Assembly (NCBI RefSeq): GCF_029773605.1
Contig: NZ_CP103807.1
Span: 1-64,000, forward strand
Origin: Actinobacillus genomosp. 2
GTDB lineage: Bacteria > Pseudomonadota > Gammaproteobacteria > Enterobacterales > Pasteurellaceae
Reading direction: 5' to 3'
DNA length: 64,000 bases
Of this stretch, positions 1 through 64,000 are shown in pieces. Each line of letters starts with the position of its first letter. Positions within the stretch are counted from its first letter, which is position 1. Position numbers and translations under genes: made by a program. Under the pieces are notes generated by a model. That model was given only the letters and a program-made list of their open reading frames with translations. It was not told where the DNA came from and searched no databases.

Positions 1-1356
1 TTGGAGCAAATCGTGTCTTCCCTTTGGTCTGATTGTCTTAATCACTTACAAACGAAAGTATCGCCGACTGATTACAGCACTTGGCTACGCCCTTTGCAGG
101 CAAGTTTTGCAAATGGGGAACTCACGCTTTATGCTCAAAACCAATTTGTTGAAAATTGGGTGAAGGATAAATTTTTGGCGGAGATTGTCGATCTTGCTCG
201 TTTTTTATCCAAGAATGACAATTTAGCGGTTTCAATTCGTGTTGGGATTAAACCTGTAGAACATAAACCGACCTCTCCGAGTACGACAAGTACCGATTCA
301 AAAGAAGAAGTACCAGAAACCAATAAGAATTTCAGAACAGGTTTAAACGAATCACTCACTTTTGAAAATTTTGTACAAGGTAAATCAAACCAGTTAGCCA
401 AAGCGGTTGCTCAGCAGGTGGCGGATAATCCGGGTGAAAGCCACTGTAATCCGTTTTCACTTTACGGCGGTACCGGTTTGGGTAAAACCCACTTATTACA
501 TGCGGTCGGTAATGAAATTCTAAAACGTAACCCGCAAGCGAGGGTGGTTTATATTCACTCTGAGCGTTTTGTGCAAGATATGGTTAAAGCCTTGAAGGGT
601 AATACGATTGAGAATTTTAAGAAATTCTATCGTTCGCTTGATGTACTGATGATTGATGATATTCAATTCTTTGCTAATAAAGAAGCCTCACAAGAAGAGT
701 TTTTCCACACGTTTAATTCATTATTCGAGCGTAATAAACAGATTATTTTAGCTTCGGATAACTTCCCGAAAAATATTGAGAATATCGAAGAACGCATTAA
801 ATCTCGACTAAGTTGGGGCGTAAGCACTGCAATTGAGCCGCCTGAATTAGAAACTCGTGTGGCGATTCTGATGAAAAAAGCGGAAGAACGTGGGGTAGAG
901 TTGCCGGAAGAAGTGGCATTTTTCATCGGGCAAAAATTGCGTACCAATGTACGAGAATTAGAAGGTGCGTTAAACCGTGTGATTGCATGGCGTAACTTTA
1001 CCAAGCGTCAAATCACGATTGATGCGGTGCGTGAAGCCTTAAAAGATCTGATCGCTTCTTACGATCACTTAATTACGATTGAAAATATTCAAAAAACGGT
1101 TGCCGAATATTACAACATTAAAATGTCCGACTTAAAGTCGAAGAGTCGTACCCGTTCGGTCGCTCGTCCTCGTCAAATGGCAATGGCATTGGCAAAAGAA
1201 TTAACCAATCACAGCTTACCGGAAATCGGTCGAGAATTTGGCGGACGTGATCACACTACCGTGATGCACGCTTGCAAAACGATTAATGAATTACGTGATA
1301 CCGATAGCGGTATTCAAGAAGATTATACCAACTTAACCAGAAAATTATCGTCATAG
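1..1356 (+). CDS. dnaA: Chromosomal replication initiator DnaA
   Basis: DnaA binds DnaA boxes at oriC and opens the duplex in its ATP form. The 451-residue product has the usual four domains. Domain I is at the N-terminus, followed by a Ser/Thr-rich linker around residues 85-110. The AAA+ core has Walker [10 protein letters not shown] at residues 156-164 and a Walker B MIDDIQFF near 217. The C-terminal DNA-binding domain carries the signature [11 protein letters not shown] near residue 413. Length matches the family (about 450). The start codon is TTG at the first base of the window, so its promoter and ribosome site lie outside. It is followed 16 bases later by dnaN, as in most bacteria. Confidence 0.98.
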
Positions 1357-1372
1357 GCGATAAGGGATTATT

Positions 1373-2476
1373 ATGCAATTTACGATAACCAGAGAACAGT
1401 TACTTAAGCCTTTACAACAGGTCTGTGGCGTATTAAGCAGCCGCCCGACTTTGCCTGTGATTAATAATATTCTGCTTGAAATCGAAGGCGACCGCTTATC
1501 ACTAACCGGCACGGACTTGGAAGTGGAATTAACCACGGTGGCAACCCTTGAACAAGCGGTCGATTTTGCCGGAAAATTTACCATTCCTGCGAAAAAATTC
1601 CTCGATATTTGTCGTAGTTTGCCGGAAGATAGCAGCATTTCGGTTCAATTCGAAGAAGATCGTGCTTTAGTTAGAGCGGCTCGCAGTAAATTTAATTTAG
1701 CCACATTACCGGCAAGCGATTATCCGAATTTAATGGATTGGAAGCCGGAAGTGGATTTTTCGATTGAACAATCCACCCTTGCTCGTTTGATTGATGCGAC
1801 GCAATTCTCAATGGCGAACCAAGATGCACGTTATTTCTTAAACGGTATGAAGTTTGAAACCGAAGGTAATTTATTACGTACTGTGGCAACGGATGGACAC
1901 CGTCTAGCGGTTTGTACCATGGCGTTAAATCAAGAGTTATTAACTCATTCGGTCATTGTGCCTCGCAAAGCGGTATTGGAATTATCTCGTCTTGTCGCTG
2001 TGAGCGATGAAACGGTACGTTTAGAAATCGGTACCAGCAATTTACGTGTATCAATGAACGGTGTGGTGTTTACCTCTAAACTGATTGACGGGCGTTTCCC
2101 TGACTATCGTCGAGTATTACCACGCAATGCAGATCGCATTTTAGAAGCGGAAACCGAAGTGTTAAAACGTGCATTAATGCGTGCGGCAATTTTATCGAAT
2201 GAAAAATTCCGTGGCGTGCGTTTGGCGTTAAGCGAAAACTTATTGAAAATTACCGCCAATAACCCGGAACAAGAAGAAGCGGAAGAGATCATTGACGTGG
2301 CATATCAAAGCCCGGAAATGGAAGTCGGCTTTAATGTGAGTTATTTGTTAGACGTGCTGAACACCTTAAAATGCGAGCGTGTGCGTTTTAATTTGGTGGA
2401 CGTAAGCTCAAGTTGCTTAATTGAAGATTGTGATAACAGCACTGCCGAATACGTTATTATGCCAATGCGTCTTTAA
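1373..2476 (+). CDS. dnaN: DNA polymerase III beta subunit (sliding clamp)
   Basis: DnaN forms the ring-shaped dimer that tethers DNA polymerase III to DNA. The 367-residue product matches the family length and shows the expected clamp features, including the ATDGHRLAVC segment in the middle and the C-terminal YVIMPMRL that ends most DnaN proteins. It begins 16 bases after dnaA and is probably cotranscribed with it. A perfect uptake signal (positions 1552-1561) lies inside the coding region and encodes part of EQAVDF. A 10-bp perfect inverted repeat follows the stop codon. Confidence 0.98.
   Translation: MQFTITREQLLKPLQQVCGVLSSRPTLPVINNILLEIEGDRLSLTGTDLEVELTTVATLEQAVDFAGKFTIPAKKFLDICRSLPEDSSISVQFEEDRALVRAARSKFNLATLPASDYPNLMDWKPEVDFSIEQSTLARLIDATQFSMANQDARYFLNGMKFETEGNLLRTVATDGHRLAVCTMALNQELLTHSVIVPRKAVLELSRLVAVSDETVRLEIGTSNLRVSMNGVVFTSKLIDGRFPDYRRVLPRNADRILEAETEVLKRALMRAAILSNEKFRGVRLALSENLLKITANNPEQEEAEEIIDVAYQSPEMEVGFNVSYLLDVLNTLKCERVRFNLVDVSSSCLIEDCDNSTAEYVIMPMRL
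1552..1561 (+). repeat. DNA uptake signal inside dnaN
   Basis: Exact ACAAGCGGTC followed by GATTTTGC, close to the full extended USS, in coding sequence (EQAVDF). Confidence 0.8.
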
Positions 2477-2485
2477 TCCTATTTG

Positions 2486-2515
2486 CGGAGCTACAATTAT
2501 TTCTGTGTAGCTCCG
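2486..2515 (+). terminator. 10-bp inverted repeat between dnaN and recF
   Basis: CGGAGCTACA at 2486-2495 is perfectly repeated in inverse at 2506-2515, with a 10-base loop and a short following T tract (TGTTTTCC). It looks like a weak intrinsic terminator or attenuator of dnaN. It ends on the GTG at 2515, the first base of a possible longer recF reading frame, which argues that recF starts at the later ATG. Confidence 0.55.
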
Positions 2516-2535
2516 TGTTTTCCGTGGTTATTTTT

Positions 2536-3618
2536 ATGCCCCTATCTAGATTAATCATCAATAATTTCCGTAATCTCCAATCTCTCGATCTTGAACTCAG
2601 TCCGAATTTTAATTTTATCGTAGGGCATAACGGCAGCGGTAAAACCAGTCTACTGGAAGCGATTTTTTATTTAGGACACGGTAGATCGTTCAAAAGCCAT
2701 ATCAGTAATCGAATCATTAATTACCAAGCGGAAGATTTTGTGTTGCACGGTCGTATAGATGAGGGACAACATCAGTGGTCGGTCGGGATTCAGAAAAAAC
2801 GTTCAGGCGATACGCAACTCAAAATTAATGGTGAAGACGGTAATAAAATTTCCGATTTGGCACATCTATTACCGATGCAGGTGATTACGCCGGAAGGATT
2901 GACATTATTAAATGGCGGGCCGACTTATCGCCGAGCATTTTTAGATTGGGGGCTATTCCACCAATATAGCGAATTTTATAGCTGTTGGGCGAATTTGAAA
3001 CGTTTGCTTAAGCAACGGAATGCCGCATTACATCAAGTACGTAGTTATGCCGAATTAAAGCCGTGGGATATTGAACTGGCGAAATTGGCGGAAACGGTAA
3101 GCCAAATGCGGGCAAACTATGCAGAAGCATTACGACCGGAAATTGAGAAAACCTGTCAGTTTTTCTTGCCTGAATTGGAAATAAGCGTGAGTTTCCATCA
3201 AGGCTGGGAGAAAGGTGCAGATTATGCCGAGATTCTTGCTCAAGGCTTTGAACGAGATAAAGTGATGGGGTATACCATGATTGGCCCGCAAAAGGCGGAT
3301 TTTCGTTTTCGGGCGAACGGTTTACCGGTGGAAGATGTGCTTTCTCGTGGGCAGCTTAAATTACTGATGTGTGCGTTGCGTTTAGCTCAAGGCGAATATT
3401 TGGTGGCACAAAAAGAGCGTCAGTGTTTATTCTTGATCGATGATTTTGCTTCCGAGTTAGATCCGACTAAACGAGAACTGTTAGCGCATCGTTTGCGAGA
3501 AAGCGGTTCACAGGTGTTTGTGACAGCGATTACCAAAGACCAGCTAAACCAAATGCAATGGCAAGAAAGCGAACAAGATAGGTTGTTCCATATTCAACAA
3601 GGGATGCTAACTAAATAG
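2536..3618 (+). CDS. recF: DNA replication and repair protein RecF
   Basis: RecF is an SMC-like ATPase that, with RecOR, loads RecA at single-strand gaps. The 360-residue product starts MPLSRLIINNFRN, which aligns with the N-terminus of other RecF proteins. It shows Walker A GHNGSGKTSLLEA near residue 32, an ABC-type signature SRGQLK near 270, and Walker B LFLIDDFASELD near 305. The frame is open back to a GTG at 2515, but that adds seven unconserved residues and overlaps a hairpin, so the ATG at 2536 is preferred. I see no strong Shine-Dalgarno in front of it. It is the third gene of the dnaA-dnaN-recF operon. Confidence 0.96.
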   Translation: MPLSRLIINNFRNLQSLDLELSPNFNFIVGHNGSGKTSLLEAIFYLGHGRSFKSHISNRIINYQAEDFVLHGRIDEGQHQWSVGIQKKRSGDTQLKINGEDGNKISDLAHLLPMQVITPEGLTLLNGGPTYRRAFLDWGLFHQYSEFYSCWANLKRLLKQRNAALHQVRSYAELKPWDIELAKLAETVSQMRANYAEALRPEIEKTCQFFLPELEISVSFHQGWEKGADYAEILAQGFERDKVMGYTMIGPQKADFRFRANGLPVEDVLSRGQLKLLMCALRLAQGEYLVAQKERQCLFLIDDFASELDPTKRELLAHRLRESGSQVFVTAITKDQLNQMQWQESEQDRLFHIQQGMLTK

Positions 3619-3620
3619 CC

Positions 3621-3649
3621 AAAGGGGATGTGTTAAACATCCCCTTTTT
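3621..3649. terminator. Bidirectional terminator between recF and sodC
   Basis: Stem AAAGGGGATGT (3621-3631) with ACATCCCCTTT (3637-3647), five-base loop, and T or A runs on both sides. It sits between the convergent recF and sodC genes and can serve both. Confidence 0.85.
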
Positions 3650-3671
3650 CATACATTTAAATTTAATTATG

Positions 3672-4235
3672 TTATTTAATTACGCCACACGCCATACGAG
3701 GACCGCCACCGCCTAATGCTGCCGGGTGGTCAGAGTGATTATCGCCACCTGCGTGGATCATTAATGAATGGCCTTTAACATCCGCAAGTTTTGTTAAACG
3801 TGGTGCGAGTACAGGGTTTGTTGCCGTACCGTCTTGCATAACGGATAATGCTGGTAAGTCACCTAAGTGAGCGTTATCAGACCATGGGAAACCGTGCTGT
3901 TTTGCACCTTTAGGATCCCAGTGACCGCCTGCACCTAAACCAGCGACTAATTTACCGTCTTTTTCTTTTGCTTCACAGCTTGGGTTTTCATGAATGTGGA
4001 AACCGTGTAAACCTTGAGCTAAACCGGTTAAGTTCGGTGTAAACACTAAACCGTATGCAGATTCAGTAATTTCAACCGTACCTACATCTTTATTGCCTTT
4101 TACTGGGTCAAGTTGTTGTACTTGTACAACCAATTTTTCTGTACTTGGTGCTTCAGCTTTGTGTTCGGAATGAGCAACAGCTACCGCTGATGCACTAAAG
4201 AGTGCGATAGAAAACGCAAGTTTTGTTAATTTCAT
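3672..4235 (-). CDS. sodC: Periplasmic Cu,Zn superoxide dismutase SodC
   Basis: SodC converts superoxide to peroxide and oxygen in the periplasm and protects pathogens from the phagocyte burst. The 187-residue precursor starts with a signal peptide (charged MKLTK, hydrophobic core, likely cleavage at [10 protein letters not shown]). The mature part has the metal-binding motifs [22 protein letters not shown] and [14 protein letters not shown], and the C-terminal [12 protein letters not shown], whose Cys pairs with that of HENPSC. The His-rich mature N-terminus (HSEHK) is typical of the Haemophilus/Actinobacillus group. It is convergent with recF and divergent from asd. Confidence 0.97.
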
Positions 4236-4326
4236 AGATTTTCCTTTTTATTCAATGACTAAGGGAGATTAATTCTAGCCTACTACAAAACATTTTGGTT
4301 ATATTTTATAAATAGCCTAAAAGTCA

Positions 4327-4355
4327 TTGCATTTTTACATAAAATCTTGTATTTA
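4327..4355 (+). promoter_or_regulatory. Candidate sigma-70 promoter for asd
   Basis: TTGCAT (4327-4332), a 17-base spacer and TATTTA (4350-4355), about 65 bases before the asd ATG, in an AT-rich divergent intergenic region. This is a match to consensus only. Confidence 0.35.
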
Positions 4356-4419
4356 TCACATCTATTTTCAAAATAAATTCAAACATAACTTTATACTTTT
4401 CAATTTAGGAGCAAACACA

Positions 4420-5532
4420 ATGCAAAATGTAGGTTTTATCGGTTGGCGTGGTATGGTCGGTTCAGTTTTAATGGATCGTATGGTACAGGAAAACGACTTC
4501 GCAAACATTAACCCAATTTTTTTCACGACCTCACAAGCGGGTCAAAAAGCACCAGTTTTTGCAGGTAAAGATGCAGGCGATTTAAAGAATGCATTTGATA
4601 TCGAAGAACTTCAAAAGTTAGATATTATCGTAACTTGCCAAGGTGGTGACTATACCACAGAAGTGTATCCTAAATTACGTGCAGTAGGTTGGAATGGCTA
4701 TTGGATTGATGCTGCATCAACTTTACGTATGGAAAAAGATGCGATTATCGTTTTAGATCCGGTTAACCAACACGTGATTACAGATGGCTTAAAAAATGGC
4801 GTAAAAACATTTGTCGGCGGTAACTGTACCGTAAGTTTAATGTTAATGGCGATCGGCGGTTTATTCGAAAAAGATTTAGTTGAATGGGTTTCTGTCGCAA
4901 CTTACCAAGCGGCTTCAGGTGCGGGTGCCAAAAATATGCGTGAGTTACTCTCACAAATGGGCGAATTAGAAGATTCTGTAAAAGCGGAATTAGCAAACCC
5001 TGCATCATCAATTTTAGATATTGAGCGTAAAGTAACGGCGAAAATGCGTGAAGATAGCTTCCCAACCGATAACTTCGGTGCGCCACTTGCCGGTAGCTTA
5101 ATTCCTTGGATCGATAAATTATTAGAAAGCGGTCAAACCAAAGAAGAATGGAAAGGTTATGCGGAAACCAACAAAATTTTAGGTTTAAGTGATAACCCGA
5201 TTCCGGTTGACGGTTTATGTGTGCGTATCGGTGCATTACGTTGCCACAGCCAAGCATTCACTATTAAACTGAAAAAAGACCTACCGTTAGCGGAAATCGA
5301 GCAAATTATTGCGGCACATAACGAATGGGTGAAAGTGATTCCAAACGACAAAGAAACCACTTTACGTGAATTAACACCGGCGAAAGTAACCGGTACATTA
5401 AGCGTTCCGGTCGGTCGTTTACGTAAATTAGCGATGGGACCTGAATATCTTGCGGCATTTACCGTGGGTGACCAATTATTATGGGGTGCGGCAGAGCCGG
5501 TACGCCGTATCTTAGTTCAATTAACTAAATAA
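4420..5532 (+). CDS. asd: Aspartate-semialdehyde dehydrogenase
   Basis: Asd reduces aspartyl phosphate to aspartate semialdehyde, the branch point to diaminopimelate/lysine, methionine and threonine. The 370-residue product starts [15 protein letters not shown], the NADP-binding motif. The catalytic cysteine is C136 in [10 protein letters not shown], and the substrate-binding region [15 protein letters not shown] is present. Length matches the gammaproteobacterial enzyme (about 370). The frame is open upstream to 4327, but a clear Shine-Dalgarno (TTAGGAG) nine bases before the ATG at 4420 and the conserved N-terminus fix the start. Confidence 0.97.
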
Positions 5533-5551
5533 TTTGAGTTAACCAAAATGG

Positions 5552-5600
5552 ACAAGCGGTCGGATTTTGTAAGAAAATTGCAAAATCCAACCGCTTATTT
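5552..5600. terminator. Inverted USS pair acting as terminator between asd and sohB
   Basis: A perfect uptake signal ACAAGCGGTC (5552-5561) starts the arm 5554-5569, which pairs with 5581-5596 with one mismatch. A T-rich tract follows. The pair lies between two convergent genes, the usual place for such USS hairpins. Confidence 0.8.
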
Positions 5601-5601
5601 T

Positions 5602-6654
5602 TTACATCATTGTCGAACGGTTTCGATGTAAAACTTTCGCAATGATATTTTCAACAGACATCTCCACTTGTTCGCCTAAACGTTGTGTAAGATTTTTCTT
5701 TTGTTTGAATTTAAGTTCAATCACTTCTTTGTGTTTAACCGCATCAAGTAAGAAATCGTCACTCGTGCTGATTTCATCCACCAATTTAAGTTCCAATGCT
5801 TGTTTCCCAAACCAATGTTCTCCAGTGGCAATTTTTTCAATTTCTAATTGTGGACGATTTTGTGCCACAAATTGTTTAAATAATTCGTGGGTTTCTTCTA
5901 ATTCTTGCTGGAATTTTTGTTTGCCTTTTTCAGTATTCTCGCCGACTAAAGTAACTGTGCGTTTATACTCACCGGCAGTCATCACATCTACATCAATATC
6001 GTGTTTTTTCAGTAAACGATGAATATTCGGCACTTGTGCCACGACACCAACCGAGCCGATAATTGCAAAAGGTGCAGAAACAATTTTGTTTGCTACGCAC
6101 GCCATCATATAACCGCCACTCGCCGCTACTTTATCAACTGCAACCGTCAGCGGAATATTGTGATCACGTAAGCGTTGTAATTGAGAAGCGGCTAAGCCAT
6201 AACCGTGTACTACACCACCAGGGCTTTCTAATTTGAGTAAAACCTCATCATCAGGTTTCGCAACAGATAAAATCGCACTAATTTCTTTGCGTAATGCACT
6301 TGCTGCACTCGCTTGAACATCGCCATTAAATTTTAAAACAAATAGGCGAGATTTTTCCGCTTCGGTTTTCTCTCCGCCTTCTTTTAAGCGTTTTTTCTCG
6401 GCTTTCGCTTTTTCTTTTGCAGCTTTTTTCTCATCTTTTTCAAGTTGTTTTTGTTCTGCTTCGCTTAAGAAGAAACCTTGCAGAGATTTTTGTTGCTCTT
6501 GATATTTTTCAGTTAAATTTGTAATTGAGATTGCACCGTTTTCAGGTTGTTTTCGTGCTTCTAAAATTAACATCACAACAACCGCAACAATGCCAAATAC
6601 GGTGAGTAATTCTAATAAAAAAATACCATAATTAAGTAAAACTTCTTTCCACAT
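5602..6654 (-). CDS. sohB: SohB, inner-membrane serine protease of family S49
   Basis: SohB is a membrane-anchored relative of signal peptide peptidase SppA. The 350-residue protein has one N-terminal membrane segment (about residues 8-30). A highly charged Lys/Glu/Ala-rich linker follows (about 70-105), then the S49 domain. Visible motifs are SPGGVVHGYGLAA, the nucleophile region KVAASGGYMMA, IIGSVGVV, and AGEYKRTV with the likely catalytic lysine. Length matches SohB (about 350), not the double-domain SppA. It lies 29 bases downstream of lpxB on the same strand and is probably cotranscribed with it. Confidence 0.93.
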   Translation of the reverse strand: MWKEVLLNYGIFLLELLTVFGIVAVVVMLILEARKQPENGAISITNLTEKYQEQQKSLQGFFLSEAEQKQLEKDEKKAAKEKAKAEKKRLKEGGEKTEAEKSRLFVLKFNGDVQASAASALRKEISAILSVAKPDDEVLLKLESPGGVVHGYGLAASQLQRLRDHNIPLTVAVDKVAASGGYMMACVANKIVSAPFAIIGSVGVVAQVPNIHRLLKKHDIDVDVMTAGEYKRTVTLVGENTEKGKQKFQQELEETHELFKQFVAQNRPQLEIEKIATGEHWFGKQALELKLVDEISTSDDFLLDAVKHKEVIELKFKQKKNLTQRLGEQVEMSVENIIAKVLHRNRSTMM

Positions 6655-6683
6655 CTTGTGAGATTCCTTTTGTAAAAATAAAA

Positions 6684-7865
6684 TTAATTTTGACCGCTTG
6701 TTTCCGCTTCTAGCACATCGACTACAGCTTGTGCCGCCTGTGTATCCGCATCACATTGAATCAGTTTATGTAATTCAGTAAAACGTTGCTTTAATTCGTT
6801 TCGCTGTTTTATATGGTCTGCATCATCTGCTAAATAATTACCTAAATACCACGCTAAATTTTCCGGATTACATTCGTCTTGGATTAATTCAGGCACTAAC
6901 ATTTCATCCGCTAATAAATTAGGTAGCGAAATATATTTAGTTTTCACTAAACGTTTAGCCAGCCAGTAAGTCGTTGCTTTCATTTTATAACCGACTACCA
7001 TTGGCGATTTGCATAACATTCCTTCTAACGCCGCTGTACCTGAAGCGAGTAGAGTAGCTTCTGCCGCAATCATTGCTTGGCGAGCATTGCCTTTTAGAAT
7101 GTGTACATCTAGTTCTGGTGCAACTTGTGATTTAATTTGTTCAAATTGGGCAATGCGTTTATCGTTGACCAATGGCACTAAAAATTCCAATTCTGAATAT
7201 TTTTGTTTAAGAAGCTGTGCGGTCTTTAAAAATGGCTCAGTTAAAAAACCAACTTCGCTTGCTCTGCTACCGACCAAAATTGCAAGATAACGTTTGTTTT
7301 CATCTAAATTTAACGTAGCACAAGCCTCTACACGATTCGGCTTAAGTGCAATCGAATCTGCCATTGTATGGCCGATAAAACGGCAAGGCACATCAAAACG
7401 ATCATAGAACGCTTTTTCAAACGGTAAAAATGCCAATACTAAATTTGTTGCACGTGCAATTTTATGTACACGGCTCTGACGCCATGCCCAAACTGATGGA
7501 CTAACATAATGAATGGTCTTGATTCCACTCGCTTTGAGTTTTTCTTCAACAGTTAAATTAAAATCTGGTGCATCAATACCGATAAAAATATCCGGTTTTT
7601 CCGCTAGCATTGTTTCAATCACTTGTTTACGGCGTTTAAGTAAACGGGGCAGATGTTTTACTACTTCCGCCAATCCCATTACTGCTAACTCTTCCATATC
7701 AAATAGCGTTTCGCAGCCAGCTTGTATCATTCGGGGACCTGCAACTCCAATAAAACGGGCATTCGGATAATGCAATTTAAGGGCGTTAATCAGCCCTGCA
7801 CCGAGAATATCACCAGAAATTTCCCCGGCAACGAGGGCAATAAGCGGTGTATCTTTTGTCATCAT
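6684..7865 (-). CDS. lpxB: Lipid-A-disaccharide synthase
   Basis: LpxB joins UDP-2,3-diacylglucosamine and lipid X to form the lipid A disaccharide at the inner membrane. The 393-residue product has the family motifs [16 protein letters not shown] at the N-terminus, [32 protein letters not shown] and LASGTAALE. Two adjacent ATG codons could start it (7865 or 7862). The last codons, reading T-S-G-Q-N-stop, are made by a uptake signal (6692-6701, read on the minus strand). It stands apart from lpxA/fabZ, which in many relatives are its neighbours. Confidence 0.96.
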
Positions 7866-7893
7866 AATTTTACTCTCATTAATTATTCATTAA

Positions 7894-7921
7894 TTTACTT
7901 TTATTATAGGCGGATTATAAC
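7894..7921 (+). promoter_or_regulatory. Candidate promoter of the porin gene
   Basis: TTTACT (7894-7899), 16-base spacer, TATAAC (7916-7921). A second candidate, TTGATT (7951-7956) with TAAACT (7974-7979), lies closer to the gene. Only mapping of the transcript start can tell which is used. Confidence 0.35.
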
Positions 7922-7962
7922 CAATCACAATATAAACTAACAAAATCACATTGATTGATGTT

Positions 7963-8012
7963 TTCACTCCAAGTAAACTATAACCTTTAATTTATATTTC
8001 ATTTGGAGTGAA
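7963..8012 (+). promoter_or_regulatory. Inverted repeat covering the porin ribosome-binding site
   Basis: TTCACTCCAA (7963-7972) and TTGGAGTGAA (8003-8012) are perfect inverse copies 30 bases apart. The downstream arm contains the Shine-Dalgarno GGAG and ends one base before the porin ATG. In RNA it would hide the ribosome site. In DNA it could be an operator. Confidence 0.6.
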
Positions 8013-8013
8013 T

Positions 8014-9144
8014 ATGAAAAAAACAGCATTAGCCCTTTTTGCTTCTGCTTTTGTGGCAAGCTCAGCATCAGCAGTTGAATTATTTAACTTAGACTCAACC
8101 GGCACTAAAGCGGAATTTATCGGTTCTGCTCGTGTGAAATGGACAAGTAATTCGACAAAAGATACTTATCGTGATGGTTCAGTTGTTCGTAACCACGTAA
8201 ATAAACCAGTACAAAATAACGGTTCACGTTTCGGTTTTCGTTTAACACAACAACTTGGCAATGGTTTCTATGCTTTAGGTCGTGTCGAATGGCGTTTACG
8301 TGGCGCTGACGAACGTGGTGCATCTCGTTCTCAACACGATTTTGATCATATCTATGCTCACCAACTTTATGCAGGTTTAGGTCATAAACAATATGGCGAA
8401 GTGACTTACGGTAACCAAACAGTGATTACCGATGAAGTAAAACAAACTGATATTCCGAATACTTTAAGTTTATCAGACGGTTTATTAGTTTCTGGTGCAC
8501 GTCGTTCAGTACAATATGTTTATAAAGGTATTGAAGGCTTAAAAGTTGGTGCATACTACGGTGGTCATAACCAACGCTCAAATACAAATATGGACTTAAG
8601 CCAAGATCGTAAAGATGTATGGGGCTTCGGTTCAATTTATAATTATAAATTTGATGATGTTCAAAGCGTACAAGTGGCGACCGGTTTCTCTCGCGAACGT
8701 TTTGAACGTGTTGGTTCAGCACCGGCTTATGACCGTAATGCTTATTCGGTAGGTGCAGCATATACTTACGATAAAACTACTTTCGGTGTGGATTTAGAAC
8801 GTAGTAAAACCGAAAACCAATCTGTACAGGGTAACGAACGTACTGAGAAAGAAGTACGTACTCTTGTGTATCATCGTTTAACCGATGACTGGCGTGCATA
8901 CGGTATGTATGCTTATAAAACCAATCGACTAGAGCGTGCAATCGGTAGCGATAATAAAGAAAGAAAACATCAATTTATGGTGGGTACGGAATATTATTTA
9001 CCTCAAGTTGTCGCTCAATTAAAAACCAAACTTTTCGTAGAGTGGCAAGCAACTCGTACTAAACATCCAGAAAGAAAAGTTGGAGATGGCGTAAGTAAAT
9101 CTCGTGACTATACGACAGTTGTCGGTTTCCGTGCTTATTGGTAG
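8014..9144 (+). CDS. ompP2: P2-like outer-membrane porin
   Basis: This general-diffusion trimeric porin (Gram-negative porin family) forms a 16-stranded beta-barrel. The 376-residue precursor has a signal peptide (MKKTALALFASAFVASSASA) and a mature start VELFNL typical of Haemophilus P2 porins. It shows alternating amphipathic strands, the SRFGFR and LGRVEWR strands near the N-terminus, and a C-terminal strand ending in an aromatic residue (GFRAYW), the signal for outer-membrane assembly. The ATG at 8014 is chosen because TTTGGAG lies seven bases upstream. An in-frame GTG at 8008 overlaps that site. Confidence 0.92.
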   Translation: MKKTALALFASAFVASSASAVELFNLDSTGTKAEFIGSARVKWTSNSTKDTYRDGSVVRNHVNKPVQNNGSRFGFRLTQQLGNGFYALGRVEWRLRGADERGASRSQHDFDHIYAHQLYAGLGHKQYGEVTYGNQTVITDEVKQTDIPNTLSLSDGLLVSGARRSVQYVYKGIEGLKVGAYYGGHNQRSNTNMDLSQDRKDVWGFGSIYNYKFDDVQSVQVATGFSRERFERVGSAPAYDRNAYSVGAAYTYDKTTFGVDLERSKTENQSVQGNERTEKEVRTLVYHRLTDDWRAYGMYAYKTNRLERAIGSDNKERKHQFMVGTEYYLPQVVAQLKTKLFVEWQATRTKHPERKVGDGVSKSRDYTTVVGFRAYW

Positions 9145-9169
9145 CCTCAAATTTATCCTTAGCAAAAGA

Positions 9170-9195
9170 AAGCCCAAGCATTGCTTGGGCTTTTG
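9170..9195. terminator. Terminator after the porin gene
   Basis: Stem AAGCCCAAGC (9170-9179) with GCTTGGGCTT (9183-9192), loop ATT, then T-rich sequence. A-rich sequence on the other side also lets it serve the convergent gene. Confidence 0.85.
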
Positions 9196-9225
9196 CGTCT
9201 AGATCGTTTGTCTTTTCTATACAAA

Positions 9226-10074
9226 TTAATATTTGAGTGTTTCGCCTTCAGTTGGCACGGCAACTTGTTTTAAGCCTTTCGTTTTCACAAATTCACGCAT
9301 ATCTTTGGTACTGACCGTTGCGTGGTTTACAGCGTCCATATGCACGGTAATGATGTCTGCTTTTGGTGCAACTTGACGCATTTTCGCTACATCTTCTTTA
9401 CCCATAATGATTGCATCTTTTGGTTCTAACATTTCAGCACGACCTGTGTTCATCACGATCACTTCAGGTTTGAAGTCTGCAATTGCATTGTCCACTGATT
9501 GATTCCAAATGGTGTCGCCCACAACGTAAGTGGTTTTCTCGCCTTTTGCTTCCATCACGAAGCCCATCGCATCGCCTAACATTTCCGCTAACATTGGGTT
9601 AGCATACATTGCGTCTGTACCGTGCTGACCACCTTTAACACGCGTTAATTTCACGCCGTTAAATTCAGTGTGATTGCCCACTACACGCACATCTTTAAAG
9701 CCTTGACCACGAATGATTTTTGCATCATCCGCATTTTGTACGAAAATCGGTAAATCTTTTGGTAATTTCTCTTGAGCCGCTTTATCCCAGTGGTCATCGT
9801 GAGTATGAGTCACGATTACCGCTTGCACGCCTGTAATCACATCTTCCGCTGATTGTTTCATATCAATCAATGGGTTACGTTTTTCAAAGTTTACTGTACC
9901 AGCAAAACCTTCATAAGCACCTTTAGTCGCTAAATATGGATCAACTAAGAATGTTGTACCTGCGTAATTGATTTTCGCTGTTGCGTTACGAACGTGTTGA
10001 TATTCCAATGCTGACGCGGAATTTGCGACGAATAAACCTAATGTTAATGCTGATAAAGTTGCTTTAAGTTTCAT
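9226..10074 (-). CDS. Exported metallo-beta-lactamase-fold hydrolase (UlaG-like)
   Basis: The 282-residue protein has a signal peptide (MKLKATLSALTLGLFVANSASA), so it is probably periplasmic. The rest is a metallo-beta-lactamase fold of the UlaG/L-ascorbate-6-phosphate-lactonase-like group. Visible motifs are FLVDPYL, the metal motif THTHDDHWD, later metal-ligand regions around GGQHG and VVGDTIW, and VHMDAVNH near the end. Cytoplasmic UlaG enzymes lack a signal peptide, so the substrate is unknown. It is divergent from a GATase1/AraC-type regulator, 140 bases apart, which suggests that protein controls it. Confidence 0.8.
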   Translation of the reverse strand: MKLKATLSALTLGLFVANSASALEYQHVRNATAKINYAGTTFLVDPYLATKGAYEGFAGTVNFEKRNPLIDMKQSAEDVITGVQAVIVTHTHDDHWDKAAQEKLPKDLPIFVQNADDAKIIRGQGFKDVRVVGNHTEFNGVKLTRVKGGQHGTDAMYANPMLAEMLGDAMGFVMEAKGEKTTYVVGDTIWNQSVDNAIADFKPEVIVMNTGRAEMLEPKDAIIMGKEDVAKMRQVAPKADIITVHMDAVNHATVSTKDMREFVKTKGLKQVAVPTEGETLKY

Positions 10075-10106
10075 ATTGTATCCTTTGTAAAATTTTTCCG
10101 AAAAAC

Positions 10107-10116
10107 GACCGCTTGT
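10107..10116 (-). repeat. DNA uptake signal sequence
   Basis: GACCGCTTGT, the exact reverse complement of ACAAGCGGTC, single copy in the divergent intergenic region between the metallo-hydrolase gene and its likely regulator. Imports of related DNA use this signal in the Apl-type USS lineage. Confidence 0.8.
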
Positions 10117-10214
10117 TGCGGTGTAGGAATATTATGCAAAAATTCGAAGAGGAGAAAAATTGACTTTTAGGACAATAAGCGAAAGAATTGAGCCAAATTT
10201 CTTAGGAGAATGTT

Positions 10215-11159
10215 ATGCCCTTAAAAATTGCTCTTGTATTACAGCAAAATCTTAATCTTTTCCAATTTTCCGTGCCGTATGCAGTATTTACCACCGCTTT
10301 GCCATCTGATGATTTATTTTCGATTACGCTCGTGGCAGAAGAGCCGAATGTAAAAAGTCATTTACTGAATGTGCAAGCAGAGCGTGGTTTGGATTATTTG
10401 ACGGAAGCGGACATTGTAATGATAGCGGGGTGGTCAGATTTAAATGAACTACCGAGCCAAGCATTGCAGACAGCGCTACAAGAGGCCTATCAACGTGGAG
10501 CATATTTAGTAGGATTATGTTACGGCACTTATGCGTTAGCTTATGCAGGCTTACTAGATGGTAAACAAGCTACTACCCATTGGCACGGTGAAGCGGATTT
10601 TCGCCAACGTTTTCCACAAGTAACATTAGATGCCAATGCGCTTTATATAGAAGATGAGCGCTTGATCACCTCGGCAGGCACAAGTGCAGGATTAGATTGT
10701 TGTCTTTATATCATTCGTAAATTCTATGGCGTGAAAATTGCCAACCACGTTGCACGCATTATGGTTGCACCACCGCACCGAGAAGGTGGACAAGCACAAT
10801 TTATTGAACCTCTGAAACTAGAAACTTCACAAAACGACAGATTGCACGAAATGTTGCAATATGTACGTCAAAATCTGCAAAAATCTCATAATATTGACGA
10901 GTTGGCTGAAATGGCGCACATTAGCCGACGCACTTTTACTCGCCATTTCCAGAAAATAACCGGTACAAGTTTCACTCAATGGCTTATCGCTGAGCGCTTA
11001 CAAAAAAGCCTCGAATTACTAGAGAGTAGTGAGTTTTCTATCGAGGCTATCAGTGAAAAAATTGGCTTCCAAAGTGCAGTCAGTTTCCGTCAACACTTCA
11101 AACAACGCTTCCACGTTAGCCCAAATGAATGGCGGAAGACTTTTGGTGGCAATGAATGA
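10215..11159 (+). CDS. GATase1/DJ-1-like AraC-family transcriptional regulator
   Basis: The 314-residue protein has two parts. Residues about 1-190 form a class I glutamine-amidotransferase/DJ-1-like domain with the nucleophile-elbow motif VGLCYGTYAL, which in this family is thought to sense a ligand rather than act as an enzyme. Residues about 215-310 form an AraC-type pair of helix-turn-helix motifs (ISRRTFTRHFQKITG and the second, IGFQSAVSFRQHFKQRF). This is the FtrA/GlxA architecture. It starts 140 bases from, and divergent to, the exported metallo-hydrolase gene, its most likely target. A Shine-Dalgarno (TTAGGAG) precedes the ATG. Confidence 0.88.
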   Translation: MPLKIALVLQQNLNLFQFSVPYAVFTTALPSDDLFSITLVAEEPNVKSHLLNVQAERGLDYLTEADIVMIAGWSDLNELPSQALQTALQEAYQRGAYLVGLCYGTYALAYAGLLDGKQATTHWHGEADFRQRFPQVTLDANALYIEDERLITSAGTSAGLDCCLYIIRKFYGVKIANHVARIMVAPPHREGGQAQFIEPLKLETSQNDRLHEMLQYVRQNLQKSHNIDELAEMAHISRRTFTRHFQKITGTSFTQWLIAERLQKSLELLESSEFSIEAISEKIGFQSAVSFRQHFKQRFHVSPNEWRKTFGGNE

Positions 11160-11184
11160 ACATAGGGGAGTAATCCCCTATGAG

Positions 11185-14100
11185 TTATACTAATTTCCCA
11201 ATTAATTCTTCCACAAACGCCAAGCGTTCTGCATTATCGGCAAGCGGTAAATTAAAGCGGAATTTTTGCGCGCCTTCAAATTTATAGACATTCTTATCCG
11301 ATTGGATCAGTTGTAAGAACTTCATTGGGTCAGGTTGTGCGTTTGGTTTAAATTCCAAATAGCCACCGTTAATCCCTGCATCAACTTTCTTCAAGCCGAG
11401 TGGTGTTGCCAAATGACGAAGCTGAGTAATTTGGAATAGATTTTTCGTTGCCTCCGGCAATAATCCGAAGCGATCGATAAGTTCGACTTTCAAATCTTTC
11501 AACGCTTCGACATTTTCCGCTGAAGCGATCCGTTTATAGAACGATAAACGCATATTCACATCCGGTACATAATCGTCCGGCAACAATGCCGGTATGCGTA
11601 ACTCAATCTCGACCTGATTTTGTGTGATTTCTTCTAAAGTCGGTTCACGTCCTTCTTGTAACGCTTTTACCGCATTTTCAAGCAGATCCATATAGAGCGA
11701 GAAACCGATACTTTCAATCTGTCCGCTTTGTTCAGAGCCGAGCAATTCGCCCGCACCACGGATTTCTAAATCGTGAGTCGCTAGCACAAATCCGGCACCG
11801 AGATTATCAATCGAACTGAGTGCTTCCAAACGTTGTTGAGCGTCTTTGGTTAATGTTTTTGGCGGTGGTGTCAGTAAATAGGCGTAAGCCTGATGATGAG
11901 AACGTCCGACACGTCCACGTAACTGGTGCAGCTGTGCCAAGCCGAATTTATCCGCACGATCAATAATAATCGTGTTAGCGGTCGGCACATCAATTCCCGT
12001 TTCAATAATGGTGGAACAGACCAATAGATTAAAACGCTGATGATAGAAATCACTCATCACACGTTCCAATTCACGTTCACGCATTTGCCCGTGTCCAATC
12101 ACAATCCGAGCTTCCGGCACGAGTTCCGCTAACTTAGTCGCACAATTTTCGATTGTTGCCACATCGTTATGTAAATAATACACCTGACCGCCACGCAGAA
12201 TTTCACGCAAAATTGCCTCTCTTACGACTAAATCATCATGTTGGCGGACGAAAGTTTTAATCGTTAAGCGACGTGCTGGAGGACTAGCGATAATAGACAG
12301 ATCGCGCATGCCGTTTAATGCCATATTCAGCGTACGAGGAATTGGCGTTGCGGTGAGCGTGAGAATATCGACATTGGCTCGCAATTGTTTGATTTTCTCT
12401 TTTTGACGCACGCCGAAACGGTGTTCCTCGTCAATCACGAGTAAACCGAGATCACGGAATTGTACGTCTTCTTGTAGCAGTTTGTGTGTGCCGACCAAAA
12501 TATCCACTTTGCCTTCTGCCACCTTTTCCAAAATTGCTTTTTGCTCTTTGGCAGTTTTAAAACGAGAAAGCACTTCGACATTAATCGGATAGTTGGCAAA
12601 ACGATCTTTGAAATTCTCGAAATGTTGTTGTGCCAAAAGCGTAGTCGGTACAAGCACGGCAACTTGTTTATGGTTTTCAACCGCTAGGAAAGTGGCTCGC
12701 ATTGCCACTTCGGTTTTACCGAAACCGACATCCCCACAGACAAGGCGATCCATTGCTTTTGGCAAGCACATATCGCTAATGACCGCATTGATTGCGGTTT
12801 TCTGGTCTTCAGTTTCTTCAAACGGGAAAGTGTGGCTAAATTGCATAAAACTGTCTCGATCGTAGGCAAACGCAAAGCCTTTTTGCGATTCTCGTTTGGC
12901 ATACACATCAAGTAATTCCGCCGCCACATCTCGGATTTTCTCCGCTGCTTTTTGGCGTGTTTTCGCCCATGCTTCCGAACCGAGTTTATGTAGTGGAGCG
13001 GTTTCATCCGCTCCACCGATATAACGGGAAATCAGATGTAATGAAGCAACCGGTACATAGAGCTTCGCCTCGTTCGCATAGAGTAAGACAAGGTATTCCG
13101 CTTTAATGCCGCCGGCGTCCAATACGGTGAGTCCTGCATAACGTCCAACACCGTTTTCTAAATGTACCACCGCTTGCCCGATTTTGAGTTCCGCAAGGTT
13201 ACGAATGAGCGTGTCCGGATTGACCGTTTTGCGATTTTTCTCCGTACGTTTTGTTTGAACTTTTTCGCCCAAGAAATCCGTTTCGCAAATAATTGCTAAA
13301 TTTTGACCGCTTGCATTTTCAATAATAAAGCCTTGATCAAGCGGTGAAATCATCAATGAAATTTGCGAATCAATTTCCGCTAATGATTTAACCTGTTTCG
13401 GTTTGATTTTGAGCGGTGCAAGTAATTCGAGCAAGGTTTCTCGGCGACCTTCACTTTCTACAGAAAATAAAAGCTGCCCATCAAATTTGCTACGGAATTT
13501 ATTGAACGCTTCAAACGGATCTTTTAACTGCGAGTTAATCGCCAATTCCGGTAGCTTATCAACATTGGCATTTTGTTTAGTTACTGATTTTCTCACTTTT
13601 TCCGCACTTAGTGTCAAACGTGGATAAGCTTTTAAGCCACGATTGACTTCATCAACCGAGAACCATAATTTGTCTGGCGGTAATAATGGACGCATCGGAT
13701 CCACTCGGCGACTTTCATAGCGTTGAGCGGTATCTTTATGGAATTGTTCCGCCTTTTCGGCAATGCCGTCAAAGGTAATAAATAGGGTATTTTCTGCTAA
13801 ATAATCAAATAGGCTCGCCATTTCTTCAAAGAATAGTGGCTGCCAATATTCAATCCCTGCGTTCAAAATCCCTTTACTGACTTGCTGATAAATATGCTCC
13901 GGTTCACGGCGGATTTCACCGAATTGTTCACGGAATTTGCTTCTAAAATGCTCGATCCCATTGCTATCGGTCGGGAACTCGTGTGCCGGCAGTAAATTAA
14001 TTTCGTTGATCTCGGCTATTGTGCGTTGGCTATCCACATCAAAGGTGCGGATCGAATCGATTTCATCATCAAAAAAATCTAAACGGAACGGACTTTCCGC

Positions 14101-14634
14101 TCCCATTGGGTAAAGATCAAGTAACGCACCACGTACCGCATATTCGCCGTATTCCAACACTTGTTCCACGGCACGATAACCGGCATTTTCCAACTGTAAA
14201 CGTAACGATTGAATTGAAAAGCGGTCACCTTTCTTAATCAATAATACATTATTGGCGAGATAACTCGGCGGACAAACTTTCTGTAACAGCGTATTGATTG
14301 GCAATAGAAAAATCTGTTTATTGCCTTGTTGCAAATGAAACAAGGCGGAAAGGCGAGCGGAAATAATATCTTGATGCGGTGAAAAATTATCGTAAGGCAA
14401 GGTTTCCCAGTCCGGAAAGACTGAAACCGGTAATTTACTGAATTGTGTTAAGGCTTTTTCAAGGCGTAATGCGGTGCGGGTATCTGGCGTAACTACTACG
14501 CTCAAACCGTTAAATCGCTGAGTAGCTTGTGCAATAACAAGCGTGTCTGCGTGTCCGATTAGATTGCCAAGCGTTTGATGATCTTGGTATTTTCCTCCGA
14601 TTTCCGGTAGGTTTAGATTAAAATGGAATGTCAT
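11185..14634 (-). CDS. mfd: Transcription-repair coupling factor Mfd
   Basis: Mfd removes RNA polymerase stalled at lesions and recruits UvrA. The 1149-residue product has the full family length. Visible parts are the UvrB-like N-terminal region (residues about 1-350), the RNA polymerase-interacting region starting near LKIGQAVVHLENGVGRY, and the RecG-like translocase with Walker A CGDVGFGKTEVAM and the DEEHRFG box. Further helicase motifs are LTATPIPRTLNMA and QLRGRVGRS, followed by the C-terminal TRCF domain. It is convergent with the AraC-type gene (25 bases between stops) and divergent from pepN. Confidence 0.98.
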   Translation of the reverse strand: MTFHFNLNLPEIGGKYQDHQTLGNLIGHADTLVIAQATQRFNGLSVVVTPDTRTALRLEKALTQFSKLPVSVFPDWETLPYDNFSPHQDIISARLSALFHLQQGNKQIFLLPINTLLQKVCPPSYLANNVLLIKKGDRFSIQSLRLQLENAGYRAVEQVLEYGEYAVRGALLDLYPMGAESPFRLDFFDDEIDSIRTFDVDSQRTIAEINEINLLPAHEFPTDSNGIEHFRSKFREQFGEIRREPEHIYQQVSKGILNAGIEYWQPLFFEEMASLFDYLAENTLFITFDGIAEKAEQFHKDTAQRYESRRVDPMRPLLPPDKLWFSVDEVNRGLKAYPRLTLSAEKVRKSVTKQNANVDKLPELAINSQLKDPFEAFNKFRSKFDGQLLFSVESEGRRETLLELLAPLKIKPKQVKSLAEIDSQISLMISPLDQGFIIENASGQNLAIICETDFLGEKVQTKRTEKNRKTVNPDTLIRNLAELKIGQAVVHLENGVGRYAGLTVLDAGGIKAEYLVLLYANEAKLYVPVASLHLISRYIGGADETAPLHKLGSEAWAKTRQKAAEKIRDVAAELLDVYAKRESQKGFAFAYDRDSFMQFSHTFPFEETEDQKTAINAVISDMCLPKAMDRLVCGDVGFGKTEVAMRATFLAVENHKQVAVLVPTTLLAQQHFENFKDRFANYPINVEVLSRFKTAKEQKAILEKVAEGKVDILVGTHKLLQEDVQFRDLGLLVIDEEHRFGVRQKEKIKQLRANVDILTLTATPIPRTLNMALNGMRDLSIIASPPARRLTIKTFVRQHDDLVVREAILREILRGGQVYYLHNDVATIENCATKLAELVPEARIVIGHGQMRERELERVMSDFYHQRFNLLVCSTIIETGIDVPTANTIIIDRADKFGLAQLHQLRGRVGRSHHQAYAYLLTPPPKTLTKDAQQRLEALSSIDNLGAGFVLATHDLEIRGAGELLGSEQSGQIESIGFSLYMDLLENAVKALQEGREPTLEEITQNQVEIELRIPALLPDDYVPDVNMRLSFYKRIASAENVEALKDLKVELIDRFGLLPEATKNLFQITQLRHLATPLGLKKVDAGINGGYLEFKPNAQPDPMKFLQLIQSDKNVYKFEGAQKFRFNLPLADNAERLAFVEELIGKLV

Positions 14635-14735
14635 AAGCGGTTAGATTTTTTGGAAAATTTGCGACTATTTTAGTACAATTATGTTCGCTTCTCTATGGTG
14701 AGTTTCTTCTTACCAAATCATTCAAGGAAAATAGT

Positions 14736-17345
14736 ATGCAACCTAAAGCCAAATATAGAAAAGATTATCGTGCACCGGATTTTACTATCACTGATATTTA
14801 TCTCGATTTTCAACTTGACCCTAACCGCACTTTCGTTACCTCAACCTTAACTGTCGAACGTAAAAATGAGGAAGCGACACATATTCGTTTAGACGGACAT
14901 AGCTTTGATTTTCTCTCATTAAAATTAAATGGAGAAACCTTTGAGCGTTTTGAGAAAGATAGTGAATCATTAACCGTTGATGTTACCGGGGTTGCATCTC
15001 CATTTGAATTACAAATTGAAACCGGTTTAAATCCTGCACAAAACACGTCTTTACAAGGTTTATACCAATCCGGTGACGGCATTTGTACTCAATGTGAAGC
15101 GGAAGGCTTCCGTCAAATTACCTATATGTTGGATCGTCCGGATGTGCTTGCAAAATATCGCACAAAAATTACCGCTTCCAAAGCTAAATATCCGTTCTTG
15201 CTTTCCAATGGTAATCGCATTGCACAAGGTGATTTAGAAGATGGTCGTCATTGGGTTGAATGGGAAGATCCGTTCTTTAAACCAAGTTATTTATTTGCAT
15301 TGGTTGCCGGTGATTTTGATCTGTTACAAGATAAATTTATTACTAAAAGCAGTCGTGAAGTTACATTAGAGATCTATGTTGATCGTGGCAATTTAGATCG
15401 TGCCGGCTGGGCGATGGAAAGTTTAAAACGTGCAATGAAATGGGATGAAGATCGTTTCGGTTTAGAATACGATTTAGATATCTATATGATTGTCGCAGTT
15501 GATTTCTTCAATATGGGCGCTATGGAAAACAAAGGCTTAAATGTTTTCAACTCTAAATTTGTGTTGGCAAAACCGGAAACGGCAACCGATACCGATTATT
15601 TAGATATTGAAAGCGTGATTGCCCACGAATATTTCCATAACTGGACCGGTAATCGCATTACTTGCCGAGATTGGTTCCAATTAAGTCTTAAAGAAGGTCT
15701 AACTGTATTCCGTGATCAAGAATTTACCTCAGATTTATGGTCACGTCCGGCAAAACGTATTGAAGATGTACGTTTACTACGAGCGGTGCAATTTGCCGAA
15801 GATGCCAGCCCGATGGCACACCCGATTCGCCCTGAAAAAGTGATTGAAATGAATAACTTCTATACTGTTACCGTCTATGAAAAAGGGGCAGAAGTGATTC
15901 GTATGATTCACACCTTATTGGGCGAAGAAAAATTCCAAAAAGGGATGCAATTATATGTTGCGGAAAATGACGGTTCTGCGGCAACGTGTGAAGATTTTGT
16001 ATCTGCAATGGAACGTGCTTCAGGCGTTGATTTAAGCCAATTCCGTCGTTGGTATAGCCAATCTGGTACGCCTGAACTTAGTGTGAGTGATGAATATGAT
16101 GAAATGCACCATATCTATCGTTTACATGTTTCGCAACATACGCCGGCAACCGCAGATCAGCTGGAAAAAGTCAATTTACATATTCCGTTAAAAATTGAGT
16201 TATACAGTCAACAAGACGGTTCGCCGATTGCATTACAGTTTGAAGGTACAACACTAAATAGTGTATTGGATATTTTGCAAGAGCATCAAATCTTTGAGTT
16301 TCATAATGTCATGCATAAGCCTGTTCCGGCATTATTATGTGATTTCTCGGCGCCGGTACGCTTAGATTATGCGTATAGTAATGCACAATTAATCGCATTA
16401 CTCAAATTTGCTCAGAATGATTTTGTTCGTTGGGATGCAGCACAAACCTTATTTAACAATGAGTTACGTCTGAATTTAACTCGTCATCAATCGGGTGAGG
16501 CATTTACGTTCTCCGCTGATTTAACTGAGGCATTGGTTTATTTATTGGATAATTATGAGTCAGATCCGGAATTAACCGCTTTAATGCTGACATTACCGAA
16601 AGAAACGGAATTTGCAGAAGTGTTTAAAGTGATTGATCCAGTAGGTATTGCCGTCACCCGTGAATTTATGTTACGCAGTATTGCTGAAACATTGCGAGAT
16701 CGTCTATTACACGTATATAACCGTAATCGTTGTGATGTTTATCGTGTTGTGGCTGAGGATATGTCAAAACGTGCATTACGTAATCTATGTTTATCTTATT
16801 TAGCCTTTACAGATTTAGGTAACGGATTAACTTATAAGCATTATCAGCAAGCGGATAATATGACCGATACTTTAGCGGCACTTTCGGCGGCGACTAAAGC
16901 ACAATTAGCCTGTCGAGATCAACTATTAGCGGATTTTGAACAGAAATGGCAGCATGACGGTTTAGTTATGGATAAGTGGTTTATGTTGCAAGCGACACGT
17001 CCGGATGAAAATGTATTGGAAATCGTTCAAGGTTTGTTAGAACATCGTAGTTTTAACTTTAACAATCCGAATAGATTACGTTCATTGGTCGGTGCTTTTG
17101 CAAGCCAAAATCCTAAAGCATTTCATGCAATTGACGGTTCAGGCTATCGATTCTTAGTTGATGTTTTAATTAAACTGAATGATAGCAATCCGCAAGTTGC
17201 ATCACGTTTAATTGAACCGCTAATTAAACTTTCTCGTTATGATAATCAGCGTCAAACCCTAATGAAACGTGGCTTGGAACGTCTTGGTAGCTTAGACGGT
17301 TTAGCACGTGATTTATATGAGAAAATTGAAAAAGCGTTACAATAA
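14736..17345 (+). CDS. pepN: Aminopeptidase N (alanyl aminopeptidase)
   Basis: PepN is a zinc M1-family aminopeptidase that trims peptides in the cytoplasm. The 869-residue product is of normal length. It carries the exopeptidase motif GAMENKGLN, the zinc motif HEYFHNW followed by the second glutamate in LKEGLTVFRDQE, and the tyrosine region TVTVYEKGAEV. A helical C-terminal half completes the fold. It has its own upstream region, divergent from mfd, and a good terminator follows. Confidence 0.98.
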   Translation: MQPKAKYRKDYRAPDFTITDIYLDFQLDPNRTFVTSTLTVERKNEEATHIRLDGHSFDFLSLKLNGETFERFEKDSESLTVDVTGVASPFELQIETGLNPAQNTSLQGLYQSGDGICTQCEAEGFRQITYMLDRPDVLAKYRTKITASKAKYPFLLSNGNRIAQGDLEDGRHWVEWEDPFFKPSYLFALVAGDFDLLQDKFITKSSREVTLEIYVDRGNLDRAGWAMESLKRAMKWDEDRFGLEYDLDIYMIVAVDFFNMGAMENKGLNVFNSKFVLAKPETATDTDYLDIESVIAHEYFHNWTGNRITCRDWFQLSLKEGLTVFRDQEFTSDLWSRPAKRIEDVRLLRAVQFAEDASPMAHPIRPEKVIEMNNFYTVTVYEKGAEVIRMIHTLLGEEKFQKGMQLYVAENDGSAATCEDFVSAMERASGVDLSQFRRWYSQSGTPELSVSDEYDEMHHIYRLHVSQHTPATADQLEKVNLHIPLKIELYSQQDGSPIALQFEGTTLNSVLDILQEHQIFEFHNVMHKPVPALLCDFSAPVRLDYAYSNAQLIALLKFAQNDFVRWDAAQTLFNNELRLNLTRHQSGEAFTFSADLTEALVYLLDNYESDPELTALMLTLPKETEFAEVFKVIDPVGIAVTREFMLRSIAETLRDRLLHVYNRNRCDVYRVVAEDMSKRALRNLCLSYLAFTDLGNGLTYKHYQQADNMTDTLAALSAATKAQLACRDQLLADFEQKWQHDGLVMDKWFMLQATRPDENVLEIVQGLLEHRSFNFNNPNRLRSLVGAFASQNPKAFHAIDGSGYRFLVDVLIKLNDSNPQVASRLIEPLIKLSRYDNQRQTLMKRGLERLGSLDGLARDLYEKIEKALQ

Positions 17346-17364
17346 GATGATAATTGAATAGATA

Positions 17365-17399
17365 AAAGCCTAATTCAAACGAATTAGGCTTTATTTTTA
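17365..17399. terminator. Terminator between pepN and plsY
   Basis: Stem AAAGCCTAATTC (17365-17376) with GAATTAGGCTTT (17381-17392), loop AAAC, followed by ATTTTTAT. It lies between convergent genes. Confidence 0.85.
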
Positions 17400-17468
17400 T
17401 AAGTGATACAAACGGTTGAATTAGCTAAATTTTTGTCAATTTTCCATTAAATTTGACCACTTGTTTAA

Positions 17469-18059
17469 TTATCTTCTTGCCCAAAGCGGTTGTTCTTGTC
17501 CTCGCCATAAACGTTGAATATTTTCGTGGTGGCGATAGACCAATAAACAGCAGACTAATGCAACTGGAAAGGTAAACTCGGGGCGGAACCACCAAACGTA
17601 AAAAGGCAATAATAAGGCAGTTAAGACGGCACTTAATGATGAGTAACCAAATAACAGGAAGACAATCAGCCAGCTACATAATGCAACGGCTGAAACGGCT
17701 AAACTAATCGGTAATAACGCACCGAAGGCAGTTGCAACACCTTTGCCTCCACGAAATTGAAAAAATACTGGGAAGATATGCCCTAAACAAGCGGCTAAAG
17801 CAATAAAGCCGATGGCTGAAGGCGTTAAATCAAATAGAAATGCCAATATGACTGGCACAGTGCCTTTTAAAATATCAAATAACAACACGCCTAAAGCTAA
17901 AAATTTTCCACCGATTCGTAGTACATTGGTTGCACCAGGATTATGTGAGCCTTTTTCCCTCGGATCCGGCAAACCGGCTAAGCGGCATAAAATAATGGCA
18001 CTTGAGATCGAGCCTAACAAGTAGGCAAATACAATTAACAAATAGGCGGTAATACTCAT
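17469..18059 (-). CDS. plsY: Acyl-phosphate:glycerol-3-phosphate acyltransferase PlsY
   Basis: PlsY makes lysophosphatidic acid from acyl phosphate at the inner membrane, the first step of phospholipid synthesis. The 196-residue protein has about five membrane segments. The three conserved cytoplasmic motifs are recognisable: [12 protein letters not shown] (about residues 37-48), [19 protein letters not shown], and the C-terminal RHHENIQRL. Length matches the family. The divergent folB starts 72 bases away. Confidence 0.96.
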
Positions 18060-18131
18060 AAATTGTCCTTACATTGGCGTTCTATGCTATATTCTCGGCA
18101 ATGTTATCATAAACTTATTAAGGAAACTAAA

Positions 18132-18485
18132 ATGGCGGATAAAGTTTTTATTCACGAATTGACGGCGTTTGCTTCTATTGGAGCTTATGATTGGGAACAT
18201 ACGATCAAACAGCGTTTAGTTTTTAATATTGAAATGGAATGGGATTTTTCAAAAGCAGTAGAAACGGATGATGTGCAATATTGTTTAAATTATGCGGAAG
18301 TGTCAGAAAAAATCTTAGCTTTCGTTGAATCCAAACCATTTAAGCTGGTTGAAACGGTTGCTTATCAAGTCGCTGATTTGTTACAGAACAATTATGCCGT
18401 GCGAAATTTACGGATTGAGTTACATAAACCTAAAGCTGTTGCTCAAGCGAGTAGTGTCGGTGTGATTGTAGAGCGGAGATCCTAA
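18132..18485 (+). CDS. folB: Dihydroneopterin aldolase FolB
   Basis: FolB cleaves dihydroneopterin to hydroxymethyl-dihydropterin in folate synthesis. The 117-residue product matches the family length and motifs: IGAYDWEHTIKQRL near the N-terminus, LNYAEVSE, the LVETVAYQVADLL helix, and HKPKAV near the end. The ATG at 18132 is preferred over an upstream in-frame codon at 18063 because the conserved sequence starts at MADKVFI and AAGGAAAC lies just upstream. Its stop overlaps the start of the next gene (TAATG). Confidence 0.95.
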   Translation: MADKVFIHELTAFASIGAYDWEHTIKQRLVFNIEMEWDFSKAVETDDVQYCLNYAEVSEKILAFVESKPFKLVETVAYQVADLLQNNYAVRNLRIELHKPKAVAQASSVGVIVERRS

Positions 18486-19402
18486 TGAATATTCGCCTTG
18501 GTTATTTAAGTTTGATTTTAGCTACCGCATTTTGGGGTGGTAACTTTGTATTAGGCAAAGTACTCAGTAATGTTATTCCTCCGATTACGCTGACTTATAT
18601 TCGTTGGTTTCCTGCATTCATTATTTTAGTTATTGCCTTTTATCGACCAACGATACAGGCATTACCGATACTGAAATCAGCGAAGAAAGTGATGTGGGCA
18701 TTGGGTATGTTAGGTATCGTACTTTTCCCCGCAACGCTTTATCAAGGATTAAAAACCACTTCAGCACTCAATGCGAGTCTTTATTTGGCAGTCGTGCCAG
18801 TCTTGGTTTTATTTTTAAATTTATGGGTATTTAAAGAGAAAATTAAACCGATGATTTTGAGCGGAGCCTTATTAAGTCTTATCGGTGTCTTTTGGCTATT
18901 AAGTCAAGGCAATTTTGAAAAATTAATGAATTTACAAATAAACCACGGCGATTTATGGACGATAGCCTCTGCGGTAAGTTGGGCGATATATTGCTGTATT
19001 ATCCGCTTACGCTCGGCAAATATTAGCAATACGGCATTTTTGATAGCACTTGTCGGTTTAGCAGTAATTTCTCTGACACCGTTCTTTTTATATGAATTTT
19101 GGCAATCTTCTGTAGAAATTTTGCAAAATTTAACCGCTTATCAATGGTTTGGGATTGCCTATTTGGTTATCGGATCTTCTATCTTATCTTATGCTTTTTG
19201 GAACTTTGGTATTGCGATTGTCGGTTCGGCAAAAGGTGCAGTTATGACGAATTTTACACCGTTATTTGCCGCATTATTCAGTATTTTGTTGTTAAATGAA
19301 TCAGTAAAAACATTTCACGTCATTAGTGCGATCTTGATCACAACCGGCGTATTAATTTGCAGTTATAATAAGTCCCCGTCAAACAAAGGAGAAAAAGCAT
19401 AA
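18485..19402 (+). CDS. EamA-family (DMT) metabolite transporter
   Basis: The 305-residue protein has about ten hydrophobic segments in two repeated EamA domains, the second starting near residue 150. The first begins WGGNFVLGKVLSN and the second contains WAIYCCIIR and later GSAKGAVMTNFTPLFAALFSILLLNE, both typical of the drug/metabolite transporter superfamily. The substrate cannot be read from the sequence. It overlaps folB by one base and cdd by one base (TAATG at both ends), so the three are translationally coupled. Confidence 0.9.
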   Translation: MNIRLGYLSLILATAFWGGNFVLGKVLSNVIPPITLTYIRWFPAFIILVIAFYRPTIQALPILKSAKKVMWALGMLGIVLFPATLYQGLKTTSALNASLYLAVVPVLVLFLNLWVFKEKIKPMILSGALLSLIGVFWLLSQGNFEKLMNLQINHGDLWTIASAVSWAIYCCIIRLRSANISNTAFLIALVGLAVISLTPFFLYEFWQSSVEILQNLTAYQWFGIAYLVIGSSILSYAFWNFGIAIVGSAKGAVMTNFTPLFAALFSILLLNESVKTFHVISAILITTGVLICSYNKSPSNKGEKA

Positions 19403-20295
19403 TGCCAACTTTATTTGCACTTAAAGAACGTATTACTCAAGTTGTTCAAGAAAAAAATAATCCTGTCATTACGGATGTCGCTTCAAAATTAGCGGAACAG
19501 CAGTACAACGCATGTTTTTCAGCAGAGCAGGTAAAATTATGGACACAGCAATTTAAACTATCACCAATTGAGTTAGCCCTCGAATGTTTACCTCTTGCCG
19601 CTTGTTATGCGCTTGTACCAATTTCTAAATTTTATGTCGGAGCAGTAGCAATCGGAGAATCCGGTCAATTTTATTTTGGGGCAAATCAAGAATTTACCGC
19701 ACAGGCGATTCAACAAACAGTACACGCAGAGCAGAGTGCTATTTCCCATGCGTGGCTTGCCGGAGAAAAAGCGATTACGGATATGGTAGTAAATTACACA
19801 CCTTGCGGACATTGTCGCCAATTTATGAATGAGTTAAATAGTGCAAAAACATTAAAAATTCATTTACCGCATAGCCAAAATAATTTGTTACAACAATATT
19901 TACCGGACTCTTTTGGTCCTAAAGATTTAAATATTAAAAAAGTATTATTTGATCCACAACAACATACTTTACAACAGCAAGGCGATGTTTTAACTCAAGC
20001 GGCAATCCAAGCAGCAGCACATTCTTATGCGCCATATAGTGAATCGTTAAGTGGTGTTGCTTTACAGGTCGATGCTCAGATTATTTGCGGACGTTATGCT
20101 GAAAATGCGGCGTTTAATCCAAGTTTCCTTCCTCTCCAAAGTGCATTGAATTATCGCCGTTTAAGCGGTAAATCAGGTACAGAAATTACACGAGTAGTCA
20201 TGGCGGAGCGAAAAGGTACTACTAGCCATCGCCAAATGAGTGAAGCGTTAGTAGAAGGTTTTTTAGGACTTAAATTGGAATATGTAGAAGTTTAA
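19402..20295 (+). CDS. cdd: Cytidine deaminase
   Basis: Cdd deaminates cytidine and deoxycytidine to uridine forms in pyrimidine salvage. The 297-residue product belongs to the larger, dimeric enterobacterial type with a catalytic and a degenerate second domain. Zinc and catalytic motifs are VHAEQSAI (His and Glu) and TPCGHCRQFMNEL (two Cys). The second domain begins near QAAAHSYAPYSE, which mimics the first domain without zinc ligands. It overlaps the EamA transporter gene by one base, and a terminator follows. Confidence 0.97.
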   Translation: MPTLFALKERITQVVQEKNNPVITDVASKLAEQQYNACFSAEQVKLWTQQFKLSPIELALECLPLAACYALVPISKFYVGAVAIGESGQFYFGANQEFTAQAIQQTVHAEQSAISHAWLAGEKAITDMVVNYTPCGHCRQFMNELNSAKTLKIHLPHSQNNLLQQYLPDSFGPKDLNIKKVLFDPQQHTLQQQGDVLTQAAIQAAAHSYAPYSESLSGVALQVDAQIICGRYAENAAFNPSFLPLQSALNYRRLSGKSGTEITRVVMAERKGTTSHRQMSEALVEGFLGLKLEYVEV

Positions 20296-20307
20296 CCAAG
20301 TGAAATG

Positions 20308-20334
20308 AAAAAAGCACCAAAAGGTGCTTTTTTA
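20308..20334. terminator. Terminator between cdd and ftsX
   Basis: Stem AAAAAAGCACC (20308-20318) with GGTGCTTTTTT (20323-20333), loop AAAA, ending in a T run. It serves convergent genes on both strands. Confidence 0.9.
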
Positions 20335-20340
20335 TATTGG

Positions 20341-21279
20341 TTAGTATTTAGAACCGATTCGGAATATATGTCGGTTAGTTGCAATTTTTGCTGACAACCA
20401 GCCGATAAAGATACAGGCTACGATCAAGAAGAACATTTCGCTGAAATCTAAACCGTTTAATTCAAATTTGACCGTGAACATATCGGTAACATATTTTACC
20501 ACACCGGTAAAGTAGCTAATTAAAACCGCACTAAATAAAATCGCAAGTAAGCTACCGAAAAAGCCGTAAATCATACCGGTATACAGGAACGGACGAGCAA
20601 TAAAGTGATCGGTTGCACCTAATAATTGCTGTACTTCAATCGAAGCCTTGCTATTTGCGACATCAGTACGCACGGCATTACCCACCACTAAAAACACCGC
20701 AATTAACATCAACACCGTACAAACCATTGCAATACGTGCGATTAACCAGGTTAAAGCGGTTAATTTTTCTAACCAGCCGTTATCTAAACGAACTTCTTGT
20801 ACACCTTTAATTGCTTGTAAACCGTTACGTAATTCAAGCATTGTATCATTACCGGTAAATTGTTTTTTCGGTTTAAGCGTTACTACTGCTGGTAAAGGAT
20901 TATCGTCAATAATATCTAATGCTTCTCCGAATCCTGACCAAGAACGAAATTCTTCCAAACTTTGTTGGCGAGAAATATAGTTTAGCGATTCAATTTTTTC
21001 CGCATCGAAATGACGAATACGTTCTACAACCGCATTGACATCGTGTTCAGCAAGATTTTTATGCAAATAAATAGTCAGTTCAGGTTCTGGATAAAATTCA
21101 GTTGCCGCCTGATGGGTATTTTTCCATAGCAAATAGCTTACGGTTGGAATCGTCAGTGATACTGCGATGACCAGTACGGTTAGAAAAGTGCCAAACTTAC
21201 GTTTTTTCAGATCTTGCCAGACAGAACGTAAGGTATAACGAGTTTGGGCGCCAAGCGTTGTACTAAATGAACGAGCCAT
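20341..21279 (-). CDS. ftsX: Cell division protein FtsX
   Basis: FtsX is the membrane part of the FtsEX complex that regulates septal peptidoglycan hydrolases. The 312-residue protein has an N-terminal cytoplasmic arm and one membrane segment (about residues 35-55). A periplasmic domain of about 110 residues follows, then three membrane segments in the C-terminal FtsX-permease domain. The conserved QQLLGATDHFIARPFLYTG segment is present. It follows ftsE with a 9-base gap, in the standard ftsY-ftsE-ftsX order. Confidence 0.97.
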   Translation of the reverse strand: MARSFSTTLGAQTRYTLRSVWQDLKKRKFGTFLTVLVIAVSLTIPTVSYLLWKNTHQAATEFYPEPELTIYLHKNLAEHDVNAVVERIRHFDAEKIESLNYISRQQSLEEFRSWSGFGEALDIIDDNPLPAVVTLKPKKQFTGNDTMLELRNGLQAIKGVQEVRLDNGWLEKLTALTWLIARIAMVCTVLMLIAVFLVVGNAVRTDVANSKASIEVQQLLGATDHFIARPFLYTGMIYGFFGSLLAILFSAVLISYFTGVVKYVTDMFTVKFELNGLDFSEMFFLIVACIFIGWLSAKIATNRHIFRIGSKY

Positions 21280-21288
21280 ATTGTTTCC

Positions 21289-21942
21289 TTAATTTCTAAG
21301 ATGACCTTGCTCTAATACTAAGCATGGTTTAGGACGTTTTGAAATAATATTCGTATCGTGAGTTGCAACTAATACGGTTGTGCCGGCGTGATTAAATTCT
21401 TCAAATAAACGAAAAATTTCAAATGATAGCTTTTCGTCTAAGTTACCGGTCGGCTCATCAGCTAAGAGCAAAATTGGGCGATGTACAATCGCACGAGCAA
21501 TATCAACACGTTGCTGTTCACCACCAGAAAGGTGTAGCGGTAAATAATTGGCTTTATTGGCTAAGCCGACACGCTCTAACGCAATACGTGCTTCACGCTC
21601 AACCACTTGTTGATTCATACCTTGAATAATCAGCGGTAACGCAACATTATCTAAAATGGTACGATCAGTAAGTAAGCGATAATCCTGGTGAACCATACCG
21701 ATTTGACGGCGTAAAAACGGTAATTCGTGTGCTTCGAGGCGAGTAATATCGTGCCCGTTAAACATTACTTGTCCACCATTTGCACGCTCAATACCCATAA
21801 TCAGCTTAAGCAAGGTACTTTTACCTGCACCGGAGTGACCGGTTAAATATGCCATACCGCCGGCAGGTAAATGGAAATTAATCCCTTGTAATGCCGGTTT
21901 GCCACCTTTGTAGGCTTTACTTACATTTGTGAATTTAATCAT
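21289..21942 (-). CDS. ftsE: Cell division ATP-binding protein FtsE
   Basis: FtsE is the ABC ATPase of the FtsEX complex. The 217-residue product has Walker [14 protein letters not shown] near residue 37, the signature [16 protein letters not shown], Walker [14 protein letters not shown] and the H-loop ATHD. Its length and the adjacent ftsX define it. The gap to ftsY is 51 bases, so the three genes are probably one operon. Confidence 0.97.
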
Positions 21943-21993
21943 TGTGTTTACCTTTTTCTATTACGTTTTTTGCAAAGAAAATATACGTAATAA

Positions 21994-23730
21994 TTATTCT
22001 TCGTGTTCAAATAATGCTTCGATAAATTCTTCTGCATTGAACGGACGCAGATCCTCAATTTTTTCGCCTACCCCGATGAAACGAATTGGAATATTAAATT
22101 GGTCGGCAATCGCAAAGATCACACCACCTTTTGCGGTACCGTCTAATTTCGTTAGGGTAATACCGGTTAAGCCGACTGCTTCGTTAAATAATTTTGCTTG
22201 GCTAATTGCATTTTGCCCTGTGCCTGCGTCTAAAGTGAGCATAATTTCGTGCGGTGCGGTTTCATCGTATTTTTTCATTACGCGTACGATTTTTTTCAGC
22301 TCATCCATTAAGTTATTTTTATTCTGCAAACGACCTGCAGTATCTGCAATTAAGATATCAATGCCTTTTGAAGCAGCTGATTGCATTGCATCAAAAATAA
22401 CTGAAGCAGAATCTGAACCGGTAGATTGTGCGACCACTGGAATATTATTCCGTTCACCCCAAACTTGTAATTGTTCCACCGCTGCAGCACGGAAAGTATC
22501 ACCGGCAGCAAGCATTACGGATTTCCCTTCAGCTTGGAATTTTCGTGCTAATTTACCGATAGTAGTGGTTTTACCGACCCCGTTTACCCCAACCATTAAA
22601 ATTACATATGGCTTTTTACTTGTATCGATTTCAAGTGATTGGCTAACTGGCTTTAATACTTCGCCCAGTTCGAGTTTTAATTGCTGATAAAGTAAATCAG
22701 CATCTTTAAGTTGTTTTTTAGAGGCGTGTTGAGTTAAGTTGTTGATAACTTTAGTGGTCGTTGGCATACCTAAATCAGCAACCAATAACTGTTCTTCTAG
22801 TTCTTCAAATAATTCATCATCAATTTTTTTGCCGCTAAAGAAATTACGGAAACCGGAACCGATACTTTGTTTGGTTTTAACTAAGCCTTTTAATAGACGG
22901 CTGAAAAAACCACCTTCGCTCGGTTTTTCTTGGTATTCGTCCGTTTTTTCTTCAGAGTGATCGTGTTCTGTTTTTTCCGTTTCAAGCTCAATTAGCTCTT
23001 CTAACTCTTCAAAGTTTTCTTCTGCATCAGACTTGGTTTTCACTTCGCCAGCAAGCTCAGCATCAACCACTTTTTCAACACGTTGTTCGATTTGTTGATG
23101 ATGGTTGATTTCGTGTTCAGTTGCAGATTTTTCACTAGATTCAACCGCTTGCGGAATATCTTGAGGTTGTTCAAGGTTTTCTGAAATCGGTTGAGAGAGG
23201 TATGATTCTTCCGTTTGAGTAAGCGATTGCTCAATTTTTGCTGTATCAATAATAGATACTGACTCTTCTTTCTCTTGCTCGAAAGATTGTTCAACTTCGT
23301 TAACCGCTTCTTGGAGAAACGTTTTGGCTTCTTCTACTTTATCTTCAACGAATTGTTCGATATTTTCTGATTTTTGTTCAAAAAATTCTTCAACTTGTTC
23401 TAGTTTTTGCTCAATAGCCTCTTCAATACGCTCAACAAAATCCTCAACTTGTTCTGTTTTTTGTTCAACTGTTTCGGTAAATTCCTTGATTTCCGGTTGT
23501 GAGGTAATTTGCTCAAACTTATCTTCAATTTTATCTTCGAGATCTTCTAATTTCTGTTCTAGCGTTTCTTGTAATTGCTCAGCTTGTTGTTCTGCTTGTT
23601 CTAATTTTTGCTCTACCGTTTCTTCTGCGGCTGATTCAGTATGCTGTTCTGTTTGAATGTCTTCCTGTTTTGGTTCATCTTTTTTTCCAAAACCTAACCA
23701 AGACCAAAAACCTTTTTTCTTTTCTGCCAT
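21994..23730 (-). CDS. ftsY: Signal recognition particle receptor FtsY
   Basis: FtsY is the SRP receptor GTPase that docks ribosome-nascent chains to SecYEG. The 578-residue product has a short basic/aromatic N-terminus (KKGFWSWLGFGKKDE). A long acidic Glu/Gln-rich A domain with coiled-coil-like repeats follows (about residues 20-265), then the NG GTPase domain from about 275. GTPase motifs are MVGVNGVGKTTTIGKLA, DTFRAAAVEQL, DTAGRLQNK and TKLDGTAKGG. The A domain is larger than in E. coli (497 residues in total). It is divergent from rsmD, as in E. coli. Confidence 0.97.
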   Translation of the reverse strand: MAEKKKGFWSWLGFGKKDEPKQEDIQTEQHTESAAEETVEQKLEQAEQQAEQLQETLEQKLEDLEDKIEDKFEQITSQPEIKEFTETVEQKTEQVEDFVERIEEAIEQKLEQVEEFFEQKSENIEQFVEDKVEEAKTFLQEAVNEVEQSFEQEKEESVSIIDTAKIEQSLTQTEESYLSQPISENLEQPQDIPQAVESSEKSATEHEINHHQQIEQRVEKVVDAELAGEVKTKSDAEENFEELEELIELETEKTEHDHSEEKTDEYQEKPSEGGFFSRLLKGLVKTKQSIGSGFRNFFSGKKIDDELFEELEEQLLVADLGMPTTTKVINNLTQHASKKQLKDADLLYQQLKLELGEVLKPVSQSLEIDTSKKPYVILMVGVNGVGKTTTIGKLARKFQAEGKSVMLAAGDTFRAAAVEQLQVWGERNNIPVVAQSTGSDSASVIFDAMQSAASKGIDILIADTAGRLQNKNNLMDELKKIVRVMKKYDETAPHEIMLTLDAGTGQNAISQAKLFNEAVGLTGITLTKLDGTAKGGVIFAIADQFNIPIRFIGVGEKIEDLRPFNAEEFIEALFEHEE

Positions 23731-23807
23731 ATTTTTCTCACTTTTCCTTTAAAATGGACTAAACTTATATAGTTTATCAAATAATCCTTATTTTTCCTTT
23801 AGTTAGT

Positions 23808-24401
23808 ATGAAAAAAAATCGTAATTCCACTTTACAAAATAAGCCGAGCGGAGAAGTCCGTATCATTGCTGGACTTTGGCGAGGGCGAAAGTTGCCGGTG
23901 TTAAATGCGGAAGGTTTACGCCCGACTACCGATCGAGTAAAAGAAACCTTGTTTAACTGGCTAATGAATGATGTTGCAGGCAGTCGCTGTTTAGATTGTT
24001 TTGCAGGCAGTGGCTCACTTGGGATCGAAGCACTCTCTCGCCAAGCACAAGCGGTTATTTTTCTTGAAAAATTTGCAAATGCGGCAACGCTATTGAAAAA
24101 TAATTTAAGCTCACTTAAAACGACTAACGGTACGGTAATTAATACCGATACGTTGCAATATTTAGCACAGAAAAATCCTGAGCAGGGATTCGAATTAGTC
24201 TTTGTCGATCCGCCTTTTAATCACGGCTTTGTGCCGAAAGTGTTAAAACTTTTAGCCGAAAATCAATGGCTTGCCGAAAATGCGTTGATTTATGTGGAAA
24301 CGGAAAAGAGCCATCCACCGCTTGAATTACCGCATAATTGGCAAATTCTTAAAGAAAAAACTGCCGGACAAGTAATAAGTCGCTTGATCCAATGTCTATA
24401 A
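23808..24401 (+). CDS. rsmD: 16S rRNA (guanine-N2)-methyltransferase RsmD
   Basis: RsmD methylates G966 of 16S rRNA. The 197-residue product shows an N-terminal [17 protein letters not shown], the segment [16 protein letters not shown], the SAM-binding motif [15 protein letters not shown], and the catalytic FVDPPFNHG. The divergent placement against ftsY is the same as in E. coli. The ATG at 23808 is the first in frame and gives a normal length. Confidence 0.96.
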
Positions 24402-24463
24402 ATTTGACTTTTCTAACCTTTATTGGCAAATTAAGTCGCTATTTTTACATAAAAGAAACAATT

Positions 24464-24775
24464 ATGAACAAATTAACCCCAGATGAAGCGATTGATCTCG
24501 CTTATGATATTTTTCTTGAAATGGCAGCGGAGAATTTAGATCCTGCGGATATTTTATTATTCAATTTACAATTTGAAGAGCGTGGTGCTGTTGAAATGGT
24601 GGAAACCTCGGAAAATTGGGATCAAGAAATCGGCACGCTGATTGACCCTGAGGCATTTGCAGAAGTTTGGATCGGCTTAGTAAATGATAAAGATGAAATG
24701 GACGATGTATTCGCACGTTTCTTAATTTCTCATGATGCGGATAACCGAGAATATCATGTGATCTGGAAGGAATAA
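24464..24775 (+). CDS. yciU: Acidic dsDNA-mimic family protein (YciU/HI1450)
   Basis: The 103-residue, very acidic protein belongs to the UPF0263/DUF440 family, whose Haemophilus member folds like a double-stranded DNA mimic and is thought to bind DNA-binding proteins such as HU. Recognisable family segments are [31 protein letters not shown] and DVFARFLI. The ATG at 24464 starts the conserved part. An upstream in-frame start at 24392 would overlap rsmD and add an unconserved hydrophobic stretch. It is 15 bases upstream of the flavin reductase gene. Confidence 0.9.
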
Positions 24776-24790
24776 TTTAAAAGGAGCTTT

Positions 24791-25303
24791 ATGTCTTGTA
24801 TTCTAAAACCTCAAGAGGTACCTGAATTTTCACAACAATTCCGTAATGCGATGGCACATCTATCCGCAGCGGTCAGTATCGTAACGACCAACGGTGCGGC
24901 AGGTAAAATCGGCATTACCGTATCATCGGTTTGCTCGGTTACCGATACACCACCGACATTACTTTTCTGTATTAATCAAAACAGCTCTGTACACGATATT
25001 ATCAAGCAAAACGGTAAAGTCTGTATTAACGTCTTAAGTCATGAACAAGAAGAAATGGCAAAGCATTTTGCTTGTATGTTGTGTAGTAGTATGGAGGAAC
25101 GCTTTGCTTGGGATATTTGGGACGAAGGTTTTGACGGACAGTCGGTGTTACGCGGTTCGATTTCATCTTTGCAAGGCGATATTGTAGATACTCATTCGGT
25201 TGGTACGCATACTATTTTTATTGTGGAATTGAAACATATTGATGTAACGCCAAATTCCAGCTTAGTTTATTTCGGTCGCCAGTTTAAAGGTGTCGAAATT
25301 TAA
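24791..25303 (+). CDS. hpaC: HpaC-like NAD(P)H:flavin oxidoreductase
   Basis: The 170-residue product belongs to the small flavin-reductase-like family that supplies reduced FAD to two-component monooxygenases. It shows FRNAMAHLSAAVSIVTTNG, ITVSSVCSVTDTPPTLLFCIN (flavin contact), KVCINVL and the C-terminal LVYFGRQF. It is most like the reductase of 4-hydroxyphenylacetate 3-monooxygenase (HpaC), but no oxygenase partner (HpaB) is in the window, so its physiological partner is unknown. A Shine-Dalgarno (AAAAGGAG) precedes the ATG. Confidence 0.85.
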   Translation: MSCILKPQEVPEFSQQFRNAMAHLSAAVSIVTTNGAAGKIGITVSSVCSVTDTPPTLLFCINQNSSVHDIIKQNGKVCINVLSHEQEEMAKHFACMLCSSMEERFAWDIWDEGFDGQSVLRGSISSLQGDIVDTHSVGTHTIFIVELKHIDVTPNSSLVYFGRQFKGVEI

Positions 25304-25340
25304 AAAAGCAACCTAATAAATCTTAGGTATTTTTGATATA

Positions 25341-25364
25341 ACCGACTATTTTAGTCGGTTTTTT
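25341..25364 (+). terminator. Terminator after the flavin reductase gene
   Basis: Stem ACCGACTA (25341-25348) with TAGTCGGT (25352-25359), three-base loop and a run of Ts. Confidence 0.85.
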
Positions 25365-25427
25365 ATTGCCTAGAAAAATCATAGGAGTAAAATTTGGCAT
25401 TATTTTATTCGTTAGAGAGGACTCATT

Positions 25428-26300
25428 ATGCAAAATTTAATTTGCTATAAACAAATGCCGGTTTGGACCAAAGATAGCCTGCCACAAATGTTTCAAGAAA
25501 AGCACAATACAAAGGAAGGAACTTGGGCAAAACTGACCATTCTTAAAGGCGAACTAAAATTTTATGAATTGACCGAACAAGGTGAAGAAGTCAATAGCGT
25601 TGTTTTTACCCCTGAAAATCAGCCGCCGTTTGTTGAACCTCAAATTTGGCATAAAGTTGAAGCACTTTCCGATGATTTAGAATGTCAGTTAGCCTTCTAT
25701 TGTGAAGCGAAAGATTACTATGCGAAAAAATATAACCTGACCACTACACACTCCGAAGTGCTAAATGCGGTGAATTATGTGAAAGCCGGTAAAGCATTGG
25801 ATTTAGGTTGCGGACGAGGACGTAATTCTCTCTATTTGAATTTATTAGGGTTTGATGTGACAGCGGTGGATCATAATGCCGAGAGCATCGAATTTTTAAA
25901 TTATATGATTGAGAAAGAGAATCTAAGTAAGATCGAAACCGGTATTTATGATATTAACCAAGCCACTATCGGTAGCCAAAGTGGCGAATATGATCTGATT
26001 GTTTCGACAGTTGTGATGATGTTTTTAAACCGTGAGCGTATTCCAGCAATTATTGAAAATATGCAGAAAAACACTAAAGTCGGTGGCTATAATCTGATTG
26101 TCTGTGCGATGAGTACCGAAGAATATCCGTGTCCAATGCCATTCTCATTTACCTTCGGCGAGGGAGAATTAGCGAACTATTATCAAGGCTGGGAATTAGT
26201 GAAGTACAATGAAGATTTGGGTGAATTGCATAAAACTGATGCAAACGGCAACCGTATTAAAATGCGTTTTGCTACAATGTTGGCGAAGAAAATAGCGTAA
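25428..26300 (+). CDS. tehB: TehB, SAM-dependent methyltransferase linked to tellurite resistance
   Basis: TehB is an S-adenosylmethionine-dependent methyltransferase that detoxifies tellurite and in Haemophilus also affects oxidant resistance. The 290-residue product is the long form. An N-terminal cupin-like domain (about residues 1-85, including [13 protein letters not shown]) is fused to the methyltransferase domain with motif [16 protein letters not shown] near residue 124. E. coli TehB has only the second domain (about 197 residues). No tehA is adjacent. It has its own intergenic regions on both sides, so it is probably monocistronic. Confidence 0.92.
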
Positions 26301-26315
26301 CTTGAATGATAAAAC

Positions 26316-26376
26316 AGCGGTCTGATTTTTCGAGATATTCGCTAAAAATATAGTAAATCAGACCGCTTACTTTTTA
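26316..26376. terminator. Inverted USS pair acting as terminator between tehB and hslO
   Basis: AGCGGTCTGATTT (26316-26328) pairs perfectly with AAATCAGACCGCT (26355-26367), followed by TTTTT. It lies between convergent genes. Confidence 0.8.
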
Positions 26377-27264
26377 TAAACCTAATTGACTCAGTTTATC
26401 CGCTTCTTGTTTAAATTCCATAATTGCTGTTTTATCAAAGAAATATTGCGTACCGCAACATTCGCATTGCATATCAATTACGCCATTTTTTTCAGCAAGC
26501 ATTTCCTCAATTTCTTCCATTGGTAACAATAAAATCGCATTGCCCGAACGCTCACGAGAGCAGCCACAATGGAATTTAGTATCTTGCGGTGGATAAACTT
26601 CGACTTGTTCTTCGTGATATAAACGGAATAAAAGTTCTTTGGCTTCTAAGCCAAATAATTCTTCGTCTTTTACGGTTTCAGCAAGTGTCATTAAATGCTC
26701 GAAATCTTCCGGTGTGCCGGTTCCGTCCGGCATAATTTGCAATAATAAACCGCCGGCTACCGCTTTGCCTTCATATTCGCCGGTGCGAATGATCAAGTGA
26801 GTTTGAAGCTGTTCCGAACGAATAAAATAGTCTTCTAAACATTCACGAATAGTCGGTTTGTCTAATGCGATCACACCTTGGTAACGTTCACCGTCATTCG
26901 GCATAATCGAAATAACCAACACGCCGTTGCCAATCATTTCACTTAAAGTTGCATCGTCGGCAATTTCTGCTTGCGTACGTGCTAATGCACGTAATTGTTG
27001 TTGTTCGTTACTGTTTACCACCGCTAATTTGAGTGGGCCGTCACCTTGAATTTGTACGGTAATCGTCCCTTCAAATTTCATAATCGCAGTAAGTAGGCTA
27101 GTTGCGACCACCATTTCACCTAATAAATTTTGTACTGCTTTTGGATATTGGTGAGTATTCAGCGTTTCGGTAAAGGTATCGTTTAAACGCACCCATTCAC
27201 CACGCACGGCACGGTTTTGGAATAAATAGCGATAAAGTTTGTCGTTGTCTTTTGTATAACTCAT
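26374..27264 (-). CDS. hslO: Redox-activated chaperone Hsp33 (HslO)
   Basis: Hsp33 is a cytoplasmic holdase activated by oxidation of a zinc-cysteine switch. The 296-residue product has the C-terminal four-cysteine motif (CGC, then 29 residues later a CECC segment that supplies the CxxC pair) and the conserved YRYLFQNRAVRGEWVRL N-terminus. The ATG at 27264 is preferred over an in-frame codon at 27297 because AGGA lies ten bases upstream and the conserved sequence starts there. It follows hslR at a 129-base distance that holds a uptake signal. In E. coli the pair is also adjacent. Confidence 0.96.
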   Translation of the reverse strand: MSYTKDNDKLYRYLFQNRAVRGEWVRLNDTFTETLNTHQYPKAVQNLLGEMVVATSLLTAIMKFEGTITVQIQGDGPLKLAVVNSNEQQQLRALARTQAEIADDATLSEMIGNGVLVISIMPNDGERYQGVIALDKPTIRECLEDYFIRSEQLQTHLIIRTGEYEGKAVAGGLLLQIMPDGTGTPEDFEHLMTLAETVKDEELFGLEAKELLFRLYHEEQVEVYPPQDTKFHCGCSRERSGNAILLLPMEEIEEMLAEKNGVIDMQCECCGTQYFFDKTAIMEFKQEADKLSQLGL

Positions 27265-27311
27265 GGTTTTTCCTAGTAAAAGCGGTAGGATTTGCAAAAA
27301 AATTTGCCAAT

Positions 27312-27321
27312 TTGACCGCTT
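27312..27321 (-). repeat. DNA uptake signal sequence
   Basis: GACCGCTTGT (reverse complement of the USS), with the typical A/T-rich tail TTTGCCAAATTT-like on its left, in the hslR-hslO spacer. Confidence 0.75.
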
Positions 27322-27393
27322 GTTAAGATAAAAGAAGGCACACGTAAAACGTGCGCCATAAACTTGTCGTTAATATGGGGATCAATTTATAAA

Positions 27394-27801
27394 TTACAAT
27401 ATTTGATCTTTAAATTTTACTAAATCACGGCGCTCTTTTTTATTCGGGCGGCGATCCGGATGCGGCATCGAAAGCGCATTTGCTTTGCGAGCAAAGGCAA
27501 TCGCTTCACGTTGTTTAATACTTTTTTCAGTTTCTTGGTAAAGCAATTGTGCTTCCGGCGCACCTCGGCGTTGGTCGCTGAGTGCGGTAATGATCACTTC
27601 TTTTTCATCATTACCTTGGCGGAGTTTAACCGTTGCCCCAACTTCTACCGTTTTACTGGTTTTGGCTCGCTGTCCGTTATAATGTACCTTACCGCCTTCG
27701 ATCATTGCTTTGGCAATCGAACGAGTTTTATAAAAACGGGCTGCCCATAACCATTTATCAAGACGAACTTCGTTATCTTCTTTTGATTGTTGCTGCTTCA
27801 T
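27394..27801 (-). CDS. hslR: Ribosome-associated heat shock protein Hsp15 (HslR)
   Basis: Hsp15 binds stalled 50S subunits carrying peptidyl-tRNA and helps recycle them. The 135-residue product has an N-terminal S4 RNA-binding domain (VRLDKWLWAARFYKTRS, then KAMIEGGKVHYNGQRAKTS) and a basic C-terminal tail (RPNKKERRDLVKFK). Length matches E. coli Hsp15 (133). It starts two bases after the stop of the upstream uncharacterised gene, so it is probably translated by coupling. Confidence 0.95.
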   Translation of the reverse strand: MKQQQSKEDNEVRLDKWLWAARFYKTRSIAKAMIEGGKVHYNGQRAKTSKTVEVGATVKLRQGNDEKEVIITALSDQRRGAPEAQLLYQETEKSIKQREAIAFARKANALSMPHPDRRPNKKERRDLVKFKDQIL

Positions 27802-27802
27802 T

Positions 27803-28732
27803 TTATTTCTCTTTAGTTAATTCTTGATAGGCAATTTTAGCAATTGTTCCGGAAAGAGGGACAAAATAATTTGCCACTTCAACAGCTAATTCTGAACCTA
27901 ATTCCGCAACGCTGTCTTTGTTTAAGTTAAGATTAGGGAACATCGGATTACGGATAATTTCACCGGTCACGGCATTAAATTTAATGATTTTGTTATATAT
28001 GCCTTTTGACGGTTGTGTATAACTGAACAAATGGATCGGAATCAGATACAGATTAATTTCTTCAAATTTTAAATGATCTTTGAGGATACGATCCGCCTTG
28101 ATATCTTGTGCTAATAAATGAGCTTGTGCATCATTTATCAATTTATCCAGGGAAATCTTAAAACGAGTCACTTTTTCTGTTTTTACATTATCAATATTAA
28201 CTTTATTAAAACGATAACGTTGTTTGCCAAGATAAATATCACTAAAATTATCGTCAATTTTAGCCGCATCATTACTTAAAAAGTGGCGATATTTTTTGAC
28301 CGTCTGGCAATGTTCGGTCACTTTTAACTCAATACGCTTTTCTTCAACATTAATAAGTGATTTTGGACTCAGATTATTAATTTGGATTGTCATCGCATCT
28401 CTATTTTTAGATTCTAAGTCGTAGATTTCGTCACATTCATAATTTAAATGACGTTCAAGATTGATATACCAATAAGAATCAAAAAGCGAATCAAGATAAT
28501 GTAGTTCAATATCATCTTTTTGACCGCTACGTAAACTATTGAATTTCCCTTTTACAAAGCCTTTCATACTTTCGAGAGATTTCATATTACCAATAAGAGA
28601 TTCCAATTCTTTGGTAATGGAAATATCGGCTAAATTTTTATCATAATTGGCTTTAAATTTATAAATAATCAGCTTGGGAAGCTCGGAAAAAGTAGTAGGG
28701 GAAATATTGATGGATGTGGGTTGTAACTGCAT
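27803..28732 (-). CDS. Uncharacterised 309-residue protein upstream of hslR
   Basis: I do not recognise this gene. The product has no signal peptide and no clear membrane segment. It is rich in Lys, Asp, Asn and Ile. A segment near residues 230-265 (YLIPIHLFSYTQPSKGIYNKIIKFNAVTGEI) has the feel of the beta-rich module found in some zinc-ribbon-bearing proteins, where it reads LPVWLxxYxYxGKxYxFxVNGxTG, but I see no CxxC pair here. This likeness is weak. A Shine-Dalgarno (AAAGGA) fits the start. The stop lies two bases before hslR, placing it in an operon with hslR and hslO. That suggests a role in protein or ribosome stress, which is an inference from context only. Confidence 0.8.
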   Translation of the reverse strand: MQLQPTSINISPTTFSELPKLIIYKFKANYDKNLADISITKELESLIGNMKSLESMKGFVKGKFNSLRSGQKDDIELHYLDSLFDSYWYINLERHLNYECDEIYDLESKNRDAMTIQINNLSPKSLINVEEKRIELKVTEHCQTVKKYRHFLSNDAAKIDDNFSDIYLGKQRYRFNKVNIDNVKTEKVTRFKISLDKLINDAQAHLLAQDIKADRILKDHLKFEEINLYLIPIHLFSYTQPSKGIYNKIIKFNAVTGEIIRNPMFPNLNLNKDSVAELGSELAVEVANYFVPLSGTIAKIAYQELTKEK

Positions 28733-28773
28733 ATCGGATCCTTTTTAACGCACATTAAAATCCAGAAAGTGGT

Positions 28774-28801
28774 ATGATAACAAGCTCATAAAAAAGAACA
28801 A
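28774..28801 (-). promoter_or_regulatory. Candidate promoter of the uncharacterised gene-hslR-hslO operon
   Basis: Read on the minus strand, TTGTTC (28801-28796), 16-base spacer, TATCAT (28779-28774), about 40 bases before the start codon at 28732. It fits sigma-70; I see no clear heat-shock (sigma-32) box. Confidence 0.4.
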
Positions 28802-28855
28802 ATAATTTTCAGTAAATGTGGTATCTTAGACATTTATTTGAGGTGGGAGTCAAAT

Positions 28856-29410
28856 ATGCAAACTCAACAGCTTCCGGATATTTTAAAGGTTGAAACAATC
28901 GCGAAAACTCGAATTTTTGAGGTGCAAGCGGTCGATTTACGTTTTTCAAACGGCGAAGAACGTACCTTTGAACGTTTAACACCTCAACGTCGTTCGTCTG
29001 TAATGGTGATTCCGATTCAAAATCAAGAGCTTATTTTGATTAAAGAATATGCGGTGGCTTCTGAGCGTTATGAATTAGGCTTCCCAAAAGGTATCGTTGA
29101 TGTGGGTGAAGAACCGATAGAGAGCGCTAACCGTGAATTACAAGAAGAAATCGGTTTCGGTGCAAAACGGATTGAATTTTTACGCTCGCTTTATACGGGA
29201 CCTAGCCATATGTTCGGTTTAATGCATTTATTTGTGGCTCAAGATCTTTATCCGTCTAAATTAGAAGGTGATGAACCGGAGCCATTGGAAATCGTGCGTA
29301 TACCGCTAGCAAAAATAGATGAGCTACTCGCTGATCCGAATTTTGCAGAATCAAGAAATTTAGCCGCCCTGTTTATGCTAAGAGAGTATCTGACAAGCGG
29401 TCAAAAATAG
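28856..29410 (+). CDS. nudE: ADP compounds hydrolase NudE
   Basis: NudE is a Nudix hydrolase acting on ADP-ribose, NADH and Ap3A-type compounds. The 184-residue product shows the Nudix box GxxxxxExxxxAxxRELxEEIG (GIVDVGEEPIESANRELQEE), preceded by REYA-like KEYAVASERYELGFPKG, and the NudE-typical LYPSKLEGDEPEPL. The ATG at 28856 is chosen because the GGTGGGAG ribosome site lies eight bases upstream and inside the longer frame. The last codons T-S-G-Q-K-stop are a uptake signal. It precedes cysQ by 12 bases. Confidence 0.95.
   Translation: MQTQQLPDILKVETIAKTRIFEVQAVDLRFSNGEERTFERLTPQRRSSVMVIPIQNQELILIKEYAVASERYELGFPKGIVDVGEEPIESANRELQEEIGFGAKRIEFLRSLYTGPSHMFGLMHLFVAQDLYPSKLEGDEPEPLEIVRIPLAKIDELLADPNFAESRNLAALFMLREYLTSGQK
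29393..29402 (+). repeat. DNA uptake signal forming the end of nudE
   Basis: Exact ACAAGCGGTC followed by AAAAATAG. The USS encodes Thr-Ser-Gly-Gln and its tail supplies the last Lys codon and the stop. Confidence 0.85.
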
Positions 29411-29422
29411 GGAAATTTTAGT

Positions 29423-30238
29423 ATGCAACCATTAAATTCAACACTTTTACAGGCGGTTAAACATATAGCGATAGAAGCCGGAGAATATCTTAAAGGTTTT
29501 TATCAACGTTCGGTGGAAATCAAAATTAAAGCGGATCAGACACCGGTAACGGAAGCGGATCTCTTTATCAGCCAATTTCTTACGGAAAAATTACGTGAGC
29601 TTACGCCAAATATACCGATTTTATCGGAAGAGAATTGTAATATCCCATTGGAAGAACGCCAGTCTTGGCAAGAATATTGGATTATTGATCCGTTAGACGG
29701 TACGCAACAATTTATTGATCGTACCGATCAATTCTCTGTTGTGATCGGCTTAGTGCAACAAAATTGTCCGGTATTAGGTGTGATTCATTCACCGATTTTA
29801 GATAAAACTTATTTTGCAATGCGTGCAAGCGGGGTATTTTTGCAAGAAAATGGAGAAATTCGACCGCTATCCGGTCATCAAGGATTACTCAAAACAGACT
29901 GTCTACAAATTACGATGGGTGTTTCGGCACAGAATGAGGTGTTAAATTCGGTTAATCAATCTTATCAAACTGAAATTTTCCAATACGGATCGAGCAGTTT
30001 AAAAGTCGGCTTACTGGCGGAAGGAAAAGCAGATTGTTATGTCAGATTCGGCGATACCGGTGAATGGGATACTGCTGTAGCGGAAGTTATTTTGGCAGAA
30101 ATCGGCGGTAAAATTTTTGATTTGAATTTTGCACCGCTTACTTATAATCAGCGTACGACGTTTGTTAATCCGCATTTTGTGATGGTGGCGGATAAGAGCT
30201 TGAATTGGGAAACAATTTTCCAATTTAATTCACCATAG
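29423..30238 (+). CDS. cysQ: 3'(2'),5'-bisphosphate nucleotidase CysQ
   Basis: CysQ hydrolyses PAP (adenosine 3',5'-bisphosphate), the by-product of sulfate assimilation, to AMP. The 271-residue product is an inositol-monophosphatase-fold enzyme with the metal motifs DPLDGTQQFIDR (about residue 90) and WDTAVAEVIL (near 215), and KADQTPVTEAD near the N-terminus. It follows nudE by 12 bases, so the two are probably cotranscribed. cysZ, also linked to sulfate, lies about 6 kb away. Confidence 0.93.
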   Translation: MQPLNSTLLQAVKHIAIEAGEYLKGFYQRSVEIKIKADQTPVTEADLFISQFLTEKLRELTPNIPILSEENCNIPLEERQSWQEYWIIDPLDGTQQFIDRTDQFSVVIGLVQQNCPVLGVIHSPILDKTYFAMRASGVFLQENGEIRPLSGHQGLLKTDCLQITMGVSAQNEVLNSVNQSYQTEIFQYGSSSLKVGLLAEGKADCYVRFGDTGEWDTAVAEVILAEIGGKIFDLNFAPLTYNQRTTFVNPHFVMVADKSLNWETIFQFNSP

Positions 30239-30303
30239 GTATACGCAATCTTTGCTATTTATTACATATAAAATCATTCATAAACTCGGGATAAGAAGAA
30301 AAA

Positions 30304-31791
30304 ATGAATATCGAAAATAGTTGTATTGTTATTTTTGGTGCATCAGGCGATTTAACTTTTCGTAAGTTAATTCCGGCACTCTATAACTTATTTAAAATTG
30401 GACGATTAGGGGAACATTTTTCAGTATTGGGCGTGGCACGTTCAGAACTGACGGATGATTCTTTCCGAATCAAAATGCGTGACGCTTTAATTAAATTTGA
30501 GAAAGCGGAAGGACAATCTTTAGAAGATTTTTGTACTCACCTTTATTATCAAACAGTTAACACTTCTGATGCGTTAGATTATGCAAAATTACTGCCTCGC
30601 TTAGATGAGTTACATGATAAATACGGTAGTTGTGGTAATACGCTTTATTACCTTTCTACTCCGCCAAGTTTATACGGTGTAATCCCGGAATGTTTAGCTG
30701 CCCACGGCTTGACTACGGAAGAGTATGGCTGGAAGCGAATCATTGTGGAAAAACCGTTCGGTTATGACATTAAAACCGCTAAAGAATTAGATGAAAAAAT
30801 TCATCATTACTTTGAAGAGCATCAAATCTACCGTATCGACCACTATTTAGGTAAAGAAACGGTTCAAAATTTATTGGTATTACGTTTTTCAAACGGTTTA
30901 TTCGAGCCTTTATGGAACCGTAACTTTATTGATTACGTGGAAATTACAGGTGCGGAAGCGATCGGTGTTGAAGATCGTGGTGGTTATTACGACGGTTCGG
31001 GCGCAATGCGTGATATGTTCCAAAATCACTTATTACAAGTGTTAGCGATGGTCGCAATGGAACCACCGGCAATTATTAATGCGGATTCAATGCGTGATGA
31101 AGTGGCGAAAGTGTTACATTGTTTACATCCGTTAAGTGCAGAAGATGTGAAAAATAATGTGGTGCTAGGTCAGTATGTAAAAGGTGAAGTGGATGATCAA
31201 ATCGTTGCCGGTTACTTAGAAGAAAAAGGCGTTCCTGCGGATTCAAATACGGAAACCTATATCGCAATTAAATGTGAAATTGATAACTGGCGTTGGGCAG
31301 GCGTACCGTTTTATGTACGTAGCGGTAAACGTTTACCGACTCGAGTTACCGAAGTTGTGATTCATTTTAAAACTACACCACATCCGGTCTTTAGTCAAAA
31401 TGCACCGGAAAATAAATTAATTATTCGTGTGCAGCCGGATGAAGGTATTTCGATGCGTTTTGGTTTGAAAAAACCAGGTGCCGGTTTTGAGGCAAAAGAA
31501 GTTTCAATGGATTTCCGTTATTCGGATTTAAGTTCAGCATCAAGTCTATTAACCGCTTATGAACGTTTATTATTAGATGCGTTAAAAGGTGATGCGACTT
31601 TATTTGCCCGTACGGATGCAGTACACGCTTGCTGGAAATTTGTGCAACCGATTTTAGATTATAAAGCAGAAAGAGGCAGAGTATATGAATACGAAGCCGG
31701 CACTTGGGGACCGACCGAAGCAGATAAACTTATTGCAAAACACGGTAAAGTCTGGCGTAAACCGTCAGGTATGATGAAGAAAAAAGTATAA
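30304..31791 (+). CDS. zwf: Glucose-6-phosphate 1-dehydrogenase
   Basis: Zwf makes 6-phosphogluconolactone and NADPH, the entry to the oxidative pentose-phosphate pathway. The 495-residue product shows the coenzyme motif [20 protein letters not shown], the EKPFGYD segment and the active-site [13 protein letters not shown] near residue 175. Length matches the family. It heads a cluster with pgl and gnd, though a 172-base spacer full of hairpins separates it from pgl. Confidence 0.98.
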
Positions 31792-31796
31792 AAAAT

Positions 31797-31956
31797 GATA
31801 CTCTCGTCCGTTTGTGAGCGAGAGATAGATAAAATTGCGTAAGGCAATTTTTATCAGGGAGAGGGGAAAAAATAGTAACATAGCCCTCTCCCTCCGAAAA
31901 TCCTACGGATTTTCTCCTCCCTCTCCCCGTAAACGGGCGAGGGGAAAAAACAATGG
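31797..31956. repeat. Row of five short hairpins between zwf and pgl
   Basis: Five inverted repeats follow one another: 31801-31806/31819-31824 (CTCTCG), 31831-31838/31844-31851 (AAAATTGC), 31856-31865/31884-31893 (AGGGAGAGGG), 31896-31903/31907-31914 (GAAAATCC), and 31919-31929/31934-31943 (CCCTC-CCCG with CGGG-GAGGG). The GGGG-AAAAAA string also occurs twice as a direct repeat (31863 and 31941). The G/C-rich blocks are unlike the neighbouring sequence. It resembles a compound REP/palindromic element; function is not visible. Confidence 0.7.
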
Positions 31957-31963
31957 AGATAAA

Positions 31964-32662
31964 ATGAATTACATCACCTTCCCATCCGCTCAGCAAGCGG
32001 TGGAAAAAATTGCACAAGAATTTGTGTTATACAGCCAATTAAACCGTCCGGTACATATTTCATTATCCGGTGGTTCAACCCCGAAATTACTATTTAAAAC
32101 ATTAGCACAAGCACCATTTAATACGGCAATCCAGTGGCAAAATCTGCATTTTTGGTGGGGCGATGATCGCATGGTGTTACCAACCGATCCTGAAAGTAAT
32201 TATGGTGAAGTGCAAAAGTTACTCTTCGATCATATTCAAATTCCTCAACAAAATATCCACCGCATTCGCGGTGAAGAGCCGGTAGAGCAAGAACTTGCAA
32301 GATTTTCACAAGAATTGACCGCTTGTGTGCCTGATTTAGCTTTTGATTGGATCATTCTCGGCATGGGGAATGACGGTCATACTGCTTCACTTTTCCCTCA
32401 TCAAACCGATTTTAATGACCCGAATGTTGCAGTGATAGCCAAACATCCTGAAAGCGGTCAAATTCGTATTTCAAAAACTGCTAAATTGCTTGAGCAAGCG
32501 AAACGTATTACTTACTTAGTCACAGGTGCAGCAAAAGCGGAAGTTTTGAAAGAAATTAATGAAACTGAGGCGGAAAAACTACCGTATCCAGCAGCTCGTA
32601 TTAAGGCAAAAAACGGTGTAACCGAATGGTATTTAGACCAAGAGGCAGCAAAATGCTTATAA
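31964..32662 (+). CDS. pgl: 6-phosphogluconolactonase
   Basis: Pgl hydrolyses 6-phosphogluconolactone to 6-phosphogluconate. The 232-residue product is the DevB/SOL type, with HISLSGGSTPKLLF, WWGDDRMVLPTDPESNYG and WIILGMGNDGHTASLFP. The ATG at 31964 is chosen: it has an upstream ATGGAGAT ribosome site and starts the conserved part, whereas the longer frame from 31835 would translate the hairpin repeats. A uptake signal (32317-32326, minus orientation) lies inside it. Confidence 0.95.
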   Translation: MNYITFPSAQQAVEKIAQEFVLYSQLNRPVHISLSGGSTPKLLFKTLAQAPFNTAIQWQNLHFWWGDDRMVLPTDPESNYGEVQKLLFDHIQIPQQNIHRIRGEEPVEQELARFSQELTACVPDLAFDWIILGMGNDGHTASLFPHQTDFNDPNVAVIAKHPESGQIRISKTAKLLEQAKRITYLVTGAAKAEVLKEINETEAEKLPYPAARIKAKNGVTEWYLDQEAAKCL

Positions 32663-32746
32663 GTTAAAAATTATGAATAAAATTCATAATCTAGCTTAAT
32701 ATTTTTCAATGCGATTATTGTAGATTTACATTGTTCTTTGCAATCG

Positions 32747-32774
32747 TTTCATTTAGGATTCCAATTAAATGAAA
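32747..32774 (+). promoter_or_regulatory. 9-bp inverted repeat upstream of the MFS transporter gene
   Basis: TTTCATTTA (32747-32755) and TAAATGAAA (32766-32774) are perfect inverse copies, ten bases apart, 20 bases before the ATG. It could be a repressor operator or a hairpin just before the ribosome site (TAAGGAAG). Confidence 0.4.
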
Positions 32775-32794
32775 ATCTTTAATAAGGAAGACCT

Positions 32795-34117
32795 ATGACG
32801 ATTCAAACATTACAAAATACAAATAATTTAAGGTTTGTGATTGATCACGGACGTATGGGCGTGTATCAATGGGCAATTGTGATTATGGCTGCCGTGATGA
32901 ACTTTTTAGACGGCTTTGATGTATTAGCGATTGCTTTTACCGCAACTAATATTTCTAAAGAGTTCGGTTTATCTAAAACCGAATTTGGTGTGTTAGTCAG
33001 CGCCGGTTTAGCTGGTATGACGATTGGTTCGCTTTTCCTTGCACCACTTGCCGATAAATTTGGTCGCCGTCCGTTATTGTTACTTTCCGTGGCATTATCG
33101 GCGATTGGTTTATTAATTTCAGGTTTAGCAAGCACGCCATTTTTACTCGGTTTTTCACGTGTCATTACCGGTTTAGGTGTTGGTGGTATTTTAGTCGGCA
33201 CCAATGTGATTACCAGCGAATATTCATCCAAAAAATGGCGTAGTTTTGCGATTAGCGTTTATGCAGCAGGTTTTGGTATCGGTGCAATGATCGGCGGTAT
33301 GCTAGCAAAAGAATTACAAGCAGCTTATAGCTGGCACGCAGTATATTTTGCTGGTGCAGCGATGACGTCTTTAGTATGGCTTGTATTATTTATCTGGTTA
33401 CCAGAGTCGATCGATTTTTTAACCACTAAGCAACCGATAAATGCGAAAGCACGTTTAAATAAAATTGCGACAAAAATTGGGTTTAACGGTGAATGGGATT
33501 TACCGGTAAAAGTAGAAGCGGTAAAAACCAAACTGCCGATTTCACAATTGTTTAATGATAAATATCGCCGTTCGACCTTACTTTTATGGCTTTCATTCTT
33601 TGCCATTATGTTTAGTTTCTACTTTATTAGCTCGTGGACGCCTGCATTGCTCAAAGAAGCGGGAATGACGGTGGAAGACAGTATCAACGTGGGAATAGCA
33701 ATTTCGATCGGCGGTGCTGGTGGCTCATTAATCTACGGTTTAATTGCTAGCCGTTGGCAGGCAAGAGCGGTATTAATGTTATTTACCGTGTTATCAGCGA
33801 TTGCGATTGTGGTATTTATCCTTTCATCTTCAGCACTTGGTGTGGCGATGGCAATGGGCGTGGTAGTTGGTGCGTTGGTAAATGGTTGTATCAGCGGTTT
33901 ATACACCATCAATCCGGCAACTTACGATGCGGATATCCGTAATACCGGTGTGGGTTGGGCGATTGGAGCAGGGCGTGCAGGCTCAATTCTTGCACCGACA
34001 GTTGCGGGAATGTTGCTCGATGGCGGCTTGGCAAAACAAGATTTATACATCGCTGTAGCAGCTGTAATGTTATTATCTACCCTTGCGTTAGCTTTCAAGC
34101 GTGAAAGTAAAATTTGA
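32795..34117 (+). CDS. Major facilitator transporter, aromatic-acid:proton symporter type
   Basis: The 440-residue protein has about twelve membrane segments. It carries the DGFD motif in the first segment (NFLDGFDVLAIAF), typical of the AAHS group (PcaK/BenK), and the MFS loop motif ADKFGRRPLLLLS between segments 2 and 3. It also has GRAGSILAPTVAG near the end. Placement between pgl and gnd suggests a sugar acid such as gluconate or a related acid, but the sequence class points to aromatic acids, so the substrate is open. Ribosome site AAGGAAG. Confidence 0.85.
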   Translation: MTIQTLQNTNNLRFVIDHGRMGVYQWAIVIMAAVMNFLDGFDVLAIAFTATNISKEFGLSKTEFGVLVSAGLAGMTIGSLFLAPLADKFGRRPLLLLSVALSAIGLLISGLASTPFLLGFSRVITGLGVGGILVGTNVITSEYSSKKWRSFAISVYAAGFGIGAMIGGMLAKELQAAYSWHAVYFAGAAMTSLVWLVLFIWLPESIDFLTTKQPINAKARLNKIATKIGFNGEWDLPVKVEAVKTKLPISQLFNDKYRRSTLLLWLSFFAIMFSFYFISSWTPALLKEAGMTVEDSINVGIAISIGGAGGSLIYGLIASRWQARAVLMLFTVLSAIAIVVFILSSSALGVAMAMGVVVGALVNGCISGLYTINPATYDADIRNTGVGWAIGAGRAGSILAPTVAGMLLDGGLAKQDLYIAVAAVMLLSTLALAFKRESKI

Positions 34118-34179
34118 TTGTAGAGCATATTAAATTTGCTTAGAACGGAAGTAGAAAGTTATTTCCCAAATACAATCAA

Positions 34180-34220
34180 AAGCGGTCGAATTTGTAATTT
34201 TTTTGCAAATTCGACCGCTT
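34180..34220. terminator. Inverted USS pair after the MFS gene
   Basis: AAGCGGTCGAATTTG (34180-34194) and CAAATTCGACCGCTT (34206-34220) form a perfect 15-bp stem with a T-rich loop. It probably ends transcription of the MFS gene. Confidence 0.75.
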
Positions 34221-34231
34221 GCGTGTATAAG
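34203..34231 (+). promoter_or_regulatory. Candidate promoter in the right arm of the USS hairpin
   Basis: TTGCAA (34203-34208), 17-base spacer, TATAAG (34226-34231), just before the strong ribosome site of the DUF1016 remnant. Match to consensus only. Confidence 0.4.
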
Positions 34232-34257
34232 AGTGTTGTTTTTTTAAAGGGGGGTGT

Positions 34258-34921
34258 ATAAAAAATAATCTAACAACATCTTATCTTAATGAAATTAAAC
34301 AGATTCTACATTTCGCTCGTCAACAGGCCTGTGCGGCGGTAAATTCCGCTATGGTGGAAGCCTACTGGAAAATCGGTGAGAGAATTGTATTGGAAGAACA
34401 GAATGGCTCAGATAGAGCGGAGTATGGTAAAGAAATTATTAAAACGCTTTCGGCTGAGCTAACTGCTGAATTTGGAAAGGGTTTTAGCAAGCGTACGTTA
34501 TGGGAAATTCGTCAATTTTATTTGCTTTTTCCTGATTACCCAAAACTGCGAACGGCGTTCGCACAATTAAGCTGGTCGCATTTTCAGCGTTGTTTAAAAG
34601 TATCAAATGATAAAGCACGCCTTTATTATTTAACCGAAGCGGCAGAAAATCATTGGTCGGTGCGAACTTTAGAACGCAATATTTCTACACTCTATTATGA
34701 GCGTTTGCTTGCAAGCCAAGACAAAGAACTTGTGCAAGCAGAAATGCAAGAAAAAACACAAAAGTTACAAGCGAGTGATTTTATTAAATCGCCGACCGTA
34801 TTAGAATTTCTGAATCTGCCGACTTACTTAGCTTAATATGGCATACTTACCGAGCGAAGAAGAGTTGGTTCGAGAAATAGAACAACAGAAAATCATTTTT
34901 GAACTGCAATTTGAAAAATAG
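34258..34921 (+). pseudogene. yhcG: Remnant of a DUF1016/YhcG-type PDDEXK nuclease gene
   Basis: The main open frame (34351-34836, 161 residues from ATG) is the N-terminal DUF1016 domain (MVEAYWKIGERI, GKGFSKRTLWEIRQFYLLFP, LSWSHFQRCL). The same frame continues upstream without stops and with family-like sequence (EIKQILHFARQQACAAVNSA) back to an ATA at 34258, placed just after AAAGGGGGG. The original start codon thus seems to have been lost. It stops after VLEFLNLP, where intact members enter the nuclease domain. In another frame, 34838-34921 encodes MAYLPSEEELVREIEQQK plus 9 residues, the usual C-terminal tail. The nuclease middle is therefore deleted. Confidence 0.75.
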
Positions 34922-35130
34922 CAGGATTATAACCTATCACTTATATATTAGGTTACATATAGTGTTGATACGCTATGGCAAATACAAATGAAAGATTAAT
35001 TTGGTTGCAAGGCAACCACACAAATTTATCACCCCATATGTTAGTGTGGGGAACAGTAAGCGGTTGAATTTACAAAAAATCTTGCAAATTCAATCGCTTG
35101 CAACGAATTAAAAACCAACAGGAGAAAACA
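34922..35130 (+). promoter_or_regulatory. Leader region of gnd with several hairpins
   Basis: The region holds four short inverted repeats: TAACCT/AGGTTA near 34930-34955, GGTTGC-AAG-GCAACC near 35002-35017, CCCCA/TGGGG near 35032-35051, and a weakened USS pair (35058-35071 with 35086-35099). The last lies only 31 bases before the gnd start, so it could attenuate gnd. AGGAG precedes the ATG. Confidence 0.45.
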
Positions 35131-36585
35131 ATGTCAGTAAAAGGCGATATCGGCGTTATCGGTTTAGCGGTAATGGGCCAAAACTTAATTTTAAATATGA
35201 ATGACAACGGCTTTAAAGTGGTAGCGTATAACCGTACGACTTCAAAAGTGGATGAGTTCTTAGAGGGCGCGGCGAAAGGTACAAACATTATCGGTGCTTA
35301 TTCGTTAGAAGATTTAGCGGCAAAATTAGAAAAACCGCGTAAAGTGATGTTAATGGTACGTGCCGGTGAAGTGGTGGATCAATTTATTGATGCGCTTCTT
35401 CCGCATTTAGAAGAAGGTGACATTATTATTGATGGCGGTAACTCAAACTATCCAGATACTAATCGTCGTACTGCTGCGTTAGCAGAAAAAGGTATTCGTT
35501 TTATCGGTACCGGTGTTTCAGGCGGTGAAGAGGGCGCTCGCCACGGACCTTCAATTATGCCAGGTGGTAACATTGAAGCGTGGGAACACGTTAAACCGAT
35601 TTTACAAGCAATTTCAGCGAAAACTGACAAAGGCGAGCCTTGCTGTGATTGGGTGGGCAAAGAAGGTGCAGGTCATTTCGTGAAAATGGTTCATAACGGT
35701 ATCGAATATGGCGATATGCAATTAATTTGTGAAGCTTACCAATTCTTAAAAGACGGTTTAGGTTTAAGCTACGATGAAATGCAAGCCATTTTCCAAGAGT
35801 GGAAGAAAACCGAATTAGACAGCTACTTAATCGACATCACTACCGATATCTTAGGCTACAAAGACGAAGACGGTACGCCATTAGTTGAGAAAATCTTAGA
35901 TACCGCAGGTCAAAAAGGTACAGGTAAATGGACGGGTATCAACGCGTTAGATTTCGGTATTCCATTAACTTTAATCACTGAATCGGTATTCGCTCGTTGC
36001 GTATCTTCATTTAAAGATCAACGTGTTGCTGCGTCAAAATTATTCAACAAAACAATTAGCCCAGTAGAAGGCGATAAAAAAGTATGGATTGAGGCAGTTC
36101 GCAAAGCATTACTTGCTTCAAAAATCATTTCTTACGCACAAGGCTTTATGTTAATTCGTGAAGCGTCAGAAAACTTCGGTTGGGATATCAACTACGGTGC
36201 GACCGCATTGTTATGGCGTGAAGGCTGTATCATTCGTAGCCGTTTCTTAGGTAATATCCGTGATGCGTATGAATCGAATCCGGAATTAGTATTCTTAGGT
36301 TCAGACGATTACTTTAAAGGCATTTTAGAAAATGCGATGGCAGACTGGCGTAAAGTGGTCGCGAAGTCTATCGAAGTAGGTATCCCAATGCCATGTATGG
36401 CGTCAGCGATCACGTTCTTAGACGGTTATACTTCAGAGCGAGTGCCAGCAAACTTACTGCAAGCACAGCGTGATTACTTCGGTGCGCACACTTATGAACG
36501 TACTGACAAGCCACGAGGTGAGTTCTTCCATACTAACTGGACAGGCCGTGGCGGTAACACAGCTTCAACGACTTATGATGTGTAG
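35131..36585 (+). CDS. gnd: 6-phosphogluconate dehydrogenase, decarboxylating
   Basis: Gnd makes ribulose 5-phosphate, CO2 and NADPH, closing the oxidative pentose-phosphate branch with zwf and pgl upstream. The 484-residue product shows the NADP motif GLAVMGQNLILNM, the substrate motifs GTGVSGGEEGARHGPSIMPGG and GAGHFVKMVHNGIEYGDMQ (catalytic Lys and His-Asn), and TNWTGRGGNTAS at the C-terminus. The ATG at 35131 follows AGGAG and starts the conserved sequence; the longer frame from 35098 overlaps the USS hairpin. Confidence 0.98.
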   Translation: MSVKGDIGVIGLAVMGQNLILNMNDNGFKVVAYNRTTSKVDEFLEGAAKGTNIIGAYSLEDLAAKLEKPRKVMLMVRAGEVVDQFIDALLPHLEEGDIIIDGGNSNYPDTNRRTAALAEKGIRFIGTGVSGGEEGARHGPSIMPGGNIEAWEHVKPILQAISAKTDKGEPCCDWVGKEGAGHFVKMVHNGIEYGDMQLICEAYQFLKDGLGLSYDEMQAIFQEWKKTELDSYLIDITTDILGYKDEDGTPLVEKILDTAGQKGTGKWTGINALDFGIPLTLITESVFARCVSSFKDQRVAASKLFNKTISPVEGDKKVWIEAVRKALLASKIISYAQGFMLIREASENFGWDINYGATALLWREGCIIRSRFLGNIRDAYESNPELVFLGSDDYFKGILENAMADWRKVVAKSIEVGIPMPCMASAITFLDGYTSERVPANLLQAQRDYFGAHTYERTDKPRGEFFHTNWTGRGGNTASTTYDV

Positions 36586-36606
36586 TGATTAATCAAGCAT
36601 AAAAAG

Positions 36607-36635
36607 AAAAAGTGGGTAAATTTACCCACTTTTTG
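36607..36635. terminator. Terminator between gnd and cysZ
   Basis: A perfect palindrome AAAAAGTGGGTAAA / TTTACCCACTTTTT (36607-36634), serving convergent genes. Confidence 0.9.
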
Positions 36636-36657
36636 TTATCTATCTGTGCCAGAAAGC

Positions 36658-37539
36658 CTAGTGAGGCTTAATATCACCGTTACGCACATCAGGATTTACC
36701 GCACCGGAACGAGTTTCTGTGCTGACTTCTCTGCCGGTTTTATTTGTATAGTCTGCACCGTCAAAATCGCTGTTTCGTCCTAACATAAAATTACGATATT
36801 CTTCGACCCACATTGCAGTTGCTCCACATACAGCAACCGGCATCACGACTAAATTCACAAAAGGTAAAGCGGTAAAAATACTCACAAATGTGCCGAAGGT
36901 GAAATTTAGAATCTTACGTTGCCCGAGGGCATTACGCATACGTTTAAAATTGATTTTGTGATTATCAAACGGGTAGTCACAATATTGAATCGCTAATAAC
37001 CAAGCCCCGAAAATAAAGGTCAAAACCGGTACCACCGTTTGTCCAATAACGGGTATAAAACTTAATAAAAACAGGGCAATAAAACGAGGAATACTGTATG
37101 CCATTTTTTGCCATTCACGTTTTAACATACGAGGTACATCTTTCAGCATTTCCATGGTTGTCATGCTGTTAAGCTGTTCACCGGTTAGTTGTAATTCGAC
37201 TTTTTCTGCCAGTAGAGCATTAAACGGGGCGGCAATGAAATTCGTGATCGTGGTAAAAGTAAAATAAAACAACATAATTAATGAGAGTACCGCAAGTGGT
37301 ACTAAAATTATTGTCAGCCAATCTAGCCAGGCCGGCATAAAGCTAACTATCCAGTCCGCCCAACCAACAATATTACCGACAAAAAACCAAAGTAAAGCAA
37401 TCATCAATACACTATTGATCGCAATTGGAATGAGGATAAATGGTAATAATTCACGCTGTAACATCAGTCGCCAGCCATAAATAAAATAATGAAAACCTAG
37501 ACCTAAGTCGCTTTGTGGTTCGTTAAATGCAGATGACAT
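36658..37539 (-). CDS. cysZ: Sulfate transporter CysZ
   Basis: CysZ is an inner-membrane sulfate permease of its own family (EI24-like). The 293-residue protein shows the conserved FHYFIYGWRLM start, hydrophobic segments, NFIAAPFNALLAEKVE, MLKDVPRMLKREWQK, FIPVIGQTV, LAIQYCDYPFDNHK and MPVAVCGATAMWVE. The C-terminal tail of about 35 polar residues is longer than in E. coli (253 residues). It is divergent from zipA, the same arrangement as in E. coli. Confidence 0.94.
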   Translation of the reverse strand: MSSAFNEPQSDLGLGFHYFIYGWRLMLQRELLPFILIPIAINSVLMIALLWFFVGNIVGWADWIVSFMPAWLDWLTIILVPLAVLSLIMLFYFTFTTITNFIAAPFNALLAEKVELQLTGEQLNSMTTMEMLKDVPRMLKREWQKMAYSIPRFIALFLLSFIPVIGQTVVPVLTFIFGAWLLAIQYCDYPFDNHKINFKRMRNALGQRKILNFTFGTFVSIFTALPFVNLVVMPVAVCGATAMWVEEYRNFMLGRNSDFDGADYTNKTGREVSTETRSGAVNPDVRNGDIKPH

Positions 37540-37658
37540 ATCGATTCTATCCTTAATTTGTTAAAAATCCGCAAAGAAATATGTTAAGCTACGCACATTA
37601 TTTTCGCAAATAGTGAAATTCAATTTTATAGATTATTTCAAATAAGAGAGGACCTCAA

Positions 37659-38672
37659 ATGGAGCTTCATATTCTTTTCTTTATTTTAGCTGCGTTACTG
37701 ATTGCAGTATTGATCGGTTTTAGTTTATGGTCGGCACGTCGTGAAAAGTCACGTATTTTTTCAAATACGTTTTCAACTCGTCCTCCTTCAACACCTATTA
37801 ATAATGTAGTATCTGATGTGCCAGCGTCATTACACGCTCAATCTTATTCCCAAGATGTTGGACAACATCAAGAGTTTGAAGTAGAAAATCCGGTTCAGAT
37901 TCAGCAAGAAGTAGAAAGCTCATTACGTGAGATTAAAATTAATTTACCAGGGCAAGAGGCAACAGCTTATCAGCAGGCTTCTGTACCACAAAATACGCCA
38001 ATTTATAGTGGGCAACCGTTACAATCTGCACCACAAATGCAGTATCAAACGCAAGCTCAATCTTATCCGCAACAGCATGCAGAACCGGTATTTTCCGCAC
38101 AGCCGACACCGATAGCTCAGAGCGGTTCGGTATTAGAACAATCAGTTGAAGAATTAGAGCGTCAAGCTGATCGTGGTGAGGTAGATATTTATGCGGATGA
38201 ATCAGTTAGGGTTGGATTAGCAAAAAACTCAATGCAAGCAGAGCCAATAAAAGAGCAAAAAAACATTGCAGAAAATAATATGATTATGCTTTATGTGGTC
38301 GCACCGGAAGGTCAGCAATTCCGTGGTGATTATGTTGTGCAAAGTCTTGAAGCGTTAGGCTTCCAATATGGCGAATATCAAATTTTCCACCGTCATCAAC
38401 ATTTAGGTAACCATACTTCTCCGGTTATTTTCAGTGTCGCGAATATGATGCAACCGGGCGTGTTTGATTTAACTAAAATTGAGCAGTTCTCAACCGTCGG
38501 TTTAGTGTTATTTATGCACTTACCGTCAGAAGGTAATGATGCGGTGAACCTCAAATTATTACTCAAAACGACAGAGAACCTTGCCCAAGCACTCGGCGGT
38601 TTCGTATTAAATGAACATCGAGAAATTTTTGATGAGAACTCACGCCAAGCCTATTTAGCTAGAGTAAGCTAA
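37659..38672 (+). CDS. zipA: Cell division protein ZipA
   Basis: ZipA anchors FtsZ to the membrane at the division site. The 337-residue protein has an N-terminal membrane segment (LHILFFILAALLIAVLIGF) and a short basic stretch. A Gln/Pro/Ser-rich linker follows (about residues 45-190), then the C-terminal FtsZ-binding domain from about 205 (IMLYVVAPEGQQFRGDYVVQSLEALGF). Length is close to E. coli ZipA (328). ligA follows, as in E. coli, after a terminator-like USS hairpin. Confidence 0.94.
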   Translation: MELHILFFILAALLIAVLIGFSLWSARREKSRIFSNTFSTRPPSTPINNVVSDVPASLHAQSYSQDVGQHQEFEVENPVQIQQEVESSLREIKINLPGQEATAYQQASVPQNTPIYSGQPLQSAPQMQYQTQAQSYPQQHAEPVFSAQPTPIAQSGSVLEQSVEELERQADRGEVDIYADESVRVGLAKNSMQAEPIKEQKNIAENNMIMLYVVAPEGQQFRGDYVVQSLEALGFQYGEYQIFHRHQHLGNHTSPVIFSVANMMQPGVFDLTKIEQFSTVGLVLFMHLPSEGNDAVNLKLLLKTTENLAQALGGFVLNEHREIFDENSRQAYLARVS

Positions 38673-38695
38673 TTTGCAAAACTTTTAGCATAAAT

Positions 38696-40785
<2,090 letters not shown>

Positions 40786-40816
40786 ATTATCGCTTGTAAG
40801 CAAAAAAGCGTAAAAT

Positions 40817-40826
40817 ACAAGCGGTC
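40817..40826 (+). repeat. DNA uptake signal before galE
   Basis: Exact ACAAGCGGTC followed by GAATTT, the full extended USS, unpaired, 23 bases before the galE ATG. Confidence 0.8.
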
Positions 40827-40848
40827 GAATTTCTAAGAGGATTTACAA

Positions 40849-41865
40849 ATGGCTATTTTAGTAACTGGTGGTGCAGGTTATATCGGCACACATACGATTG
40901 TGGAATTATTAAATATTAATCGTGAAGTGGTTGTATTGGATAATTTACATAATTCATCTGAAGTTTCGCTTGAACGAGTAAAACAAATTACAGGTAAAGC
41001 GGTGAAATTTTATAAAGGCGATGTATTAGATCGTGAAATTTTACGTAAAATTTTTGCTGAACATCATATTGAATCGGTTATTCACTTTGCCGGTTTAAAA
41101 GCGGTAGGCGAAAGTGTTCAAAAACCACTTTTCTATTATGAAAACAATGTTGGTGGTTCTATCGTTTTAGTTGAAGAAATGCTTAAAGCTGGTGTAAATA
41201 CGATTGTATTTAGTTCTACTGCAACTGTTTACGGCGTGCCAGAAGTTGTGCCAGTTACTGAAGCGTGTCGTGTCGGCGATACAACAAGTCCTTATGCGAC
41301 CTCTAAATATATGGTTGAACGAGTATTAGCAGATACGGTAAAAGCAAATCCTCAATTTAGTGCAGTAATTTTACGTTATTTTAATCCGGTGGGTGCGCAT
41401 GAAAGCGGTTTAATCGGCGAAGATCCGAATGGTATTCCAAATAATCTTATGCCATTTATCAGCCAAGTTGCTGTAGGTAAATTACCACAACTTTCAGTAT
41501 TTGGTGGTGACTATGAAACACATGACGGTACTGGTGTTCGTGATTATATTCATGTGGTCGATTTAGCTATCGGGCATTTAAAAGCATTGGATAAACACCA
41601 AGATGATGTTGGTTTACATATCTATAATTTAGGTACGGGTATTGGTTATTCTGTATTGGATATGGTAAAAGCATTCGAAAAAGCTAATGACATTAAAGTA
41701 CCTTACCAAATTGTTGCTCGTCGTGCTGGAGATATTGATTCATACTATTCAAATCCGCAAAAAGCACTTGAGGAGCTAGGTTGGAAAACCGAACGTGGTT
41801 TAGAGCAAATGATGAAAGATACTTGGAATTGGCAAAAAAATAACCCGAATGGTTATAAAGGCTAA
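40849..41865 (+). CDS. galE: UDP-glucose 4-epimerase
   Basis: GalE interconverts UDP-glucose and UDP-galactose, supplying galactose for lipooligosaccharide and capsule. The 338-residue short-chain dehydrogenase-type enzyme has the NAD motif [10 protein letters not shown], the catalytic YxxxK in [11 protein letters not shown] with Ser/Thr in SSTATVYG, and RYFNPVGAH. Length matches E. coli (338). Ribosome site GAGG. It stands alone, between ligA and ampG, without other gal genes. Confidence 0.97.
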
Positions 41866-41873
41866 TTAATTTT

Positions 41874-41920
41874 AACCACGGATTTACCTAAGAATATTTA
41901 GTGTTGTCCGTGGTTTTATT
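41874..41920 (+). terminator. Terminator after galE
   Basis: AACCACGGA (41874-41882) pairs with TCCGTGGTT (41907-41915), followed by TTATTTT. The loop is long (24 bases). Confidence 0.65.
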
Positions 41921-41940
41921 TTGCAAAATAATAGGAAAAA

Positions 41941-43221
41941 ATGACCGCTTCTCACTCCCCGATTCAATCTTCAATTTGGCGACAAATTTTTACTAAAAAT
42001 ATGTTGCTGTGTATTTATACCGGTTTTTGTTCTGGTTTACCTTTATTTGTGCTGATTCAATTAATGCCGGCTTGGTTTACCTCGGCAAATCTCGATATTA
42101 AAACCATTGCTGCTTTTACTTTGACCTCGCTTCCTTATACGTGGAAATTCTTATGGGCGGCATTATTGGATCGCTATTTCCCTCCGTTTTTGGGTCGTCG
42201 TCGCAGCTGGATTTTTCTCTCTCAATTAGGCTTATTGGCAATTCTAGCCGGCTTCGGCTTTTTTGATCCAGTAGCGGATATTGGTATGATTACCGTGCTT
42301 TCGGTAATTTTAGCCTTTTTATCTGCTACACAGGATATTGTGGTGGACGCTTATCGTCGAGAAATCTTATCAGACAATGAATTGGGCTTAGGTAACTCGA
42401 TTCACGTGAATGCTTATCGTATCGCTGGATTAATACCGGGTGGTTTATCGCTTTTCTTAGCGGATCATTACCCATGGCAAACGGTATTTCTTATTACCGC
42501 CGCATTTATGTTGCCTTGTCTATTGGTGACTTTATTGGCTAGCGAGCCACAAAGTAAACCGATTGACCGTAGTAAACCGTTTTATATGGCGTTTGTTGAT
42601 CCGTTTAAGGAATTTTTCAGCCGTAAAGGTGTATGGGGTGCAGTAGGACTTATCCTATTTATTTTCTTATATAAATTAGGTGATTCGCTGGCGACTTCGT
42701 TACAAACCAAATTTATCTTAGATATGGGTTTTACTAAATCGCACATTGCGGCAGTGGTAAAAACCACTTCACTTTGGTGTAGCATCGGTGGCGGTATTAT
42801 TGGCGGTGTAGCAATGCTGAAATTGGGAGTAAACCGTGCATTATGGCTTTTTGGGACAGTGCAGTTGATTACTATTCTAGGTTTTGCTTATCTTGCAAGT
42901 TTTGAGTATTTTCCGACCGCTTCTATCGGTTCAGCAGAACTCTTTAAATTAGGTATCGTAATGGCGGGTGAATATCTCGGTGTTGGCTTAGGTACGGCAG
43001 CCTTTGTTGCTTTTATGGCACGAGAAACCAATCCGATGTATACCGCAATGCAATTGGCGATTTTTACCAGCCTTGCAGCGTTACCAAGTAAATTCTTAGG
43101 GGCTTATACTGGACATTTAGTTGAAACCTTCGGTTATTATCAGTTTTTTTGGCTTTGTTTCTTTATTGCGATTCCGGGTATGTTGATGCTGATTAAGGTA
43201 GCACCGTGGCGTGAGAAGTAA
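41941..43221 (+). CDS. ampG: Muropeptide permease AmpG
   Basis: AmpG imports anhydromuropeptides for cell-wall recycling. The 426-residue protein has about twelve membrane segments. It carries the family motifs GFCSGLPLFVL, YTWKFLWAALLDRY, FLGRRRSW, SATQDIVVDAYRREIL and LGVGLGTAAFVAFMARE. It is shorter than E. coli AmpG (491), like other Pasteurellaceae homologues. Confidence 0.94.
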   Translation: MTASHSPIQSSIWRQIFTKNMLLCIYTGFCSGLPLFVLIQLMPAWFTSANLDIKTIAAFTLTSLPYTWKFLWAALLDRYFPPFLGRRRSWIFLSQLGLLAILAGFGFFDPVADIGMITVLSVILAFLSATQDIVVDAYRREILSDNELGLGNSIHVNAYRIAGLIPGGLSLFLADHYPWQTVFLITAAFMLPCLLVTLLASEPQSKPIDRSKPFYMAFVDPFKEFFSRKGVWGAVGLILFIFLYKLGDSLATSLQTKFILDMGFTKSHIAAVVKTTSLWCSIGGGIIGGVAMLKLGVNRALWLFGTVQLITILGFAYLASFEYFPTASIGSAELFKLGIVMAGEYLGVGLGTAAFVAFMARETNPMYTAMQLAIFTSLAALPSKFLGAYTGHLVETFGYYQFFWLCFFIAIPGMLMLIKVAPWREK

Positions 43222-43269
43222 CGAATAGTGTATGAAAGTGATATAAAAATCAGATAACGATGTATTAAA

Positions 43270-43304
43270 GCCCTTTTGTTGCCAAACAGAAGGGTTTTTT
43301 ATAT
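43270..43304 (+). terminator. Terminator after ampG
   Basis: CCCTTTTGTT (43271-43280) pairs with AACAGAAGGG (43285-43294) with one G-U pair, followed by TTTTTT. Confidence 0.85.
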
Positions 43305-43328
43305 ATTTTAGTTATAAATTTATTCGAA

Positions 43329-43364
43329 AATGAGATTGACTCGCATTATACATTTAAGTATATT
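43329..43364 (+). promoter_or_regulatory. Fur-box-like operator overlapping the promoter of the FetA-type receptor gene
   Basis: AATGAGATTGACTCGCATT (43329-43347) is a near-palindrome (arms AATGaGA and TCgCATT) like the Fur box. Over it lies a strong promoter: TTGACT (43336-43341), 17 bases, TATATT (43359-43364). Fur with iron would block the -35 box. Confidence 0.65.
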
Positions 43365-43417
43365 TACAGAACTTTATTACAAATACGATTAATTCTCAAA
43401 ATTAATAAGGCGGTTAA

Positions 43418-45541
43418 ATGCGATTCTCTCCATCAAAACTCTCTATGGCAGTATTTCTTGCAACAACATCTGTGGCTTATGCTCAAGAAAATACAGTAAA
43501 TTTAGATGTTATTTCTGTTGTGTCAGAAAATGCCGGAGCTAAAAGTAAAACCAATGTCGTCACTTTAAAAGATTTACATAAAGGCACAAAAGAAGATTTA
43601 CGTGGTGTGTTAAGTGCTGAGCCAGCAATCAATTTTGGTGGCGGTACAGGCGGTACTTCACAATGGACAACGATTCGTGGTATGGGACAAGACCAAATTG
43701 ATATTAAAGTAGATAATACTTACTCTGACGCTCAGATTTTCCACCACCAAAGCCGTTTTATGTTAGATCCATCATTAATTAAACGTATTGATGTGCGTAA
43801 AGGTGCAGGATCTGCCAGTGCTGGTATCGGTGCTACCAGTGGATCGATTGAAGCGACAACTGTCGATGCACAAGATCTATTAAGAGAAGGACAAGATTTC
43901 GGTTTTAAATTAAATGCCGGTGTAAGTAGCAATAAAGGTCATTCACAAGGTGCGAGTGTTTACGGTAAATCCGGAGCATTTGATGCCTTATTAAGCGGTA
44001 ACTGGGAAACCGCTGAAAATTATAAAGGCGGTAAAGGCTACTCCAACAAGGAAGGTAGCGATACGGTTAAAAACAGTGCATTAGGTCAGCGTGGGTTATT
44101 AGCTAAATTCGGTTTTGATATTAATGAAGATCATCGTGTGGTATTAAGCCATCGTCAAGAGCGTTATCATGGCGAACGTGCATTACGTGAAGAATTTGAT
44201 TTTTCTCAGGACTGGACTACAACAGCGAGTTTAACGCCTGAACAACTTGTTAACGGATATAAATTAGGTGCTGCTGCAGGTACGGATCGTAGTGGACGTC
44301 CAACGCGTTATTTACTTGATAAAAATGGTGCTTTAGTTGCAAATGATGCGAATAATGAGCCTCGTTACCGTATTACCACTCAAAATACTACAAATCTTGA
44401 GTATATCGGTAAAAATTTAGGCTTTATCAATGAAGTAAAAGCGAATGCTTACTTATTAGAAAACTCTCGTGAAGAAACCGATACGAATTCAAAAACAAAA
44501 GTAGTTACCAAGGGAGCGAATATCAATTTTGATTCTGAAATCGGTAGCGATCATTTCGTAAAATATGGTGTGAATTATCGCCATCAAGAAGGTAAACCAA
44601 ATTCATTAGAAGCCTTTGCCGAAAACCGTAGAACAAGAAGATTAGAAGCGACAGGTGTAACCAATCGCCAAGAAAAAGAAGATATTGGTGCTTATGTAGA
44701 AGGCATTTGGGGCTTTGGTCCGGTAACGATGACAACCGGTTTACGTTATGATCATTTTGACTTTAAAGCTAATGACGGTAAAAAAGTTAGTGATGGTGCA
44801 TTTAGCCCAAGTGTCGGTTTAATCTGGGAAGTAGCTCAAGGTTTAAGTTTAAATACGAACTTAAACTATGCAACACGTAGCCCACGTTTCTACGAAGTGG
44901 CATTAAGTGGTAGCACCGCTCGTAGTGTTGCAGATGACCTAAAAGCAGAAAAAGCACGTAATACCGAGATTGGTTTTAACTATGATTTCAATGATAGTCT
45001 GTCAGTTAACGGTAGCTACTTCTGGCAAAAAGTAAAAGATGCACACGCCGTATTAAATAATACCTTGGTTAATTCCGCTTTATTACGTAACAAAGGTTAT
45101 GAGCTAGGGGCGGCGTATAAATATAACGGTTTAACATTCCGTTTAGGTGTGGCGGATAGCAAACCTGAAACTTGGGTATTTAATGATGCAAGTTTAGATA
45201 GTACAGTCTATGCGGTAGCAACCGGACGTACTTGGACAACAGGTCTTTCTTATAAATTTGAAAATCCAAGTTTAGAAATCGGTTGGAAAGGTCGTTTTGT
45301 TGAAGGTGAAACCGGTACGCCAAGCCGTGGTTCAAATGCGACAAACGCACCCGTTAAACAATCTGGCTACGGTGTAAATGATTTCTATGTAAGTTGGGAT
45401 GCGAATAAAAACTTAACGCTTAATTTTGCGGTAAATAATGCGTTTAATAAAAACTATAAGAGCCATAGCCAACGTGCAGGGGCAACCAGTTTACCGTCTG
45501 CAGGTCGTGACTTCCGCTTAAATGCAAGTTATACCTTCTAA
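43418..45541 (+). CDS. FetA/FrpB-type TonB-dependent siderophore receptor
   Basis: This outer-membrane receptor takes up iron-siderophore complexes with TonB energy. The 707-residue precursor has a signal peptide ending near SVAYA, a TonB-box-like LDVISVV, and a plug domain with EPAINFGGG, RGMGQDQIDIKVDNTYSD and KGAGSASAGIGATSG. The 22-stranded barrel ends in LNASYTF. These segments and NTEIGFNYDFN, RSPRFYEVA, NPSLEIGWKGRFV closely follow Neisseria FetA (FrpB), a ferric-enterobactin-type receptor. The ligand cannot be told from sequence. No ABC or periplasmic partner is adjacent. A Fur-like box and consensus promoter lie upstream. Confidence 0.88.
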   Translation: MRFSPSKLSMAVFLATTSVAYAQENTVNLDVISVVSENAGAKSKTNVVTLKDLHKGTKEDLRGVLSAEPAINFGGGTGGTSQWTTIRGMGQDQIDIKVDNTYSDAQIFHHQSRFMLDPSLIKRIDVRKGAGSASAGIGATSGSIEATTVDAQDLLREGQDFGFKLNAGVSSNKGHSQGASVYGKSGAFDALLSGNWETAENYKGGKGYSNKEGSDTVKNSALGQRGLLAKFGFDINEDHRVVLSHRQERYHGERALREEFDFSQDWTTTASLTPEQLVNGYKLGAAAGTDRSGRPTRYLLDKNGALVANDANNEPRYRITTQNTTNLEYIGKNLGFINEVKANAYLLENSREETDTNSKTKVVTKGANINFDSEIGSDHFVKYGVNYRHQEGKPNSLEAFAENRRTRRLEATGVTNRQEKEDIGAYVEGIWGFGPVTMTTGLRYDHFDFKANDGKKVSDGAFSPSVGLIWEVAQGLSLNTNLNYATRSPRFYEVALSGSTARSVADDLKAEKARNTEIGFNYDFNDSLSVNGSYFWQKVKDAHAVLNNTLVNSALLRNKGYELGAAYKYNGLTFRLGVADSKPETWVFNDASLDSTVYAVATGRTWTTGLSYKFENPSLEIGWKGRFVEGETGTPSRGSNATNAPVKQSGYGVNDFYVSWDANKNLTLNFAVNNAFNKNYKSHSQRAGATSLPSAGRDFRLNASYTF

Positions 45542-45575
45542 GTAGCGGTCAAATTGAGTAAAACATTTGCAATTT

Positions 45576-46293
<718 letters not shown>

Positions 46294-46308
46294 TTTAAAC
46301 AACATATT

Positions 46309-46360
46309 AGCGGTCATTTTTAGTAAGCATTTTACAATTTTTTTGCTAAAAATGACTGCT
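46309..46360. terminator. Inverted USS-like pair after adk
   Basis: AGCGGTCATTTTTAG (46309-46323) and CTAAAAATGACTGCT (46346-46360) form a 15-bp stem with one G-U pair. A second, stronger terminator follows. Confidence 0.65.
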
Positions 46361-46403
46361 TTGTTATGACGTTTAGCGACATTGCTATAGGATAGAAATA
46401 ACA

Positions 46404-46440
46404 AAGGGTTGAATGTAATAATACATTCAACCCTTCTTTT
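46404..46440. terminator. Bidirectional terminator between adk and mdh
   Basis: A perfect 14-bp stem: 46404-46417 with 46422-46435, loop ATAA, T-rich on the right. Confidence 0.85.
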
Positions 46441-46464
46441 AATTAATCTTTATAGAGATTTTGC

Positions 46465-47418
46465 TTATGGATTCACAAAATTTTTACCTAATGCGATATC
46501 GGCATCAAGCACCGGTTTTAATTCTGCTAATTTAGCTTGCTCATATTCACTTAATTGACCAATCGGAAGGATTTCTTCCACACCAGTTAAACCGAAACGT
46601 ACAGGGTGTGCGAAAAATTCTGGATAATCAGAACCTTCTTTACTTTCTACATAAGCGTAACGAACGCAATCTTCACCTAATAATGCTTTGAATACAGCAA
46701 CAGCGAAACGAGCACCGGATTCTGCCATTGAAAGTGTTGCTGATCCGCCGCCTGCTTTCGCTTCAACCACTTCAGTACCAGCATTTTGAATACGATAGGT
46801 TAATGCTTCAATTTCTTCTTGTGTGAATGAAAGTGAAACGCCTTCAGCCAGTGCTTGAGAAAGTAACGGAAGAATCGTTGTTCCTGAGTGACCACCGATA
46901 ACCGGAACTTTAACGGTTTCAACATTTTTACCTTTTAATTCAGAGGTAAAGGTTTTCGCACGAACCACGTCTAATGTTGTTACGCCGAATAATTTACGTT
47001 TATCGTAAACACCGGCTTTACGTAATACTTCTGCCGCAATCGGTACAAGTGTATTTACAGGGTTAGTCACGATACCGATACATGCTTGAGGACAAACTTG
47101 AGCTACTTTCTCAACTAAGTTTTTAACAATATCCGCATTGATATTGAATAAATCCGCACGCGTCATACCCGGTTTACGTGCTACGCCGGCAGTAATGATG
47201 ACAAGATTCGCATCTTTAAGAGCTTCGCTTGGATCTTCACCAGAATAACCAACTGCATTTACAGAGGTTGGGATATGGCTGATATCCACCGCAATACCTG
47301 GTGTGACCGGCGAAATATCATATAACGCCAAGTCCGTACCTACCGGTAAACGAAGTTTTAATAATAGAGCGAGAGTTTGACCGATACCACCGGCAGCGCC
47401 TAAAAGTGCAACTTTCAT
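46465..47418 (-). CDS. mdh: Malate dehydrogenase
   Basis: Mdh interconverts malate and oxaloacetate with NAD. The 317-residue product is the E. coli type, with the NAD motif [15 protein letters not shown], substrate arginines in [27 protein letters not shown] and the catalytic His in [12 protein letters not shown]. It is divergent from argR across a 190-base region. In E. coli the two genes also lie back to back. Confidence 0.97.
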
Positions 47419-47581
47419 AAGTAACTCCTAATCAATAATGGTTATAAAATAAAACTGAGCTAAGTTTACCAAACATTTCTAAAGATTGATGCTTAATAAA
47501 CCAATTTTTTCTAAAAATATTTCTAATGTTTGATTTAGATTGATTTTTTCCTATCAGTAAGCAAAAATTATGCATTAAAGT

Positions 47582-47597
47582 TGAATAGATATTGCAT
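47582..47597 (+). promoter_or_regulatory. ARG-box-like site just before argR
   Basis: TGAATAGATATTGCAT differs at one core position from the ArgR operator core TGAATwwwwATTCA. It overlaps the region 13-28 bases before the argR ATG, suggesting autorepression. Confidence 0.5.
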
Positions 47598-47609
47598 AAA
47601 AGGACAAAT

Positions 47610-48071
47610 ATGGAAAAACTTGATAAGTTATCCGAAGCATTTAAAGCATTGCTAAAACAGGAGAAATTCGGTTCTCAGAGTGAAATTGTCAGTGCATTAC
47701 AAGAACTAGGTTTTGAGAATATCAACCAATCCAAAGTGTCCCGAATGTTATCGAAATTCGGTGCGGTCAGAACCCGTAATACGAAAATGGAAATGGTTTA
47801 TCAATTACCGGTGGAATTAGGTGTACCGACAACCTCCAGTCCGCTTAAAAATTTGGTGGTGGATATAGATCATAATGATGTACTTATCGTGGTAAAAACA
47901 AGTCCGGGAGCGGCACAGCTGATTGCACGTTTACTTGATTCAATGGGCAAAAGTGAGGGGATTTTAGGCACGATTGCCGGGGACGATACTATTTTTATTA
48001 CCCCAACAAAAGAAACGTCAATGGTACAGTTGATGCAAAATATTACTGAATTATTCGAGTCATCTTTTTAA
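47610..48071 (+). CDS. argR: Arginine repressor ArgR
   Basis: ArgR is a hexameric arginine-dependent repressor of arginine metabolism. The 153-residue product has a winged helix N-terminal domain ([27 protein letters not shown]) and the C-terminal arginine-binding/oligomerisation domain with [12 protein letters not shown] and [13 protein letters not shown]. The ATG at 47610 follows AAAGGA; an in-frame TTG at 47592 would be upstream of that ribosome site. It overlaps yfcH by one base (TAATG). A matching ARG box lies just upstream. Confidence 0.95.
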
Positions 48072-48961
48072 TGAATATTTTCTTAACCGGTGGCACGGGG
48101 TTTATCGGACAGGCTTTAGTAAAAGCATTGTTGGCAGAGGGACATTACTTGACGATCTTAACTCGTCAATCTTTACCTAAAACTAGCTTTCCGCAAGCGG
48201 TTAAATTTTGCCAAAATTTAGATGAGTTTCGTGATTTTAATCAGTTCGATGCGGTCATTAATTTAGCTGGTGAACCGATTTTTGATAAGTCTTGGAGCAA
48301 ACAACAAAAACAAATTTTATTAAACAGTCGGATTCAATTAACCGCTGAATTAGCACGTTTGATTAATGCTAGCGAGCATCCGCCACACACTTTTCTCTCC
48401 GGATCGGCAACTGGTTTCTATGGCGATTTAGATTCAGTTGCAAATTTTTATACGGAATCGACCGCTTGTGGTGCAAATTTTAGTGCGATGATTTGTGAGC
48501 AATGGGAGCAACAAGCGTTATTAGCAAGCAGTAAGACTCGAGTTTGTTTACTAAGAACAGGAATAGTCTTGGCGGAACATGGTGGCGCTTTAGCAAAAAT
48601 GTTGCCTTTATATCGTTTAAATTTAGCCGGTAAATTAGGGAGTGGAAAGCAGTATTGGGCTTGGATTAGCTTGGAAGATCATATTCAAGCGGTCTTATTT
48701 TTATTAAAAAATGCAAAATGTCACGGAGCATTTAACTTAGTAGCACCCAAGCTAATTACCAATAGTGAGTTTAATCGGAAATTAGCTACTTTCTTAAAGC
48801 GATATGCGATTTTTGCCGTACCAAGTTTTATGTTAAGGCTGTTACTTGGGGAACGTTCGCAATTATTATTGGATAATCAACCGCTTGTACCGAAAAAGTT
48901 GTTGGATGCTGGTTTTAAATTTACTTGTCCTCATTTGGATTTTTCGCAAATTCTGAAATAA
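48071..48961 (+). CDS. yfcH: YfcH-type NAD(P)-dependent epimerase-like protein
   Basis: The 296-residue product belongs to the SDR39U1/TIGR01777 group of atypical extended short-chain dehydrogenases. It begins with the nucleotide motif FLTGGTGFIGQALVKALL, then VINLAGEPI, the SGSATGFYGD segment, CLLRTGIVLAEHGGAL, and the DUF1731-type C-terminus with PSFMLRLLLGERSQLLLDNQ and PKKLLDAGFKF. Its substrate is unknown in the whole group. It is translationally coupled to argR. A uptake signal (48460-48469, minus orientation) lies inside. Confidence 0.88.
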   Translation: MNIFLTGGTGFIGQALVKALLAEGHYLTILTRQSLPKTSFPQAVKFCQNLDEFRDFNQFDAVINLAGEPIFDKSWSKQQKQILLNSRIQLTAELARLINASEHPPHTFLSGSATGFYGDLDSVANFYTESTACGANFSAMICEQWEQQALLASSKTRVCLLRTGIVLAEHGGALAKMLPLYRLNLAGKLGSGKQYWAWISLEDHIQAVLFLLKNAKCHGAFNLVAPKLITNSEFNRKLATFLKRYAIFAVPSFMLRLLLGERSQLLLDNQPLVPKKLLDAGFKFTCPHLDFSQILK

Positions 48962-48988
48962 AAAATCCCACTATTGGTGGGATTTTTT
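48960..48988. terminator. Terminator between yfcH and degP
   Basis: AAAAAATCCCAC (48960-48971) with GTGGGATTTTTT (48977-48988), perfect, loop TATTG. It begins on the yfcH stop codon and serves both convergent genes. Confidence 0.9.
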
Positions 48989-48999
48989 AGGTATCTATC

Positions 49000-50397
49000 T
49001 TATTGAAGAATCAAGTAGAAATTTGCGTTGCCACGTAAAATATTTAATGCAACGACAGAAGGTTTTGAATCTAACACTTCACGTAATTGATTAATATTTT
49101 CCACAACGACACGGTTTACACCGACGATAATATCGCCTTCTGCCAATCCTCTATTTTCAGCTAATGAACCTTTGGCAATCTTAGCAATTTCAACCCCTTT
49201 GATACGATCTTTATCAAAGTTTGTTAATTCTGCACCTTTTAGCCCTGGAATCAGATCTTTTACATTCGCTTGTGCTGTTTTACCTTGTTCCGCCTGTAAA
49301 GTCACTTTAGCTTTTTCTTGTTTACCGTCACGTAAGTAGGTTAACTCAATCTCTTTACCTACGCCTGAAGTTGCCACTTTTGCACGTAATTCGCTAAAAC
49401 TACGGATTTTTTGACCGTTGATTTCAGTAATTACATCACCGGCTTTTAGTCCTGCTTTCGCAGCAGCAGAATCGGTCAATACTTCACTGATAAATGCACC
49501 TTGTTGTGCGTTGATATTAAATTCTTTAGCGAGATCTGCATTGAGTTCACCGCCTTTAATACCTAACATACCACGTTTAACTTCGCCGTATTGAATAATT
49601 TGTTGTACTAAATTATTCGCCATATTCGCCGGGATCGCAAACGCAATACCTGCATTACCACCGCTTGGAGAGATAATCGCGGTATTAATACCGATTAATT
49701 CACCGTTTAGGTTGATTAATGGGCCACCTGAGTTACCTTGGTTTACTGCCGCATCGGTTTGGATATAGCTTTCGTAACCTTCGTCAATACTGCCGGTTGA
49801 ACGTCCTAATGCCGAAATAATGCCTGAAGTTACCGTCTGACCTAAACCGAATGGATTACCGATTGCTACGCTGAAATCACCGACACGTAATTTATCCGAA
49901 TCGGCAAATTTTAATTCGGTTAAATCTTTCGGGTTTTCCATTTGGACTAATGCTACATCAGATAACGGATCCGCACCGACCAATTTGGCTTTAAATTCAC
50001 GACCGTCTTCTAATTTGATGGTAATTTTATCTGCATCTTTTATCACGTGGTTATTGGTAATGACATAACCTTTTTCGGCGTTAATAATCGCACCTGAGCC
50101 TTGCCCACGGAAGTTACGTGGTGTGCTTCGTTCACCAAACATATCAGGGCCGAAGAAAAATTCAAATTCTTCGGGAATATCTCTACGATATTGTGCATTT
50201 TCTGTTTTTGTTTTGCCTTCAACTGAAATGCTGACCACTGCCGGACGCACTTTTTCGATCATCGGTGCAAGACTTGGTACTGCTTGTCCTTCAACAGCAG
50301 TCGGTAATGTTGCATTGACGATGCTAGGTGTAGCAAACATCCCTAGACCAAGAACGAAAGACGCTAAAATTGATTTTTTCATTGTTTTATTCATCAT
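49000..50397 (-). CDS. degP: Periplasmic serine protease/chaperone DegP (HtrA)
   Basis: DegP degrades or refolds misfolded envelope proteins. The 465-residue precursor has a signal peptide (MKKSILASFVLGLGMFATPSIVNA). The trypsin-like domain has its catalytic triad in NNHVIKDAD (His), DPLSDVALVQ (Asp) and GNSGGPL (Ser). Two PDZ domains follow (from about residues 280 and 385). The short loop after FGPDMFG lacks a long Gln-rich linker, so it is between DegP and DegQ in form. Two adjacent ATGs (50397, 50394) are possible. A sigma-E-like promoter lies upstream. Confidence 0.95.
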   Translation of the reverse strand: MMNKTMKKSILASFVLGLGMFATPSIVNATLPTAVEGQAVPSLAPMIEKVRPAVVSISVEGKTKTENAQYRRDIPEEFEFFFGPDMFGERSTPRNFRGQGSGAIINAEKGYVITNNHVIKDADKITIKLEDGREFKAKLVGADPLSDVALVQMENPKDLTELKFADSDKLRVGDFSVAIGNPFGLGQTVTSGIISALGRSTGSIDEGYESYIQTDAAVNQGNSGGPLINLNGELIGINTAIISPSGGNAGIAFAIPANMANNLVQQIIQYGEVKRGMLGIKGGELNADLAKEFNINAQQGAFISEVLTDSAAAKAGLKAGDVITEINGQKIRSFSELRAKVATSGVGKEIELTYLRDGKQEKAKVTLQAEQGKTAQANVKDLIPGLKGAELTNFDKDRIKGVEIAKIAKGSLAENRGLAEGDIIVGVNRVVVENINQLREVLDSKPSVVALNILRGNANFYLILQ

Positions 50398-50458
50398 AAA
50401 TCCTTTGTTTTCATGGTGATGTTAATTTCTCACAAACAAGTTTGTTGTTCGTGTTCGT

Positions 50459-50486
50459 TAAGACCAAATAATTTGGGGGCAGTTCA
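50459..50486 (-). promoter_or_regulatory. Sigma-E-like promoter of degP
   Basis: On the minus strand, GAACT (50486-50482), 17 bases, TCTTA (50463-50459), close to the extracytoplasmic sigma-E pattern GGAACTT-N16-TCTGA and about 60 bases before the degP start. Confidence 0.4.
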
Positions 50487-50587
50487 TCTGAAAACAAGGA
50501 AAATCGGAAAATAATACCTTCATATTGATTTATGAAGGCTAAATTCATCATTAAATTGTGCAAAATTTGTCAAATTTTAAAAAACCT

Positions 50588-50616
50588 TTGACTTTAAGAT
50601 TGAGTTAATAGAGTAT
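50588..50616 (+). promoter_or_regulatory. Candidate promoter of the mla operon
   Basis: TTGACT (50588-50593), 17 bases, GAGTAT (50611-50616), 36 bases before the mlaF ATG. The -10 is weak. Confidence 0.35.
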
Positions 50617-50651
50617 TGCCAACCATTTTCTATTTAATAAAGAAACTTCTC

Positions 50652-51455
50652 ATGCGTGATAATGAATACTTAGTTGAAGTAAAAAATCTTACCTTCAAAC
50701 GAGGGGAAAGAGTTATTTATGACAACTTAAATCTGCGAGTGCAGAAAGGGAAAATTACAGCGATTATGGGGCCTTCCGGTATCGGTAAAACGACATTATT
50801 ACGTTTAATAGGCGGTCAGATTTTACCGGAAATCGGCGAAATATTATTTGATGGTGAAGATGTTTGTACAGCCTCGAACAGTAGGTTATATGCAATTCGC
50901 CAACGTATGGGTATGTTATTCCAGTCAGGTGCATTATTTACTGATTTATCTACCTTCGATAATGTTGCTTTCCCTATTCGTGAACACACGAAATTACCTG
51001 AAAAATTAATTCGGAAATTAGTGTTAATGAAATTAGAATCGGTCGGCTTACGTGGTGCGGCAGATCTTATGCCGGCAGAACTTTCCGGCGGTATGGCACG
51101 CCGAGCGGCACTTGCTCGAGCGATTGCACTTGATCCAGAATTAATTATGTATGATGAACCCTTTACCGGACAAGATCCGATTAGTATGGGGGTTATTGTT
51201 GAATTAATTAAAAAACTTAATCAGGCATTAAATTTAACCTCAATCGTGGTGTCACATGATGTAACGGAAGTATTAAGTATTGCTGATTATGCTTATATCG
51301 TAGCGGATAAGAGAGTTATTGCGGAAGGTACACCGGATGCTTTAAGAGCAAGTCAAGATCCGCAAGTCGTTCAATTCTTGGCGGGTAAAGCGGATGGTCC
51401 GGTACGTTTTCATTACCCAGCTAAAGATTATACGGAGGAGCTGTTTAGTGATTAA
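50652..51455 (+). CDS. mlaF: Phospholipid transport ATP-binding protein MlaF
   Basis: MlaF is the ATPase of the MlaFEDB complex that moves phospholipids between inner and outer membranes to keep lipid asymmetry. The 267-residue product has Walker [15 protein letters not shown], signature [16 protein letters not shown], Walker [16 protein letters not shown] and the H-loop VSHD. The ATG at 50652 starts the conserved part. The upstream ribosome site is weak (AAAGAAAC), and an in-frame TTG at 50616 is an alternative. It overlaps mlaE by eight bases. Confidence 0.95.
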
Positions 51456-52224
51456 TTTTATCAGTAGTATCGGCTCTAGCGTTATCGGATTTATTCGAGC
51501 CTTTGGGCGATCAACTTTTATGTTACTCGGGGCTCTTATCGGAAAACCACAGTTCCGTAAGCATACACCGTTATTAATTAAGCAGTTATATGTGCTAGGT
51601 GTACAATCTTTATTGATTATTATGCTCTCCGGCTTGTTTATCGGTATGGTACTAGGGCTGCAAGGTTATGTCGTATTGGTTGATTTTGCCGCAGAAACTA
51701 GTTTAGGAACGTTAGTTTCTCTGTCTTTATTGCGAGAACTCGGTCCGGTTGTAACCGCATTATTATTTGCCGGTCGAGCCGGTTCGGCATTAACCGCCGA
51801 AATTGGTTTAATGAAAGCAACTGAGCAACTTTCTAGCCTTGAAATGATGGCGGTTGATCCACTAAGACGAATTATCGCACCACGTTTTTGGGCAGGTGTG
51901 ATTTCAATGCCGATTTTGGCCGCGATTTTTACCGCAATTGGGATCTGGGGAGGTTCGCTTGTCGGTGTGGATTGGAAAGGCGTTGACGGTGGCAGTTTTT
52001 GGTCGGTGATGCAAAATTCGGTTGATGCCAGCGATTTAATTAACGGCTTTGTAAAAAGTATTATTTTTGCATTTGCTGTTGTATGGATTGCGTTATTTAA
52101 CGGTTATGACTCAACGGCAACATCGGAAGGTATTAGCCAAGCGACCACACGTACGGTAGTTCACGCTTCATTAGTCGTGTTAGGACTGGATTTTATTTTA
52201 ACCGCGATTATGTTCGGTGGTTAA
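51448..52224 (+). CDS. mlaE: Phospholipid transport permease MlaE
   Basis: MlaE is the membrane permease of the Mla ABC system. The 258-residue protein has about five to six hydrophobic segments and the family sequences [39 protein letters not shown] and [20 protein letters not shown] place the start at GTG 51448 because GGAGGAG lies eight bases upstream and the conserved MINFISSIG follows. A longer frame from 51394 would overlap mlaF much more. Confidence 0.94.
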
Positions 52225-52242
52225 TTCACTAAGGAAAAGACA

Positions 52243-52767
52243 ATGCGTCAATCAATTAAATATGAATTTTGGGTAGGTTTATTCGTATTACTCGGCTTAG
52301 CGGCTTTAGTATTTTTAGGATTAAGAGTGGCTAATGTGCAAGGATTTACTTCTGAAAAAACTTATACCCTCTATGCAACTTTTGATAATATCGGTGGACT
52401 AAAGGTTCGTGCGCCGATTAAAGTCGGAGGAGTAGTTGTAGGGCGAGTTTCCGATATTAGTTTAGATGCTCAAACTTATACACCGAAAGTGTCACTTGCT
52501 GTTAATGAGGATTTTAATAAAATTCCTGACACAAGTTCACTTTCAATTAAAACTTCGGGTTTATTAGGCGAACAATATATTGCGTTAAATATCGGCTTTA
52601 TGATGGAAGGCGAAACGGAATATATGAAAGAAGGCAGTAGCTTTTCTGATACAAATTCGGCAATGGTATTGGAAGATTTAATCGGTCAGTTCTTATACGG
52701 CGATAAAAAATCGGATAAAACTGACGGAGAAAATGCAGAAGGCAAAGAAGAGCCTAAAGCACAATAA
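52243..52767 (+). CDS. mlaD: Phospholipid-binding MCE protein MlaD
   Basis: MlaD is anchored in the inner membrane and forms a periplasmic hexameric ring that binds phospholipid. The 174-residue protein has one N-terminal membrane segment (EFWVGLFVLLGLAALVFLGLRVA) and one MCE domain (YATFDNIGGLKVRAPIKVGGVVVGRV). A Lys/Glu-rich tail ends it. Length is near E. coli (183). It follows mlaE by 18 bases with ribosome site AAGGAAA. Confidence 0.94.
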   Translation: MRQSIKYEFWVGLFVLLGLAALVFLGLRVANVQGFTSEKTYTLYATFDNIGGLKVRAPIKVGGVVVGRVSDISLDAQTYTPKVSLAVNEDFNKIPDTSSLSIKTSGLLGEQYIALNIGFMMEGETEYMKEGSSFSDTNSAMVLEDLIGQFLYGDKKSDKTDGENAEGKEEPKAQ

Positions 52768-52804
52768 TTGCAAAGTGACATTCACGGCGTAATATTTTAT
52801 TTTA

Positions 52805-52821
52805 GGTGGGATGACCACCTT
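52805..52821 (+). terminator. Short hairpin between mlaD and mlaC
   Basis: AGGTGG/CCACCT around a GATGA loop (about 52804-52820) with no T run. It may adjust the mlaC level or protect mRNA; it is not a convincing terminator. Confidence 0.4.
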
Positions 52822-52838
52822 ACATTTGGAGATTTTAA

Positions 52839-53477
52839 ATGTTAAAAAATATCAAAAAAGCAATCGTAACTGGTTTTGTAGCATTAGCAACGTTATTTTC
52901 AGCACAGGCATTTGCAGAAACTAGTCCTTATACGTTAACTCAACAAGCAGCAGATAAATTATTTGGTGATATTAAAGCGAATCAAGGTAAAATTAAGTCA
53001 AATCCTGAATACTTACGTACTATTGTACGCAATGATTTAATGCCTCATGTACATGTAAAATATGCAGGTCAGTTAGTGTTAGGTAAAAACTTATCTTCGG
53101 CGACAGATGCTCAACGTGAAGCATTCTTTAACGCATTTGGTCAATTTGTTGAGCAATCATACGCACAAGTATTAACACAATATACTGATCAACAAGTTCA
53201 AATTGAAAATGAAAAACCGACTGACGGTAAAACAATCGTGAGTATTCGTGTGAATTTAATTCAATCAAATGGTGCTCAACCGGTTAAATTAGACTTCAAA
53301 TGGCGTAAAAACAGTAAGACTGGCGAATGGCAGGCTTACGATATGGCAGCTGAAGGTGTAAGTATGGTAGCAACCAAACAAAACGAATGGAGTGGTGTAT
53401 TACGTCAAAAAGGTATTGACGCTCTAACTGCTCAAGTTGCACAATCAGCAAAACAACCGATTACATTAAGTAAATAA
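52839..53477 (+). CDS. mlaC: Periplasmic phospholipid-binding protein MlaC
   Basis: MlaC ferries phospholipid between the outer-membrane MlaA complex and MlaFEDB. The 212-residue precursor has a signal peptide (MLKNIKKAIVTGFVALATLFSAQAFA), followed by the Tol-Tol-Ttg2-type domain with YLRTIVRNDLMPHVHVKYAGQLVLG-like sequence, VEQSYAQVL and GVSMVATKQNEW. Ribosome site TTTGGAG. MlaA is not in the window. Confidence 0.94.
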   Translation: MLKNIKKAIVTGFVALATLFSAQAFAETSPYTLTQQAADKLFGDIKANQGKIKSNPEYLRTIVRNDLMPHVHVKYAGQLVLGKNLSSATDAQREAFFNAFGQFVEQSYAQVLTQYTDQQVQIENEKPTDGKTIVSIRVNLIQSNGAQPVKLDFKWRKNSKTGEWQAYDMAAEGVSMVATKQNEWSGVLRQKGIDALTAQVAQSAKQPITLSK

Positions 53478-53487
53478 TTATAGTTTT

Positions 53488-53847
53488 ATGAAGCCGCAAA
53501 AAACATTACAATGGGGCATTCAGCAAAATAATGAAAGCTTATTTGTAAAATTATCCGGTGAATTAACTCGAGACACGTTGCTTCCGCTTTGGAAGCAGCG
53601 TGCTTCTTTTTTATCGCCGAAAGGTAATCAACATATTTATTGGGATTTAAAAGATCTTGAACGTGTTGACTCAGCCGGATTTACATTACTTGCCGAATTA
53701 CTCAATCATTATCAAAAACAAACGCCGAACTGTTTAATCAATGTGCCGGAAGTTGTTAAAACGTTGGCAGAATTGTTTGATTTAACTGTATGGCTAAATA
53801 CATTCTTAGTGTGTGAAAGTAAACACTGTACTAAACCTCAAGGATAG
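53488..53847 (+). CDS. mlaB: STAS-domain protein MlaB
   Basis: MlaB binds MlaF and is needed for assembly and activity of the transporter. The 119-residue product is a single STAS domain with KLSGELTRDTLLPLW near the N-terminus and WDLKDLERVDSAGFTLLAELL carrying the conserved Ser/Thr region. It follows mlaC by ten bases. Confidence 0.9.
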   Translation: MKPQKTLQWGIQQNNESLFVKLSGELTRDTLLPLWKQRASFLSPKGNQHIYWDLKDLERVDSAGFTLLAELLNHYQKQTPNCLINVPEVVKTLAELFDLTVWLNTFLVCESKHCTKPQG

Positions 53848-53853
53848 GAATAG

Positions 53854-54114
53854 ATGGAACCAAAACAACTTGAAGAAATTTTAAAGAACGCATTATCTCA
53901 TGCAAGTGAAGTTCATGCTCAAGGCGAAAATTCACATTATGGCGTAATCGTCGTCAGTAATGAACTTGCACAATTATCAAAAGTAAAACAACAGCAAGCA
54001 GTATATGCACCATTGGGCGAATATTTTGCGACTAATGCAATCCATGCTTTAACGATTAAAGTATTTTCAAGCGAACAGTGGAAAAAAGAGCGTTTACTTA
54101 ATCTAGCAGGTTAA
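53854..54114 (+). CDS. ibaG: BolA-family protein IbaG
   Basis: IbaG (YrbA) is a BolA-like protein associated with monothiol glutaredoxins and acid response. The 86-residue product has the BolA-like fold pattern with VVSNELAQLSKVKQQQAVYAPL and HALTIKVFSSEQW near the C-terminus. It lies between mlaB and murA, the usual place in gammaproteobacteria. Length matches (84-89). Confidence 0.92.
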   Translation: MEPKQLEEILKNALSHASEVHAQGENSHYGVIVVSNELAQLSKVKQQQAVYAPLGEYFATNAIHALTIKVFSSEQWKKERLLNLAG

Positions 54115-54127
54115 CTTTTTTACAATT

Positions 54128-54217
54128 AATGGATAATTGATAATGAATTAAAGCGGTTAAATTTTTTGTGAAATGTATAAAAAATCGCTTATCTTCCTTC
54201 ATTATTGATTGTCCATT
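54128..54217. repeat. Nested inverted repeat between ibaG and murA
   Basis: Outer arms 54128-54147 and 54198-54217 match in inverse at 17 of 20 positions (AATGGAyAATyrATAATGAA). Inside is a degraded USS pair (AAGCGG near 54151 and CGCTT near 54186). The element fills almost the whole spacer. Confidence 0.6.
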
Positions 54218-54237
54218 ACTTATTTCTAAATTTCTAA

Positions 54238-55524
<1,287 letters not shown>

Positions 55525-55540
55525 TTTTTTATAAAATGGG

Positions 55541-55567
55541 AAAGGTCGCTTTATGCGGCCTTTTTTA
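55541..55567 (+). terminator. Terminator after murA
   Basis: AAAGGTCGC (55541-55549) pairs with GCGGCCTTT (55555-55563) with one G-U pair, followed by TTTTTT. Confidence 0.8.
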
Positions 55568-55705
55568 TATCAGAGGCATATATCGGTTTAAATATCTTAT
55601 AGTAAGCGGTTGAATTTTGTGGATTATTTACAAATATCAGAATCCCTATATTTCAACCCTGTTTTCAAGTAAAATAGATAAGATTTTTTCTATGAGGAAT
55701 ACATA

Positions 55706-57375
55706 ATGTCAACTCAATTTGTATATACGATGCACCGTGTCGGCAAAGTTGTGCCACCGAAGCGTCATATTCTTAAAGATATTTCTTTAAGTTTTTTCCA
55801 GGTGCAAAAATCGGGGTACTTGGTTTAAATGGTGCGGGTAAATCAACCTTATTACGTATTATGGCTGGCGTGGATAAAGAGTTTGAAGGTGAAGCTCGTC
55901 CGCAACCAGGAATTAAAATCGGTTATTTACCGCAGGAGCCAAAATTAGATCCACAACAAACTGTACGTGAAGCGATTGAAGAAGCGGTTTCGGAAGTAAA
56001 AAATGCGTTAACTCGTTTAGATGAAGTTTATGCGTTATATGCTGATCCGGACGCGGATTTTGATAAGTTAGCTGCAGAGCAAGCTAACTTAGAAGCGATT
56101 ATTCAAGCACATGACGGTCACAATCTTGATAACCAATTAGAACGAGCAGCGGATGCGTTACGTTTACCGGAATGGGATGCAAAAATCGAACATTTATCGG
56201 GTGGTGAACGCCGTCGTGTGGCACTTTGCCGTTTATTACTCGAAAAACCGGATATGTTATTGTTAGATGAACCGACCAACCACTTGGATGCGGAATCGGT
56301 AGCGTGGTTAGAACGCTTCTTACATGACTATGAAGGTACAGTCGTCGCGATTACCCACGACCGTTACTTCTTAGATAACGTAGCAGGCTGGATCTTAGAG
56401 CTTGACCGTGGTGAAGGTATTCCTTGGGAAGGTAACTACTCTTCTTGGTTAGAGCAAAAAGAGAAGCGTTTAGAACAAGAAGCGGCGGCGGAATCTGCTC
56501 GCCAAAAATCGATTGCGAAAGAATTGGAATGGGTGCGTCAAAACCCGAAAGGTCGCCAAGCGAAAAGTAAAGCACGTATGGCACGTTTTGACGAGCTTAA
56601 CTCAGGCGAATATCAAAAACGTAACGAAACCAACGAACTCTTTATTCCGCCTGGTCCACGTTTAGGTGATAAAGTTATCGAAGTGAGTAACTTAACTAAA
56701 TCTTATGGTGACCGCACATTGATTGATGATTTGTCATTCTCGATTCCAAAAGGTGCGATCGTAGGGATTATCGGTGCCAACGGTGCGGGTAAATCGACCT
56801 TATTCCGTATGCTTTCAGGTCAAGAACAGCCTGATTCAGGCTCAATCGTAATGGGTGAAACGGTAGTGTTAGCCTCTGTAGATCAGTTCCGTGATTCGAT
56901 GGACGATAAGAAAACCGTATGGGAAGAAGTGTCGAACGGTCAAGATATTTTAAATATCGGTAACTTTGAAATTCCAAGCCGTGCTTATGTTGGTCGTTTC
57001 AACTTTAAAGGTGTGGATCAGCAAAAACGTGTTGGTGAGTTATCCGGTGGTGAACGTGGTCGTTTACACTTGGCGAAACTTCTGCAACGTGGCGGTAACG
57101 TATTGTTATTAGACGAACCGACCAATGATTTGGACGTTGAAACCTTACGTGCGTTAGAAAATGCGATCTTAGAATTTCCAGGCTGTGCAATGGTTATTTC
57201 GCACGACCGTTGGTTCTTAGACCGTATCGCAACCCACATCTTAGACTACGGCGATGAAGGTAAAGTGACCTTCTACGAAGGTAACTTCTCTGATTACGAA
57301 GAGTGGAAGAAGAAAACTTTAGGTGATGCGGCAACGCAACCTCACCGTATCAAATATAAACGTATTGCGAAGTAA
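55706..57375 (+). pseudogene. ettA: EttA (ABC-F translation factor), reading frame broken by one base near the N-terminus
   Basis: EttA is an ABC-F ATPase that binds the ribosomal E site and gates early elongation according to ATP/ADP. The ATG at 55706 begins the usual N-terminus (MSTQFVYTMHRVGKVVPPKRH). After codon 31 (AGT TTT TTC) the frame runs into TAA at 55826, giving only 40 residues. The rest (55798-57375) is intact in the -1 frame and resumes exactly at PGAKIGVLGLNGAGKS. One missing base in the T tract at 55792-55797 explains it. The remainder has both ABC domains, LSGGERRRVALCR, LSGGERGRLHLAK, the arm/linker and RIKYKRIAK. From the first ATG in the second frame (55861), 504 residues lacking the first Walker A could be made. 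Confidence 0.85.
55792..55798 (+). other. T_TTT_TTC slippery-type heptamer in ettA
   Basis: In the start frame the codons read AGT TTT TTC, so the heptamer T_TTT_TTC has the X_XXY_YYZ form of -1 frameshift sites. Slipping back one base here gives Ser-Phe-Phe-Pro-Gly, the sequence conserved in EttA. I see no convincing downstream pseudoknot or upstream Shine-Dalgarno-like stimulator. Confidence 0.5.
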
Positions 57376-57384
57376 TACTTGAAT

Positions 57385-57438
57385 AAGCGGTCGGTTTTTG
57401 GTGGAAATTTGCAAATTTCCCTTGAAATTCGACCGCTT
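57385..57438. terminator. Nested USS hairpin after ettA
   Basis: AAGCGGTCG (57385-57393) pairs with CGACCGCTT (57430-57438). Inside is a second perfect palindrome, GGAAATTT-GC-AAATTTCC (57403-57420). It separates ettA from dnaQ. Confidence 0.65.
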
Positions 57439-57461
57439 GCATCTTTTGATTAGGCAATAAA

Positions 57462-58235
57462 ATGAGTGAACAACCGATAGTAAGACAGGTGGTGCTGGAT
57501 ACCGAAACAACCGGTATGAGTTTTAGCGGACCACCACAAATTGGGCATAATATTATTGAAATCGGTGCGGTTGAAGTGATTAACCGTCGTTTAACCGGCC
57601 GTACTTTTCACGTCTATATTAAACCGCCGCGAGAAGTGGATGAAGAGGCGATTAAAGTTCACGGTATTACCAATGAGTTTTTGCAAGATAAGCCTGTGTT
57701 TGCCGACGTTGCGGACGAATTTATTGAATTTATTAAAGGTGCAGAGCTAATCATTCATAATGCCCCCTTCGATGTGGCGTTTATGGATCAAGAGTTTTCT
57801 TATTTAGAAAACCCTCCGCCAAAGACGGCTGAAATGTGCAGTGTGACCGATAGTCTTGCGGTTGCTCGAAAAATGTATCCTGGCAAGCGTAATAACTTAG
57901 ATGCATTGTGCGATCGTTTAGGCATTGATAACAGTAAACGTGTGCTTCACGGGGCGTTACTGGATGCGGAGATTCTGGCAGATGTATTCCTGATGATGAC
58001 CGGCGGACAGCTGGCATTATTAGGTGAAGAAGATACAGCCGTTAATCACGAAAATGTTGCAGATCTTGGTTTAAGTACACTCACGACATTTGAAACAAGC
58101 GGTTTAGTTGTGTTGCAATTGACTGAAGAAGAACAGTCCGCACACGAAGAATATCTTAAACTGATTGATAAAAAATCTAAGGGAAATTGTATTTGGATGC
58201 GCCCGAAGGAAGCAGAATCAGAACAAATTCATTAA
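57462..58235 (+). CDS. dnaQ: DNA polymerase III epsilon subunit (proofreading exonuclease)
   Basis: DnaQ is the 3'-5' proofreading exonuclease of the replicase. The 257-residue product has the DEDDh exonuclease motifs VLDTETTG, HNAPFDVAFMD and HGALLDAEILADV. The remainder is a C-terminal tail that binds the polymerase subunit. Length is close to E. coli (243). A USS core (58095-58104) in the tail region encodes Thr-Ser-Gly. No rnhA is adjacent in this window. Two tRNA-Asp genes follow. Confidence 0.96.
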   Translation: MSEQPIVRQVVLDTETTGMSFSGPPQIGHNIIEIGAVEVINRRLTGRTFHVYIKPPREVDEEAIKVHGITNEFLQDKPVFADVADEFIEFIKGAELIIHNAPFDVAFMDQEFSYLENPPPKTAEMCSVTDSLAVARKMYPGKRNNLDALCDRLGIDNSKRVLHGALLDAEILADVFLMMTGGQLALLGEEDTAVNHENVADLGLSTLTTFETSGLVVLQLTEEEQSAHEEYLKLIDKKSKGNCIWMRPKEAESEQIH

Positions 58236-58292
58236 TTGCTTGATTTATTTGATTTTAAAATAAGCAAATAAATTTGTTTCGTAAAAAATAAT

Positions 58293-58321
58293 TTGACGCT
58301 TGTGGCATAAATCCGTATTAT
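58293..58321 (+). promoter_or_regulatory. Promoter of the tRNA-Asp pair
   Basis: TTGACG (58293-58298), 17 bases, TATTAT (58316-58321), with the first tRNA base 17 bases further. Near-consensus sigma-70. Confidence 0.75.
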
Positions 58322-58337
58322 TGGTTTTACCAGTTGC

Positions 58338-58414
58338 GGAGTGGTAGTTCAGCTGGTTAGAATACCTGCCTGTCACGCAGGGGGTCGCGGGTTCGAGTCC
58401 CGTCCATTCCGCCA
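58338..58414 (+). tRNA. tRNA-Asp (GTC), first copy
   Basis: 77 bases including an encoded CCA. Anticodon loop CCTGTCACG gives GTC. The acceptor stem is GGAGTGG with CCATTCC, and the T-loop is GTTCGAGTC. It is nearly identical to the second copy 41 bases downstream. Confidence 0.97.
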
Positions 58415-58455
58415 ATTAATTTTTAATTATTGAATTTAATTCGATAATACCATGT

Positions 58456-58532
58456 GGAGCGGTAGTTCAGCTGGTTAGAATACCTGCCTGTCACGCAGGG
58501 GGTCGCGGGTTCGAGTCCCGTCCGTTCCGCCA
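58456..58532 (+). tRNA. tRNA-Asp (GTC), second copy
   Basis: 77 bases with encoded CCA, anticodon GTC. Its acceptor stem is GGAGCGG with CCGTTCC. The two copies differ only at this one base pair and are probably one transcript. Confidence 0.97.
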
Positions 58533-58541
58533 ATTTTTCAA

Positions 58542-58573
58542 AAAAAAGCCTCTGAGAAATCAGAGGCTTTTTT
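58542..58573. terminator. Terminator after the tRNA-Asp pair
   Basis: AAAAAAGCCTCTGA (58542-58555) with TCAGAGGCTTTTTT (58560-58573), perfect 14-bp stem, loop GAAA. It also serves the convergent SufE-type gene. Confidence 0.92.
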
Positions 58574-58594
58574 CATTCCACTTAATTAAGCGTT

Positions 58595-58987
58595 TTACCC
58601 ACTTTGGCATAAACGTAAAATTTCTGCCTGAATTTGTTGTAAGCCATTAAGACGAGTACTAGTCAAATTTTGAGAAATTTTTAATGTTTCAAAAAGTGCA
58701 GTAATTGAGAAAGTTTGTAATTCATTGAGTGATTTCTCATTTAATGCAATCACAATAATCGCCAAAATTCCCTGCATTAAACGAGCATCGCTATAGGCAC
58801 GCACTTTGCGAGGTGTCGTTTGAAATTCAAACCATAAGCGGCTTTCACAGCCGTGAATCTCAGGTAATTGTGCTAACTCTTCTTCGGTTGGTTTAGCTAA
58901 CTGGCGGCTTAATTGAATTAACAAGCGGTATCTTTCTTCCCAAGATTTGCAAAACTCAAATTTTTGGTAAATGTCTTCTAACGTCAT
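58595..58987 (-). CDS. SufE/CsdE-type sulfur acceptor protein
   Basis: The 130-residue product belongs to the SufE family, which takes persulfide sulfur from a cysteine desulfurase for iron-sulfur cluster or other sulfur transfer. The acceptor cysteine lies in IHGCESRLWFEF (the family pattern GCxSxVW). Further family-like segments are WEERYRLLIQLSRQL, DARLMQGILAIIVIAL and LTSTRLNGLQQI. No sufS or csdA is adjacent, so CsdE-like or orphan SufE cannot be decided. The ATG at 58987 is preferred to an upstream TTG at 59017. A USS (58921-58930) lies inside. Confidence 0.85.
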   Translation of the reverse strand: MTLEDIYQKFEFCKSWEERYRLLIQLSRQLAKPTEEELAQLPEIHGCESRLWFEFQTTPRKVRAYSDARLMQGILAIIVIALNEKSLNELQTFSITALFETLKISQNLTSTRLNGLQQIQAEILRLCQSG

Positions 58988-59111
58988 ATTTTTCTTGATT
59001 AAAGCTAAATTTTGCAAAAGATTTTAACAATCTGACCGCTTATTGTTAATGATTTTCTTAAAATTTGATAGAATTATACGTATTTTTCAGATTTCGGATA
59101 AGGAACCCAAA

Positions 59112-59702
59112 ATGGCAGTAATCCCAATGGTGGTTGAACAAACCTCAAAAGGCGAAAGATCATACGATATTTATTCACGTTTACTTAAAGAACGTATTAT
59201 TTTTTTAAACGGTGAAGTTGAAGACCATATGGCAAACTTGATCGTAGCACAGCTTCTTTTCTTAGAATCGGAAGATCCTGAAAAAGATATTTATTTATAT
59301 ATCAACTCACCGGGTGGTGTAGTAACGGCAGGTTTAGCAATTTACGATACAATGAACTTTATTAAACCGGATGTTGCAACACTTTGTACCGGACAGGCTT
59401 GCTCAATGGGAGCTTTCTTATTATCCGGTGGTGCAAAAGGCAAGCGTTTTGCTTTACCGCATGCACGTGTGATGATCCATCAACCGCTAGGTGGCTATCG
59501 TGGACAGGCAACCGATATTCAAATTCATGCACAAGAAATTTTAAAATTAAAAGAAACTTTAACGCAACGTATGGCTGAACATAGCGGTCAACCGTTTGAG
59601 AAAGTGGCAGCGGATACTGAGCGTGATAATTTTATGTCAGCTTTTGAAGCAGCTGAATACGGTTTAATTGATAAAGTTTTAACACACAGAGATACAAAAT
59701 AA
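59112..59702 (+). CDS. clpP: ATP-dependent Clp protease proteolytic subunit ClpP
   Basis: ClpP forms the double-ring peptidase that works with ClpX or ClpA. The 196-residue product has the catalytic Ser in [11 protein letters not shown], His in ARVMIHQP and Asp in ERDNFMSA. The ATG at 59112 ([10 protein letters not shown]) is chosen by homology and the ribosome site AAGGAAC; a frame open from 59043 is not conserved. It overlaps clpX by one base (TAATG). Confidence 0.97.
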
Positions 59703-60961
59703 TGGCAAATTTTGAGAAAGAACCACATTGTAGTTTTTGTGGCAAAAGACGTACCGAAGTTGATCAGCTTGTTGAAGGTGCGGAAGGTTATATCTGTAAT
59801 CACTGTATTGAAGAGTCTTACGCATTGTTAAACGGTGAGGAAGAACCGTTAATTGATGAAAAACAAGACGAAGAGAAATTCTTTGAAAATGTACCGACTC
59901 CACACGAAATTCATGCACATTTAGATGAGTATGTTATCGGTCAAGAACACGCGAAAAAAGTATTGTCCGTAGCGGTTTATAACCACTATAAACGTTTACG
60001 CAATGCACTTTCGGACCATAAAGAAACGAATGGCGTAGAGTTAGGTAAAAGTAATATTTTATTAATCGGCCCGACCGGTAGCGGTAAAACTTTATTGGCG
60101 GAAACGTTGGCTCGTCGTCTAAATGTACCGTTTGCAGTCGCAGATGCGACTACGTTAACTCAAGCCGGTTATGTCGGTGAAGACGTAGAAAACGTAATTC
60201 AAAAATTACTGATGAAATGTGATTTTGATGCGGAACAAGCTGAGCGTGGTATCGTCTTTATTGATGAGATTGACAAAATCACACGTAAATCGGAAAGCCC
60301 GTCAATTACCCGTGATGTATCCGGCGAAGGTGTACAACAGGCGTTATTAAAATTAATTGAAGGTACGGTGGCGAATATCAATCCGCAAGGTAGTCGTAAA
60401 CATCCAAAAGGTGAAACGATTCCGGTTGATACCTCGAAAATCTTATTTATTTGCGGCGGTGCATTTGCCGGTTTAGACAAGATTGTGGAAGCTCGTACGA
60501 ATAAACAAGGCGGAATCGGTTTCGGTGCGGAGCTGAAAAAAGACAAAGATCGTGAAGATTTAACTGAATTATTTAAACAAGTTGAACCAGAAGATCTCGT
60601 TAAATTTGGATTAATTCCGGAGCTTATCGGTCGATTACCGGTTGTGACTCCGTTACAAGAGCTGGATGAAGAAGCGTTAATTCAAATTTTAACCGAACCG
60701 AAAAATGCGATTATCAAGCAATATCAAGCATTATTCCAAATGGAAGGTGTTGAGCTGAAATTTACCAAAGATGCGTTAATTGCGATTGCTCAGAAATCCA
60801 TTGTACGTAAAACCGGTGCGCGTGGCTTGCGTTCGATTGTTGAGAATCTACTGTTGGATACGATGTATAACTTACCAACACTTAAAGCAGAGAAAAATGT
60901 GCAGAAAGTGACGGTTGGAAAAGGTTGTGTTGAAAACGGCGATAAGCCGAAAGTGGAGTAA
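59702..60961 (+). CDS. clpX: ATP-dependent Clp protease ATP-binding subunit ClpX
   Basis: ClpX is an AAA+ unfoldase feeding ClpP. The 419-residue product has the N-terminal Cys4 zinc domain ([11 protein letters not shown] ... YICNHC). The AAA+ core carries Walker [13 protein letters not shown], Walker [10 protein letters not shown], the [15 protein letters not shown] pore region and the IGF loop ([11 protein letters not shown]) that docks ClpP. Translational coupling with clpP by TAATG. Length matches the family. Confidence 0.98.
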
Positions 60962-60970
60962 GCATAGCTA

Positions 60971-60999
60971 AAATGGACAATGTTTTCATTGTCCATTTG
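60971..60999 (+). terminator. Hairpin after clpX
   Basis: AAATGGACAATG (60971-60982) and CATTGTCCATTT (60987-60998) form a perfect 12-bp stem with loop TTTT. The following GTTTTA is only a weak T run. Confidence 0.65.
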
Positions 61000-61055
61000 T
61001 TTTATCTGTATAGGCATAGCCGTTACGCAAACGATAGTATCTTTAAAGAAATTAT

Positions 61056-62036
61056 ATGAATATTTGGCAATCTACCTCAATTATTACTTGGCTGCTTGCA
61101 CCGTTTTCATTGCTGTTTTGGCTGATTAGCCAAATCCGCTTGTTTTTGTTTCGCAAAAAAATCTTAAAATCGTATCGCTCTCCGGTGCCGGTGTTAGTGG
61201 TTGGCAATATTTCGGTAGGGGGTAACGGAAAAACGCCTGTGGTTGTTTGGTTAGTAGAACAGCTACAACAACGTGGTGTTAAAGTCGGTGTGATTTCTCG
61301 TGGCTATGGCGGTAAGAGCAAAGACTTTCCTCAATTAGTCACTAAACAGAGTTCAGCGAAAATGGTAGGTGATGAACCGGTGTTGATTGTGCAACGAACC
61401 GGTGTGCCGTTGGCAATTTCACCAAATCGTCAGCAAAGTATCGAATTGCTATTGAGTCAATTTGAGCTGGATTTAATTGTTACCGATGACGGCTTGCAAC
61501 ATTACGCCTTACAGCGAGATATCGAATGGGTTGTGGTGGATGGTATACGTCGCTTTGGTAATGGTTTTGTTTTGCCTGCCGGTGGCTTACGTGAGTTACC
61601 AAGCCGCTTGCAATCGGTACAAGCGATTATCTGTAATGGTGGAAAGGCTCAACCGAATGAACATCTAATGACGCTCGAACCCGAATTTGCCGTTCACCTC
61701 GAAACGGGAGAACAGAAGCCGATAACCGATTTTATCGGGCAAGAGTGTGTGGCGATAGCCGGTATCGGACATCCACCTCGTTTTTTTAATATGCTGGAAA
61801 ATTTAGGTATTAAATCACTTAAAACACAAGGCTTTGCCGATCATCAAGCATTTGAAGCTGACCAACTTAAATCACTTGCAGCCGAACAAATTCCGTTACT
61901 GATGACAGAAAAAGATGCGGTAAAATGCCAAACTTTTGCGCAGCAAAATTGGTGGTATGTACCTGTTTCTGCAAAATTTTCACCGGAATCGACTGCTTGT
62001 TTACTCGAACCGATTTTAAAACGATTAGGAAAATAA
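61056..62036 (+). CDS. lpxK: Tetraacyldisaccharide 4'-kinase LpxK
   Basis: LpxK adds the 4'-phosphate to the lipid A precursor made by LpxB. The 326-residue protein has an N-terminal membrane anchor ([20 protein letters not shown]), the P-loop [36 protein letters not shown] and a C-terminal [11 protein letters not shown]. Length matches E. coli (328). A small YcaR-type gene follows after one base, as usual. msbA, often upstream, is not here. Confidence 0.96.
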
Positions 62037-62037
62037 T

Positions 62038-62205
62038 ATGAACGAAAAACTGATTAATAATCTTGCTTGTCCGGTAACGAATACTAAACTTGAGTGGGAT
62101 AAAGCTAATAATCGCTTGATTAGCCGAGAGGCAAAATTAGCTTATCCAATTCAAAACGGCATACCGGTGTTATTACCAGAAGCAGGCGAAAAGCTCGAAG
62201 ACTAA
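62038..62205 (+). CDS. ycaR: Small Trm112-like protein of the YcaR/UPF0434 family
   Basis: This 55-residue protein starts MNEKLINNLACPVTNTKLEW and ends with YPIQNGIPVLLPE. It is the YcaR/Trm112-like small fold, usually encoded between lpxK and kdsB. Its function is unknown; Trm112-like proteins in other organisms support methyltransferases. Only one Cys of the zinc-type CPxC pair is present (CPVT), as in relatives. It begins two bases after the lpxK stop. kdsB does not follow here. Confidence 0.88.
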   Translation: MNEKLINNLACPVTNTKLEWDKANNRLISREAKLAYPIQNGIPVLLPEAGEKLED

Positions 62206-62226
62206 ATATTTCGTCGATTTATAGGA

Positions 62227-62282
62227 TAAGCGGTCGGATTTTTCGGATTTTTGCAAAAAATTGCTGAAATTTAAGCGCTTGC
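62227..62282 (+). repeat. Degenerate USS pair after the YcaR gene
   Basis: AAGCGGTCGGATTT near 62228 and AAATTTAAGCGCTT near 62268 are poorly matched inverse copies. It may be a decayed USS hairpin. Confidence 0.5.
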
Positions 62283-62299
62283 TTTGAGAACAGAAAATA

Positions 62300-62331
62300 A
62301 AAAACGCTAAGTCAAATGCCTTAGCGTTTTT
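62300..62331. terminator. Bidirectional terminator between the YcaR gene and tRNA-Ala
   Basis: AAAAACGCTAAG (62300-62311) with CTTAGCGTTTTT (62320-62331), loop TCAAATGC. It lies ten bases beyond the 3' end of the tRNA. Confidence 0.88.
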
Positions 62332-62340
62332 TGAATTTAA

Positions 62341-62449
<109 letters not shown>

Positions 62450-62465
62450 AGCTGTCAATAGGAAA

Positions 62466-63905
62466 TTATGCTTGTGCTTGAATAAATTCAATCGCTTTTT
62501 GAATACGAGCTAAAGTACGCTCACGTCCGACTAATTTGGCAGTGATATCCATTGACGGTGATTGTCCTGAGCCAGTTACAGCTAAACGGAACGGCATCCC
62601 CACTTTACCCATACCGATTTCTAAATCAGCAGCAGTTGCATTCATCGCATCATGAATCGCTTCTACGTTCCAATCGGTTAAAGCGGTTAATTTTTCCAAT
62701 AATTTTGCAAGTGGCGCAACTGCTTCTGGTTTGAAGTTTTTCGCCGTAGCTTTTTCATCATAACCGTCAAATTCTTGATAGAAATAACGGCTTGCAGTAG
62801 CCAGCTCTTTTAAGGTTTTCGCACGTTCGCTTAATACCGGAATAATCTCTTCTAACGCCGGACCGTTTGACGTATCGATGGCTTGATCATTCATATGCCA
62901 CGCTAAATATTTTGCCACGTGTTCAGCCGGTAAGCTACGCATATAGTGTTGGTTTAACCATTGTAATTTATCGGTATTGAACGCACTTGCCGATTTACTT
63001 ACTGAGTGGATGTCGAATAATTCGATCATTTCTTCACGGCTAAAGATTTCTTGGTCGCCGTGACCCCAGCCTAAACGCACTAAATAGTTAATTAATGCTT
63101 CCGGTAAATAACCGTCATCACGATATTGCATAACACTTACCGCACCGTGGCGTTTTGATAATTTCTGACCGTCATCACCGTTAATCATTGAAACGTGAGC
63201 ATAGGTTGGAATTGGTGCCCCTAATGCTTTTAAAATATTGATTTGGCGAGGCGTGTTGTTGATATGGTCTTCGCCACGTACAACGTGCGTAATACCCATA
63301 TCCCAGTCATCTACCACTACGCAGAAGTTATAAGTCGGTGAACCGTCTGTGCGGCGAATAATTAAGTCATCTAATTCGCTATTGCTGATTTCGATACGAC
63401 CACGTACTGCATCATCAAACACCACTGAACCTTCTTGCGGGTTTTTAAAACGCACTACGTGTGGTTCATCCGCTGAATGTTCGTGATTACCTAAGCAATG
63501 ACGGTCATAACGAGGTTTTTCTTTATTTGCTTCTTGTTCGTGACGTAAGTTTTCTAAACGTTCTTTTGAGCAGTAGCAACGGTACGCTAAACCTTGCTCG
63601 ATCATTTGATCGATAACTTGGTTATAACGGTCAAAACGTTTGGTTTGATAGTATGGGCCGTGTTCCCAAGCAAGATTTAACCATTCCATACCTTCAAGAA
63701 TGGCTGCGGTTGCTTCCGGTGTTGAACGCTCTAAGTCGGTATCTTCGATACGTAATACAAATTCACCGTTAAAGTGTTTTGCATATAACCAAGAATATAA
63801 AGCGGTACGTGCACCACCAACGTGTAAATAGCCGGTTGGGCTAGGTGCGAAACGGGTACGCACTTTTACATTTGGATCTAAAGGGAAAAGAGTTTCGATA
63901 TTCAT
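62466..63905 (-). CDS. gltX: Glutamyl-tRNA synthetase
   Basis: GltX charges tRNA-Glu. The 479-residue product is a class I synthetase with the HIGH-type motif [15 protein letters not shown] near the N-terminus and the KMSKS-type motif KLSKRHG near residue 254. It also has the zinc-like CYCSKERLE segment with a Cys-x-Cys pair. The ATG at 63905 ([12 protein letters not shown]) is chosen by homology; the frame is open back to 63953, but the extra 16 residues are not conserved. Confidence 0.97.
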
Positions 63906-64000
63906 TATTGTTAGCCTATTAAGTAATTTGCCGAGAACGGCTTTTTTAAACAAAAGATTAATCTATTCTACTACGGTTAACCTAGCGGTTGAAGGTTAAA

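Follow-up and report, generated by a model that had tools for sequence, protein, structure and literature searches.

The 172-nt spacer between zwf and pgl in the window (the whole stretch of 64,000 nucleotides that was analysed) is occupied by one copy of a dispersed, non-coding palindromic family of the Pasteurellaceae, made of two units joined tail to tail. This identification, taken jointly with the exchange of such copies between species, is a reading that we consider quite probable. The most likely account of the locus is that a mobile-type palindrome would act as an mRNA hairpin between the two genes, and an effect of the hairpins on zwf and pgl mRNA, judged alone, is plausible while falling a little short of probable.

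Architecture of the zwf-pgl element

The preliminary description had placed five consecutive hairpins between zwf and pgl. The five stems are present, they fold beyond chance, and the flanking genes are confirmed by Pfam (Table 1), the Glucosamine_iso-family protein 3' of zwf being read as pgl. In plus-strand order the stems are H1, H2, a tail-to-tail stem (31857-31865/31884-31892), H2' and H1' (31919-31943). Rather than five separate structures, the hairpins make up two inverted copies of one two-hairpin unit, as recognised by R1, a covariance model built from 29 distinct units of relatives. R1 aligns to 31801-31865 on the plus strand (62 bits) and to 31884-31943 on the minus strand (38 bits), and its sole further match in the window up to E 1 (E 0.68) overlaps the right unit. 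Each unit runs from H1 through a four-base link to H2 and then a GGGAGAGGG tail, which pairs with the tail of the other unit; the composite is 144 bp long and possesses terminal inverted repeats, a MITE criterion.

The minimum free energy of the region 31780-31970 is -67.7 kcal/mol, whereas shuffled sequences average -40.4 (z -6.9) and none of 200 shuffles is as good, and the complement of the spacer region folds with a z of -4.8. The minimum free energy fold adds an outer stem that closes the whole element and replaces formation of both terminal hairpins. The 64-kb window contains three copies of the string CCCTCTCCC (0.06 expected), every one inside the element, and the two strings of (C/A) type noted earlier in the spacer were found, as (A/C)GAGGGGAAAAAA, at 31860-31872 and 31938-31950. 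GTAG appears in the element only in the loop of H2', on the minus strand. Comparison of 31500-32300 with Rfam returned five matches at E 5 or below, all of them short of the gathering threshold, and a known Rfam element was rejected on that ground.

Further along the window, a 161-aa ORF (34351-34836) lies between a transporter-like ORF (32795-34117) and a gnd-like ORF at 35098; we take it to be perhaps a truncated DUF1016-type gene.

Table 1. Features of the zwf-pgl region, in window coordinates
Feature	Coordinates	Strand	Basis
zwf (glucose-6-phosphate dehydrogenase; upstream gene)	30304..31791	+	ORF; Pfam G6PD_N, G6PD_C
Composite palindromic element, two inverted two-hairpin units, REPIN/BIME-like	31801..31944	.	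R1 match to both units; fold z -6.9; homologues at many loci
Left unit, terminal hairpin H1	31801..31824	+	R1 model alignment
Left unit, inner hairpin H2, stem kept by compensatory changes in the family	31829..31854	+	R1 alignment; covariation
Left unit tail CAGGGAGAGGG, pairs with right-unit tail	31855..31865	+	R1 alignment; inverted repeat
Middle linker, 18 nt, without uptake signal	31866..31883	.	Sequence
Right unit tail (CCCTCTCCCTCC as read on the plus strand)	31884..31895	-	R1; inverted repeat
Right unit inner hairpin H2'	31896..31914	-	Inverted repeat I7; R1
Right unit terminal hairpin H1' (plus one G)	31919..31944	-	Sequence; R1
GGAG, likely pgl Shine-Dalgarno, just outside the element	31955..31958	+	Sequence; inference
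pgl (6-phosphogluconolactonase; downstream gene)	31964..32662	+	ORF; Pfam Glucosamine_iso

Copies in other genomes and at orthologous spacers

A BLAST search of the spacer against 41 genomes recovered partial and some full copies, falling into two blocks that are the two units. Within the window's own genome (G000, a 1.88-Mb contig, 82% complete), the 191-base query gave no second match at E <= 0.001 and one weak second place at E 0.17. BLAST had been proposed as the check for a multicopy element, and for this purpose the own-genome search alone is misleading, since further own-genome copies emerge with the covariance model. With up to 150 candidates scored per genome, R1 matches at E <= 0.1 number at least nine in G000 and at least 7-37 in each of the eight other genomes of our genus set (nine Actinobacillus genomes, G000-G008). 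A strict A-unit pattern, not matched by the window copy because it carries ATAG instead of ACAG, is found in 33 of 140 family genomes with a maximum of 84 copies (G076), against seven matches in total, in five genus genomes, for the reversed-letter control. Four of the 23 strict-pattern matches in G008, and four of its listed R1 matches, are doubtful on account of a duplication in contig C2. That this contig might be a plasmid with copies was rejected; the contig is instead chromosomal DNA duplicated in inverted orientation, most likely as an artefact of assembly, and the duplicated region (L330) carries genes that we take to be pepP- and uvrB-like.

The dispersed homologues rule out a single-copy local structure. 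A single copy, with identical sequence at this site in all relatives, had been named in advance as the outcome that would speak against mobility, and it is not what the genomes hold. The suggestion of a mobile palindromic element is instead well supported: the element is multicopy and dispersed, its orientation flips at one spacer, and it alternates with other palindromes. We recognised no paper on this palindrome family in the literature searched, most subscription journals lying outside its scope.

The 29 units of the model are a subset of 112 collected A units, defined by a 47-nt core, a 24-nt H1 with a [CT][CT]CTC start, and distinct sequence. Across them, pairing is found in 92% of the cells that make up the two named stems, compared with 34-57% when the partner is slid, and changes on both sides occur in 12 of 21 pairs. 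The collecting pattern fixes ACAG, the tail letters and part of H1, so that invariance there is largely by construction, and leaves H2 unconstrained; because H1 and the tails are partly fixed in this way, the weight of the covariation rests on H2, whose 11 pairs include 10 of the 12 with both-side changes. The inner stem is thus shown to be free in sequence, with its pairing held by compensatory change. Units are also separable: at one orthologous site G003, G006 and G008 share the flanks and the left unit, and G008 departs from the others in the right-unit inner stem and in most of the middle, which indicates that single units can be exchanged.

In G076 some composites lie inside longer repeats with GTTGCACAAAT-like ends (L272-L275), possibly a larger parent element, and one contig holds a tandem of units.

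Among the nine Actinobacillus genomes three alternatives are found in the zwf-pgl spacer, namely the window family in G000, G003 and G005, a CCCCTCTTT/AAAGAGGGG palindrome in G001, G002, G004, G006 and G008, and a small GGGCGAAAGCCC hairpin in G007. The window spacer is 98-99% identical to those of G003 and G005, while zwf, compared with theirs in 150-nt blocks, reaches 81-95%; the zwf closest to that of the window is that of G002 (90-100%), yet the G002 spacer is a different palindrome. A spacer identity exceeding that of zwf, together with a nearest zwf that is followed by another palindrome, suggests that the spacer was exchanged, although its high identity could in principle reflect purifying selection. 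The limits of a transferred tract are blurred because the first pgl block is equally close (95-97%) to G001, G002, G003 and G005.

Two more spacers, each picked on account of a copy in one genome, behave in the same manner. In the first, between genes that we take from their proteins to be nudB and yebC, G000, G001, G006 and G008 carry the window family; G002-G005 have the CCCCTCTTT palindrome, which in G004 and G005 is a single hairpin, and G007 has a degenerate form of it. The window family occupies the second, beside what we presume from its sequence to be a NapG-like gene, in G001, G003 and G008; G000, G002 and G006 have the CCCCTCTTT palindrome there, G004 a decayed form of it, and G005 and G007 other palindromes. 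At all three spacers sister species hold other palindromes rather than an empty site. No clean empty site was found at zwf-pgl, where the allele flanks do not align, and the copies inspected by eye showed no target-site duplication.

The second palindromic family (CCCCTCTTT...AAAGAGGGG, often with AGGGGGAGATTTG arms) likewise forms inverted pairs and replaces the first at all three spacers; it was noted at loci L088, L126, L264, L267-L270, L308-L311 and L319-L322. The two families share a short CCCCTC/GAGGGG string, which leaves room for a remote kinship. A separate palindrome, GTGTGTGGAA...TTCACACAC, was seen with an Apl-type uptake signal in its centre (L324, contig C2 of G005, about 633123-633231).

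Outside Actinobacillus, two strains of A. actinomycetemcomitans (L027, L040) carry the window family at zwf-pgl in the opposite orientation, and a third (L036) has something else there. In other genera the spacer holds other palindromes, for example of GTAGGGACACAC, GTAGGGTGGGC, GTAGGGGCGTA and CCTAGGGT types; palindromes of CCTAGG type were seen in Aggregatibacter kilianii (L032) and H. haemolyticus (L038).

Uptake signals, movement and a probable zwf-pgl message

Many copies carry a DNA-uptake signal between their tails. We scored the USS core (AAGCGGT or AGTGCGGT, 7 or 8 bases, either strand) in 42 tail-to-tail composites whose loci had been selected without regard to uptake signals, some of these composites being orthologous sister-species copies and to that extent not independent. 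The core is present in 20 of the 31 composites with a middle of at least 24 nt and in none of the 11 with a shorter middle, against 1.9% (157/8400) of same-length windows in the flanks; several of the remaining 11 long-middle composites resemble decayed signals. In searches of the 140 genomes, a tail with CAAGCGGT (Apl type) in the 24 nt after it was found at 81 sites in 19 genomes, and one with AGTGCGGT (Hin type) at 8 sites in 5 genomes, the reversed-letter control giving none in either case. Whole-genome core counts in 31 genomes assign 18 of the 19 genomes with Apl sites to the Apl dialect (G013 weakly) and all five with Hin sites to the Hin dialect, and the host dialect is matched at 88 of the 89 tail-adjacent sites, the exception being one site in G144. 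None of the 81 Apl-type sites falls in the Actinobacillus genus set, whose signal-bearing copies carry AAAGCGGT or TAAGCGGT instead of CAAGCGGT, and the window copy has no uptake signal in its 18-nt middle. At L281, two loci have an identical middle and different outer flanks, as would be expected if a composite were copied whole.

A broader proposal, which we put forward as possible though doubtful, is that Pasteurellaceae operon spacers hold interchangeable hairpin cassettes in which the hairpin and not its sequence would be selected, host-dialect signals in the centre of many composites spreading them from locus to locus and from species to species by natural transformation, so that the element would travel as an uptake tag with no dedicated transposase. 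An uptake signal would offer a spreading route to a repeat that has no known transposase, which bears on how uptake sequences multiply. If the proposal were true, some uptake signals would multiply by copying with the element, contrary to the view, set out in passages of PMC1626085, that substitution gives rise to them, rather than the insertion of a replicating element.

For the window copy we envisage the following course. The element would first have been inserted by an activity acting on its hairpins, and insertion or recombination would have placed it after zwf; the differences between species are observed, and the route is our reading of them. The zwf-pgl copy would then have been exchanged between Actinobacillus species, most likely through recombination of transferred DNA. 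No promoter-like site was found for pgl (0.9 expected), and the element is presumably transcribed within a zwf-pgl message, where its hairpins might shield the zwf part from 3' exonucleases and lower or uncouple pgl expression. The basis for this last step is the effects on mRNA reported for REPs in parts of PMC3686654. The pgl cistron could still be translated, because the GGAG lies outside the hairpins.

The reading that competes most closely with an mRNA effect is that the element is a neutral passenger, palindromes gathering wherever they are tolerated and zwf-pgl being merely permissive, with no consequence for expression; we regard this as a genuine possibility, if not a probable one. 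The distribution of copies fits it. The 73 clusters examined, from loci chosen for holding a copy and after removal of identical flanks, comprise 52 in co-directional, 9 in convergent and 1 in divergent spacers and 11 inside crude ORF calls; 62 are therefore intergenic, most of them between co-directional genes. For comparison, spacers of 40 nt or more that lack the element, counted in 21 longer stretches, divide into 133 co-directional, 35 convergent and 35 divergent. Copies are hence rare in divergent, promoter-bearing spacers (1/62 versus 35/203, Fisher p 6e-4), as for tolerated insertions, the bias being weaker among the element-bearing spacers of those same 21 stretches (12 co-directional, 4 convergent, 2 divergent). 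The substitution of one palindrome for another at three spacers also fits a passenger, as does the brevity of some zwf-pgl spacers: of 80 named loci, seven were left out (four with no zwf read upstream, three with a spacer above 1000 nt), and among the 73 read, 16 spacers have 15 nt or fewer. A further 53 of the 73 measure at least 40 nt, and 40 of those contain an exact inverted repeat, 7 nt or longer; the palindrome types were taken from individual spacers, automatic grouping having chained different spacers into a group of 17.

Against a passenger stands the folding of the spacers before pgl. A fold z below -3 was obtained for 34 of 48 spacers before pgl (40-300 nt) and for 43 of 213 other co-directional spacers at the same loci, in a comparison that uses mononucleotide shuffles and crude ORF calls and whose counts ignore relatedness between species, which weakens the point. 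This excess is compatible with, and no proof of, a processing island setting the zwf:pgl ratio. Compensatory change in the inner stem likewise argues against a passenger, although its benefit may fall to the DNA element instead of the host. Different palindromes at shared operon spacers amount to a natural experiment on whether the intergenic hairpin itself is selected.

Mobilisation by the genome's own Y1 transposases, as for a standard REP doublet, would account for the inverted-doublet form, and such transposases (PF01797) are present in 108 of the 140 family genomes; G000 gave two matches. In G009 one RAYT on contig C6 lies about 4 kb from copies of the family; it is outside the 20 RAYT loci that we examined, which were chosen from the PF01797 matches. 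None of these 20 holds an exact tail or ACAG motif or an R1 match up to E 1, many have other palindromes, and mobilisation by the RAYTs of these loci was rejected, as none carries the family. The unit foot, moreover, bears no unpaired GTAG or CGTC, either in the 29-unit consensus, gathered by a pattern that fixes the inner ends of the units, or in the two units of the window. We therefore judge a RAYT-driven origin to be quite unlikely. Many Pasteurellaceae RAYT genes were observed to be flanked by palindromes of CCTAG type (L202-L221).

A regulatory RNA that evolved in place as a processing or attenuation island for the zwf:pgl ratio, its resemblance to repeats elsewhere being coincidental, would explain the very stable fold and the hairpins at zwf-pgl in many genera; this reading is already disfavoured by the homologues of the element at unrelated loci and by the differences in sequence at zwf-pgl among sister species, and we hold it to be very unlikely. 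An intrinsic terminator between the genes, to which the GC-rich hairpins might point, was rejected when the scan of 31600-32100 on either strand returned no terminator-like site (0.6 expected), and with no promoter-like site for pgl it is extremely improbable.

Comparison with known palindromic repeats

MITE-like bacterial elements are non-coding and dispersed and have inverted-repeat ends. The window family is likewise non-coding, inverted-repeat-ended and dispersed, but no target duplication was seen in it and no parent transposase was found.

The Hin-1 stem-loops of H. influenzae and Pam-1 of P. multocida (described in parts of PMC2267715) and the USS-pair terminators (in parts of PMC1852404) are, as here, repeated stem-loops involving uptake signals. 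In those passages the hairpin is built from inverted uptake signals, whereas in the window family the signal is a passenger between stem-forming units.

The CGTC- and GTAG-tagged REP super-families, as characterised in passages of PMC3733652, are palindromic and mostly dimeric like the window family, and the CGTC repeats are described there as having no transposase association. In contrast, the window family has no terminal CGTC or GTAG tag and a longer, two-hairpin unit. The main text of PMC3733652 makes no mention of Actinobacillus, Aggregatibacter, Haemophilus, Pasteurella or Mannheimia.

The closest likeness is to the REPINs of Pseudomonas and Stenotrophomonas and the BIMEs of E. coli, which, according to sections of PMC3686654, are short palindromic units in inverted pairs, dispersed extragenically, as are those of the window family. 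The exchange of single units at one orthologous site is a further resemblance. The window family differs in that its unit has two hairpins and no GTAG tag at the foot, in that 0/20 RAYT loci carry it, and in that its inner stem is free in sequence and conserved in pairing. It works like a REPIN or BIME, yet departs from them in two defining respects, the tag and, at the 20 loci examined, the RAYT, and for this reason we place it as a variant of palindromic repeat. An odd spacer thereby becomes a defined repeat family with testable rules, and the host-matched uptake signal in many of its copies joins the literature on palindromic repeats to that on DNA-uptake sequences.
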